DNA from: Fibrobacter sp.
Lineage (GTDB): Bacteria > Fibrobacterota > Fibrobacteria > Fibrobacterales > Fibrobacteraceae
Reading direction: 5' to 3'
Length of the DNA: 42,007 nucleotides
Assembly: GCA_031271785.1 (NCBI GenBank)
Contig: JAISUZ010000103.1
Location: 1 to 42,007 of the forward strand
The position numbers and the translations under genes were made by a program. The notes under the pieces are model-generated. The model was not told the origin of the DNA, did no database searches, and saw nothing but the letters and a program-made list of their open reading frames with translations. Positions within the stretch are counted from its first letter, which is position 1. Each line of letters begins with the position of its first letter. Shown piece after piece: positions 1 to 42,007 of the stretch.

Positions 1-98
1 AGTGGGTCACACCCGTTCCCTTTCCGAACACGGCAGTTAAGCCACTGATCGCCGATGGTACTTGGTCTTCGGATCTGGGAGAGTAGGTCGACGCCGGA
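1..98 (+). rRNA. rrf: 5S ribosomal RNA, 5' end cut off by the window edge
   Basis: The sequence carries the typical 5S core: CACACCCGTTCC, then CCGAACACGG, AGTTAAGCC, GCCGATGGTACTTGG and GGGAGAGTAGGTCG. Compared with the usual length of about 115-120 nt, roughly the first 20 nt lie outside the window. The closing stem partner is the CGCCGG near 91-97. It is probably the last gene of an rRNA operon that enters from the left. The exact 3' end is uncertain by a few bases. Confidence 0.93.
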
Positions 99-120
99 TT
101 CCCTTTTTTTATTCTATCAA

Positions 121-149
121 AAACAGCCTCCCTGAATGGGAGGCTGTTT
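121..149 (+). terminator. Strong hairpin behind 5S rRNA, probable rRNA operon terminator
   Basis: A perfect 12-bp stem (AAACAGCCTCCC, 121-132, with GGGAGGCTGTTT, 138-149) encloses a 5-nt loop. It is preceded by an A-rich run and followed by GTCGTTT. A T-run (104-110) also lies between the 5S end and the hairpin. The position directly after the 5S gene supports intrinsic termination of the rRNA operon. The U-tract after the stem is short. Confidence 0.7.
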
Positions 150-445
150 GTCGTTTAAAGAAAAAGCTTTAAAGATATCGGCGGACAACGCAGTTAAAAA
201 GGGGGTAATGTGGAGGAAGTACTTCCAGAAGGTTCCTGGAAAAACTTACCTCGTTTCTTCGCTCATTTTAAAAGTCTTACATGACCTTACGAACAGGGGG
301 GATGCGCAAAACCCGCCGGGCACCCCGGCGACTAACAGAAGCCGGATCGTAAAATGAAGAACTTGGGTGCACGATATAGGCTTTGAGGTCATTGACCTCA
401 AGACCAAGCGGGGTTGAAGCGAGGGGGATTATTCCCCCTTCAAAA
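150..445. other. Gene-free stretch with a series of inverted repeats
   Basis: No convincing gene is seen between the 5S terminator and the next CDS. The only open frame (136-357) has no recognisable domain. The stretch instead holds at least five dyads: GGAAGTACTTCC (215-226); TTCCAG (223-228) with CTGGAA (236-241); a 7-bp GC stem CGCCGGG/CCCGGCG (314-330); the 9-1-9 palindrome TTGAGGTCA-T-TGACCTCAA (383-401); and AGGGGGA/TCCCCCT (422-439). This could be a decayed repeat element, a structured RNA or a protein-binding region. The sequence does not decide between these. Confidence 0.5.
411..438 (+). repeat. Interspersed hairpin repeat (family B), copy 1
   Basis: GGGTTGAAGCGAGGGGGAT followed by a short A/T loop and CCCCC. 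A near-identical block occurs in the opposite orientation at 22886-22911 (two mismatches and a 2-nt length difference). The G5/C5 arms form a hairpin in both copies. The upstream word CCGGATCG is also shared by both surroundings, which suggests a longer, diverged element. Confidence 0.55.
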
Positions 446-468
446 AATAAAGTTTGGGGATGAGATCG

Positions 469-948
469 TTAAGGTGTTTTATTCAAGCGCTTGCAGGTAA
501 AATCGGAGGCTTCTAACTTGAAAACCGTGACCGAGTCGATCATGTGTTCCGGAAAAGTAAATTCTTTGTCTTTGACATATTTTTTCATCAGCAGTTTCAA
601 CCCTTTTATTTTTTCTTCTTTTTCGGGGCACAGGGATATTTTTCCGTTTCCGACGATACTTTCATATTCCATCGTGTATTCGCAGGCTTCGGCGGCTTCG
701 ATCAGTTTGTGGGAGCAGTCCATTTCAAAACAGGCTAAGGGATTTTTTTGAAGGATTTCAAACTTTTTGCCTTCTTTTATGCCGTGAAAATACAGTGTCA
801 GCGTTTCGTGAGTGTATTCATATCCGAAATTCACCGGTACGATATACGGAATATTATTGTCCGATAAGGCGAGGCGGCACACATCACATTTTTCAATGAT
901 TTTGGTGATTTCCGTTTTGTCCTTGATTTCTCTGTCCGATCTTCTCAT
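469..948 (-). CDS. Pyridoxamine 5'-phosphate oxidase family flavoprotein (NimA-like)
   Basis: This 159-aa protein has the opening typical of the PNPOx-like split-barrel group that includes nitroimidazole-resistance-type NimA proteins: MRRSDREI, a helix ending in CDVCRLAL, and YIVPVNFGYEY at about residues 35-45. The centre has LYFHGIKEGKKFEIL and the C-terminus has TVFKLEASDFTCK. Family members bind FMN or a related flavin and act in the cytoplasm; the substrate is usually unknown. The length is normal for the family. The ATG is preceded by GAGG seven bases upstream. It is transcribed toward the rRNA end, with no close operon partner. Resistance activity cannot be inferred from sequence. Confidence 0.88.
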   Translation of the reverse strand: MRRSDREIKDKTEITKIIEKCDVCRLALSDNNIPYIVPVNFGYEYTHETLTLYFHGIKEGKKFEILQKNPLACFEMDCSHKLIEAAEACEYTMEYESIVGNGKISLCPEKEEKIKGLKLLMKKYVKDKEFTFPEHMIDSVTVFKLEASDFTCKRLNKTP

Positions 949-1063
949 GGTTAAACCTCGCTTTGGGATTCCGTTTCTTGAATAAATTTAACATTGAGGT
1001 TTGTGATTTGGGTAATCCCGACTGATGTTTTCCCCGATTGATGCCGTTAGAATACCGAATTTT

Positions 1064-1834
1064 TCAAGATTTCCCTTTTTTTCTTTCTACTTCCGCTTTT
1101 AATTCCCTCAGTTTCCAGCGGGTACGGCGGTCTTCCAATACGAAATTGGGGCGTACGCCTCTGTCTTCGGCTGTTTGAATCCAGCGCAATGCTTCGTCGT
1201 ATTGTTTTTGTTCCAGGTAGTATTCGGCGATAAACAGGTAGGTGTTTAAGTCTCCCGGGTTTTGTTCGTGTGCTTTGAGTAAGTTCGGGAGTACGAGTTT
1301 TTTGTCGGGCCAGTTGAGAATAATAGGGATGTAAGGCAAGAGTTGATGAGACCGCCCGATGATTTGGTAATCTTCGGCAAGGTGACAGAGGTTGTAAACT
1401 TTGCCGCCCACACCTTCTTTGACGGCTTGAAACGGTCCGTATTCTTTTCCCCAGAGTGATAAATTGAGTGCGTATAAACTTGCGATGGTTTTGTTTTTCG
1501 GGTAGCGCGCGTGCATTTGCTCGCCGAGTTGTTTGGCTTCGGTGTGGCTTTTCATGCGTTCTTCCTTGGAGGGGCTCGCATGGCAGCCTTGAAAATAATA
1601 GGCGCGCAGTAATTGCTCGGCGGCGATTTCTTCGACTTGAGAATCCCGAAGCGCTATTTGATAAGCGGCAATCGCGCGGTTGATATAGTCCGGTTTGGCC
1701 TGGTCGCTTTCGGTTCCCAGGGCGCGCCTTTCATACCAGTAGTCGCCTTCCCGGAGCGCCTCGATGCCCTCTCCGGCGATTCCCCAGTGAAATCCAAGAA
1801 TCATGACAAAAAAGAGGATTGTCTTTATTTTCAT
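1064..1834 (-). CDS. Secreted TPR-like protein of unknown function
   Basis: The 256-aa product begins MKIKTILFFVMILGFHWGIAG, a clear Sec signal peptide with no lipobox cysteine, so export to the periplasm is expected. The rest is helical with TPR-like spacing: AIAAYQIALRDSQVEEIAAEQLLRAYYFQG near residues 55-85, and LNTYLFIAEYYLEQKQYDEALRWIQTAEDRG in the last quarter. The upstream in-frame GTG at 1846 would add four residues before the signal; the ATG at 1834 is preferred because it starts the signal peptide. The function is not recognised. A role in protein-protein contact is the usual inference for such repeats. Confidence 0.7.
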   Translation of the reverse strand: MKIKTILFFVMILGFHWGIAGEGIEALREGDYWYERRALGTESDQAKPDYINRAIAAYQIALRDSQVEEIAAEQLLRAYYFQGCHASPSKEERMKSHTEAKQLGEQMHARYPKNKTIASLYALNLSLWGKEYGPFQAVKEGVGGKVYNLCHLAEDYQIIGRSHQLLPYIPIILNWPDKKLVLPNLLKAHEQNPGDLNTYLFIAEYYLEQKQYDEALRWIQTAEDRGVRPNFVLEDRRTRWKLRELKAEVERKKGKS

Positions 1835-1858
1835 GAGGCTTGTCACGGCGCTTGAGGG

Positions 1859-2002
1859 TTAAATTCTCCATGTTTGCAAAAGTTTGTTCACTTTTGCAAT
1901 CCGGACTTTTTCGTCTTCGGTTCCGTGGAAAGATTTGAAAAGGAGGTTGCGATATTCCATTAACGCAGCGCGAATCAGTGTTTTTTCTTCTTTTTTTAGC
2001 AT
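1859..2002 (-). CDS. Small conserved-looking hypothetical protein (47 aa)
   Basis: An ATG at 2002 gives a 47-residue charged, helical peptide: MLKKEEKTLIRAALMEYRNL, then LFKSFHGTEDEKVRIAKVNKLLQTWRI. The longer open frame to 2146 overlaps the end of the phosphofructokinase gene and its extra N-terminus looks like noise, so the short form is chosen. It lies 31 bp behind the pfk gene on the same strand and could be co-transcribed. No domain is recognised. The main support is the protein-like composition and the tidy fit between neighbours. Confidence 0.5.
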   Translation of the reverse strand: MLKKEEKTLIRAALMEYRNLLFKSFHGTEDEKVRIAKVNKLLQTWRI

Positions 2003-2033
2003 AGGCTTAATATAAACGAAAAGTGAAAAAATT

Positions 2034-3386
2034 TCACGTTCTTTTGATGGTTTTTCCCTGAAAATAATCTTGTTGGCGAGTGGCGCCGAGTACGGCGTGC
2101 CACAGGCTGTCTTTCGGGTCGATTTTTTTCCGTTCCTTGACGGCATAGAAAACGGGGACGTGTGTGAATTGTCCGTTCATGCTGCCCACAAGCATATTGG
2201 TTTTTCCGGCCATGGCGGCGTGAACGGCGTTTTCAGCGAGTTGAAAACAGAAAATCGCATCGGTTCCTTTGGCGGGAATGCTGCGAATGGTGTAGCTCGG
2301 GTCGAAATACTTGATATGGATTTCTTTTCCGATTTTATCGAAGTGCGCTTTGATCTTTGCCGTCAGATAATCGCCGATATCGTTTTTGAGAATATTGCCG
2401 CTTTCATCTTTTTGTTCGGGTATATTTTCAAAGAAGTTTTGCCCGGCTCCTTCGGCAACGACCAATACGGCGTGTTCTTTTCCGCTATTATAACGGTTTT
2501 CGAGCGCTTTGAATAGTCCGTGTTCGCCTTCGAGTTCGAAAGGAACTTCCGGCACCAAACAAATGTTTACAACGGTGGTGGCGAGAGAGGCGTAAGCGGC
2601 GATAAAGCCGGAGTCACGCCCCATGAGTTTTACAAGCCCGAGTCCGTTAAAGACTCCGTTGGCTTCGGTATGGGCGTTGTTGATGATATTACAGGCGCTC
2701 AAAACGGCGGTTTCAAATCCGAAGGTACGATCTACAAGGTTTAAATCGTTATCAATGGTTTTGGGAATGCCGATTACGGAAATGGGTTGTTTTCTCCGTT
2801 CGATTTCTTTGGTGATGTCCTGTACACCGCGGAGGGTACCGTCGCCGCCGATACAAAAGAGGATATTGATGTTGAGTTTCATCAAAGTGTCCACGATGGC
2901 TTTGACAGGCTGTTCCCCGCGGGAACTGCCGAGAATCGTGCCGCCGTCTTCCTGAATGGCATCTACCACGTCGGGGTTTAATACTTGGGGCAAGAGTCCG
3001 AACTCAGGATTGAACCCGCGGTAGCCGTAACGGATTCCGGAGATGTTCCGCACGCCGTAATCAAACCACAGTACTTGAACGAGTCCTTTAATGACGTTGT
3101 TTAGCCCGGGGCAAAGTCCGCCGCAGGTTACGATGGCAACGTTTGTCCAGTCCGGATCGTGATAAATGGTTTCCCGAGGTCCCGCCATTTCAAGCGATGG
3201 GATCGGAATTCCCGAGTCGAAAAAATGTTTCAGTTTCGTAGTGTCGGTGGTGAGGCTTACCCGTTCCGTATCTTTAATAAATAATAAATCACTATCGGTT
3301 AAAGGTGATTTGAGAGTTCCTTTTCCAATGGATTGAATCGTAAAATCGTAGTCTTGAGGTTTGGCGAGAATTTCTTCTGGTGTCAT
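2034..3386 (-). CDS. pfkA: 6-phosphofructokinase, group II (clade X-like), probably ATP-dependent
   Basis: This 450-aa enzyme phosphorylates fructose 6-phosphate in glycolysis in the cytosol. Visible motifs are VTCGGLCPGLN (about 86-96), the nucleotide-site GGDGT (180-184), catalytic PKTIDND (208-214, Asp212), MGRDSG (255-260) and PEVPFELEG (279-287). The glycine in GGDG is the residue linked to ATP use, whereas PPi enzymes have GGDD. The lysine in PKTIDND is instead shared by PPi enzymes and the clade X (trypanosome-type) ATP enzymes. ATP use is therefore inferred. The start ATG at 3386 has GGAG eight bases upstream; a longer frame to 3482 would overlap the histidine kinase gene and is rejected. 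The length is normal for the long group. Confidence 0.9.
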   Translation of the reverse strand: MTPEEILAKPQDYDFTIQSIGKGTLKSPLTDSDLLFIKDTERVSLTTDTTKLKHFFDSGIPIPSLEMAGPRETIYHDPDWTNVAIVTCGGLCPGLNNVIKGLVQVLWFDYGVRNISGIRYGYRGFNPEFGLLPQVLNPDVVDAIQEDGGTILGSSRGEQPVKAIVDTLMKLNINILFCIGGDGTLRGVQDITKEIERRKQPISVIGIPKTIDNDLNLVDRTFGFETAVLSACNIINNAHTEANGVFNGLGLVKLMGRDSGFIAAYASLATTVVNICLVPEVPFELEGEHGLFKALENRYNSGKEHAVLVVAEGAGQNFFENIPEQKDESGNILKNDIGDYLTAKIKAHFDKIGKEIHIKYFDPSYTIRSIPAKGTDAIFCFQLAENAVHAAMAGKTNMLVGSMNGQFTHVPVFYAVKERKKIDPKDSLWHAVLGATRQQDYFQGKTIKRT

Positions 3387-3429
3387 GAGTTCTCCGGGAA
3401 AGGATAACCATAATTTAGTAAAGCGCGCG

Positions 3430-5241
3430 TTAAAAAGAAATCGGCGGGAAACGAATAATGGTGCGGAGTCCCGGCACTGCATTTTCTATGGAAACTTGCA
3501 TTCCCGTTAATTCGCAAAGCCGTTTGACCATGGAAAGTCCGATTCCCGTTCCGACGGTGGTTCTTGTCATTTCATTTTCAACGCGGTAGAATTCATCGAA
3601 AACGCGGTTCATTTCCTGAGAAGGAATACCCGGTCCGTAATCGCGGATGCTGAGTGAAATCACGTTTTCGGTGACGCGCAGTTCGAGTACAATCATTTTA
3701 TAATGGGCGGATTTGGCGAATTTGAGCGAGTTGTCCACCACATTCATTAAGACTTGCATCACTGCGTCTTTATCCATTAAAATTTCATAATCGCAAGCGT
3801 CGCTGCTTACGGTTAGATCGAAACCTTGTTTTTCAATATTTTTGCTGTAAGTGTTTACAAATTCTTCGAGTACGACTTTAGGGTTCAGTTTTTTCAATTG
3901 AATGTGCCAGCTGTTGCGTTCGAGTTTAGATAAGTTAAGTACATTTTGAATAAGTCTTGAAAGTCTTTCCGTTTCGCTTGCAATGGATTCGTAATATTTT
4001 TGGCGTTTCTGTTCGTTAGCGACCCATGAATTTTGAAGCAGTTCCGCATACATCCGGATAGCGGTCAGCGGGGTTTTCAATTCGTGGCTTACGGCGGAAA
4101 TAAAATCTTGCCGTTTACTTGCGAGGCGAAGCTGAGAGCGGATCATCTTGTAAAGTCCAATTAGAATACCGCCGAGAATGAGATACATTAAAATACCGAT
4201 GGCGATAATCATTTTGGTTCCTGGAGGTGCGGGCATGTCGCTCATGTAAATGGTGAGTTGCATTTGGTTGAGCGGCGCCTGTAAAGGAACGGAAATGAGT
4301 TCTCTCCGGGGTACGTTTTTGTTTCCGAAAATAGCGTAGGGGCTCGTTTTGGTACCGAATTCTAAAATCAGGTTGGTCCCTTCCGAAGAAGAGAGCGGCT
4401 CGCGCTGAATTAATTTCCGGAAGTAGTCGTTCAGGCGAACGGCGTAACCTTGGATAAATTGCTTGTTATTCCGCCAGATATTGCGGTAAAAAACAAGATA
4501 TTTGTCATTGAATTTTGCCTGAAACGGATCAATTGCAATTTCCATTACATCCGGAAAGTAAAGTTCCTGTGCCTCTTCTTTGATTGTGGAATCCTTTTCC
4601 GAAATTTTCCGGATTTGAGCGGATTCGACTTCAAAAATGAAAGTTTCTTTTTGGGTGCTTCGTTCCAGGCGGCGGTTAAACCGGCGTGCTTCACGCGCTT
4701 CATTGAGTTTAACGGCAAGTTTAATGTCTTCTCCGTAAAGGCGGTCGAGGCTGTCTTGCGGAGGTGCGCTGTAGGTTCTCTCTAAACCTTTGTTGCTGAT
4801 GTTCAGGATTTTTAAAACTTTTTGAATGGTGTCGCGCACCGCTTCCCGTTCGCGGCGGTTTTCTACCGGGATTTTTTCGAGAATACCGTCGGGAAGCACC
4901 GGCGTGCGAATGCCTCCGTCCGGATCCAGTTGAAAATGCCCGAGCATACCGCTGTAATGGCTTTCGATCGGAAATTGCGAGAGTTTGGAAAGAGTGACTT
5001 CTTCGCCGCCGATCACCGGAACGGCTTGAATAAAACGATACTCGGAATAGGAACGCTTTTCTTCAATGGCGAGGTCGTCGTAAATTCGTTGGTTTAGAAT
5101 TTGAATGATTAAATAAGCGTGTTCGCGTTGAGCGTATTGTGTTTCGTTTTGAAGATGCCGGTAAGAGTTTACTAACAGAAAAGCGATCGGAACCGCAATG
5201 ACTACGAAAATGACGGAAAAAATAAGTTTGAGCCGTTTCAT
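3430..5241 (-). CDS. Membrane sensor histidine kinase
   Basis: This 603-aa two-component sensor has TM1 at about 6-25, a large extracytoplasmic region of about 315 residues with no recognised sensor fold, and TM2 at about 343-364. The cytoplasmic kinase core follows: HisKA with SHELKTPLTAIR (phospho-accepting His386), N-box around Asn500-Asn504, G1 DYGPG (534-538) and G2 GTGIGLS (564-570). All catalytic blocks are intact. Its ATG overlaps the stop of the response regulator gene (ATGA, 4 bp), so the two form one operon and almost certainly a cognate pair. The signal is unknown. The adjacent outer-membrane barrel-like gene upstream hints at envelope sensing, but that is inference. Confidence 0.93.
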   Translation of the reverse strand: MKRLKLIFSVIFVVIAVPIAFLLVNSYRHLQNETQYAQREHAYLIIQILNQRIYDDLAIEEKRSYSEYRFIQAVPVIGGEEVTLSKLSQFPIESHYSGMLGHFQLDPDGGIRTPVLPDGILEKIPVENRREREAVRDTIQKVLKILNISNKGLERTYSAPPQDSLDRLYGEDIKLAVKLNEAREARRFNRRLERSTQKETFIFEVESAQIRKISEKDSTIKEEAQELYFPDVMEIAIDPFQAKFNDKYLVFYRNIWRNNKQFIQGYAVRLNDYFRKLIQREPLSSSEGTNLILEFGTKTSPYAIFGNKNVPRRELISVPLQAPLNQMQLTIYMSDMPAPPGTKMIIAIGILMYLILGGILIGLYKMIRSQLRLASKRQDFISAVSHELKTPLTAIRMYAELLQNSWVANEQKRQKYYESIASETERLSRLIQNVLNLSKLERNSWHIQLKKLNPKVVLEEFVNTYSKNIEKQGFDLTVSSDACDYEILMDKDAVMQVLMNVVDNSLKFAKSAHYKMIVLELRVTENVISLSIRDYGPGIPSQEMNRVFDEFYRVENEMTRTTVGTGIGLSMVKRLCELTGMQVSIENAVPGLRTIIRFPPISF

Positions 5242-5939
5242 TCCGAATCGGTTCGAAGCTGATAACCTTCACCCCGGAAAGTAACGAGTATTTTCGGGTG
5301 TGCCGGGTCTTCTTCTATTTTTTTGCGAAGTTTCGTAATGTGAATATCCACGGTCCGTGTGGACACATCGTCGGCATTGTCGTAGCCCCAAACTTCTTTC
5401 AGAAGGTCGGTGCGAGGTACCGAGCTGTCGTGATTTTTCCAAAGATATTCCATGATTTCCACTTCTTTCCGCGTAAACGAAAGGGGGTTCTGCCCGCGTC
5501 TTCCGGTATATTCTCTCAAGTTCACAAAGAGATTCCCGATTCGGAACCGCCCTCCGACCCCCGGCTTCACGCGGCTGCGGCGCAGTACCGCTTCGATACG
5601 GGCAAAGAGCATGGTGGTGGAAAACGGTTTGGAAATATAGTCGTCGGCTCCGTACTGCAAGCCGTCGATGATATCACGGTCGGCATTTTTGGCGGAGAGA
5701 ATAATAATAGGGAGATCTTTATCTTTTTCACGAATCTGGTCACAGACGGAAAAACCGTCGAGCCCGGGAAGCATCAGGTCTAAAAGAATCAAATCATATT
5801 TTCCGGAAAGCCCTTCGGCCAGCGCGGAAATACCATCGGAAACGTGCTTTACCTCAAATCCTTTGAGCTCGCAGAGGTCAATTAAACCGTCGGCGATCGC
5901 CGGTTCGTCTTCCACAATTAAAATTCTTAAACCATCCAT
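5238..5939 (-). CDS. OmpR/PhoB-family response regulator
   Basis: The 233-aa protein has an N-terminal receiver domain (1-120) with acidic pocket Glu10-Asp11, phospho-acceptor Asp54 in LILLDLMLPG and Lys104 in SKPF. A C-terminal winged helix (about 135-230) follows, with LSFTRKEVEIMEYLWKN and the recognition region VSTRTVDIHITKLRKKIEED. It acts as a DNA-binding transcription factor controlled by the overlapping histidine kinase gene downstream (4-bp overlap). It lies 21 bp after the outer-membrane protein gene on the same strand, so all three may be co-transcribed. Targets are unknown. Confidence 0.94.
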   Translation of the reverse strand: MDGLRILIVEDEPAIADGLIDLCELKGFEVKHVSDGISALAEGLSGKYDLILLDLMLPGLDGFSVCDQIREKDKDLPIIILSAKNADRDIIDGLQYGADDYISKPFSTTMLFARIEAVLRRSRVKPGVGGRFRIGNLFVNLREYTGRRGQNPLSFTRKEVEIMEYLWKNHDSSVPRTDLLKEVWGYDNADDVSTRTVDIHITKLRKKIEEDPAHPKILVTFRGEGYQLRTDSE

Positions 5940-5960
5940 GCTTTTTTCCTGTAACTTTGC

Positions 5961-6749
5961 TTAAAGCGCAAAGCCGGCACCGCATTCGAGTACAAAATTT
6001 TGACGGTCCACTTCGTCCGGGAAGTCTCCGCCGAAATAATATTTTCCGTTAACGTAAACGGCAATCGGAATTACCGGGAGTTTGGCGCGTACTCCGAGGA
6101 GCGCGTGACCCGCAAAGCTTTTTTCAAAACTGTCGCCGCCGAGTTGTTTGCCGAGTTCGTTTGCGAGTTTTTTAGCCTCTTCGTCGGTCATGCCGCCGGT
6201 ACTCAAAAGAGCGTCGCCCCCTTTGTCCATAAATTCTTTTACAAACGCGTGGTTCATAACCGGAGTATTGATAAAATAAGTCAAGCCGCCGCCAATGTAA
6301 GGGCGGATGATCGGAAGGAATGTGATCGGGTAAGTTACGCTCAAATCGCCGTTCATCGAGACGAATTTCGGCGATGCTTTTCCGAAAGGAACGCCGTCGA
6401 ATTTAAGTTCGACAGGTTGTTTCTTTTGGAGTTCTTCGGCGGCATTGTAAACGAAAAGATCGGCATTGTAAGAACCCCAGGCAATGTTGTAAGTAGCTTC
6501 TACATCCACAAACGGGAGAATATCCACCCAAAGCTTGAAGCCGAAACCCTGCATATCTTTGAAGTCTCCGTGGGAGTAGTTTACATCGCCGACATCAAGC
6601 CCTTCTACGGTTACATCTTTAACTTTGGTTTCTTTGGAAGCTTTCAAAGAAGTGCCGAAATTCGGCGCGTAATGAAAACCGATTCCCACAATCGCAAAGG
6701 CCTGGTGTGCGAGAAAGAGGGCGGAAAGGGCGAGAATTTTTGACTTCAT
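5961..6749 (-). CDS. Outer-membrane beta-barrel-like secreted protein
   Basis: Translation from the ATG at 6749 (GAGGAG nine bases upstream) gives 262 aa. It starts with signal peptide MKSKILALSALFLAHQAFA, and the mature part begins IVGIGFHYAPNFG. Alternating hydrophobic strands (GFGFKLWVDILPFVDVEATYNIAWG, IRPYIGGGLTYFINTP, HALLGVRAKLPVIPIAVYVNGKYYFGG) and a final strand ending in GAGFAL with terminal Leu suit a small outer-membrane barrel. No specific family is recognised. It is the first gene before the two-component pair and has its own likely promoter at 6777-6805. A link between barrel and signalling pair is a positional inference. Confidence 0.72.
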   Translation of the reverse strand: MKSKILALSALFLAHQAFAIVGIGFHYAPNFGTSLKASKETKVKDVTVEGLDVGDVNYSHGDFKDMQGFGFKLWVDILPFVDVEATYNIAWGSYNADLFVYNAAEELQKKQPVELKFDGVPFGKASPKFVSMNGDLSVTYPITFLPIIRPYIGGGLTYFINTPVMNHAFVKEFMDKGGDALLSTGGMTDEEAKKLANELGKQLGGDSFEKSFAGHALLGVRAKLPVIPIAVYVNGKYYFGGDFPDEVDRQNFVLECGAGFAL

Positions 6750-6776
6750 AAGGGTACTCCTCAAAATGATATGCTG

Positions 6777-6805
6777 AAATTACATAAAATAAGGAGAAAA
6801 TGCAA
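6777..6805 (-). promoter_or_regulatory. Probable sigma-70-type promoter of the outer-membrane protein / two-component operon
   Basis: On the minus strand, TTGCAT (6805-6800) and TAATTT (6782-6777) are separated by 17 bp, and the -10 box lies 27 bp before the ATG at 6749. The -35 matches four to five of six consensus positions; the -10 is weaker. Confidence 0.4.
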
Positions 6806-6848
6806 AAAAAAGTGAAAGTCATCACCTGTTAAGGCGGAGTAAGAGTGG

Positions 6849-8129
6849 TTATTTTCCGTTGTTCTTGAGTCGTTTCAGTTGTTCAAAGCGTTCTTTGAGA
6901 CTTTTTTCTTTGCCGTATTCGGTGGGGGTGTAAAATTCGGTACCGATTAAGGATTTGGGGAGGTGTTCCTGTGCGGAATAAGCTCCCGGACTGTCGTGGT
7001 CATAGCGATAGCCGTTGCCGTAACCGAGACTTTTCCCGACTTTGGTGACCGAGTTGCGGTAAGCTTTCGGAACCGGGAGAGTTCCGGTTTGTTCGATAAT
7101 CTGATTGACTTTGTTTCCCGCGAGTTCAAGGCTGTTGCTTTTCGGCGCGAGCGAGAGGTAAATTACGAGTTCATCGAGCGCAATAAGCCCTTCCGGAACG
7201 CCCATAAAGTCAAACGCTTCCCGTGCGGCGGTGGCGAGCAAGAGCGCGTTCGGGTCGGCAAGCCCTATATCTTCCATGGACATCCGCATTAATCGGCGGA
7301 GAAGAAATCGCGGGTCTTCGCCGCCCTTCAGCATGCGGTGAAGCCAATACAGGGCGGCGTCCGGGTCGCTCCCGCGGACGGATTTATGCAGAACGGAAAT
7401 GAGGTTGTAATGTTCTTCGCTCCGTTTGTCGTAACGGAGCGGTTTCTTGTATTGCATTTCTTCGAGAAGCGCGTCGTCAATTTGGGTGCGGCTGCCGAGG
7501 TTTCCTTCGATCCATTCCAGCTGATTTAAAAGAAACCGGGCGTCTCCGTCGGCCTGGCTCACGATTTTCTGAATCACTTCCGGAGAAACGTTCACCTCGC
7601 GCCTTTGCAGACCCCGCGGGTGGTCTTTCAATGCGGATAAGAAAAGCTGTGACAGGTGTTCGGGAGAAAGCGGGGCAAATAAAATCAGCTGACAGCGCGA
7701 AAGGAGCGCGGAGTTCACTTCAAACCCCGGATTCTCTGTGGTGGCGCCGATCAGAGTCACAGTACCGTCTTCCACGGCGCCGAGAAGAGCGTCTTGCTGC
7801 CCTTTATTAAAGCGATGAATTTCGTCGATAAAAAGAATGGTGGCAAGTCCGAGCGCCAAATGATCTTTTGCTTCGGCCATTACGGCTTTTACTTCTTTCA
7901 CTCCCGAAGAAACGGCTGAGATTGCAATAAACCGTTTCTTGGTGTTTTGGCGAATCACGTGCGCGAGGCTTGTTTTGCCGCAGCCGGGAGGTCCCCAAAA
8001 AATCATGCTCGGAACGGAATCATTCTCAAGACTCTTGCGAAGCAGGCTGCCGGCTCCGAGAATTTTACTTTGCCCTAAAAATTCATCAAGATTTTGAGGA
8101 CGGAGTCTTTCGGCGAGGGGGGCTGTCAT
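6849..8129 (-). CDS. rarA: Replication-associated recombination protein A (RarA/MgsA AAA+ ATPase)
   Basis: This 426-aa clamp-loader-like AAA+ ATPase acts at stalled replication forks. It opens with the family hallmark [17 protein letters not shown]. Walker [10 protein letters not shown] is at 46-54 and Walker [19 protein letters not shown] starts at 99. A sensor region with [19 protein letters not shown] follows, then the RarA C-terminal part with [28 protein letters not shown] and [11 protein letters not shown]. The length is normal. It lies 2 bp behind the thioesterase gene, so the two are probably translated from one mRNA, although no functional link is known. Confidence 0.96.
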
Positions 8130-8131
8130 AG

Positions 8132-8551
8132 TTAAGAAAGTTCCTCGGGGAAAAAAGCCCGGATGAATTTTTCGGGAAGCGTTCTGGAAAGTTTGCCTTG
8201 ACAGGTGAATAAATGAAGGGTCGATGCTTTGGTGATGAGTGTTCCGTTTACAAAAACCTCATATTTGAAGCGAAATCGTAAGCGATCTTCCTGAATCATT
8301 GAAACTTGAATATCTGCAAAATCGCCGTAACGTGCCGGTTTTACATACTCAATCTCAATAGCGAGTACCGGGCTTTGATAACCCGTCGCTTCAAGTTCCG
8401 TGTAGGGAATGCCGTATTTTCGTAAAATTTCGCTACGGGCCTGTTCAAACCAAACCGGATAAACAGCATGATGCACTACGGCCATCGCATCTGTTTCGGC
8501 ATAACGTACTTCGATGCGTGCTGTGTGCGTTCGAGGGCTTTTTCTCAGCAT
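8132..8551 (-). CDS. Acyl-CoA thioesterase, YbgC/FadM-type hot-dog fold
   Basis: The product (139 aa from the ATG at 8551) has the 4-hydroxybenzoyl-CoA thioesterase signature VRYAETDAMAVVHHAVYPVWFEQAR near its N-terminus, including the conserved Asp and His of the active site, and the family strand YGDFADIQVSMIQEDRLRFRFKYEVF. Such enzymes hydrolyse acyl-CoA or acyl-ACP thioesters in the cytoplasm. An in-frame GTG at 8593 would add 14 residues; neither start has a clear ribosome binding site, and the shorter one fits the family length. It is followed 2 bp later by rarA and is divergent to the EAL-domain gene. Confidence 0.85.
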   Translation of the reverse strand: MLRKSPRTHTARIEVRYAETDAMAVVHHAVYPVWFEQARSEILRKYGIPYTELEATGYQSPVLAIEIEYVKPARYGDFADIQVSMIQEDRLRFRFKYEVFVNGTLITKASTLHLFTCQGKLSRTLPEKFIRAFFPEELS

Positions 8552-8647
8552 AGGGGAAAAATACAAATTTTTCAACTCATTGATTTTCCTCACTTTTTCA
8601 TATATATTTAATTGGATTTAGTTAGGCTTTTTTCGGTGGAAACATCT

Positions 8648-10324
8648 ATGGATTCGGAAATTTTCTTTGACAGATTTCTCCGGTGGTACCGAAAAATGGG
8701 CCGCGGTTTGTTTCCTTTATTTGTTTTATTGGGCATTAGTGTTGCCGTTTTGGTTTATTTTACCGGTGGTGTAAAATCCGCCTATTCGCACTTGATGTAT
8801 CTCCCGATTTTGTTAAGCGGTTTCCGGTTTGGATTAAAAGGCGGTTTATTTTCTGCACTTTTCGGCGGGTTGTTACTCGGGCCTTTTATGCCGATCGATA
8901 CGGTTACGGGAGAAATGCAGAGTCTCATGAATTGGATTTTCCGTACGATCTTTTTTACTTTGGTCGGCGCTCTCTGCGGTATTGTAAGCGACGGCGTGAA
9001 AAGTTATATCAATCGTTTGAAATGGATTTCGCTGCACGATGTTTCCTCTCGCCTCCCGAACCGTAAGGCATTACTGAAAGCCATTAATACTTATAAAGTA
9101 TTTTACCGTAAAGGTTTTGCCTCGCTTTATTTATTCTCTTTCGAGAATAGCGATGAACTCCGCTCGGCATTCGGTGTACAGGCGATCGAAGAATCAATCA
9201 AACAATTTGCTCATCGTTTTCAAGAGGTGCTTCCGGCGACCGTTCATATTTTCAGAGCCGGTTTTAATGAAATTGCTTTTATTCTCCCGCCGGAAATCAC
9301 TCCGGAAGCAGAAGTGATCAGTTTGAGCGAACTCATTATGCTTTCCCGTTCGCCGTTTATCCTTAACAATTTTTCTATTCATGTGGATATGAGAGTGGGG
9401 TTTTGCCATTTTGAATGCGGCAAGGATGATACGGCGGTGGATCCCGAGATTTATTTATCCAACGCCGAATCCGCACTTATTGCGGCGAGAGAAAAAGATT
9501 TAAGTTCCAGCGCTTATACCGAATCTCTTGATGAGAAAAAGAGGCACAACGTTCAAATTCTCGGCGATTTGAAAAACGGGTTGGAAAGAAGAGAATTGTT
9601 TCTTCATTACCAGCCTAAGATTTCCGTAGATACCGGTCGGCTACTCGGTGTGGAGTCGCTTCTTCGCTGGAATCATCCGACCATGGGGTTTATGCCGCCG
9701 GCTCATTTTATCCCGCGGGCCGAACAGAGTTCTCTGATTGATTTGATTACGGATTTTGTACTCGAAGAATCTATTTCGCAGGCAAAGGAATGGCATGAGC
9801 AGGGGATTCAAATTTCTATGGCGGCAAATATTTCCGCGCGCAATTTACTGCAGCCCGATTTTGTGGATAAAGTGCTTAACTTGGTGAATCGATATAAGCT
9901 GGAACCTCATTATCTTGAGCTTGAACTGACGGAAAGTTCGCTCCTTGCAGACATGAGCGAATCAATTACCAAACTGAAAAAGCTTTCCGAAAACGGCATT
10001 ACGATTTCTATCGATGATTTCGGCACCGGTTATTCTTCGCTTCAATATTTGCATTTGCTTCCGGTTTCTTTTATTAAAATCGATCAATCGTTTGCGTTAA
10101 GAATTCCGCAGGATTCGAATGCTACGAGTATTGTCGATGCCACCATTACGCTTGCTCAAAAGCAAGGGCTCCGTACCATTGCCGAGGGCGTGGAAAGTCA
10201 GGAAATTTTCAGTTACCTCAAAAGTATCCGGTGTGATTATGCACAGGGTTTTTGGATTTCAAAGCCGCTCCCGGCCGCTGAAATTCCCTTATGGTATGCT
10301 AATCATCCGAATTTCGGGGCGTAA
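8648..10324 (+). CDS. Membrane c-di-GMP phosphodiesterase, degenerate GGDEF plus intact EAL
   Basis: The start at ATG 8648 (GGTGG upstream) gives 558 aa; an in-frame TTG at 8612 is less likely. The N-terminus carries about four membrane segments (residues about 20-120). A GGDEF-like domain (about 125-285) has GFNEI (205-209) where the active site motif should be, so cyclase activity is not expected. The EAL domain (about 306-540) keeps the metal and catalytic residues: E in ESLLRW (336), N in NISARN (394), ELTES, DDFGTGYSSL (456-457), K in IKID (477), E in EGVES (513) and QGFW (533). It should therefore hydrolyse c-di-GMP, with the dead GGDEF perhaps acting as a regulatory GTP sensor. It stands alone in its transcript. 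Confidence 0.93.
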   Translation: MDSEIFFDRFLRWYRKMGRGLFPLFVLLGISVAVLVYFTGGVKSAYSHLMYLPILLSGFRFGLKGGLFSALFGGLLLGPFMPIDTVTGEMQSLMNWIFRTIFFTLVGALCGIVSDGVKSYINRLKWISLHDVSSRLPNRKALLKAINTYKVFYRKGFASLYLFSFENSDELRSAFGVQAIEESIKQFAHRFQEVLPATVHIFRAGFNEIAFILPPEITPEAEVISLSELIMLSRSPFILNNFSIHVDMRVGFCHFECGKDDTAVDPEIYLSNAESALIAAREKDLSSSAYTESLDEKKRHNVQILGDLKNGLERRELFLHYQPKISVDTGRLLGVESLLRWNHPTMGFMPPAHFIPRAEQSSLIDLITDFVLEESISQAKEWHEQGIQISMAANISARNLLQPDFVDKVLNLVNRYKLEPHYLELELTESSLLADMSESITKLKKLSENGITISIDDFGTGYSSLQYLHLLPVSFIKIDQSFALRIPQDSNATSIVDATITLAQKQGLRTIAEGVESQEIFSYLKSIRCDYAQGFWISKPLPAAEIPLWYANHPNFGA

Positions 10325-10346
10325 TGTTTTTAACTCAAGCGCGCTG

Positions 10347-10377
10347 TTCAGCAAAATAAAGTCATAAATACTATAAT
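10347..10377 (+). promoter_or_regulatory. Possible promoter of the fic gene
   Basis: A perfect TATAAT (10372-10377) lies 65 bp before the Fic start codon. The best -35-like word is TTCAGC (10347-10352), with a long 19-bp spacer. The surrounding DNA is very AT-rich, so chance matches are likely. Confidence 0.3.
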
Positions 10378-10442
10378 ATGAAATATGAAAAGCTTAAAGA
10401 AAATTATGAAAAATACCATCATTCAAAATAAGATGAACCAAA

Positions 10443-11594
10443 ATGACCGATTTTGAAGAATATATAAGACAAAGCGAACCGGATAAAAAGGAAAAGGGCA
10501 TTATTTGGCAAACGGCTATCGGTTTGCAGCAGGTGGATGGTCTGAAACCGTCTGCCTATTTGATTGAAACGGCAAAGCAGAATATTGAGGGCGATATTAC
10601 TTTTGACGAGGTAAAAAGCCGCATTGACGCTTATTACAAAACGCAATTTGTACGTTGGGTTAAAGATGATAATGACCGGACGGAAGAGGCCGACAAGGTT
10701 TCTGCCCGGATTGCCGAAATACTGTCGGAAAAAACGTTTTCATTCTCGCCAACCGAATATCTGAATATTCACAGGCGTTTATTTTGCGGCATTTACAAGT
10801 TTGCAGGAAAAATCCGCGATTACAATATCACAAAATCGGAATGGGTGTTGAATGGCGAAACGGTTTTGTATGCAAGTGCCGATAACTTAAAAGAAACGCT
10901 TGAATATGACTTTGAACAGGAAAAAACCTTTAATTACAAAGGATTAAGCCAACAGCAAATCATAGAACATATAGCTCATTTTACGGCATATTTGTGGCAA
11001 ATTCATATTTTTGGTGAAGGAAATACACGTACTACGGCGGTATTTTTAATAAAATATCTTCGTAAACTTGGTTTTAAGGATATAAATAATGAGACGTTTG
11101 CCAAACATTCGTGGTATTTCCGCAATGCGCTTGTTCGTGCCAATTACGAGAATATAGCGCAAGGTATTTACAGAACCGAAAAATACCTTGTCCGCTTTCT
11201 TTCCAATATTTTACTTGGTGAAAATAATTCTTTGAAAAACAGAGAAATGCACATCCATTTTGTGGAGCCTGTAAATGCAGTTGAATTGGCATTCAATAAC
11301 TCAGGTGTAGGTGGTGGTGTAAATAAACATACACCCAACATATTGGGAGTAGAAAATACAGAAATGTTGGGTATAAATGAAAATAAGTTGGGTGTAAAGT
11401 TAAATAAAAATCAAATAAAAATACTTGGTTTGATAGAAAACAATAATAAAATAACTATTATCAAAATGGCAAAATTACTTTCAATATCAGAAACAGCAAT
11501 AGAAAACAATATTAAAAAACTTCGTGAAAAAGAGATTCTTTCTCGTATCGGTTCCGATAAAACAGGGTATTGGGAAATAAATAATAACTTGTAA
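10443..11594 (+). CDS. Fic family protein with N-terminal antitoxin-like segment and C-terminal winged helix
   Basis: This 383-aa protein shows the Fic core motif HIFGEGNTRT at 188-197 (His188, Phe190, Glu192, Gly193, Asn194, Arg196), which transfers AMP or another nucleotide to target hydroxyl groups. Residues 1-65 (YIRQSEPDKKEKGI, IGLQQVDGLKPSAYLIETAK, IEGDI) resemble the VbhA-type antitoxin domain found fused to Fic proteins. The IEG at 48-50 recalls the inhibitory helix, but the expected Ser/Thr four residues before the Glu is Lys45. Residues about 320-380 form a helix-turn-helix (IKMAKLLSISETAIENNIKKLREKEIL). Composition is clearly more AT-rich than the neighbours, which suggests horizontal acquisition. 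It is a single gene; the target protein is unknown. Confidence 0.9.
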   Translation: MTDFEEYIRQSEPDKKEKGIIWQTAIGLQQVDGLKPSAYLIETAKQNIEGDITFDEVKSRIDAYYKTQFVRWVKDDNDRTEEADKVSARIAEILSEKTFSFSPTEYLNIHRRLFCGIYKFAGKIRDYNITKSEWVLNGETVLYASADNLKETLEYDFEQEKTFNYKGLSQQQIIEHIAHFTAYLWQIHIFGEGNTRTTAVFLIKYLRKLGFKDINNETFAKHSWYFRNALVRANYENIAQGIYRTEKYLVRFLSNILLGENNSLKNREMHIHFVEPVNAVELAFNNSGVGGGVNKHTPNILGVENTEMLGINENKLGVKLNKNQIKILGLIENNNKITIIKMAKLLSISETAIENNIKKLREKEILSRIGSDKTGYWEINNNL

Positions 11595-11707
11595 GATAGG
11601 GGGCAGAAATGAATGGAGGTTTCGGCGGTTGGTTTAATCATAGACAGGTCCACATTTATATTTTATTATTAAATGAATTTATAATAAGCGAATAGGAGCT
11701 GAATCCT

Positions 11708-12250
11708 ATGAAAGAACTCGAATTACAGAAAGCCTTTATGCTCATTGAGCCGGGACCGGTAACGATGATTGCTACTTCCCATAAAGGGAAGTATAATATA
11801 ATGACCGTCACATGGACAATGGTTATGGATTTTACGCCGAGGTTTGCGCTGCTTACCGGACCTTGGAATTACTCCTGTGAAGCGCTGTTAAAAACGAAAG
11901 AGTGCGTTATCGGGATTGCTACTGCCGACTTGGTAGAAACCATTCTCGATGTAGGGACTACGACCGGAAGGGACGTGGATAAATTCGGCCGGTTCGGGCT
12001 TACGCCGCTTCCTGCTTCGGAGGTTCGCGCCCCGCTCATAAAAGAATGTTATGCAAATATTGAGTGCCGTGTGGTGGATTATATTAAAAAACACAATATT
12101 TTTGTATTGGACGGTGTAAAGGCATGGATCAATAAAAGCCATAAAGACAAGCGCATACTGCACGCTCGCGGTGACGGTACGTTTATTGCCGACGGTGAAA
12201 TATTCAAGCGCCGGAAAAGAATGGGCGATAAACTTCCGCCGGGAGTATAG
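11708..12250 (+). CDS. Flavin reductase family protein (FMN-binding split barrel)
   Basis: The 180-aa protein matches the flavin reductase-like/flavoredoxin group: an N-terminal GPVTMIATSHKGKYNIMTVTWTMVMDF, PRFALLTGPWNYS, a central CVIGIATADLVETILDVGTTTGRDVDKFGRFGLT, and ECYANIECRVVDY. These proteins bind FMN and reduce flavin or act in electron transfer in the cytoplasm. The ATG has AGGAG nine bases upstream. It lies between the AT-rich fic gene and the oxidoreductase operon; its own composition is intermediate. The physiological partner is not visible; the adjacent ferredoxin-type oxidoreductase is a candidate redox neighbour by position only. Confidence 0.87.
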   Translation: MKELELQKAFMLIEPGPVTMIATSHKGKYNIMTVTWTMVMDFTPRFALLTGPWNYSCEALLKTKECVIGIATADLVETILDVGTTTGRDVDKFGRFGLTPLPASEVRAPLIKECYANIECRVVDYIKKHNIFVLDGVKAWINKSHKDKRILHARGDGTFIADGEIFKRRKRMGDKLPPGV

Positions 12251-12340
12251 TGATTGCTTTACTTACCGTTCGCCGGATTTTTATTCCATAATATTTTCTA
12301 GTTTAAAGCCCGATTTATTTTGAATAGAAGAGGACATTGA

Positions 12341-13966
12341 ATGCTTTCTTTTGACCCGAACGCTTCCCGGATGCTTATTTCGGGAAATGAAGCTCTCGCA
12401 CTTTCCATGCTGCATTGTAAAGTTCAACTCGCGACCGGTTATCCGGGCACGCCTTCCACGGAAATTCTTGAAAACTTCTCGGAATTCGGCGGAAAGGCTC
12501 AATGGGCTCCGAATGAAAAAGTGGCGGCGGAAGTGGCTCTCGGCGCCGCGTTTGCTGCAGCGCGCTCTGTGGTGACCATGAAGCATGTGGGTTTGAATGT
12601 CGCAAGCGATGTTCTTTATACCGCGACTTATTCCGGCGTGTCGGGCGGAATGGTTTGGATTGTCGCCGATGATCCGGGTCAGGCGAGTTCTCAGAATGAA
12701 CAGGACACACGGAATCACGCGAAAGCCGCCGTATGCCCGATGTTTGAACCTTCGGATTCTCAAGATGCGTATGAAATGCTGAAAACGGCTTTTGAAGTCA
12801 GCGAAAAATTTCAGATTCCGGTGATTCTTAGAATGACCACGCGTGTTTGCCATTCCAAATCCATTGTTCGCCCCACCGGAGGCTTGGAAGCTCTTACGCC
12901 GAAATTTGTGCGCGATATTGCATCCCGGGTGATGGTTCCCGGATATTCCAAACCCGCAGCGCGCCGCTTGCGGAAAAAAATGGAAGATCTCGAGGTGTGG
13001 AACGTTCAAAATCACGAAAGCCTCGTGGTGGAGGGCTCAAACGACCTCGGTATTATTACCTCCGGCATTTGTTTTCATCATGCGCGGGAAGCGGCGCCCG
13101 AAGCGAGTATTCTAAAACTCGGAATGACTTACCCGCTCCCGGCGGACGTGATCCGGGATTTTGTGAAAGACAAAAAACGAGTGGTGGTGATTGAAGAAAA
13201 CGATCCGTGGCTTGCCGAAAATATCCGGGCATTGGGAATTTCCGTAGAAGCCAAATACGATCCGGTATTCCGCTTCGGTGAACTGGATGTAAACCGCGTA
13301 AAGCGAATCCTTGCCGGAGAAAAAACGCCGGACCCGGAAGCCGTGAAAGGAAAACCGCCCGCGCTTTGTCAGGGGTGCCCGCACCAAAGTTCGTTTGCCG
13401 TGTTTAAGGAACTCGATTGTATTGTCGCGGGCGATATCGGTTGCTATACCCTCGCCGCCCTCCCGCCTTATTCCGCGATGGATATGATGATTGATATGGG
13501 AGCTTCTATCGGGATGGGGCTCGGGCTTCGCCATGTGCTTCCGCCGGAAGAAGCGCGCCGCGTGGTTTCCGTAATCGGCGATTCGACGTTTGTACACAGC
13601 GGTATTACGGGGCTTGTGGAAATGGCTTACAACAGGCCGGCGACCGGGCATGTGGTGGTGATTGTGGATAACAGCATTACCGCCATGACGGGGCAACAGG
13701 AACATCCGGGTACCGGGCGTAAACTGGATCACTCCCCGACTTATAAACTGGATTACACCGAAATCGCGAAAGCGACGGGGATCGATAATGTGGTGGAAGT
13801 AAATCCGGTGCGCGACCGCGAAGCTTTCAAAACAGTGCTCCGAGAGGCGCTCTCGAAAAACGAACTATCGCTCATTGTGGCAAAAAGTCCTTGTATTCTT
13901 GCTCTGAAGAGTATTCTCGCTTGGGAAAAAGCAAACAAAGAAGCCGCGGCGAAGCAGGAGAAATAA
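12341..13966 (+). CDS. iorA: Indolepyruvate:ferredoxin oxidoreductase alpha-type subunit, lacking the C-terminal ferredoxin domain
   Basis: The 541-aa thiamine-diphosphate enzyme oxidatively decarboxylates aryl-pyruvates (products of aromatic amino acid transamination) to acyl-CoA. Seen are the N-terminal pyrimidine-binding part (LLISGNEALA-like start, GYPGTPSTEI at 33-42, GASAA-type AAEVALGAAFAAAR), CQGCPHQSSF (343-352), GDIGCYTL (364-371), the diphosphate site GDSTFVHSG (413-421) and VDNSITAMTGQQEHPGTG (442-459). The protein ends shortly after AKSPCIL (514-520); the usual 2x[4Fe-4S] ferredoxin domain after this point is absent. It overlaps iorB by one base (TAATG) and forms an operon with it. 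AGAGGA precedes the ATG. It could act on another 2-oxoacid. Confidence 0.9.
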   Translation: MLSFDPNASRMLISGNEALALSMLHCKVQLATGYPGTPSTEILENFSEFGGKAQWAPNEKVAAEVALGAAFAAARSVVTMKHVGLNVASDVLYTATYSGVSGGMVWIVADDPGQASSQNEQDTRNHAKAAVCPMFEPSDSQDAYEMLKTAFEVSEKFQIPVILRMTTRVCHSKSIVRPTGGLEALTPKFVRDIASRVMVPGYSKPAARRLRKKMEDLEVWNVQNHESLVVEGSNDLGIITSGICFHHAREAAPEASILKLGMTYPLPADVIRDFVKDKKRVVVIEENDPWLAENIRALGISVEAKYDPVFRFGELDVNRVKRILAGEKTPDPEAVKGKPPALCQGCPHQSSFAVFKELDCIVAGDIGCYTLAALPPYSAMDMMIDMGASIGMGLGLRHVLPPEEARRVVSVIGDSTFVHSGITGLVEMAYNRPATGHVVVIVDNSITAMTGQQEHPGTGRKLDHSPTYKLDYTEIAKATGIDNVVEVNPVRDREAFKTVLREALSKNELSLIVAKSPCILALKSILAWEKANKEAAAKQEK

Positions 13967-14430
13967 TGGAAACGATGAATGTGAAATTTGCGGGACTCGG
14001 CGGAACAGGCGTTCTTAAAGCGAGCGATATTTTTGCGGAAGTAGTTTTTAACCTGGGTTACGATGTAAAGAAAGCCGAAGTACACGGCATGAGTCAGCGC
14101 GGCGGCTCTATTGCAAGCGACGTACGTTACGGGAATCGGGTGGAAAGCCCGATGATTCCGGACGGTACTGCCGATTACCTGATTGTATTTGCCGAAGATC
14201 AAATTCCGGTGAATCAAGCAGCGCTGAAACCGGGCGGCATTTTACTCACGCCTAAAGATATCGACCTCGCTAAACTCCCGAACGAAAAAGCTTTGAACGT
14301 GGCGATGCTTGGGAAACTCAGCACTTACTTTGATTTTCCGCTGGATTTGTGGGAAAGCGTTTTGAAAAAACTCTTCAATGAAAAGTTTCACGAAACCAAT
14401 GCGCAAGCCTTCAAGTTAGGGCGTAGCTGA
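13966..14430 (+). CDS. iorB: Indolepyruvate oxidoreductase beta subunit (2-oxoacid oxidoreductase gamma-type domain)
   Basis: The ATG at 13966 shares a base with the iorA stop codon. The 154-aa product begins VKFAGLGGTGVLKASDIFAEVVFNLGYDVKKAEVHGMSQRGGSIASDVRYG, the standard gamma-domain pattern of pyruvate/2-oxoacid:ferredoxin oxidoreductases, and continues with ADYLIVFAEDQ. It is somewhat shorter than many IorB proteins (about 190 aa). With IorA it forms the heteromeric oxidoreductase. An in-frame upstream start at 13891 would lie inside iorA and is rejected. Coupled translation with iorA is expected. Confidence 0.9.
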   Translation: METMNVKFAGLGGTGVLKASDIFAEVVFNLGYDVKKAEVHGMSQRGGSIASDVRYGNRVESPMIPDGTADYLIVFAEDQIPVNQAALKPGGILLTPKDIDLAKLPNEKALNVAMLGKLSTYFDFPLDLWESVLKKLFNEKFHETNAQAFKLGRS

Positions 14431-14436
14431 TTTTAA

Positions 14437-15423
14437 ATGCTTGAAAACCCCGTCTTATTTATTTTTTCAGGGCTCCCGGCATCCGGAAAATCAACGCTTG
14501 CAAAACTTCTCGCAAAAGAATATCGCGCCGTTTATTTAAGAATCGACACGGTAGAACAAGGGCTTCGCGATTTATGCGGCATTTCCGTACAGGGAGAAGG
14601 CTACCGGCTTTCTTACCGTATTGCAAGCGATAACTTAAACCTTGGGCAGAATGTGGTCGCGGATTCCTGCAACCCCATCACCCTCACGCGCGAAGAATGG
14701 CAAGCGGTCGCGGAAAACGCAAACGCCCGGTTTATCAATATCGAAGTTCGTTGCGACGATCCGGAGGAACATCAAAACCGGGTGGAAACGAGAACAAGCG
14801 AAGTACCGGGCTTAAAACTCCCGGTCTGGCAAGAAATCGAAAACAGAGAATATCACCCTTGGGAAAGCGAACGCATCGTCATTGAAACCGCCGGAAAATT
14901 TCCCGAAGAAAGTTTTGAAGAATTGAGGGAAAAAATCAAAACCGCCTTGTCCATGCAAATCAGGAAATATGCGCCTTCCGATTTCGACGCGGTTTCGGAA
15001 ATCGTTCATAAAACAATCGAAACGATTTATCCCAAACATTACTCGCCTGGTGCGGTTGCGTTTTTTCATGCGCACCATTCCAAAGAAAAAATGCAAGCCG
15101 AAATACCGAACGAACAAGTGTTGGTATTACTTCAAAATGGAAAACTTATCGGCAGCGGAGCCGTTTTTCAAAATGAAATCCGGCGGGTTTTTATTTTGCC
15201 CGAATTTCAAGGCATGGGCGGCGGAACGCTTTTGCTGCGCGCGCTCGAAAACGCCGTAGGAGAAAAATATGCGTTGATCCGTTTGGATTCGACTCTCGGC
15301 GCCGCCGCGTTTTACCGCAAAAACGGTTATTCGTTAAACAGCGAACACAGTCTTGATTTACCCGGCGGGGATCCGCTGTGTTACTTGGATATGTCGAAAA
15401 AGAATCCGAAGCACAAAGGCTGA
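14437..15423 (+). CDS. Fusion of a P-loop kinase-like domain with a GNAT acetyltransferase domain
   Basis: Residues 1-170 form an AAA/zeta-type or APS-kinase-like P-loop domain with Walker A GLPASGKST (12-20), an Asp in LRIDTVEQ (about 37) and NVVADSCNP (72-80), as in small-molecule kinases. Residues about 173-320 form a GNAT domain starting MQIRKYAPSDFDAVSEIV, with the acetyl-CoA binding stretch VFILPEFQGMGGGTLLLRALE (251-271) and the C-terminal AAAFYRKNGY. The two parts are in one uninterrupted frame of 328 aa. The gene begins 6 bp after iorB and may be read from the same transcript. The substrate of either half is unknown. A phosphorylation/acetylation pair that modifies a metabolite or an antibiotic-like molecule is one option, without direct evidence. 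Confidence 0.8.
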   Translation: MLENPVLFIFSGLPASGKSTLAKLLAKEYRAVYLRIDTVEQGLRDLCGISVQGEGYRLSYRIASDNLNLGQNVVADSCNPITLTREEWQAVAENANARFINIEVRCDDPEEHQNRVETRTSEVPGLKLPVWQEIENREYHPWESERIVIETAGKFPEESFEELREKIKTALSMQIRKYAPSDFDAVSEIVHKTIETIYPKHYSPGAVAFFHAHHSKEKMQAEIPNEQVLVLLQNGKLIGSGAVFQNEIRRVFILPEFQGMGGGTLLLRALENAVGEKYALIRLDSTLGAAAFYRKNGYSLNSEHSLDLPGGDPLCYLDMSKKNPKHKG

Positions 15424-15445
15424 TTTTTATCACTGAAAATTTTTT

Positions 15446-15622
15446 GGCGTGTCCGCCTCACGGCGGCCGGGCTATATTTTTGCGGTGGCGCCCACCTTGC
15501 GCTCATTCTTTTCGCTGAATGAAGTAAAGCGCAAGAGCCCCCTGCAAAAACGGAGCTGCGCGGAAATCCAAACATAAACTTCAAATACGCGTCTCCGCCC
15601 TTCGGGTCACTATCCCTCACGC
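15446..15622 (+). repeat. Interspersed repeat (family A), copy 1
   Basis: The block begins GGCGTGTCCGCC...GGCGGCCGGGCTAT and ends CGCGTCTCCGCCCTTCGGGTCACTATCCCTCACGC-like (15588-15622; key words CGCGTCTCC and ATCCCTCACGC). The opening GGCGTG(T/C)CC with its complement forms a hairpin before GGGCTAT. Related blocks occur at 27808-28016 (reverse), 35527-35664 and at the right window edge. The interior differs strongly between copies while the two ends are conserved. It fills the gap between the kinase-GNAT gene and lptC; no gene is seen here. Confidence 0.7.
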
Positions 15623-15706
15623 GTTCGGAAAAGCGTTTTGGGAACGCCGGCGATTTGTCCCGGATTCCTATTACGCCGGCGCTATTTATTTGTATTTTTC
15701 AAAATA

Positions 15707-16342
15707 ATGGCACGATTTTTGCAGGACAAATTATACTTTGCGCTCCTTTTTATTTGCGGAGCGGTAATTGTTTTGTCATTTTCGGCCTGTGAAAAAATCG
15801 AAGAGGATCAGCCCTGGGAAAAAATCGAACGCCCGCTTATGCTTTTTACCGATACGACCTTGCTTGATTTTTATGAAAAAACAGTGCTTTCCTGGCGTTT
15901 GAAAACCGCTTATTTGGAACGCTGGAGCGAAACGGAAAAAATTTTTGTGCGCCCGGTTCTTGTCAATATCTATGATTCCCTCGGTGAAAAAATGGCGTTT
16001 CTGCGTGCCGATTCCGGCATTATGAACAACCGTATGAGTTCCGTTCACGCTTACGGACATGTTTACGCGCTTTCCGAAAAAGGCGCTTCGGTGCGCGCCG
16101 ATTCTTTAATATGGGACAAAGCGAAAGACAAAGTCACCACCGAAAGCTTTGTCCGCGTAGTCACGGAAAACGGAGATGTGCTTCAAGGAAAAGGTTTTGA
16201 AAGCGACGCGAAAATGGATCACTGGAAAATCCTCGCCGATGTCACCGGTATTTTTCAGGATGCCGCCAAACGAATCAAAGAAGATGACGCAAAAGAAGTT
16301 TCCGGTATTCCCGAACCCGGTGAAGGAACCTCCGGACCGTGA
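15707..16342 (+). CDS. lptC: LptC-like lipopolysaccharide export protein, possible lipoprotein
   Basis: Translation from the ATG at 15707 gives 211 aa: a hydrophobic N-terminal segment (about residues 9-26) ending SFSAC, a weak lipobox, so the protein may be an anchored lipoprotein facing the periplasm. The body has the LptC/OstA-like beta pattern: VLSWRLKTAYLERWSE, VNIYDSLGEKMAFLRADSGIMNNRMSSVHAYGHVYALSEKGASVRADSLIWDKAKDKVTTESFVRVVTENGDVLQGKGFESD. LptC bridges the LptB2FG ABC transporter to LptA. The last four bases overlap the next gene (GTGA). The first codons coincide with a consensus sigma-54 element (15708-15723). Confidence 0.88.
   Translation: MARFLQDKLYFALLFICGAVIVLSFSACEKIEEDQPWEKIERPLMLFTDTTLLDFYEKTVLSWRLKTAYLERWSETEKIFVRPVLVNIYDSLGEKMAFLRADSGIMNNRMSSVHAYGHVYALSEKGASVRADSLIWDKAKDKVTTESFVRVVTENGDVLQGKGFESDAKMDHWKILADVTGIFQDAAKRIKEDDAKEVSGIPEPGEGTSGP
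15708..15723 (+). promoter_or_regulatory. Full-consensus sigma-54 (-24/-12) promoter element at the start of lptC
   Basis: TGGCAC-GATTT-TTGCA matches the consensus TGGCAC-N5-TTGCA at every fixed position; GG (15709-15710) and GC (15721-15722) are ten bases apart, as required. It overlaps the first six codons of lptC, so a transcript from it would start inside lptC and serve lptA, lptB and rpoN. Because it is inside coding sequence, it could still be a coincidence. Confidence 0.45.
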
Positions 16343-17511
16343 AATCCATCGCTATCGGAATATTTTCCCTCCTTTGTTTAGTGTCTTCTCTCACGGCGCA
16401 GACAAAGCCGTTAATCATGAGACACGCCGACAGTCTTTCGGTATCGCGCAAAGTCGGTTACTTGATTTTAAAGGGACACGTTTATTTTGTGCACGATTCG
16501 GCGCAGTTCAAAACCGAACGCGCCGTGTGGAACCGCGATGTGGATATGGTGCAGTTTGACGGCGGCTTTTTATTTACGCACCCCGGCGGCTTTGTGCAGG
16601 CAAGCAGCGGCAACTACCAAAAGAAAACGGAAATCGCCTCGGCAACCGGAAATGTGATCGCCAAAGACTCCGCGGGCACTTACGCTCTTTTCGGAGAACA
16701 TCTTATTTACGACCGCAAAAACGAAATTTTAACGCTCCCTTTGCACCCGCGGTTACAGCAATACGAAGTTCAGAAAGACAGTACTATTGATACTCTCACT
16801 ATTGTTGCAGAACAAATTATTTATAAAAAAGCCGATGAATATGCCGAAGCGTTTAAAAATGTAAAACTCACTCAAAAAGACTTAACCGCCACTTGCGACA
16901 CCGCTTATTTAGACAAAAAAAACAGTTGGCTCGCGCTCACCGGCAGCCCCAAGTTTTTTATGGACGGTTATGAACTTTCCGGAGATTCTATTTTTGTAGT
17001 CATCGACCAGGAGAGCCGTTCTCTAAAATCGGCGCTCGTGATTCGAAATGCTCACGGCGTTCAGGAGGAACCCGGAAAAGACAGCCTCCCCGGAAAGCAT
17101 GTGGAAGCGGAGGGGGATACGCTTTACGCCGAGTTCAAAGATCAAAAAATTTCACGCCTTTATGTAAATTTGAACGCCCGGGGATTTTTTTATGAAAGCG
17201 ATCTGAAAAATTACCGGAACACGCTGGACGGAAACCGTCTCGACATCTCTTTTAAAGACGGAAAACTGGACAGCGCCCTTGTTTCCGGCAATGCGGCAAG
17301 CACTTATTTTTATGTAAAAAACGACAGAAGCATCGCCGGAAAAAATGAAGCCGCCGGCGATACGATTTCCGTTACGTTCAAAGCCGGAGAAATATCGCGC
17401 CTTAAAATGCTCGGCGATAAAACGCTCGCCAGCGGACGTTATTATAATTTAGAGAAAGAATTGACGAAAAAAACGGATTCCACCACGGTCGAAGAAGAGA
17501 AACCGCAATGA
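16339..17511 (+). CDS. lptA: LptA/OstA-like periplasmic protein
   Basis: This 390-aa exported protein has signal peptide [20 protein letters not shown] followed by [47 protein letters not shown]. Repeated OstA-type beta-jellyroll units follow: [100 protein letters not shown]. It is about twice the length of E. coli LptA, as in the longer OstA-like proteins of other phyla. The probable role is the periplasmic bridge carrying LPS to the outer membrane. It starts with GTG overlapping the lptC stop (GTGA) and overlaps lptB by four bases (ATGA). Confidence 0.87.
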
Positions 17512-18248
17512 CAAAGAATATTTTGAGCACCATTCGAACAGAGAGTTTACTTAAAACATACGGCGCCCGGCAGGTAGTGCGCGGCGTTTCCGTCAGTGTG
17601 TCTCAAGGAGAAATTGTAGGGCTTCTCGGCCCGAACGGCGCGGGGAAAACCACCACTTTTTACATGATCGTCGGTATGGTGCGCCCGGACGGCGGACACA
17701 TTTTTTTAGATGATATCGACATCACCGGAAAACCCATGTACCGCCGCGCGCGACTCGGCATCGGTTATCTCCCGCAAGAGGCTTCGATTTTCAGAAAACT
17801 CACGGTAGAAGACAACATCATGGCGGTACTTGAAACACGAAACATGAAACGCGCCGAACGGCGCGACCGTTTGGAACAGCTTCTTGAGGAATTTAAGATC
17901 ACCCACATTCGGAAAATAAAAGCGTTCAGCTGCTCCGGCGGCGAACGCCGCCGGCTCGAGATTGCCCGGGCGCTTGCTTCCGAACCGGATTTTCTTTTGC
18001 TCGACGAACCGTTTGCAGGCATTGACCCGATTGCTGTTGCGGATATTCAGTCCATTATTTCGGATCTTAAAGACAAAGGAATGGGAATCCTGATTACCGA
18101 TCACAACGTGCGGGAAACGCTTTCCATCACCGACCGCGCTTACATTATGTATAAAAGCGAAGTACTCACCGAAGGCAATTCGGAGTTTCTCGCCGCCGAT
18201 GAAGAAGCGCGCCGGATTTACCTCGGGGAATCGTTCCGTTTGAACTAG
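17508..18248 (+). CDS. lptB: LPS export ABC transporter ATP-binding protein LptB
   Basis: The 246-aa cytoplasmic ATPase has Walker A GPNGAGKT (41-48), Q-loop [10 protein letters not shown] (86-95), signature SCSGGERRR (141-149), Walker [14 protein letters not shown] (162-174) and H-loop [12 protein letters not shown]. The C-terminal YLGESFRLN is the LptB hallmark (YLGxxFRL). It powers LPS extraction from the inner membrane with LptF/LptG, which are not in this window. Its start overlaps the lptA-like stop by 4 bp and rpoN begins 8 bp downstream, the same gene order (lptB-rpoN) seen in many Gram-negative bacteria. Confidence 0.97.
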
Positions 18249-18256
18249 AGACCGCT

Positions 18257-19771
18257 ATGGATATGAATTTTCATCTCGGGCATCACGTTCGCATGGAGCA
18301 GAGCCTGAACCCTCAAATGCTCCAGTCCGTACAAATTCTTCAAATGAACAATCTGGAACTTGAAACGGCGATCAAGCAGGAACTGGAAATCAATCCGCTT
18401 TTGGAAATCGACGATGCCCCGGAAACTCCGGAAACGGCGCCCGAAGATTCTTTTGATAAACCTTCCGATGATTTCGCAAGCGACGATTACGACCTCATTG
18501 ATTCCATCAACGATAAAGAAATCGATTGGGATAAATATATCGAAGACGGTTTTGAATCCGACCGGCTTCCGAAAGATTTGAACGCCTCCGACGAAGATCG
18601 CTGGCGGAGTGAAGTCACCGATCAGCAAAGCCTTCAGGATATTCTGAGAAGGCAATTGCGCGAATGGAAACGCCCGCCGCGCATTGTCGCCATTGTGGAA
18701 TACCTCATTGACTGCATCGGAGAAGACGGCTTTCTTCAAAGTAAAGATTCCGAAGAAATTCATTCGCTGAATCGAACCGTACACGAAAACCCGGATATTC
18801 GGGAAGCGGAAGCGGTTCTGCAAAAACAAAAAGAACTGGAAGACACTTCTTTTGCGGTACAGGAAGCGTTTCATGTGATACAATCGTTTTCTCCTCCGGG
18901 AATCGGCGCCCGCGATTTACGCGAAAGCCTCCTGATTCAGGCTTACCGCATGCCCGGATTTTCTCCGCTCGCAATCAAGATACTCGAAAACCATTTCGAC
19001 GCTCTTAAAAGCCTCCATTACGGCATCATCGCAAAAGCTCTCGATGTCTCTACCGAAGAAGTTCAAGCCGCTGTCCGGGAGCTCTCCAAACTCACGCCGC
19101 ACCCCGGCAGACTCATGGACGATTCTCCGGTGCGGCTCATTGTTCCCGATCTGGAAGTTATCGAAGTCTCGCCCGGCGAATTTAAAGCGGTTATGAAAGA
19201 AGCGGGGCTCCCGCGGCTTCGCATCAACAAAGCGTATCAAAAATTACTGCACCGCAAAGACACCTCGAAAGAAGACAAGGAATATATCCGCAAACAGCTT
19301 CAGAATGCGGGCAGTTACATCAAAAGTATCGACAGCCGGAAAAGCACGATTGTGCAAGTCATGCAGGCGATTATTGAGCGGCAGCACAAATTTTTTGCCC
19401 GGGGTCCCGAATACCTGGAACCGATGATTCTTCAGGATATTGCGGATGACATTCAAAGAGATGTGAGCACCGTAAGCCGTGCTACCAACGGAAAATATGT
19501 GGAAACGCCTCACGGCATTTATGAACTGAAACGCTTTTTCTCTTCAAAAGTGACTCAGAAAGACGATACGGAAATGAGTTCCGCGCGGATTCAAAGCGAA
19601 ATTCAAAATCTCGTCAGGGCGGAAAATCCGGAATCCCCCCTCACCGATCAGGCGATCACCGACTCGCTTGCGGCAAGCGGAATTCAAATTGCCCGGCGCA
19701 CCGTGGCCAAGTACCGGGAAGATTTAGGGATTCTACCCGCCCGGATCCGCCGAAAAAAAAGGCCGGTTTAA
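18257..19771 (+). CDS. rpoN: RNA polymerase sigma-54 factor
   Basis: The 504-aa sigma factor has a glutamine- and leucine-rich region I (MEQSLNPQMLQSVQILQMNNLELETAIKQELEINPLLE, about residues 13-50), an acidic region II (about 50-115), a core-binding domain, and the C-terminal DNA-binding part with an HTH (DIADDIQRDVSTVSRATNGKYV). The RpoN box ARRTVAKYRE (479-488) recognises the -24 element. The length is normal. It directs enhancer-dependent promoters together with AAA+ activators, none of which is in the window. It is the last gene of the lptC-lptA-lptB-rpoN run. Confidence 0.97.
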   Translation: MDMNFHLGHHVRMEQSLNPQMLQSVQILQMNNLELETAIKQELEINPLLEIDDAPETPETAPEDSFDKPSDDFASDDYDLIDSINDKEIDWDKYIEDGFESDRLPKDLNASDEDRWRSEVTDQQSLQDILRRQLREWKRPPRIVAIVEYLIDCIGEDGFLQSKDSEEIHSLNRTVHENPDIREAEAVLQKQKELEDTSFAVQEAFHVIQSFSPPGIGARDLRESLLIQAYRMPGFSPLAIKILENHFDALKSLHYGIIAKALDVSTEEVQAAVRELSKLTPHPGRLMDDSPVRLIVPDLEVIEVSPGEFKAVMKEAGLPRLRINKAYQKLLHRKDTSKEDKEYIRKQLQNAGSYIKSIDSRKSTIVQVMQAIIERQHKFFARGPEYLEPMILQDIADDIQRDVSTVSRATNGKYVETPHGIYELKRFFSSKVTQKDDTEMSSARIQSEIQNLVRAENPESPLTDQAITDSLAASGIQIARRTVAKYREDLGILPARIRRKKRPV

Positions 19772-19821
19772 ACTTCCATGTGAATATATTACGAAAAGGA
19801 GTGATTTCCTTAAAAAAATCA

Positions 19822-19851
19822 TTGCCAATGAGTCTTCAATTGATGTATAAT
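19822..19851 (+). promoter_or_regulatory. Sigma-70-type promoter of hpf-hprK-mlaD
   Basis: TTGCCA (19822-19827), an 18-bp spacer and a perfect TATAAT (19846-19851) lie 56 bp before the hpf ATG, in the 135-bp gap after rpoN. The predicted transcript would start near 19858, with AGGGAG as ribosome binding site just before hpf. Confidence 0.65.
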
Positions 19852-19906
19852 AAAGACGCGGCGGTAAGTGATCGCCGGTTTTAAAACACCCTTCAGGGAG
19901 AAAATC

Positions 19907-20227
19907 ATGGATATTAACGTTTCTGCGCGCCATTTCAATGCTTCTGCAAATCTTCAAGCCCGTATTCAGGAAGAAGTCGAAAAACTGGGTAAATTTTACC
20001 CGAACATTACCGGGGCGAATGTGGTTCTCGATCACGAAGTCGATCACTTGCGGCGCTGCGAAATTTCCATCAATATTTCCGGCGGCACCATCGTAGCTTC
20101 CGCCGATGAAGAAAACATGGGAAAAGCGATTGACGTTGCTTTGGAACGCGCTAAGGTTCAGCTGAAAAAACAAAACGAAAAACAAAAAGATCATAAAGGT
20201 CAGCCGATCGCTGATTTAGTGGATTAA
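19907..20227 (+). CDS. hpf: Ribosome hibernation promoting factor, short form
   Basis: The 106-aa protein starts MDINVSARHFNASANLQARIQEEVEKLGKFYPNITGANVVLDHEV and continues with RCEISINISGGTIVASADEENMGKAIDVALERAKVQLKKQNEKQKDHKG, the standard HPF/YfiA alpha-beta fold. It binds the 30S decoding region and stabilises inactive ribosomes during starvation. It lacks the long-form dimerisation domain. The ATG at 19907 has AGGGAG upstream; the upstream in-frame start at 19868 would add 13 residues not found in the family. hprK starts 1 bp after its stop, so both are co-translated. Confidence 0.95.
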   Translation: MDINVSARHFNASANLQARIQEEVEKLGKFYPNITGANVVLDHEVDHLRRCEISINISGGTIVASADEENMGKAIDVALERAKVQLKKQNEKQKDHKGQPIADLVD

Positions 20228-20228
20228 C

Positions 20229-21263
20229 GTGGAATCTCCTTTTTTTCAAAACCTTGAAGTTCAGAGCCGAAAGAAAATTTCGGCGATGGACTTTTTTGAT
20301 ATTCACCACCACCGGTTAAAACTTTCCGTCCATACGAATGCCGGAACACTTTCTTCCTGCATTGAAGAAGGAGGAATCCACCGCCCGGGGCTTGCGCTCG
20401 CCGGGTTTTTGGATGTTTATAACAGCCGCCAGATTCAAATGATCGGCAATACGGAATGGTATTATTTGGAGTCGGTCGGCGAAGGAAAGCGAAAGGAAAT
20501 CTTTCATCGTCTGAGCAGCAGTCCGACTCCGCTTTGGGTTCTCACAAACGGTCTGATGCCGCATCAGGAACTTGTGGATCTTTGCGAACAGCAGCATATT
20601 CCCCTCATGACTTCGCTGCTTTCGACGGCGGATTTCACTCACATTGTACAGCATTTTTTTGAAAACTTTTTTGCGCCGTATTATTCGATTCACGGCAGTC
20701 TGGTAGATGTTTACGGCGTTGGGATGCTTTATGTCGGTGCAAGTAACGTTGGTAAATCCGAATGCGTTTTGGATCTTATCGAACGCGGACACCGCCTGGT
20801 GGCCGATGATGCGGTGAATGTTTCACGGATCGGCAATTCCCTCGTGGGGCGCGCGAATAATTTGGTGAAACACCACATGGAAATCCGGGGAGTCGGTATT
20901 ATCGACATCAAGAGCATGTTTGGTATTCACGCCGTGCGGAACTCCAAAAAAATCGAAATTTTAGTGGAACTCCAGCATTATGAGAAAGACAAATCTTATA
21001 ACCGAACCGGGCTGGATACTAAAATGCAACCCATTTTAGGGACAAACATCCCTCATATTGTAATTCCGGTTTCGCCCGGCAAAAATTTGACCGTCATTTC
21101 GGAAGTGATCGCCATGAATACCCTTATGAAAATGAACGGTGTGGACACGGCAAAAGAATTCAGCAAAGAACTGCAGAAAACCATCCAGCGCCGCAAAAAC
21201 GGTAAGGATGAAATCGATTACTCTCCCGATAACGATCCCTCTTTCTGGGAAACCCATGAGTAA
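20229..21263 (+). CDS. hprK: HPr kinase/phosphorylase
   Basis: The 344-aa protein has a GTG start and an N-terminal domain (1-130, with PGLALAGF and RIQxxG-like RQIQMIGNTEW). The catalytic core follows: SIHGSLVDVYGVGMLYVG (153-170), P-loop GASNVGKSE (170-178), HRLVADDAV (188-196) and the HprK signature MEIRGVGIIDIKSMFG (217-232). It phosphorylates HPr on serine, linking the PTS to carbon control. The P-loop departs from the usual GDSGIGKS by Ala and Asn. HPr itself (ptsH) is not in the window. The rpoN-hpf-hprK order resembles the nitrogen-PTS region of other Gram-negatives. It overlaps the next gene by 8 bp. Confidence 0.93.
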   Translation: MESPFFQNLEVQSRKKISAMDFFDIHHHRLKLSVHTNAGTLSSCIEEGGIHRPGLALAGFLDVYNSRQIQMIGNTEWYYLESVGEGKRKEIFHRLSSSPTPLWVLTNGLMPHQELVDLCEQQHIPLMTSLLSTADFTHIVQHFFENFFAPYYSIHGSLVDVYGVGMLYVGASNVGKSECVLDLIERGHRLVADDAVNVSRIGNSLVGRANNLVKHHMEIRGVGIIDIKSMFGIHAVRNSKKIEILVELQHYEKDKSYNRTGLDTKMQPILGTNIPHIVIPVSPGKNLTVISEVIAMNTLMKMNGVDTAKEFSKELQKTIQRRKNGKDEIDYSPDNDPSFWETHE

Positions 21264-22143
21264 ACTCCGGGAATATACCAGCGGAAACAAACGAACCGCT
21301 TTCGTATTACTCGTGATACTCGTTCTTATCGGGTGGATTTGGTTTACATTTCATCCGTTGAGCCCCAAACATAAACGCTCCGTTTATTACATCAAATACG
21401 GTCATGTGGGACTTCTCTCCGCCGGAAACCGGGTACTTGTGAACGGACTCCCGTTCGGAAAAGTGGTGAAAACCGAATTGCATGACGATTATGTGCTCGT
21501 GACCGTCAGTGTTTATTCATCAACTCCCATTCCTAAAAACTCGGCTTTTTTGCTGATCAATTCGGGACTTATGGGAGAACGCGAAGTGAGCGTAATGCCT
21601 TCGGAATCCGGAGAAATGCTTGCTTCGGGCGATACGGTAACCGGTTCTTACGAACCGGGTCTCAACGTTCTTATGGCGGAACTCAAGGGTTTATTTTCGC
21701 AGCTCGATACGATTTTTGTCTCGTTGGAAACCGGAGCGGAAGACCTCTTCGGAAAAGACGGAGAAAAAATCGAAAATCTGGTGCGGAAAGGAAAAAAGAT
21801 CACCACCGCATCTCAACCGGCTCTTTCGGAATGGAAAACCCAAGTGCTTCATTTACTGGATTCCGGAAATGCCGTTATCGCCAAAACCGAAACCTTACTT
21901 GACAATTCTTTTGAAAAAAGCAAACCTGTTCCCGAATCGATTCTCGCTCTTCAAAACGGACTGAGCGAACTCGGGTCGGCGGCGGATTCGTTAAAGTTCT
22001 TGTGGAACCGGCTTCGGGAAAGCCCCGCTGCCGAAGAACTCCCCAAAATAACCGCCCAAAGCAAAATCCTTTTTAAAAACATAGATTCGCTCCTTCAAGA
22101 TATCCGGAAAAACGGAATCCGGCTGAACGTGGATATTTTTTGA
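21256..22143 (+). CDS. MlaD/MCE-domain protein
   Basis: The 295-aa product begins in the cytoplasm and has one membrane segment (AFVLLVILVLIGWIWFTF, about 15-32). An MCE domain follows (about 45-130): YYIKYGHVGLLSAGNRVLVNGLPFGKVVKTEL, VLVTVSVYSSTPIPKNSAFLLINSGLMGEREVSVMPS. A helical tail (about 145-290) follows. MCE proteins are the substrate-binding ring of lipid transporters (Mla-type) in the inner membrane, facing the periplasm. The start at 21256 lies within the end of hprK (8-bp overlap); the longer frame from 21139 is a shadow of hprK. The ABC partners MlaE/MlaF are not in the window. Confidence 0.87.
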   Translation: MSKLREYTSGNKRTAFVLLVILVLIGWIWFTFHPLSPKHKRSVYYIKYGHVGLLSAGNRVLVNGLPFGKVVKTELHDDYVLVTVSVYSSTPIPKNSAFLLINSGLMGEREVSVMPSESGEMLASGDTVTGSYEPGLNVLMAELKGLFSQLDTIFVSLETGAEDLFGKDGEKIENLVRKGKKITTASQPALSEWKTQVLHLLDSGNAVIAKTETLLDNSFEKSKPVPESILALQNGLSELGSAADSLKFLWNRLRESPAAEELPKITAQSKILFKNIDSLLQDIRKNGIRLNVDIF

Positions 22144-22250
22144 GAAGAATCAACTTATAAACAGTGCTTTGAACCGAAACGTAAGAATACCCATAATGAA
22201 TATATGAATAGTGTGATATTTGAGTGAAAATGGTTCATCCGGAGGATTTT

Positions 22251-22275
22251 AAGGGTTTTTTAACCTTGAATTTTT
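22251..22275 (+). terminator. Weak hairpin with T-run after the mlaD gene
   Basis: AAGG(G)TT pairs with AACCTT (22251-22267) with one bulged G and a T-rich loop, followed by GAATTTTTG. It lies about 110 bp behind the MCE gene. The stem is weak, so the call is tentative; the remaining 22144-22312 holds no other feature that can be supported. Confidence 0.3.
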
Positions 22276-22312
22276 GAAGAAAAGCGCCTTATTTGCCGCC
22301 TTAATTGTTTTT

Positions 22313-22341
22313 TTGCCCACATTTTTTAAAAAGAATAGTAA
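22313..22341 (+). promoter_or_regulatory. Possible promoter of the DksA/TraR-family gene
   Basis: TTGCCC (22313-22318) and TAGTAA (22336-22341) are 17 bp apart. Transcription would start near 22348, after the first possible ATG (22345), which supports use of the later ATG at 22384. Confidence 0.35.
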
Positions 22342-22383
22342 ATTATGTCTTTCACTTTAACCGTTATCCGCGGAGCGCGCGCC

Positions 22384-22857
22384 ATGACACAGAAGAAAGA
22401 AGCAAAAATGAGCGAAAAAGATTTGAAATATTTTGAGAATCTTCTTTTGGAAAAACGCCGGGAAATTGTCGCCTCGCAGAATGAAAGTGAGAGCAATAAC
22501 GCGTTCCATGCTCAAAATGACCAGGGCGGAGAACTCGCGGGTTATTCGAATCACTTGGCCGATGCCGCTTCGGATTACACATCGCAGGAAATCAATTTTG
22601 ACCTCGCTGCCCGCGGCGGAAAATACCTCGTGTATCTCGAAGAAGCGCTCCACCGCATTAAAGACGGTACATTCGGCATTTGTAAAGTATGTAAAAGATT
22701 AATTCCGAAAGCGCGTTTGGAAGCCGTTCCGACCGCCACCAAATGTGTGGACTGCAAAGAAGAAACCAAAAAACGGGAACGCGAAGATTCCCGCCTCGAA
22801 ATGGCTCGGATTTTTGCGGAACAGCAACGCCGTGAAAACAAAGGAAAACCGCACTAA
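22384..22857 (+). CDS. DksA/TraR-type C4 zinc-finger protein
   Basis: From the ATG at 22384 the protein has 157 aa. A helical coiled-coil N-terminus comes first (MSEKDLKYFENLLLEKRREIVASQNE). It is followed by ADAASDYTSQEINFDLAARGGKYLVYLEEALHRIKDGTFGIC and a four-cysteine zinc finger, CKVC...CVDC, within GICKVCKRLIPKARLEAVPTATKCVDCKEE. Such proteins bind the RNA polymerase secondary channel, or act as general stress and ppGpp-linked regulators. The start choice rests on GGAG eight bases before 22384; ATGs at 22345 and 22408 are alternatives. It is a single-gene transcript after the mlaD gene. Confidence 0.87.
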   Translation: MTQKKEAKMSEKDLKYFENLLLEKRREIVASQNESESNNAFHAQNDQGGELAGYSNHLADAASDYTSQEINFDLAARGGKYLVYLEEALHRIKDGTFGICKVCKRLIPKARLEAVPTATKCVDCKEETKKREREDSRLEMARIFAEQQRRENKGKPH

Positions 22858-22879
22858 ACGCGGTCTCTAATCTATTGAT

Positions 22880-22995
22880 ATGGATGGGGGAAATCCCCCT
22901 TGCTTCAGCCCGGTTTCGGGATGGTCCCAACCCCGCTCCCTTGTCATCGCGAACGCGGGACGCGTGTGGCGATCCGGTGAGGATGTGTTTCGGCG
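22880..22995 (-). repeat. Interspersed hairpin repeat (family B), copy 2, with a CATCGCGA-type block
   Basis: Read on the minus strand, GGGCTGAAGCAAGGGGGAT plus TTCCCCC (22911-22886) matches the block at 411-438. Upstream on the same strand lies CGCGTTCGCGATGAC (near 22950-22936), a type of degenerate intergenic repeat word common in bacterial genomes, and the shared word CCGGATCG. It fills the 171-bp gap between convergent genes; no gene is seen. Confidence 0.5.
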
Positions 22996-23028
22996 TAATT
23001 GCTAACCGGTTTCTTATCCCCAAATTTT

Positions 23029-23715
23029 CTATAAATCGGAAATTTTCAGCGGATTGTAAGACACGTTGGTGTCGAAAGTATCCGTGTGTTCCTTTTCTTT
23101 CACTTTCTTAACCACCCAATTGGTAAGCGGGAGAACGAGAATCTCGTAACCGGTTTTCATGCTCATTTGCGTAAAAATCAGAATCACGAGATCGCGCGCG
23201 GGAATCACACCCGAAAACGCGATAGAGAAAAACACAACGGAATCGCAGCCTTCTCCGAAAAGTGTGGAAACCACTGCCCGAAGCGAAAATCCTTTCCCTT
23301 TCGACCAAATCTTCATTTTGCTCATCACATAGGCATTCACAAAAGAACCGCACAGAAACGCCACGAAACTCGCCGCCGAAATCCGGAGCGTATTCCCAAG
23401 CACGAGCGAAAACGCGCTTTGATGCTCGGGAGAAAAATTCACCGAACCCGGCACGAAAATCGAAAGATGAAAAATAAGAACAGCCAGAAAATTCATGGCA
23501 AACCCGCCCCAAATCACGAGGCGCGCTTTTTTAAAGCCCCAAACTTCCACAATCACATCGTTCACGATGTAAGAAATCGGGAAAATCAAAAGCCCGGCAG
23601 TCGCTTCAATCGGGCCGATGGAAATGAGTTTTTGCTCTACAATATTGGCAATAATCAGGCATGACGAAAACAGCAAAGCAAACGCCATGTAAAGAACGGA
23701 AACAGGATTTTTCAT
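23029..23715 (-). CDS. yhhQ: Queuosine precursor transporter, YhhQ/VUT family
   Basis: The 228-aa integral membrane protein has about six membrane segments (for example SVLYMAFALLFSSCLIIANIV, ATAGLLIFPISYIVNDVIVEVWGFKKARLVIWGGFAMNFLAVLIF). It shows the family patterns PISYIVNDVIVEVWG and STLFGEGCDSVVFFSIAF. YhhQ proteins import preQ0/preQ1-type precursors for queuosine modification of tRNA. The ATG at 23715 has AAGGA seven bases upstream. Directly upstream is a preQ1-I riboswitch-like element (23722-23754) whose second pseudoknot strand abuts this ribosome binding site, which independently supports the substrate. It converges with the DksA-type gene. Confidence 0.93.
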   Translation of the reverse strand: MKNPVSVLYMAFALLFSSCLIIANIVEQKLISIGPIEATAGLLIFPISYIVNDVIVEVWGFKKARLVIWGGFAMNFLAVLIFHLSIFVPGSVNFSPEHQSAFSLVLGNTLRISAASFVAFLCGSFVNAYVMSKMKIWSKGKGFSLRAVVSTLFGEGCDSVVFFSIAFSGVIPARDLVILIFTQMSMKTGYEILVLPLTNWVVKKVKEKEHTDTFDTNVSYNPLKISDL

Positions 23716-23721
23716 GAAGAT

Positions 23722-23754
23722 TTCCTTGTTTTTATCGTGGTTATCAAGAACACG
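23722..23754 (-). promoter_or_regulatory. preQ1-I riboswitch (translational type) controlling yhhQ
   Basis: On the minus strand: P1 5' CGTG (23754-23751), loop TTC, P2 5' TTG (23747-23745), ATAAC containing the ligand-pairing C (23740), P1 3' CACG (23739-23736), A-rich loop ATAAAAA, P2 3' CAA (23728-23726) overlapping the AAGGA ribosome binding site. Order, loop lengths and the total of about 33 nt match class I preQ1 aptamers of the Thermoanaerobacter tengcongensis kind. Ligand-stabilised P2 would hide the ribosome binding site. P1 is only 4 bp, which is on the short side. Confidence 0.75.
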
Positions 23755-23845
23755 CCGCAAAACTTTTACGGTAACGCAAATTTAGCAAAAATGATAAAAA
23801 TGGCAACAAAACCCCCTTTTTTACAAGTATTATACGCTTCCTCCC

Positions 23846-23873
23846 TTGTTTTATTGTTGAATGGAAATATATT
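23846..23873 (+). promoter_or_regulatory. Possible promoter of the DUF805 gene
   Basis: TTGTTT (23846-23851), a 16-bp spacer and TATATT (23868-23873) lie 30 bp before the ATG at 23904, which also has a good GGAGG ribosome binding site. The area is AT-rich. Confidence 0.4.
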
Positions 23874-23903
23874 TATTTCAAAGTCATCACGCGGAGGATC
23901 CAT

Positions 23904-24317
23904 ATGTCTTTTGAATCAAGTTCTGCAGAAAACCTTTCCTTGTGGGGTTACTATACCAAATGTCTCAAGAATTACGTCAATTTCAGCGGAAGAGCCCGCC
24001 GAAAAGAATATTGGGGATTTTATCTCTGGAATGTAATTATCTGTTGTGTTCTCGCTTTTATCGGCGGGGGCATTACCGCGGTTGTCGGAGATCCCAACTT
24101 TTCATTGGCGCTGGTTCCCTATTATATTTATTGCTTGATTATTATATTACCCGGTCTTGGCGTTTTTGTGCGCCGGCTCCATGACGTGGGCCGAAGCGGT
24201 TTTTGGATTTTTATTTCACTGATCCCTTTAATCGGCGCCATTGTTTTGTTGGTTTGGCTTTGCACTAAAGGCGAATCTTCCGATAATAAATACGGGAGAA
24301 ACCCGCTTGCCGGCTAA
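23904..24317 (+). CDS. DUF805 family membrane protein
   Basis: The 137-aa protein has the family pattern: an N-terminal YYTKCLKNYVNFSGRARRKEYWGFYLWN (about 16-43), three to four membrane segments, LPGLGVFVRRLHDVGRSGFWIFI (about 80-105) and a C-terminal GESSDNKYGRNP. DUF805 proteins (YhaH/YhaI type) sit in the inner membrane; their biochemical role is not established. GGAGG precedes the ATG. It ends 2 bp from the convergent EamA gene and stands alone in its transcript. Confidence 0.92.
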   Translation: MSFESSSAENLSLWGYYTKCLKNYVNFSGRARRKEYWGFYLWNVIICCVLAFIGGGITAVVGDPNFSLALVPYYIYCLIIILPGLGVFVRRLHDVGRSGFWIFISLIPLIGAIVLLVWLCTKGESSDNKYGRNPLAG

Positions 24318-24319
24318 AC

Positions 24320-25186
24320 TTATCCAAGTCCTATAATAATTAAACCTGTCATAATCCCGGTAAACGCCAAAAGCTTTACCGGGATTAATTTTTCCTTCCA
24401 AAGAAAAATCCCGCCGCAGAAACTTACAATGACATTTGTGCGGCGGATCACCGATACGGTGGAAATAAGCGCGCCCGGTTCATTTAACGCCATAAAGTAA
24501 AGGCGGTCGGCAATCACGAGAAATCCGCCCACCAGGAGAATAATCCACCGAAATTTGAATTTTGTCTTTTTCTGTTTGGCAAATAAAGTCCAAAAACCAA
24601 GGATAACGCCTTGCAAAAGGGTGAGGTAAACGGAAAACCAAACCTGAACGACGGTTGGTGAAATCCAGGCGGACTGAATCAGGAATTTATCGTAAATCCC
24701 GCTGAGGGCGCCGAGAAGGGTGCCGATAAACATAAAAATCACCCAGCGGTTATTCCAAAAACTGCCGGTTTCCTTTTTTCCGGCAACGCTGAATGTGTAA
24801 TAACTTAAAAAAAGCAGAATAATTCCGAACCACTGCACACCGGAGGGGCGTTCGCCCATAAAACTGACCGCGAGTAAAATCGTAAATAAGGGAGCGCTTG
24901 CCCGGATCGGGGCGGCAATGCTTAAAGGCAGGTGGGAAAGCGCGTGAAACGTGAAAACCCAACTGGCGGTGACAATAAACGCTTTACCCAGTAACATCAG
25001 GTGTGTTCTCAGGGAAATATTTAAAACATCCGGGCTTAAAAGCGCCGGTGAAAGCAAAACCGCGCTCGACAAACTGCATAAGAACAAAACGGGGAGAACG
25101 GCGTTATCCCTTAACGAGGCTTTTTTGGTGAGATCGTAAAATCCGAGAAAAACAGCGGATCCGAGAGCAAGTAACCAGGAAATCAT
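24320..25186 (-). CDS. EamA/DMT-family permease
   Basis: The 288-aa protein has about ten membrane segments in two EamA repeats: the first from ISWLLALGSAVFLGFYDLTKKASL to FGIILLFLSYYTFSVAG, the second from WVIFMFIGTLLGALSGIYDKFLI to LLAFTGIMTGLIIIGLG, with the typical PLSIAAPIRASAPLFTILLAVSFMGERPS. It is a drug/metabolite or cofactor transporter of the inner membrane; the substrate cannot be told from sequence. The ATG at 25186 is preferred over an in-frame TTG at 25195; no clear ribosome binding site is seen for either. It is divergent from mscL. Confidence 0.87.
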   Translation of the reverse strand: MISWLLALGSAVFLGFYDLTKKASLRDNAVLPVLFLCSLSSAVLLSPALLSPDVLNISLRTHLMLLGKAFIVTASWVFTFHALSHLPLSIAAPIRASAPLFTILLAVSFMGERPSGVQWFGIILLFLSYYTFSVAGKKETGSFWNNRWVIFMFIGTLLGALSGIYDKFLIQSAWISPTVVQVWFSVYLTLLQGVILGFWTLFAKQKKTKFKFRWIILLVGGFLVIADRLYFMALNEPGALISTVSVIRRTNVIVSFCGGIFLWKEKLIPVKLLAFTGIMTGLIIIGLG

Positions 25187-25214
25187 CGGGTGCAAAAATA
25201 GTAAGGATTACTCT

Positions 25215-25242
25215 TTGACAAAATCCGGAAAAAAGGTAAAAT
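25215..25242 (+). promoter_or_regulatory. Sigma-70-type promoter of mscL
   Basis: A perfect TTGACA (25215-25220), 16-bp spacer and TAAAAT (25237-25242) lie 20 bp before the mscL ATG, with a good AAGGAG ribosome binding site between them. Confidence 0.65.
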
Positions 25243-25262
25243 TAAGAGAGCAAGGAGATTTT

Positions 25263-25712
25263 ATGAAAATAGCAGAAAAAACATCTCAGCTTTTTGCCGA
25301 ATTTAAGGCTTTCGCGTTCAAAGGAAACGTTGTGGATATGGCGGTCGGCGTGGTTATCGGCGGCGCCTTCGGTGTAATTATTTCTTCGCTTGTGAGTAAT
25401 ATTGTGATGCCGCTGATTTCTTTGGTGACGCCGGGCGGTCACCATTATGCGGATTGGAAATGGACGATTCACCGCGGCACGGAAATGGTGAACGGCGTGG
25501 CGACTCCGAAAGTAGTTGAAATTCCTTACGGCATTTTTTTGAACGATATTGTGAGTTTTTTGGTTATCGCGCTTGTGCTTTTTCTTGTGATTAAGAAATT
25601 TCTCGGTTTTGTGATGCGCTCCAAGGAAGAAGCGGCTGCTGCACCCCCTCCGGTCCAGGAAACGCTGCTCACGGAAATCCGCGATATTTTGAAAAATTCC
25701 AAAACTCCATAA
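25263..25712 (+). CDS. mscL: Large-conductance mechanosensitive channel MscL
   Basis: The 149-aa channel protein begins with an amphipathic helix and the hallmark FKAFAFKGNVVDMAVGVVIGGAFGVIISSLVSNIVMPLIS (about 14-53, TM1). A periplasmic loop with WTIHRGTEMVNGVATPKVVEIPYG comes next, then TM2 (IFLNDIVSFLVIALVLFLVIKKFLG) and a cytoplasmic helix bundle (ETLLTEIRDILKN). It opens under membrane tension to release solutes during hypo-osmotic shock and works as a pentamer. The start ATG at 25263 follows AAGGAG; the longer frame from 25215 includes promoter sequence. The length is normal. Confidence 0.97.
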   Translation: MKIAEKTSQLFAEFKAFAFKGNVVDMAVGVVIGGAFGVIISSLVSNIVMPLISLVTPGGHHYADWKWTIHRGTEMVNGVATPKVVEIPYGIFLNDIVSFLVIALVLFLVIKKFLGFVMRSKEEAAAAPPPVQETLLTEIRDILKNSKTP

Positions 25713-25785
25713 GATCGCCCGTGCGGCTTTTTGATTCTCTTGGCGTGAAAGTCTTTCCCGGGTGATGATTTTCTATATTCGGATT

Positions 25786-26742
25786 ATGGTTTTTGCGAAA
25801 ATCTCCCGGTGTTCTTTTCTTTTGATTCTGTTTTTATCGGGATTCCTTTTCGCGCAGGAAGATTCGTTAAAATTACCCTACCCGCTTCAAAAATTCGCCA
25901 AAGAGATGACGCAGGCGGTAATGCTTTTGGATTACGATAAGGCATTAGCGATTGCGTGGGAAATCAAGTCTAAAGATTCCGGGGCGGGATGCGTATGGGA
26001 AAACATGATTCTCATTAGCCGTTTTGATGATTTGGGCGATACGCTCGATATGATCCGCGCCGATCAAAACCTTTCGGAATGCAAGGCCGGCGGACTTTGG
26101 GAAACACTTCGCGATTTTGAAAAAGGTTTTACTCAGAGCGCTCTCGGTCATTCCGTCAAAGGCGCTCTCGGTACGCGGGCGGCGGCAAAAGTTTTCGGAG
26201 AATCGGAAGATCCGGATGCCCGGGCTTTTTTTGCCGTTTACGCTTATTATGTCGATCAGTCGTTCAGTTGGGTGCCGTTCTTTTCGGATAACCGGGAAGA
26301 GTATATCCGCGTTCTCCGCGAACGCTCGCTCCATTCGGAACTTTTCGCGCCTTTGTTCGGAACATCACTTATTTGGATTTATTACGATCGCGGGGAATTT
26401 CAGCACGCGCTTGCCCTCGCCGATCAATTTTTGGTTCGTTACCCGGGGCACCCCGTTTTTTTGCAGATTCGCGCGGACATGCTTTATGCGCTTAAGAATT
26501 ATGAGGCGGCCGCCGCGATTTATGAAAAAAGCGCCGCGGAATATCCGGAACGTTCCGGATATTCCATTCGCTACTGGTGCGCTGTGATGAATCTCATTTT
26601 GATTTACGGCGATATGGGAAATACGGAGAAAAAAGAAGCGTGGCTGAAGAGACTTGACCACGAATCTTTTCGCGCGCTCAAACGGTGGTTACCGGCTTCT
26701 TTGCTTCAAAGTTTGAAGAAAAAATCCGGGTTGCAGGTTTGA
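25786..26742 (+). CDS. Exported TPR-like protein of unknown function
   Basis: From the ATG at 25786 the product has 318 aa, with signal peptide MVFAKISRCSFLLILFLSGF ending LFAQ and mature start EDSLKLPYPLQKFAKEM. Helical pairs of TPR type follow, the clearest being IWIYYDRGEFQHALALADQFLVRYPGHPVFLQIRADMLYALKNYEAAAAIYEKSAAEYPE (about residues 190-255). GTG 25762 and ATG 25765 are alternative starts that would lengthen the N-terminus; none has a clear ribosome binding site. A periplasmic scaffold role is plausible. No family with known function is recognised. It lies about 50 bp after mscL and may have its own promoter. Confidence 0.7.
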   Translation: MVFAKISRCSFLLILFLSGFLFAQEDSLKLPYPLQKFAKEMTQAVMLLDYDKALAIAWEIKSKDSGAGCVWENMILISRFDDLGDTLDMIRADQNLSECKAGGLWETLRDFEKGFTQSALGHSVKGALGTRAAAKVFGESEDPDARAFFAVYAYYVDQSFSWVPFFSDNREEYIRVLRERSLHSELFAPLFGTSLIWIYYDRGEFQHALALADQFLVRYPGHPVFLQIRADMLYALKNYEAAAAIYEKSAAEYPERSGYSIRYWCAVMNLILIYGDMGNTEKKEAWLKRLDHESFRALKRWLPASLLQSLKKKSGLQV

Positions 26743-26806
26743 GGCGCCGGACGGTTTGATTTTTTGAACCGACATTGCTAATTTCTTGGCGTAAGGAGAT
26801 TACTTT

Positions 26807-27520
26807 ATGGATCCGGTTTATTTGTTGATTGTTGTTTTCGGGCTCTTGATTTCGGGCGTGGCTTCTTTTTTGGTGAAGTCGCGTTTTAAAACAGGGCAGA
26901 AAGTCGTGATTTCAAGCGGGCTCACGGGAGCCGAAGTGGCGGCGGCGATTCTTGCCGACGCGAATATAACGGATGTGCAGATTCTCGAAACCCAAGGGTT
27001 TTTAGGCGATTATTATAATCCGCTGAACAAAACGCTGAACCTTTCCCGGGAAGTGTATCACGGAAGAAACGCAAGTGCCGCCGGCGTTGCCGCGCACGAA
27101 GTCGGGCATGCGCTTCAGCACGCGGGGAATTATTTCCCTATGTGGCTGCGTTCTTTTATTGTGCCGGTGGCAGGTGTCGGCGGGAATCTTGGTCCTTGGA
27201 TTGTGATTGCCGGGATTATATTGATGTCGCTTTCGGCGGCTTACGGTAATATCGGGTATCAAATCGCCGTTTTCGGCGTGGCGCTTTTCGGGGTTGCGAC
27301 TTTGTTTAGCTTTGTGACGGTGCCTGTGGAATTTAATGCGTCTTCCCGCGCGAAAAAACGTTTGGCGCACTTGAATATTGTGCGGCCCGGAAAAGAATCC
27401 GAAGCGGTGGCGGGCGTGTTGCTTGCCGCCGGACTCACTTACGTGGCGGCCGCTATTACCTCGTTCCTCCAGCTTGTCTATTGGGCATGGAGAGCGGGGC
27501 TTCTCGGCAACAGAAGATAA
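26807..27520 (+). CDS. YugP-like membrane zinc metallopeptidase
   Basis: The 237-aa protein has an N-terminal membrane segment (VYLLIVVFGLLISGVASFLV). The zinc-binding HEVGH is at 97-101 within AAGVAAHEVGHALQHAGNYFP, preceded by the family pattern GFLGDYYNPLNKTLNLS and VYHGRNASAAG. Three further membrane segments follow, with VPVEFNASSRAKKRL in between. The length and motif order fit the neutral zinc metallopeptidase family typified by YugP. Its physiological substrate is unknown. A clear AAGGAG precedes the ATG. It has no operon partner; the small lipoprotein gene downstream is convergent. Confidence 0.93.
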   Translation: MDPVYLLIVVFGLLISGVASFLVKSRFKTGQKVVISSGLTGAEVAAAILADANITDVQILETQGFLGDYYNPLNKTLNLSREVYHGRNASAAGVAAHEVGHALQHAGNYFPMWLRSFIVPVAGVGGNLGPWIVIAGIILMSLSAAYGNIGYQIAVFGVALFGVATLFSFVTVPVEFNASSRAKKRLAHLNIVRPGKESEAVAGVLLAAGLTYVAAAITSFLQLVYWAWRAGLLGNRR

Positions 27521-27541
27521 CTTTCGCCGGTTTCTTTTCGT

Positions 27542-27706
27542 TTATTCGAGCGGCGTATCGCCGCCGTCGTCGGTAGGAACGCAGAGTGGCGAGTTCGGAT
27601 CTTCAAGACATTCGTCGGGGGTACCCGAGTCTGAGGATTTGGAGCCGCTGCAAGCGGCAAGACCGAAGAGGAAAGCGAAAAGAATCAGAGTAAGAATATT
27701 TTTCAT
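27542..27706 (-). CDS. Small acidic lipoprotein (54 aa)
   Basis: An open frame too short for most gene finders encodes MKNILTLILFAFLFGLAAC followed by SGSKSSDSGTPDECLEDPNSPLCVPTDDGGDTPLE. The first 18 residues are a lipoprotein signal with a textbook lipobox LAAC (Cys19). The mature peptide is only about 36 residues, acidic, with two more cysteines that could form a disulfide. A second ATG directly upstream (27709) is an alternative start; no ribosome binding site is obvious. It converges with the YugP-like gene, 21 bp apart. The function is unknown; it probably sits on a membrane facing the periplasm. Confidence 0.7.
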   Translation of the reverse strand: MKNILTLILFAFLFGLAACSGSKSSDSGTPDECLEDPNSPLCVPTDDGGDTPLE

Positions 27707-27807
27707 CATGTTTTGAAATATACTATTAACTTGTGTGTGAGGGAATGGAGAATTGAATTTCGGATGGAAACATTCCCTAATTGCGGTTTTTGAACGATTT
27801 GAGTAAA

Positions 27808-28016
27808 GCGTGAGGCAGGCGGAGGGTGCGCGCTTTGCGCGCAGTGCCGGATATTCCCGAACTCCGGTATGAATTTTAGGGATGTGGGACAGGAAGACTC
27901 AATCATGCATATCCCTTATCTCATGATTTTTATCACCGAAGAATCGAAATATCCGGCACCGACCGGAGGGTAGCCCGGAGTTACGCCGACCCGGCGCAGC
28001 GCGCCGGGGCACGCCC
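27808..28016 (-). repeat. Interspersed repeat (family A), copy 2
   Basis: Read on the minus strand it opens GGGCGTGCCCCGGCGCGC...GGGTCGGCGTAACTCCGGGCTACCC and ends CTCCGCCTGCCTCACGC (at 27824-27808), the same ends as the blocks at 15446 and 35527. Internal inverted repeats include GCGCGC-rich arms near 27829-27842 and the pair of ATATCCGGCAC / GTGCCGGATAT words (near 27841-27854 and 27947-27960). It fills most of the 365-bp gap before lysC. No gene is seen in the gap. Confidence 0.65.
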
Positions 28017-28074
28017 GCTCTTTTTTATTTCCGTCTTTTTTCTATTTTTTCGCGGGTTTTTATGAGAGGTTTTT

Positions 28075-29397
28075 ATGAGTTCGAGAATCGTTTGTAAGTT
28101 TGGCGGCAGTTCCGTTTCCGATGCGCGTCAGTTTGAAAAAATCAAATCGATTATCGGGTCGGACTCGAAACGAAAGATTGTGGTGGTTTCGGCTCCCGGT
28201 AAACGCCATGCGGCGGAGACCAAGCTGACCGATCTTTTTTATTCGGTTTATGATCTCGCTTCGAAGGGAATTGATTTTTCCGTTCCCTGGAATTTAATTT
28301 GTGAACGTTATCGGGAAATTTGCCGCGATCTGAATTTGAAAACGACAATCGGCGATGATTTGAAGGCGCTTGAAGAGAAGCTCAAAATGCGGAACGAGGT
28401 TTCTTTGGATTTTCTCGTGAGCCGCGGGGAATTTCTTTGCGCGCGCATTATGGCGGAATATTTGGGCGCGGTATTTGTGGATGCATTCCCGATGATTGCA
28501 TTTGATGACCGTTACCGCGTTTCTGCAGAAAGTTACGGGGCGATTGCCGAGAGTTTGAAAGACGAGAGTCCGGTTTATGTGGTTCCCGGCTTTTACGGGA
28601 AAGGGGCGCGCGGGGATGTGAAGACTTTTACGCGCGGCGGTTCCGATATTACCGGCGCGATTCTCGCACACGCGGTGGATGCGGAGATGTATGAAAACTG
28701 GACGGACGTTTCCGGGATGCTGATGGCAGACCCGCGGATTGTGAAGAATCCGCTCCCGATCGAATATGTGAGTTACCGCGAGATTCGTGAGCTCGCTTAT
28801 TCCGGCGCGAGTGTTTTGCACGATGAATCCATCGCTCCTTGCCGCGCAAAAAATATTCCGATTAACATTCGCAATACGAACCGCCCCGAAGATGCCGGCA
28901 CGATTATCGGGCCGACTCCGGAAAAAGCGAACAGGCTCATTACGGGGGTTGCGGGCCGCAAAGGTTTTTCGATGATTTACATCGAGAAAGGCATGATGAA
29001 CAAAGAAATCGGGTTCGGGCGGCGCGTTCTCGGCGTGCTTGAAAACGAGGGGCTTTCTTACGAGTTATGCCCGAGCGCGATTGACTCGATGAGCGTTGTG
29101 GTGGATACTCATGCGCTTGAGGCGGTGCAGCAGCGCGTTCTCGAAGATATTAAGCAGCAAATGCGCCCCGATCAGATTAAAATTTTCGGCGGAATTTCTT
29201 TGATTGCGACCGTCGGGCATGGCATGACAAACCGGATCGGCGTGGCGGCGAAACTTTTCACGGCGCTTGCGGAGCAGGAAATCAATATCCGCATTATCGA
29301 CCAGGGTTCCTCACAAATTAACATTATTATCGGCGTGGACGAGAGTCAGACGGAACGCGCGATTCAAGCGATTTACGGCGCGTTTGTCGAGGATTGA
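28075..29397 (+). CDS. lysC: Aspartate kinase
   Basis: The 440-aa enzyme makes aspartyl phosphate, the first step to lysine, threonine and methionine. Motifs are KFGGSSV (8-14), SAPGKRHAAETKLTD (about 39-53), FLVSRGEFLCARIMAEYLGA, PGFYGKGARGDVKTFTRGGSDITGAIL with the substrate-site TRGGSD, and YENWTDVSGMLMADPRIV. Two ACT-type regulatory modules follow (about 300-440), ending INIRIIDQGSSQINIIIGV, so end-product feedback is expected. The length fits the monofunctional class. GAGAGG lies upstream of the ATG. No lysine riboswitch-like structure was noticed in the upstream gap, which is occupied by a repeat. It converges with the next gene, one base apart. Confidence 0.95.
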   Translation: MSSRIVCKFGGSSVSDARQFEKIKSIIGSDSKRKIVVVSAPGKRHAAETKLTDLFYSVYDLASKGIDFSVPWNLICERYREICRDLNLKTTIGDDLKALEEKLKMRNEVSLDFLVSRGEFLCARIMAEYLGAVFVDAFPMIAFDDRYRVSAESYGAIAESLKDESPVYVVPGFYGKGARGDVKTFTRGGSDITGAILAHAVDAEMYENWTDVSGMLMADPRIVKNPLPIEYVSYREIRELAYSGASVLHDESIAPCRAKNIPINIRNTNRPEDAGTIIGPTPEKANRLITGVAGRKGFSMIYIEKGMMNKEIGFGRRVLGVLENEGLSYELCPSAIDSMSVVVDTHALEAVQQRVLEDIKQQMRPDQIKIFGGISLIATVGHGMTNRIGVAAKLFTALAEQEINIRIIDQGSSQINIIIGVDESQTERAIQAIYGAFVED

Positions 29398-29398
29398 T

Positions 29399-30085
29399 TC
29401 AGTACGTTTTTTTGCCGGCGAGCGAGATTCTTCCGCTTTCGAGCCCTGTGAACGGTAAAAGCCGCGTATGGTTTTTATCCGTGAAGAATACGGCCATCCC
29501 CGAAAGGAAATTCACCCAATGCTCTATGGAAAACTTCATTTTCAGGTGATAGGTGAGCATGGAGACAATCCAGGCGTCGTGACTGACAAAAACGGAGAGT
29601 TCCTTTTCGGATTCAAATGCAAGCGAGAGGATTAAATCCAATAGCGACTCCGCAGACGGGGCGAGCGGGCGGAATGCCGGGTGATGACCCGTTTCAAAAT
29701 AAGTCCGGAAGATTTTAAAGAAATCCTCTTTCATGTCCATTTCAAAAAGGCGTTGATCGGCGACAAAGTGGCTGCCGAGCGCTTCCAATACGGGAACGTC
29801 TTTCGGCGAGGCCGGCGCGGTATCTCCGCGGCCTTTCGCGATCAGCGAGGCGGTTTCGAGGCAGCGCATGACCGGGCTTGACCAATAGGCCGCCGAAGAA
29901 AAAGGCTTTAATTTTTCTCCGAAGGTTTGAGCCTGCAGTTTTCCTGTTTTCGTCAGGAGGGTCGCGACTCCGTGATGAGGGTCATGTGCGGCAATCGGAA
30001 AGCGTTCGGCGTGGCGTATTAAAAGCAATAAACGTTCGCCTTTGCGTTTTTGTTTGAGGAGTTCTTCCGTTAAAAGAAATGTCAT
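29399..30085 (-). CDS. Histidine phosphatase (phosphoglycerate mutase-like) family protein
   Basis: The 228-aa protein has the catalytic LLIRHAER (RHAE at 24-27, His25 phospho-acceptor), TKTGKLQAQTFGEKLKPF, the second arginine region WSSPVMRCLETASLIAKGRG, and the late catalytic His in VFVSHDAWIVSMLTYHL. The family dephosphorylates sugars, proteins or small metabolites in the cytoplasm; this member cannot be assigned a substrate. The ATG is at 30085 and no good ribosome binding site is seen. It is convergent with lysC with a single base between the stops, and no terminator is seen there. Confidence 0.87.
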   Translation of the reverse strand: MTFLLTEELLKQKRKGERLLLLIRHAERFPIAAHDPHHGVATLLTKTGKLQAQTFGEKLKPFSSAAYWSSPVMRCLETASLIAKGRGDTAPASPKDVPVLEALGSHFVADQRLFEMDMKEDFFKIFRTYFETGHHPAFRPLAPSAESLLDLILSLAFESEKELSVFVSHDAWIVSMLTYHLKMKFSIEHWVNFLSGMAVFFTDKNHTRLLPFTGLESGRISLAGKKTY

Positions 30086-30184
30086 GCTAGGTCTTGTGGC
30101 TATTTACCGAAATGTTTGGATTTTGAAATGGATTTGATACGCCGAATCTGTTAAAAGGGCGTTGAGCGAGAGTGATCACAAGAC

Positions 30185-30742
30185 TTAACGGAACCATGGA
30201 ATCAGTTGAACCCAAATGAAGTGTGCGATCAGAAAACTAAAGAAACCGAGAATGAATCCTCCGACGACATCGGAGAGCCAATGCACTCCGAAATAAATCC
30301 GGAGAAATCCCCAGCTGAGAGCCATAAGAAGAATGATCCAGCCGACTGACGGCACACAGTAAAATACGGTGAAACCGGCGGCCAGGTTATTCATGGTATG
30401 TCCGGACGGGAAACTGTAAAGGTCAAGAGGCGGCACGCCGGCTTCGACGGATTCGATCACGGCAAACGGGCGTTTTCGTTTGACTTTGAGTTTGATCAGC
30501 CAGTACAGAGCGAGACTCACTCCGGTAGAAGCGAGGGCCTGCCACAAGATTCCGGAGATACCGGAAAACATTTCCGCCACGCCTCTCGTCCATAGCAAAT
30601 AAAGGAAAATAAGCAACCAAATATAACCGTCGCCGAGACGCGTGTAGAATTTGAAGAACTGTTCCGTGTGCGCCGAAAACCGGTGCCGGTGAAGATAATC
30701 GGAGAAACGGAGATCCAGTTGAATAATCCAGGAAAGCATCAT
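30185..30742 (-). CDS. PAP2-family membrane phosphatase
   Basis: The 185-aa protein has about five membrane segments and the three lipid-phosphatase motifs: KVKRKRPF (motif 1), YSFPSGHTMN (motif 2, catalytic His) and RIYFGVHWLSDVVGG (motif 3, nucleophile His and Asp). Likely substrates are undecaprenyl pyrophosphate or phosphatidic acid-type lipids at the outer face of the inner membrane. The ATG at 30742 (a second ATG follows directly) is preferred over an in-frame TTG at 30766. It is divergent from ackA, with a 69-bp shared upstream region. Confidence 0.9.
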   Translation of the reverse strand: MMLSWIIQLDLRFSDYLHRHRFSAHTEQFFKFYTRLGDGYIWLLIFLYLLWTRGVAEMFSGISGILWQALASTGVSLALYWLIKLKVKRKRPFAVIESVEAGVPPLDLYSFPSGHTMNNLAAGFTVFYCVPSVGWIILLMALSWGFLRIYFGVHWLSDVVGGFILGFFSFLIAHFIWVQLIPWFR

Positions 30743-30811
30743 GGTAAAATTAGTAATAGAGTTCAAATTTTCTTATGTTTGTTTTTACTTTCCTTCCTTT
30801 CCGAGGTTATC

Positions 30812-31993
30812 ATGCGCGTTCTCGTTCTTAATAGCGGCAGTTCTTCCGTTAAATTTGCAGTGATCGATACTCATTCCAAAGAAGAAATCGCCTCCGGAAT
30901 TATTGAAAGCATCGGTTCGGAAACAAGCGCCGTGACGACCAAATTAAAAAACGGGGAAAAGCAAAAAAGCGCGCGCGCCATTAAAACGATTAAAGACGCT
31001 TTTGCGGTGATTCAGGAATTTCTGCGCGCGCAAAATTTGGATGCGTCTATTGAGGCGATCGGACACCGCGTAGTGCACGGCGGAAAATATTTTAAGTCTC
31101 AAAAAATTACGGCGGAAGTGAAAGAATATTTGACTTCTATTGAACTGTTTGCGCCTCTTCACCAGCCGGCGCATGTCGCGGGTTTTGAAAATGCCGCCGT
31201 ATTTTTCCCGAAACTCACGCAAGTGGCCGTTTTTGATACGGCGTTTCACCAAACGATGCCGCGCAAAGCGTTTCTTTACGGCATTCCTTATAAATATTAT
31301 GAGGATCTTCAAATCCGCCGTTACGGATTTCATGGGACCTCGCATTATTACCTTACGCAGGAAGCCGCGAAACGTTTGAAAATACCGGTGGAAGAAATCA
31401 ATTTAGTGACCGCGCACCTCGGAAACGGCAGTTCGGCAAGCGCGATCCGGAACGGCAAATGCGCGGATACCACTATGGGATTTACGCCGCTCGAAGGGCT
31501 CGTGATGGGCACGCGTTCCGGAAGTCTGGACCCGGCTATTTTATTTTTTCTGCATGACAAGCTCGGTTACGATATGAAGCGGCTGGACAAACTTTTGAAT
31601 AAGGAAAGCGGATTGTTCGGACTTTCCGGTTCCGCGAGCGATATGCGCGCCATTCTCGAAAAGAGGGCTGCCGGCGATGAGCGCGCGGCGATTGCATTTG
31701 AAGTCTTTTGTTACCGGCTTGCCCGGGAAATCGGCGGGATTGTCATGGCGCTGCCGCGTTTGGACGCGCTGGTATTTTCCGGCGGGATCGGCGAAAACAG
31801 CGCGGAGGTGCGTAAGCAAACGCTTGAAAATTTGGCGCTGCTCGGCTTTAAAACGGACGAAGCCCGCAATGAAATTCACGGAAAAAACACGAACGGCGTG
31901 ATTTCGGCAGAGGGCACCCCGCTCGCCATCGTGATCCCGACAAACGAAGAACTCGTGATTGCGTTTGAAACGGAAAAGGTCGTTGCCGGGTAA
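30812..31993 (+). CDS. ackA: Acetate kinase
   Basis: The 393-aa enzyme converts acetyl phosphate and ADP to acetate and ATP, the energy-yielding end of mixed-acid fermentation. Motifs are VLVLNSGSSSVKFAV (3-17), GHRVVHGGKYF, AVFDTAFHQTMPRKAFLYGIPY, RRYGFHGTSHYYL, VTAHLGNGSSASAIRNGKCADTTMGFTPLEGLVMGTRSGSLDPAI and LVFSGGIGENSAEVR. All catalytic regions are intact. The ATG at 30812 follows CGAGG; the longer frame from 30668 runs through the divergent PAP2 gene and is rejected. The usual partner pta is not adjacent. Confidence 0.97.
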   Translation: MRVLVLNSGSSSVKFAVIDTHSKEEIASGIIESIGSETSAVTTKLKNGEKQKSARAIKTIKDAFAVIQEFLRAQNLDASIEAIGHRVVHGGKYFKSQKITAEVKEYLTSIELFAPLHQPAHVAGFENAAVFFPKLTQVAVFDTAFHQTMPRKAFLYGIPYKYYEDLQIRRYGFHGTSHYYLTQEAAKRLKIPVEEINLVTAHLGNGSSASAIRNGKCADTTMGFTPLEGLVMGTRSGSLDPAILFFLHDKLGYDMKRLDKLLNKESGLFGLSGSASDMRAILEKRAAGDERAAIAFEVFCYRLAREIGGIVMALPRLDALVFSGGIGENSAEVRKQTLENLALLGFKTDEARNEIHGKNTNGVISAEGTPLAIVIPTNEELVIAFETEKVVAG

Positions 31994-31994
31994 C

Positions 31995-32504
31995 TTAATC
32001 TTCCAGACTTTTTTCCATCAGCCAATCATTCATGATAAATCCCCGACCGATGTCTTTTTCGAGAGAAATCATTTTTTTGAATTGGTAGCGTTCGTAAAAA
32101 CGGATCGCTTTTTCGTTGCCTTTGTTTACGGTCAGGTAAATTGAGGACAAATTCTCTGCTTTCGCTTTTTTCGCACATTCGGAGAGCATCCAAGCGCCGG
32201 CGCCGATGCCTCGCATGGAGCGTTTCAGGTAAATTTTGCTGAGAAACAGGCGCGTTTCTTCTTTTTTGATCGCGTAATAACCCACCGGATTTTGTTTGTG
32301 ATTCACTACAAAATAACGCATGCCGTCTTGAATTTGGCTCCAAATGGCGGTTGCGCTTTGGAATTTTTCGAGCATATAGGCGACTTGATTCGCGCCGATG
32401 ATAGGGGTAAACCATTCTTCCCAGATTTCGCGCGCGAGGGCGGCCAGGGCTTCGCATTCTTCCGGCGAGGTGATTTGCTCTTCCGATAATGGGTTTTGGC
32501 TCAT
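31995..32504 (-). CDS. GNAT-family N-acetyltransferase
   Basis: The 169-aa product (ATG 32504, GGAAAG upstream) has the GNAT core: MRYFVVNHKQNPVGYYAIKKEETRLFLSKIYLKRSMRGIGAGAWMLSECAKKAKAE, with the acetyl-CoA loop RSMRGIGAG, and then IYLTVNKGNEKAIRFYERYQFKKMISLEKDIGRGFIMNDWLMEK. It is an acetyl-CoA dependent acyltransferase; the acceptor is unknown, but the tail pattern (GFIMNDWLMEK) recalls acetyltransferases acting on small molecules. It is convergent with ackA, one base between stops, and divergent from the DoxX gene. Confidence 0.9.
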   Translation of the reverse strand: MSQNPLSEEQITSPEECEALAALAREIWEEWFTPIIGANQVAYMLEKFQSATAIWSQIQDGMRYFVVNHKQNPVGYYAIKKEETRLFLSKIYLKRSMRGIGAGAWMLSECAKKAKAENLSSIYLTVNKGNEKAIRFYERYQFKKMISLEKDIGRGFIMNDWLMEKSLED

Positions 32505-32587
32505 AAAATTCTTTCCGAAATGAAAATCATCACTCAAAAATAATGAAAAATTCCCATTTCGAAAAGAAAATCATTTATCTTTTGAAT

Positions 32588-33004
32588 ATGAACAAATCCA
32601 TTTTAACAGAAGACCTCGGAAAATTGATTCTCCGCCTTTTGGTGGGTTCCCTGTTGCTGTTTCACGGGACGGCAAAACTCATGAACGGGACGGACGGCAT
32701 CGGTAAGATGCTCGCGGCAAAAGGAATCCCGGAGTTTATCGCCTACGGCGCGTTGGTGGGGGAAATTCTTGCCCCGGTACTTTTGATTCTCGGGTTTTGC
32801 ACTCGAGCGGCTTCGCTTTTGATTGCATTTACCATGTTCATGACGGTTCACCTTGCGCTCGGCAAGAGTGCTTTTACGCTCACAGCGAGCGGCGCTCCCG
32901 GCGGTGAAGTGAATTTCTTCTACTTTTTTACGGCGTTTGCAATTCTTTTTCTCGGTCCCGGAAGATTTTCCGCTTACCGCGGGAAAAAATGGTTTTTGAA
33001 ATAG
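32588..33004 (+). CDS. DoxX family membrane protein
   Basis: The ATG at 32588 gives 138 aa with four membrane segments: LGKLILRLLVGSLLLFHGTAKLMNG, FIAYGALVGEILAPVLLILGF, AASLLIAFTMFMTVHLALG and FFYFFTAFAILFLGPGRFSA. The pattern LLFHGTAKLMNG and the C-terminal GPGRFSAYR are typical of DoxX/YphA proteins, whose role is linked to quinone or redox homeostasis but is poorly defined. An upstream ATG at 32543 would add 15 polar residues; neither has a good ribosome binding site. It converges with the recombinase remnant, with four bases between the stops. Confidence 0.88.
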   Translation: MNKSILTEDLGKLILRLLVGSLLLFHGTAKLMNGTDGIGKMLAAKGIPEFIAYGALVGEILAPVLLILGFCTRAASLLIAFTMFMTVHLALGKSAFTLTASGAPGGEVNFFYFFTAFAILFLGPGRFSAYRGKKWFLK

Positions 33005-33008
33005 GGGG

Positions 33009-33580
33009 TTAAGCCCTGCTCATTCGGTAAAGAGTGGTTTTACTGATTCCGAGTAATGCGGTGATTTCCTTTTTGGTTTTGCCGCTTTTGAGTAATTCAT
33101 TAATTTGTTTGCTAAACGGGGTGTATTTACTGCCTTTCGGCCGCCCCAGTTTTTTCCCGTCTGCTTTTGCTTTGGCGAGCGCTTCTTTGGTTCTCTGCGA
33201 AATGAGCGTTCTTTCTACTTCGGAAATAAGTCCGAGCCCTATGGCTAAAATTTGACTTTGTAAATTATGTTTCAGGCGATAGCCGTCTTTGATAGTCCAA
33301 ACTTCGCAATTCTTTTCGAGACAAGTGTTTAAAATTCCCATCAGCTCCATCATTTTTCGGCCTAAACGGGAAATTTCCGTTGATAGAATTATGTCCCTTT
33401 TTTTGTTCTTTTCAGCAAAGAACTCAGTTTCCGTTTTTTGAGTTCCTTTTGAGAACTGATGATTTCCGTAACCCAGTGATTTACCGTAAGACCATGTTTT
33501 TTGGCGAAGTTTTCAATTTCAAAACGCTGATTTTCAATGTTTTGTTTATCGGTGCTGACGCGAATATAGCCGTATATCAT
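33009..33580 (-). pseudogene. Serine recombinase (resolvase/invertase family), split by a frameshift
   Basis: Two adjacent frames make one resolvase. The N-terminal part (33580 to 33389) begins MIYGYIRVSTDKQNIENQRFEIE, with catalytic Ser9 in YIRVST, and stops after KRTKKGT. The second frame resumes KKRDIILSTEISRLGRKMMELMGI, continues EVERTLISQRTKEALAKAKADGKKLGRPKGS and ends with the DNA-binding helix-turn-helix (KTKKEITALLGISKTTLYRMSRA) at 33009. The break lies at a run of seven A followed by three G (minus strand, near 33404-33395). One extra G would restore KKGDII, the family pattern. GAGGAAAA precedes the ATG. It may be a true pseudogene, a sequencing slip, or a -1 frameshifted gene, since A-AAA-AAA is slippery. 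Confidence 0.8.
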
Positions 33581-33636
33581 ATTTTCCTCATTTTTTGAAG
33601 TGTGGATTTTACGTGGAAAAATATGAAAAAAAGAAG

Positions 33637-33662
33637 AAGGTTCCAATAAAGGAACCTTTTTT
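33637..33662. terminator. Hairpin with T-runs on both sides, between recombinase and AT-rich cassette
   Basis: AAGGTTCC (33637-33644) pairs perfectly with GGAACCTT (33651-33658) around AATAAA. It is followed by a T-run on the plus strand, and by a CTTCTTTTTTT-like run on the minus strand, so it could terminate in either direction. It lies upstream of both divergent genes, so it would insulate or attenuate rather than end a gene. Confidence 0.5.
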
Positions 33663-33769
33663 GAATTTACTTGAAATATAAGCAAATCATTGAATTTTAG
33701 CAAGAGTAAAAGATCGAAAAAGAGTTCAAAAAAGGTTGGTTTTTTGAAACGTTTTTAGTGGAATTTGTT

Positions 33770-34384
33770 ATGAAATATTTACTTTCGACAATGTTGATTT
33801 TTGCTTTTTTGGCCGGCTGTAATGCCGGTCCCAATAAACCTGATTCAGATGACAAATATGAATCATCTTTTAGACCCAATTATAAACAGTGTCAGCAGCA
33901 CCTAGAATTGAAACCACCGGGTGAAAATGTGGAATCTATTTTCACGACAATTTCCGAAGGAATACAAGAAATAAGAAATAGTAATGCAAAATATGTTCAT
34001 TATTATGATGAGGATAATGGTTCTTATGGTGATAAATTCGAATATTTCCTAAGTAATAATTTTGAAGAGTGCTCTTGTTTTGCCAGATCGCGAATTCAAG
34101 ATCTTGAAGTGACTGGTAGTCACCATAACCCTCTTGAGTTTAAGGGTTTGTATTATCGCATTTATTATCCTTGGAGTGGCGATATTATTGGGTATATTTT
34201 CGAGGATCGTTATGTTACTGTTACTTGGAAACTTGAAAATCGCCCTCCACCATCATATTGTATAGAAAGAAAATATTTTTTAGAATGGCAAGATCATGGA
34301 ACAATAGGTGGTGAAAAATTAGAATTAGACGAGAATGGAATTTTTCGTGGTAGTTATGAATATCAATTTTTACTACCTCAGTAA
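33770..34384 (+). CDS. AT-rich lipoprotein of unknown function
   Basis: The 204-aa product begins MKYLLSTMLIFAFLAGC, a lipoprotein signal with lipobox LAGC (Cys17), followed by a polar linker NAGPNKPDSDDKYE. The body has several cysteines (CQQH, ECSCF, YCIERK), aromatic-rich beta stretches (YYRIYYPWSGDIIGYIFEDRYVTVTWKLE) and ends EYQFLLPQ. No family is recognised. An in-frame GTG at 33758 adds four residues and is not preferred. The gene and the next two are far more AT-rich than the surroundings and sit beside a recombinase, so acquisition is likely. The spacing to the next gene (12 bp) suggests a shared transcript. Confidence 0.72.
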   Translation: MKYLLSTMLIFAFLAGCNAGPNKPDSDDKYESSFRPNYKQCQQHLELKPPGENVESIFTTISEGIQEIRNSNAKYVHYYDEDNGSYGDKFEYFLSNNFEECSCFARSRIQDLEVTGSHHNPLEFKGLYYRIYYPWSGDIIGYIFEDRYVTVTWKLENRPPPSYCIERKYFLEWQDHGTIGGEKLELDENGIFRGSYEYQFLLPQ

Positions 34385-34396
34385 AGGAATGATTTT

Positions 34397-34696
34397 ATGA
34401 GTAAGTGTGATTGGTGCGGTTGCGAATTTAGTAGCGGAAGCGGAACTTCAAGTGGTTTTAATAATTACTGTAGTAATAGATGTAAATATGCCGGAATAGA
34501 ATTAGGTCAAGCGGATAAGAAAAATAAGATCGGAGGTTGTATTTGGGGAATCGTTTTATTACTTGTCGGTGTGACCGCTGCCATAAAATGGGCACTTGAA
34601 CATCCTGCTATAATTGGGGGTTTTATTATTATTGCGGTTCTTATCGGAGTGATTTATTTTGTGATAAAGAACAATAATAAACCAGATGAATGGTGA
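34397..34696 (+). CDS. Small membrane protein with N-terminal zinc-finger-like motif
   Basis: The 99-aa protein has cysteines at 4, 7, 25 and 29 in the pattern CDWC...YCSNRC, typical of a short treble-clef/zinc-ribbon knuckle. Two hydrophobic segments follow (about 46-66, GGCIWGIVLLLVGVTAAIKW, and 71-91, AIIGGFIIIAVLIGVIYFVI) with a short KNNNKPDEW tail. The topology would place the zinc knuckle in the cytoplasm if the hairpin is inserted with both ends inside. The function is unknown. It lies 12 bp after the lipoprotein gene and 31 bp before the next gene, all AT-rich, probably one operon. Confidence 0.72.
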   Translation: MSKCDWCGCEFSSGSGTSSGFNNYCSNRCKYAGIELGQADKKNKIGGCIWGIVLLLVGVTAAIKWALEHPAIIGGFIIIAVLIGVIYFVIKNNNKPDEW

Positions 34697-34727
34697 CGTT
34701 TTAATTATTTAAACCCAGGAGAATAAA

Positions 34728-35261
34728 ATGGTAAAAAGTCCCTTAAAAAATATGATTCCACTCAACTCTCGGGATTTGGAATCGGAGTTTAAAGATGTGT
34801 GTGATTTTATCTTTAACGCTACGCGTTGCCAAGCGCTTGCACTTAATAAGGATGGATGCTCATATCTCAAAAAAGGCATACAAGAAGTTTTACGTTGTTT
34901 TGGTTTAAAATTCAGACCATCACGCATTTCGGAAAAAGCGTACAACTGGAATGAAGAGAATTGTAGAAAGGTCTTATCCGATGATGATACTTACAAGGAA
35001 TGGTATCCTAAAAGAAAACAGTTTCGGCCGCTTTTTTTAGAACATATCATACCGCTTGGGAGCTTAATTGATCAATGTGTGAAATGTACTACATTTGAAG
35101 ATGTTCAACAAGTGTTATCGGAACTCGAATTCGTTATCATATTAAAAAGTGAAGATGATTTGTTAGGGGAAAAATATTGGAGCAAAGGGCGTGAAACAAT
35201 TGAAAATGCTGAAAAGGCATATCAAAAATGTGGAATTAAATTAATGAATATAAATGTGTAA
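34728..35261 (+). CDS. Hypothetical protein with an EHxxP motif, possibly HNH-nuclease-like
   Basis: This 177-aa soluble protein starts at an ATG with AGGAG seven bases upstream. The second half carries FLEHIIPLGSLIDQC (E105, H106, P109), then ELEFVIILKSEDDLLGEKYWSKGRETIENAEKAYQKCGIKLM. The combination EH-(I/V)-(I/V)-P, an acidic ILKSEDD.L step and the final AYxxxGIxL resembles small uncharacterised proteins thought to have an HNH-like fold; this is a weak recollection, not an assignment. It contains seven cysteines but no clear CxxC pair other than in the centre (QCVKC, 116-120). AT-rich composition is shared with the two genes upstream; it ends the cassette. Confidence 0.65.
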   Translation: MVKSPLKNMIPLNSRDLESEFKDVCDFIFNATRCQALALNKDGCSYLKKGIQEVLRCFGLKFRPSRISEKAYNWNEENCRKVLSDDDTYKEWYPKRKQFRPLFLEHIIPLGSLIDQCVKCTTFEDVQQVLSELEFVIILKSEDDLLGEKYWSKGRETIENAEKAYQKCGIKLMNINV

Positions 35262-35526
35262 TTGAATACAACACAGAAAAAATATTCATATATCTGATCG
35301 CGGTTTCAATATTTTAAAAACCTTTAGGCTGGAAGCCGCTTCGGTTTGGAAACCAAGTGGCAGCGCAGACTTGTTGGATTCTGAAACATCCTGAATTCAT
35401 TTCAGCATTCAAAGAGGAACGTAAATGTGTAAAGACTTCCTCTATCATTTCTGTACACGAAATTCTTGACTTGCACAAGGGTGACGATGGATACGCCGGG
35501 GCGCAAATTAAAGGGAACGCTGTTTT

Positions 35527-35664
35527 GGGCGACTCCCTCCATTGCATTTCGGGACCGGGCTGTATTGCACTAAGGCTAAAGCCAAGTGCAACGGAGCCGC
35601 GTGCGAATCATCATCGGAATCCGCTTTCCGCGTCTCCACCCGTACGGGTTACCATCCCTCACGC
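35527..35664 (+). repeat. Interspersed repeat (family A), copy 3
   Basis: It opens GGGCGACTCCC...CGGGACCGGGCTGTAT and ends CCGCGTCTCCACCCGTACGGGTTACCATCCCTCACGC (key words CGCGTCTCC, CGGGTTACC, ATCCCTCACGC). These are the same ends as the block at 15446-15622; the middle differs. The sequence just upstream (35262-35526) holds only short dyads such as GGTTTGGAAACC and no convincing gene. The repeat forms the right border of the AT-rich cassette. Confidence 0.68.
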
Positions 35665-35674
35665 AGAAAAAAAC

Positions 35675-36577
35675 CTATTCCAAATTTTCCAGTTCTTTTT
35701 GCAGATCGGCGAGTTTTTCAAATTCTTCGTGGTAGATAGCACTGACTTTTTGCACGAGAAGTTCCAGGCGGCGGCGGGCTTTAGCGTTTTTAAAGTCGGC
35801 TCTTAATTCGCGGATGGTTTCATCGATTTGATGAATATCATCTTGCTGCGGATAAGGTTTCATGAATTCATAGAAACGCTTGATCCGTTTTTCGTAACTT
35901 TCCTCGTCTTCCGTTTCGTACAAAAGAAAGGGAACCACTTGCGCGGTTAAGAGTTCCTGCAGATTCCCGACAAACGTATCGAGGGTTCCTTTTTCGGTGA
36001 GGAACGCGCCGCTTTCCTGCAAGTGCGCCACATCGGTAATACCGCCGTCTTCGATTTGCGCGAGCACGTCGTTAATATATTTCCGTTCTTCCGCATTCAC
36101 CTGCTCGCGGTAACGCGCCTGATAAAGAATGGAAAGGCTCGTGATGCTCATGTGCGCGTGATTGAGCCCCTGGAACTCTCCGATAAAGTAAATATCGGCT
36201 TCTTCTTTTAAAATATCCTGCTCGCTGTTGCTGAAAATAACTTTCGCCGGTACCGGCACTACTTCCATGTGCGAGATTTCTTCGAGCCGTTCCCGCATGG
36301 ATTCGGGGTCCACATTGTCCGGAAGGTCGGCGCCCATTTCCCGGAGATGTTCAATGAGTTCGCTGAAATCGCCGGAACCGCCCAGGTTCCGCTGAATCAG
36401 TTTTTTAAGAAAATCTCCCGATTGAAATTCGCTTTCAATCACGAGAAGTCCGTTTTTAACCATGCCGGCAAACGGAGAGTTTTCCTCGTTGAGGTTTTCG
36501 GAAAGAATTTTGGCGTAGATAATCAAGCGCCCGCTTAAATAATCCGGATTTCCTTTTTTTTGTACAATGCCTAACAT
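35675..36577 (-). CDS. Hypothetical protein (300 aa), last gene of the mnmE operon
   Basis: The ATG at 36577 has AAGGAAAA upstream; the longer frame to 36664 runs into terC. The protein is soluble and acidic and begins MLGIVQKKGNPDYLSGRLII. It contains MEVVPVPAKVIFSNSEQDILKEEADIYFIGEFQGLNHAHMSITSLSILYQARYREQ in the middle and a charged helical C-terminus (IDETIRELRADFKNAKARRRLELLVQKVSAIYHEEFEKLADLQKELENLE) likely to be a coiled coil. No family is recognised. The start lies 2 bp after the terC stop, so it is translated with terC. The function is unknown; an association with metal or envelope stress through TerC is only positional. Confidence 0.75.
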   Translation of the reverse strand: MLGIVQKKGNPDYLSGRLIIYAKILSENLNEENSPFAGMVKNGLLVIESEFQSGDFLKKLIQRNLGGSGDFSELIEHLREMGADLPDNVDPESMRERLEEISHMEVVPVPAKVIFSNSEQDILKEEADIYFIGEFQGLNHAHMSITSLSILYQARYREQVNAEERKYINDVLAQIEDGGITDVAHLQESGAFLTEKGTLDTFVGNLQELLTAQVVPFLLYETEDEESYEKRIKRFYEFMKPYPQQDDIHQIDETIRELRADFKNAKARRRLELLVQKVSAIYHEEFEKLADLQKELENLE

Positions 36578-36579
36578 GA

Positions 36580-37548
36580 TTAATTTTCCTTTTTTGCCGG
36601 AATGAGAATACTGAACAAAATACCGAGAGCGATAGAGAGAAAAATCACTCCGAGACTGAGCCACGCCGGAATATGAATATGGTGAGATAAAATCATTTTC
36701 ACACCCACAAAAAGGAGCACGATAATGAGAGATTTTTTAAGGAAACGGAAATGCCCGATAAGAGCCGCGAGCGCAAAATAAAGGGAACGCAGTCCGAGAA
36801 TCGCCATGATGTTAGAGGTAAATACAAGGAACGGATCAAGCGTGATGGCAAAAATAGCGGGTAAGCTATCCATCGCAAAAATCAAGTCGGTGCTTTCGAT
36901 TAAAATCAGGGCGAGGAAAAGCGGAGTCGCCGCGCGCGCGCCGCTTTCAAGAACCGCAAAGAACCGGTGTCCGTAAAAATCGTGTGTAAGCGGGAATACT
37001 TTTTTCGCGAATTTTAAAACGAGATTTTTGTTGAGATCTATTTGCTCTTCCGAATCCATGAATTGCATTTTAAGCGCGGTGAAAATAAGGAACGCGCCGA
37101 AAACGTAAATCATCCATGAGAAATGGTTAAGGAGCGCGGCACCCGCGAAAATAAAGGAGCCGCGCATTACGAGTGCGCCGAGAATTCCCCAAAATAAAAC
37201 ACGGTGCTGGTAGAGGCGCGGGATTTTCAAATACTGAAAAATAACCGCCATTACAAAAATATTATCGAGAGAAAGCGATTTTTCCACCACATAGCCGGCG
37301 AGGTAATCCATGGCGGCTTTGAGTCCCGATGTTTGCGTCACTCCGTCTTTTAAGCCGATACCGAGCCAATGCTGGTCATAAGCAAAATAAATGAACACGC
37401 CGAAAAGAAGCGAAATCCCAATCCAAAATCCGGTCCAGCGGAGAGCTTCCTTGGTTCCGATAACGTGATCCTTGCGGTGGAATACGCCGAGGTCCAGTGC
37501 TAAAAAGCCAAAAACAAGGACAAGAAAACCGATCCAAAAAACAATCAT
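36580..37548 (-). CDS. TerC/Alx-family integral membrane protein
   Basis: The 322-aa protein has about eight to nine membrane segments. It shows the TerC motifs: acidic residue in ALDLGVFHRKDH (about 17-28), EKSLSLDNIFVMAVIFQYLKIP (89-110) and ILIESTDLIFAMDSLPAIFAITLDPFLVFTSNIMAILGLRSLYFAL. Conserved Asp/Glu inside membrane helices are thought to bind metal; Alx/TerC proteins are linked to manganese homeostasis and tellurite resistance. Its ATG shares one base with the stop of the upstream lipoprotein gene (TAATG). No manganese riboswitch is possible directly upstream because that space is coding. Confidence 0.94.
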   Translation of the reverse strand: MIVFWIGFLVLVFGFLALDLGVFHRKDHVIGTKEALRWTGFWIGISLLFGVFIYFAYDQHWLGIGLKDGVTQTSGLKAAMDYLAGYVVEKSLSLDNIFVMAVIFQYLKIPRLYQHRVLFWGILGALVMRGSFIFAGAALLNHFSWMIYVFGAFLIFTALKMQFMDSEEQIDLNKNLVLKFAKKVFPLTHDFYGHRFFAVLESGARAATPLFLALILIESTDLIFAMDSLPAIFAITLDPFLVFTSNIMAILGLRSLYFALAALIGHFRFLKKSLIIVLLFVGVKMILSHHIHIPAWLSLGVIFLSIALGILFSILIPAKKEN

Positions 37549-38030
37549 TAAAACGCCTTTTTCGCATCGATTAAATCGCCATCTTTTTCATGGAAAATAA
37601 TCAGGGATGCGCCCTGGTGAAGTTTTACGTAATCGGAAATTTTCTGCACGACATTTTTCTCGTTAAAGTCAAAGTCGGAACCGGTGGAGCTGCCGATCAC
37701 AAGCCCGAAGCGCGTCATTTCCGGAACCGCGCGGGAAAGATAACCGGTTAAAACATCGGCGCTCGGAATGCGGTCGGTGCGTGCCGGCGCGTCGATATCC
37801 ATGGGGTTCCGCGGGCTAATGAGAAGCGGGAACAGCGAATCGTGCGCGAGTTGCTGTGAAGTGAGGTAAAGCGTGTTCCCGACAAGGTAAGCGATGGTGT
37901 CTTCTTCCACATAACGCACTTCGATCATCACATCGCAATCGAGCGACATTTCCTGAATTTGCAATTTGGACGGTCCGCAAGCGGTCAGTAAGAGCGCGGC
38001 GATGGCGGTGAAATAAAATAATTTCTTCAT
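37548..38030 (-). CDS. Lipoprotein of unknown function in the mnmE-terC operon
   Basis: The 160-aa product starts MKKLFYFTAIAALLLTACGPSK, a lipoprotein signal with lipobox LTAC (Cys18). The ATG at 38030 is preceded by AGGAG at ideal spacing; the longer frame to 38087 overlaps the gene before. The mature part has VMIEVRYVEEDTIAYLVGNTLYLTSQQLAHDSLFPLL, SADVLTGYLSRAVPEMTRFGLVIGSSTGSDFDFNEKNVVQKISDYVKLHQGASLIIFHEKDGD. The late segment looks like an alternating alpha/beta domain. No family is recognised. It lies 22 bp after the NAT-like gene and overlaps terC by one base. Confidence 0.8.
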   Translation of the reverse strand: MKKLFYFTAIAALLLTACGPSKLQIQEMSLDCDVMIEVRYVEEDTIAYLVGNTLYLTSQQLAHDSLFPLLISPRNPMDIDAPARTDRIPSADVLTGYLSRAVPEMTRFGLVIGSSTGSDFDFNEKNVVQKISDYVKLHQGASLIIFHEKDGDLIDAKKAF

Positions 38031-38052
38031 GAGTTCTCCTGTTCCCTTTAAA

Positions 38053-38805
38053 TTAGAAAGATTTGGTTTTGAGGATAGTAAGCGCACGCTCCACCGTATC
38101 GGGGGATAACGAAAAAAGGCGGCTCAATACGGCTATTTGTTGCTCTTCGGGAATTTTTTCCATGCGGGAACCCGAGCGGTCGCGGGTCATAAGGTTTCCT
38201 TTTTGATAGTAATACTGAATTCCGTTTTCGCGGTCGAGGCGGTTTAATACGGGGTAAGTCATCATTTCCCGGTCGAAACTTTCCGTCCAAAACCGGTGAA
38301 AGTCACGCTCTTCCACACCTTCTTCCGGAAATTCAAACCGGAGTTTCATGGAGTGAAGATTCATTCCCGTGAAAAGCGAAAGTACGCCGTTTTCGCGGTC
38401 GAGGCGCACTTGGTTCGGTGTGAGCGGAAAGAATGCCGAACTTTTAGCGGTGAGAAAACTTTCCGGCATTTCCAGCGGCTCGAAAATCAAATAACCCGGA
38501 TCGAAAAAATAATTTTTCCCTTCAAAAAATAAACGGAGCCCGCAGTGAATATTTTTTTCTTTGCGTTTGTGCCCCATCATGAGCCGCGGTGTTAAACCTT
38601 CCGCAATAAGTTTTTGGTATAAATGCCAAGTCATGCTAAAGCAAGTGCCGCCGCCCATCCAGGCGTCCGCATCGTTTTGAAAACTATCGTCGGCGATTCT
38701 TGCGCGGCGTGCATCGCCGCTGTCGGCGTAGCGGATAATTTTGGTGAGGTTCTCGTAAGTGATTTGAGAAAGTTCGCGGCAGATACTTTGAATTTTATTC
38801 CACAT
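38053..38805 (-). CDS. Arylamine N-acetyltransferase/transglutaminase-like protein with a Cys-His-Asp triad
   Basis: The 250-aa protein shows WMGGGTCFSMTWHLYQKLIAEGLTPRLMMGHKRKEKNIHCGLRLFFEGKNYFFDPGYLIFEPL (49-111). Cys55 follows a GGG turn, His87 sits in NIHCGL and Asp102 in FDPGY: the spacing of a NAT or transglutaminase-like catalytic triad. Known NATs acetylate arylamines from acetyl-CoA; bacterial relatives also act in amide synthesis on carrier-bound chains. The substrate here is unknown. Its first 11 bases overlap the end of the E1-like gene, so the two are tightly coupled, which makes a joint pathway plausible. The C-terminal 100 residues have no recognised motif. Confidence 0.75.
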   Translation of the reverse strand: MWNKIQSICRELSQITYENLTKIIRYADSGDARRARIADDSFQNDADAWMGGGTCFSMTWHLYQKLIAEGLTPRLMMGHKRKEKNIHCGLRLFFEGKNYFFDPGYLIFEPLEMPESFLTAKSSAFFPLTPNQVRLDRENGVLSLFTGMNLHSMKLRFEFPEEGVEERDFHRFWTESFDREMMTYPVLNRLDRENGIQYYYQKGNLMTRDRSGSRMEKIPEEQQIAVLSRLFSLSPDTVERALTILKTKSF

Positions 38806-39577
38806 GGCCGGAAGTCTTTTTTTCGTCTAAAAATTCAAACCGGTGTTTTCCGCAGCATGGACAATCCTTTTCTTTTTCTACTTGAATTTTGGAAATATCC
38901 TGAGTCCATAAATCCGCGTTGATCAGGAATGTTTTCGCGGGGTGTTCCAAAAAATAACGAATCAGGCTCGTGACTTGAAAAGCGGATGCGGTCGCCACAG
39001 CGGCACCGAGAACGCCGATATCTTCGCAAGTCGGGAGCGAATTTTTTGCCGGAACATCGGGGAACACGCAGCGGAAGCAAGGGCCTTGCGGAATAACAGG
39101 CATGATCGCGGCGCGGGCGGCGCGTATGCCGGCATAAAACCACGGGATGTTTTTTTTCACGCAAATATCGTTCAGCAGGTAGCGCATTTCCACGCGGTCA
39201 AAACCGTCGATTACGGCGTCTATGTTTTCGAGCAGCGGTTCGATATTTCCGGCATCGACATTCAAAATATGAGTTTCGGTTTTCACGCGGGAATTGATTT
39301 CCGATAACGCTTTCGCCGCGGCAATGACTTTCGGGAACTTAAATTCGGCATCGGCTTCTTTGAACAGATGTTGCCGCGGGAGGTTTGAAAATTCCACGGA
39401 ATCTCTGTCCACCAGGCGGAGAAAACCAACTCCCATACGCGCGAGAGTTTCCGCGCCGGCGGAGCCGAGCGCGCCGCAGCCCAGTACGAGAATCCGGAGC
39501 GATTCGATTTTCTTTTGACCGGCTTCTCCGATTTGAGAGAGCCGCATTTGTCTTGAGTAACGGTCATTATTTTCCAA
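38795..39577 (-). CDS. ThiF/MoeB/HesA-family E1-like adenylyltransferase
   Basis: The start is taken at TTG 39577 (GGAG seven bases upstream, LENNDRYSRQMRLSQIGEAGQ), giving 260 aa and an 11-bp overlap with the end of mnmE. Motifs are nucleotide-binding LVLGCGALGSAGAETLARMG (30-49), LVDRDSVEFSNLPRQHLF, AVIDGFDRVEMRYLLNDICV, and a structural zinc site from CFRC and the C-terminal CPCCGKHRFEFL, plus PTCEDIGVLGA with a possible catalytic Cys. Such enzymes adenylate the C-terminal glycine of ubiquitin-like sulfur carriers (ThiS, MoaD). No carrier protein or other thiamine or molybdopterin gene is adjacent, so its partner is unknown; the following NAT-like gene overlaps it. Confidence 0.9.
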   Translation of the reverse strand: MENNDRYSRQMRLSQIGEAGQKKIESLRILVLGCGALGSAGAETLARMGVGFLRLVDRDSVEFSNLPRQHLFKEADAEFKFPKVIAAAKALSEINSRVKTETHILNVDAGNIEPLLENIDAVIDGFDRVEMRYLLNDICVKKNIPWFYAGIRAARAAIMPVIPQGPCFRCVFPDVPAKNSLPTCEDIGVLGAAVATASAFQVTSLIRYFLEHPAKTFLINADLWTQDISKIQVEKEKDCPCCGKHRFEFLDEKKTSGHVE

Positions 39578-40907
39578 TGCAAAACTCCGAGAAAATAGAT
39601 TGAAGAATATCTTCGGAAGAAATTTCTCCGACAACGGCTTGCAATTCACGCCGGACTACTTGCAATTCAAAGGCAAGAAGTTCGACGGCGGGCAAGGCTT
39701 CCATTAAATCCAAGGCTTTGCCGATGCCGCGCTCTGCATTTTCAATACAGACGCGCTGCCGTTCGCTTGTGAGCCAAAAAGATTCCGGATCGCCGGCGGC
39801 CGGGAAAAGTGCGCGGTTCCATTCCCGTTTTAACGTTTCGATACCTTCTCCCGTGACGGCGGAAACTTCAAATTCGTTTTCGAGCGCGGGAAGATCCGGA
39901 TTTTTTAAATCGGCTTTGGCGAAAAGAACAAAGTGATTTTTTTGCAGCGCCGTTTCTCTTTCTTGAATTGCTTCCGGAGTGTATGCGGTCAGAATATCCT
40001 GAACCAAAACGGCGATGTCGGCGCTTTCCAAAATCCGTTTGCTTTTTTCCATGGAACGCGCATCAAGTTCATCGACCGCTTGATCTGCAATGCCCGCGGT
40101 ATCCACCAGGAGCGCTTCTCCGTCGGGCAGTAAAAACGGAACTTCGATAAAATCCCGGGTGGTTCCCGGAACTGCGCTCACGAGCAGGCGATCATCTTCG
40201 AGGAATGCGTTGATAAGGCTTGATTTGCCGGCGTTCGGTTTGCCGTAAAGCACAATCCGCGGCAGGCGATTCCCGAGTTCCGCGCTTTTGAAATTTCTGA
40301 GTAAGCCGAGCAGCAAATCCCGGATGGCTTCGAGTTCGGTTTGCCAGCCGGGAAGATCGGCTTCGAGTTCTTCTTCCACAAAATCCACTTCGAGTTCAAG
40401 CCGCGCCGAAATGTGTTTGATTTTTTCGGCGAGCGTTTTTACCTGATTTGAGAATTTTCCGGATAAAAGCCGCCGGGCGTTGGAAAGCCCGGCGCGCGTG
40501 GCGCTGTGAATGATTTCGGCGACCGATTCCGCCTGAACGAGGTCGAGTTTTCCATTCAAAAAAGCACGTTTCGTAAATTCTCCGGGTTCGGCAAGGCGAA
40601 CGCCTTTTATGGCCGTGACGGTCCGGATCAATTCGCGGACGATAAGCGGGTTTCCGTGCGGGAAAAGTTCCAGGGAATCTTCTCCGGTATAGGAACGCGG
40701 ACCTTTAAAAAACAGATAAACGAGGGAATCGATTTCTTCGTTATTCTCCGGGTTTACGGCTTTTCCGTAATAGACTTTCCGGTCTTCAAGCCCGGTTCGG
40801 CACAGAATTTTTGCGGCAATTTCCGTGACGAGGGCTCCGCTGATACGAATAACGGCAAGCGCGGATACGCCGCCGGGAGTCGCAAGAGCCACAATTGTTT
40901 GATTCAC
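39567..40907 (-). CDS. mnmE: tRNA modification GTPase MnmE (TrmE)
   Basis: The 446-aa enzyme, with MnmG, makes the carboxymethylaminomethyl modification of wobble uridine in tRNA. It has the N-terminal folate-binding domain (TIVALATPGGVSALAVIRISG; PGEFTKRAFLNGKLDLVQAESVAEII, about 108-133), the G domain with P-loop GKPNAGKSS (222-230), switch TTRD (249-252), DTAGI (269-273) and Glu280, and the C-terminal FCIGK (catalytic Cys443). The usual NKxD base-recognition motif reads AKAD (330-333), an Asn to Ala change. The start is GTG at 40907; no ribosome binding site is seen. It heads a six-gene minus-strand run and is divergent from the epimerase, 36 bp apart. Confidence 0.96.
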   Translation of the reverse strand: MNQTIVALATPGGVSALAVIRISGALVTEIAAKILCRTGLEDRKVYYGKAVNPENNEEIDSLVYLFFKGPRSYTGEDSLELFPHGNPLIVRELIRTVTAIKGVRLAEPGEFTKRAFLNGKLDLVQAESVAEIIHSATRAGLSNARRLLSGKFSNQVKTLAEKIKHISARLELEVDFVEEELEADLPGWQTELEAIRDLLLGLLRNFKSAELGNRLPRIVLYGKPNAGKSSLINAFLEDDRLLVSAVPGTTRDFIEVPFLLPDGEALLVDTAGIADQAVDELDARSMEKSKRILESADIAVLVQDILTAYTPEAIQERETALQKNHFVLFAKADLKNPDLPALENEFEVSAVTGEGIETLKREWNRALFPAAGDPESFWLTSERQRVCIENAERGIGKALDLMEALPAVELLAFELQVVRRELQAVVGEISSEDILQSIFSEFCIGK

Positions 40908-40943
40908 ATGTTAATTATAGCTTAAAATAACTAACATTACTTT

Positions 40944-41909
40944 ATGTTTACTCTAATATCACGCCCCTTAGGTTCCGTTGACCGCCTGGTGATTCGGCAT
41001 GAAGAAACCGGCGCCGAACTTGAAATTCTTTCCGGTTGGGGTGCGGGGCTGAATGCCTGGCGCATGCCTGAGAAAGATTCCTTTATCGATCTTCTTTCCG
41101 GTTATCCCGACGAGGAAACATTCCGGAAAACCCAAGCGGATACCAGCGCGGGTGTGATTCTTTCTCCGTTCCCGGGGCGCACGGATCATGCGCAGTGGAC
41201 TTGGAAAGGGAAAACGTATAAGCTCGATAATAATGTTTCCTGGGCGCCTCACGCGCTGCACGGGTTTCTTCACACGCGGCCCTGGAAGATGGTTTCGTTT
41301 ACGAGCGACAATACGATTGCAGGCCTCACGCTTTCTTGTAACTGGGACGGCGCGCACCCCGGATTTCCTTTTCCGTATGCCGCCGAAACGCGTTTTGCGC
41401 TTCTCGAAAATTCGTTTATGGTTTTTTCCGAAATCACGAATACCGGGCGCGAAGAGATGCCTTATGCGGAAGGCTGGCACCCTTATTTTTCTTTGGGAAA
41501 ACCGGTAGATGAACTCGAACTTCAGTTTCCGATTGCGAAAAAAAGTATTACCGATGATGAGGATATTCCGACCGGTAAATATGAAGAGGAAAACCGCTTT
41601 GAGAACGGAGCTTCTTTAAACGGGATTTCGCTGAACGAAAGCATTCTTTTGGATGATTCGTGCGACGGTATTGTCACTACGCTTTCGGACCCTGAAGAGA
41701 AGCGGCAGTTGATTATCACTCAAAACGGCGGCCGGGAAGACGGTTTTAACGCGCTTCAGCTTTACACTCCGCCCGATCGAAAAAGTATCGCTATTGAACC
41801 CATGACCGGCGAGCCCGATATGCTGAATCATCATCGCGGACTGATTGTGATACCGCCGGGCGAAAAACGCTGTTTTTCGTGGCATGTTCAGTACGAGAAA
41901 CGCGATTGA
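40944..41909 (+). CDS. Aldose 1-epimerase (galactose mutarotase-like)
   Basis: The 321-aa protein converts alpha and beta anomers of hexoses. It shows the family pattern: AGVILSPFPGRTDHAQWTWKGKTYKLDNN, APHALHGFLHTRPWK with the first catalytic His (about 111), EGWHPYFSLG with the second His and AIEPMTGEPDMLNHH with the catalytic Glu. The length is typical. It is a cytoplasmic enzyme feeding sugars into central metabolism; substrate preference among glucose, galactose or hexose 6-phosphates cannot be told. No ribosome binding site is clear before the ATG. It is divergent from mnmE and followed by a repeat block at the window edge. Confidence 0.92.
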   Translation: MFTLISRPLGSVDRLVIRHEETGAELEILSGWGAGLNAWRMPEKDSFIDLLSGYPDEETFRKTQADTSAGVILSPFPGRTDHAQWTWKGKTYKLDNNVSWAPHALHGFLHTRPWKMVSFTSDNTIAGLTLSCNWDGAHPGFPFPYAAETRFALLENSFMVFSEITNTGREEMPYAEGWHPYFSLGKPVDELELQFPIAKKSITDDEDIPTGKYEEENRFENGASLNGISLNESILLDDSCDGIVTTLSDPEEKRQLIITQNGGREDGFNALQLYTPPDRKSIAIEPMTGEPDMLNHHRGLIVIPPGEKRCFSWHVQYEKRD

Positions 41910-41949
41910 AATAAATTTCTTTCTCCCAAAGCGCAACAATGAAACTTAC

Positions 41950-42007
41950 GGGCGTGCCCCTGCCATTGTCTTTTCGCCTCGCAAACCGGAGGCAGGGTCG
42001 GCGAGCT
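41950..42007 (+). repeat. Interspersed repeat (family A), copy 4, cut by the window edge
   Basis: GGGCGTGCCCCTGCC (41950-41964) pairs with the later GGCAGGGTCGGCG (41991-42003), giving the same opening hairpin as the other family A copies (GGGCGTGCCCC...GGGTCGG). The remainder lies outside the window. Confidence 0.55.

Follow-up and report, generated by a model that had tools for sequence, protein, structure and literature searches.

The window, i. e. the whole stretch of 42,007 nt that was analysed here, is contig JAISUZ010000103.1 of Fibrobacter sp. GCA_031271785.1. On its minus strand it encodes YhhQ, and a divergently oriented DUF805 gene starts at position 23904 on the plus strand. In the intergenic region between the two genes lies a sequence of 30 letters (23754-23725, minus strand) that reads as an H-type pseudoknot placed over the ribosome binding site AAGGA of yhhQ. 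On the minus strand the leader is GG-CGTG-TT-CTTG-ATAA-C-CACG-ATAAAAA-CAAG-GA, followed by AATCTTC-ATG. All eight P1 and P2 pairs (8/8) can form in it, and the four P2 pairs are all canonical. At the start of the window a 5S ribosomal RNA is clipped by the contig end (1-99, 66.5 bits).

All pieces of a small aptamer which the first-pass annotation had listed for the minus strand are present between 23754 and 23723, including the A-rich third loop that runs into AAGGA. Two of them have to be delimited differently. The TTC read as a loop exists as a sequence, but consists of the two loop bases TT and the first base of P2; and the pairing of TTG with CAA is present but is part of four pairs, CTTG/CAAG, rather than three. 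The features are compiled in the table.

Features of the yhhQ leader and their positions in the window (R1, clade-specific covariance model described in the text)
Feature	Position	Strand	Basis or remark
TAAATTTG, match to -7 box	23784-23777	-	fits the Bacteroidetes-type TAnnTTTG
Hairpin CCGTAAA-AGT-TTTGCGG	23771-23755	-	adjoins P1 directly
P1 5' strand CGTG	23754-23751	-	sequence; R1 alignment; P1 covariation in 49 leaders
L1 TT	23750-23749	-	sequence; first T constant in 49/49 leaders
P2 5' strand CTTG, anti-Shine-Dalgarno strand	23748-23745	-	partner is 23728-23725
L2 ATAA	23744-23741	-	sequence
Putative preQ1-pairing C	23740	-	49/49 aligned leaders; role predicted from preQ1-I structures (PMC11625349)
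P1 3' strand CACG	23739-23736	-	R1 alignment; covariation
L3 ATAAAAA, A-rich	23735-23729	-	sequence; A-rich in all aligned leaders
P2 3' strand CAAG, shared with the Shine-Dalgarno site	23728-23725	-	sequence; R1 alignment; covariation
Shine-Dalgarno AAGGA	23727-23723	-	7 nt 5' of ATG; first three bases within P2
yhhQ start ATG	23715	-	sequence
yhhQ, queuosine precursor (preQ0/preQ1) transporter, 228 aa	23715-23029	-	TIGR00697, PF02592

With the Rfam model for PreQ1 (RF00522) the site obtained 15.7 bits, compared to a gathering threshold of 39. The alignment was full-length (23759-23720), and L3 and P1 correspond in it. Matches of 15-17 bits are dispersed over the whole genome, which means that this score is at chance level. 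Because the Rfam score was below the cut-off, a clade-specific covariance model, R1, was built from relatives. It comprises 19 equal-length leaders of Bacteroidales yhhQ genes and no Fibrobacterota row at all. In the window, R1 identified this exact site with 40.0 bits (E 1.4e-6). The next-best match, with 17.8 bits at position 4470, looks like a partial chance match and apparently lies within coding sequence. Across the whole 2.3-Mb genome the site was the sole R1 match at E ≤ 0.1 (7.3e-5). Applied to the window, R1 is an independent test of the site. Hence the covariance-model check that accompanied the first-pass annotation turned out in two ways, namely below the cut-off for RF00522 and as a strong match for R1. 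The failure of the Rfam model extends to the relatives: none of 20 Bacteroidales leaders was matched by RF00522 at E ≤ 5, and its cut-off was reached in none of 198 Bacteroidales genomes.

Most yhhQ homologues of Bacteroidales carry the motif directly upstream, 0-15 nt before the ATG. Since MAFFT misaligned CAAG when run on the raw aptamers, we worked with seeds of equal length (A2) and with an alignment trimmed in the loops (A4). In the 19 seeds of R1 every P1 and P2 cell is paired, and three pairs are changed on both sides. In the loop-trimmed alignment, which contains 49 distinct leaders, covariation is evident in both P1 and P2: double-sided changes occur in seven of ten pairs, with 46 double-changed cells observed and 11.8 in shuffles. 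When the registers were slid by 1-3 columns, the paired cells dropped to 21-50%; the percentage in the proper register is inflated, because the parser behind this alignment accepted only leaders with four or more P1 pairs and with a C before the P1 3' strand. Unlike the pairing percentages, the variety of compensating changes is unaffected by this selection. P1 occurs as CGTG/CACG, AGTG/CACT, AGAG/CTCT, CGAG/CTCG, GGAG/CTCC, GGTG/CACC, GGGG/CCCC, ATGGG/CCCAT and GGCTG/CAGCC. Variants of the P2 pairing CTTG/CAAG include ATTG/CAAT and CTAG/CTAG, the compensating changes replacing C-G by A-U in four leaders and U-A by A-U in a single one.

The unpaired positions, i. e. the C before the P1 3' strand, the A of L2, the T of L1 and the A-run of L3, are no less strictly conserved than the paired ones. 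The C before the P1 3' strand is present in 49/49 aligned leaders, which is partly due to construction as the parser required it, and is preceded by an A in more than 90% of the leaders. The loop-closing G-C pair of P1, which would be the floor under the ligand position, is invariant. Exactly four P1 pairs were found in 48 of 69 parsed leaders. This makes the 4-bp P1 the commonest and normal form in this clade; the four pairs of the first-pass annotation are confirmed, but not the idea that such a P1 is unusually short. Together, the R1 match and the covariation of P1 and P2 support its central proposal, a compact class I preQ1 aptamer.

Some leaders depart from the common form. In L058, L111 and L127 stem-loops are inserted in L3 (26, 67 and 40 nt between P1 and P2, respectively) and P1 and P2 are kept; the insert of L111 has a folding energy of -25.5 kcal/mol, as against -12.5 in shuffles. 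A subgroup (L049, L100, L101, L102, L110, L123, L128) combines a longer loop, such as TATTCTAG or TATTCCAG, with a 3' strand CAGG or CAAG, so that P2 cannot be fully canonical and recalls that of Thermoanaerobacter tengcongensis.

Two further elements recur 5' of the aptamer. The first is TAnnTTTG, which corresponds to the Bacteroidetes-type -7 element (PMC7366714). It was found in 51 of 67 leaders (3.5 in shuffles), in some of them just a few bases from P1, indicating that the message starts shortly before the aptamer. The second is a hairpin that ends 0-3 nt from P1 (25/67 leaders, 2.4 expected). It is present in the window and in both Fibrobacterota relatives, and types such as GAGGA...TCCTC occur among the leaders. 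Possibly, this abutting hairpin stacks on the short P1.

The element in the window has the features of the preQ1-I class: a pseudoknot, the C before P1', an A-rich L3 (the loop that in this class crosses the minor groove of P1) and a queuosine gene as context. Judged by published descriptions of the types (PMC11625349, PMC10622847), it is nearest to type II, known from Bacillus subtilis and T. tengcongensis. With these it shares the AC before the P1 3' strand (AAC-CACG in the window), the H-type pseudoknot, the A-rich L3 and the G-C pair that closes P1 under the ligand (PMC11625349). A fully canonical P2 is also found in the B. subtilis aptamer, and a partial capture of the Shine-Dalgarno sequence in that of T. 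tengcongensis (PMC11625349). Yet the form in the window and in Bacteroidales differs from type II in its P1 of mostly four pairs, its CUUG/CAAG P2 and its target yhhQ. Moreover, the Bacteroidales-clade form is undetected by RF00522, and Bacteroidales hardly use Shine-Dalgarno sequences. Type II is known from Bacteroidota among other phyla. The type II consensus of the type-defining 2014 paper was reportedly derived from 521 sequences, and some Bacteroidales yhhQ leaders may already be counted in that list. The status as a variant rests on the consistently short P1, the CUUG/CAAG P2, the abutting hairpin and the platform.

The position before yhhQ and the AAGG would suggest type III, which is known before yhhQ in gammaproteobacteria (E. 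coli yhhQ) and is described almost only from Pseudomonadota. Very small size and the AC specificity base are also common to both, as are the UU after the P1 5' strand and AAGG at P2 (PMC10622847). However, type III has a pyrimidine-rich loop, whereas the loop of the window (TTCTTGATAA) and those of its relatives (TGCTTGAAAA and similar) are not of this kind; and type III pairs AGG with CCU, whereas the window does contain AAGG but keeps to the conserved register CAAG/CTTG. Loop composition and P2 register thus rule out type III. Type I is characterised by UC before the P1 3' strand and by two bound preQ1 molecules (PMC11625349); the window and the yhhQ-linked form in general have AC at this place, and the element is not of type I either.

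Sequences resembling type I do occur in Bacteroidales. Six RF00522 matches of 26-27 bits, i. e. below the threshold (L133, L136, L134, L135, L137, L138), show characteristics typical of type I, GACAG-TTCG...ATC-CTGTC...AAAACTAGGGA. The reading frame that follows starts QueC-like, with an SGGLD motif, in L133 and L136. These two belong to the same class, ligand family and host order as the yhhQ form. Bacteroidales therefore seem to use one type of preQ1-I for synthesis and another for transport. In the literature consulted, no link between preQ1 and Fibrobacter was found.

The first-pass annotation had placed the element before a transporter for queuosine precursors, and this is correct: YhhQ exceeds the cut-offs of TIGR00697 (107 bits, cut-off 50.95) and PF02592 (156 bits). 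Among solved structures we found none with a sequence match to the transporter. In the genome assembly, which is 95.5% complete, QueF, Tgt and QueA scored above cut-off. queC was not recognisable in it, the only QueC-like match being MnmA. Thus preQ0 or preQ1 would have to be imported, unless queC sits in the missing part of the assembly. Such a need for import fits an importer that is under feedback control by preQ1.

Apart from those of two Fibrobacterota assemblies, the proteins nearest to the YhhQ of the window belong to Bacteroidales, with identities of up to about 73%. In the maximum-likelihood tree it forms one clade (100/90) with the two g10 proteins inside Bacteroidales, nested behind several well supported Bacteroidales branches. 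The family's remaining YhhQ proteins mostly branch elsewhere in the tree, in different lineages. When 111 genomes of the family were searched with R1, three were carriers of the riboswitch (the window and the two g10 relatives), and the yhhQ genes of the other genomes lacked the element. A fourth, weak match in the family (G018, L132, 25.8 bits) apparently lies in coding sequence and looks like a chance match. The nested position of YhhQ and the restriction of the RNA to 3 of 111 genomes suggest that gene and switch probably moved jointly into this Fibrobacterota lineage; the nesting argues for Bacteroidales as the source.

Contamination is ruled out as the origin of the Bacteroidales-like gene. 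The gene at 20229-21263, 2 kb away, is of the ordinary Fibrobacter-family type and is present in 106 of 111 family genomes; in G107 it shares one contig with yhhQ, within about 4 kb. This also indicates that the two genera probably separated after the acquisition. Two further cases were noted. A yhhQ of the Fibrobacter family in G011 (L013) is also placed inside Bacteroidales, with no visible element upstream, and is either a second transfer or a binning artefact. A contig labelled Bacillota (L051) has a yhhQ and a leader nearly identical to those of Palleniella (Bacteroidales) and is probably from a mislabelled or misbinned assembly.

3' of the aptamer no terminator hairpin was found in the window leader, and the P2 strand lies over the initiation region. 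Control of translation is thus the natural reading. As far as can be judged from sequence comparison, the element is very likely a translational class I preQ1 riboswitch of the short-P1 form that precedes yhhQ in Bacteroidales, which the Fibrobacterota lineage would have acquired along with the transporter gene. At high levels of preQ1, or possibly also of preQ0, the ligand would pair with C23740 between P1 and P2. The bound ligand would lock P2, whose CAAG carries the first part of AAGGA, and translation of yhhQ would fall. When preQ1 is scarce, P2 would open, the ribosome binding site would become free and the importer would be made. We infer preQ1 as the ligand, this direction of control and a direct action on translation.

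The same pseudoknot might recognise preQ0, queuine or a guanine-like base instead of preQ1. YhhQ can transport preQ0 as well as preQ1 (PMC10622847), with QueF but no QueC preQ0 could be the salvaged form, and the preQ1 model RF00522 is unsatisfied. Yet another ligand is unlikely: characterised class I relatives with a C before the P1 3' strand bind preQ1, and the element agrees with these preQ1-binding aptamers in L1, L3 and the G-C floor pair (PMC11625349). Furthermore, QueF would convert imported preQ0 to preQ1, so that preQ1 would still report the supply.

Alternatively, the switch could be a vestige that came with the gene, its regulation having been lost in Fibrobacterota and its A-rich 3' strand serving just as a ribosome binding site. 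The two nearest relatives (L040, 1924-2003; L041, same region) could be read in this way. Both keep the aptamer. A strong hairpin, about 40 nt long, comes after it, includes part of the P2 strand in its base and separates the aptamer from the Shine-Dalgarno sequence TAAGGA further on; the coupling must therefore be different there. However, all three Fibrobacterota copies have retained P1, P2, the C and L3 in full, although protein identity is just 74%, which makes a vestige quite improbable. The very small size of the element and its place over the initiation region would also suit a ligand-independent attenuator of translation or an RNA thermometer that tunes initiation at yhhQ. With unpaired positions as strictly conserved as paired ones, and with genes that are specifically queuosine-precursor transporters, we consider this very unlikely. 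A chance hairpin beside a recognisable A-rich ribosome binding site, compatible with the noise-level Rfam score taken by itself, is refuted by the R1 E-value, the conserved position and the covariation in dozens of genomes, and hardly deserves consideration.

A preQ1 riboswitch of this form raises the question of how translation starts in its two hosts. The ribosomes of Bacteroidia do not recognise Shine-Dalgarno sites, and initiation depends on adenines at -3, -6, -12 and -13 and on little structure (PMC9976891). Shine-Dalgarno-like sites were counted before 15 of 40 open reading frames of the window and before 8 of 25 from other parts of the genome, as compared to 6 of 92 in Bacteroidales loci; these counts come from sampled loci with the first ATG taken as the start and hence are rough. 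The Bacteroidales leaders show an enrichment of adenine between -6 and -14, which is where L3 and P2 lie. The folded pseudoknot would hide these upstream adenines, and in the transferred copy a Shine-Dalgarno site would have arisen on the same P2 strand. As CAAGGA is also present in two Bacteroidales leaders (L089, L122), such a gain after the transfer is a suggestion only. In its full form the proposal is that Bacteroidales yhhQ genes are dominated by a distinct, database-invisible subtype of preQ1-I that works without Shine-Dalgarno sequences by hiding the A-rich stretch from -6 to -14, and that its 3' strand became the Shine-Dalgarno sequence after transfer. We regard this as evenly balanced between true and false. 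If true, one aptamer would serve two kinds of translation start.

For Bacteroidales, a major order of the gut, these results point to a widespread set of very small putative preQ1 switches that are invisible to Rfam, and for Fibrobacterota to an apparent case of a riboswitch that crossed phyla along with its gene. Since Bacteroidia hardly use Shine-Dalgarno sequences, the action of a translational riboswitch without such a site becomes a directly testable question. The Bacteroidales form and the transferred Fibrobacterota form with its AAGGA would be a natural experiment.
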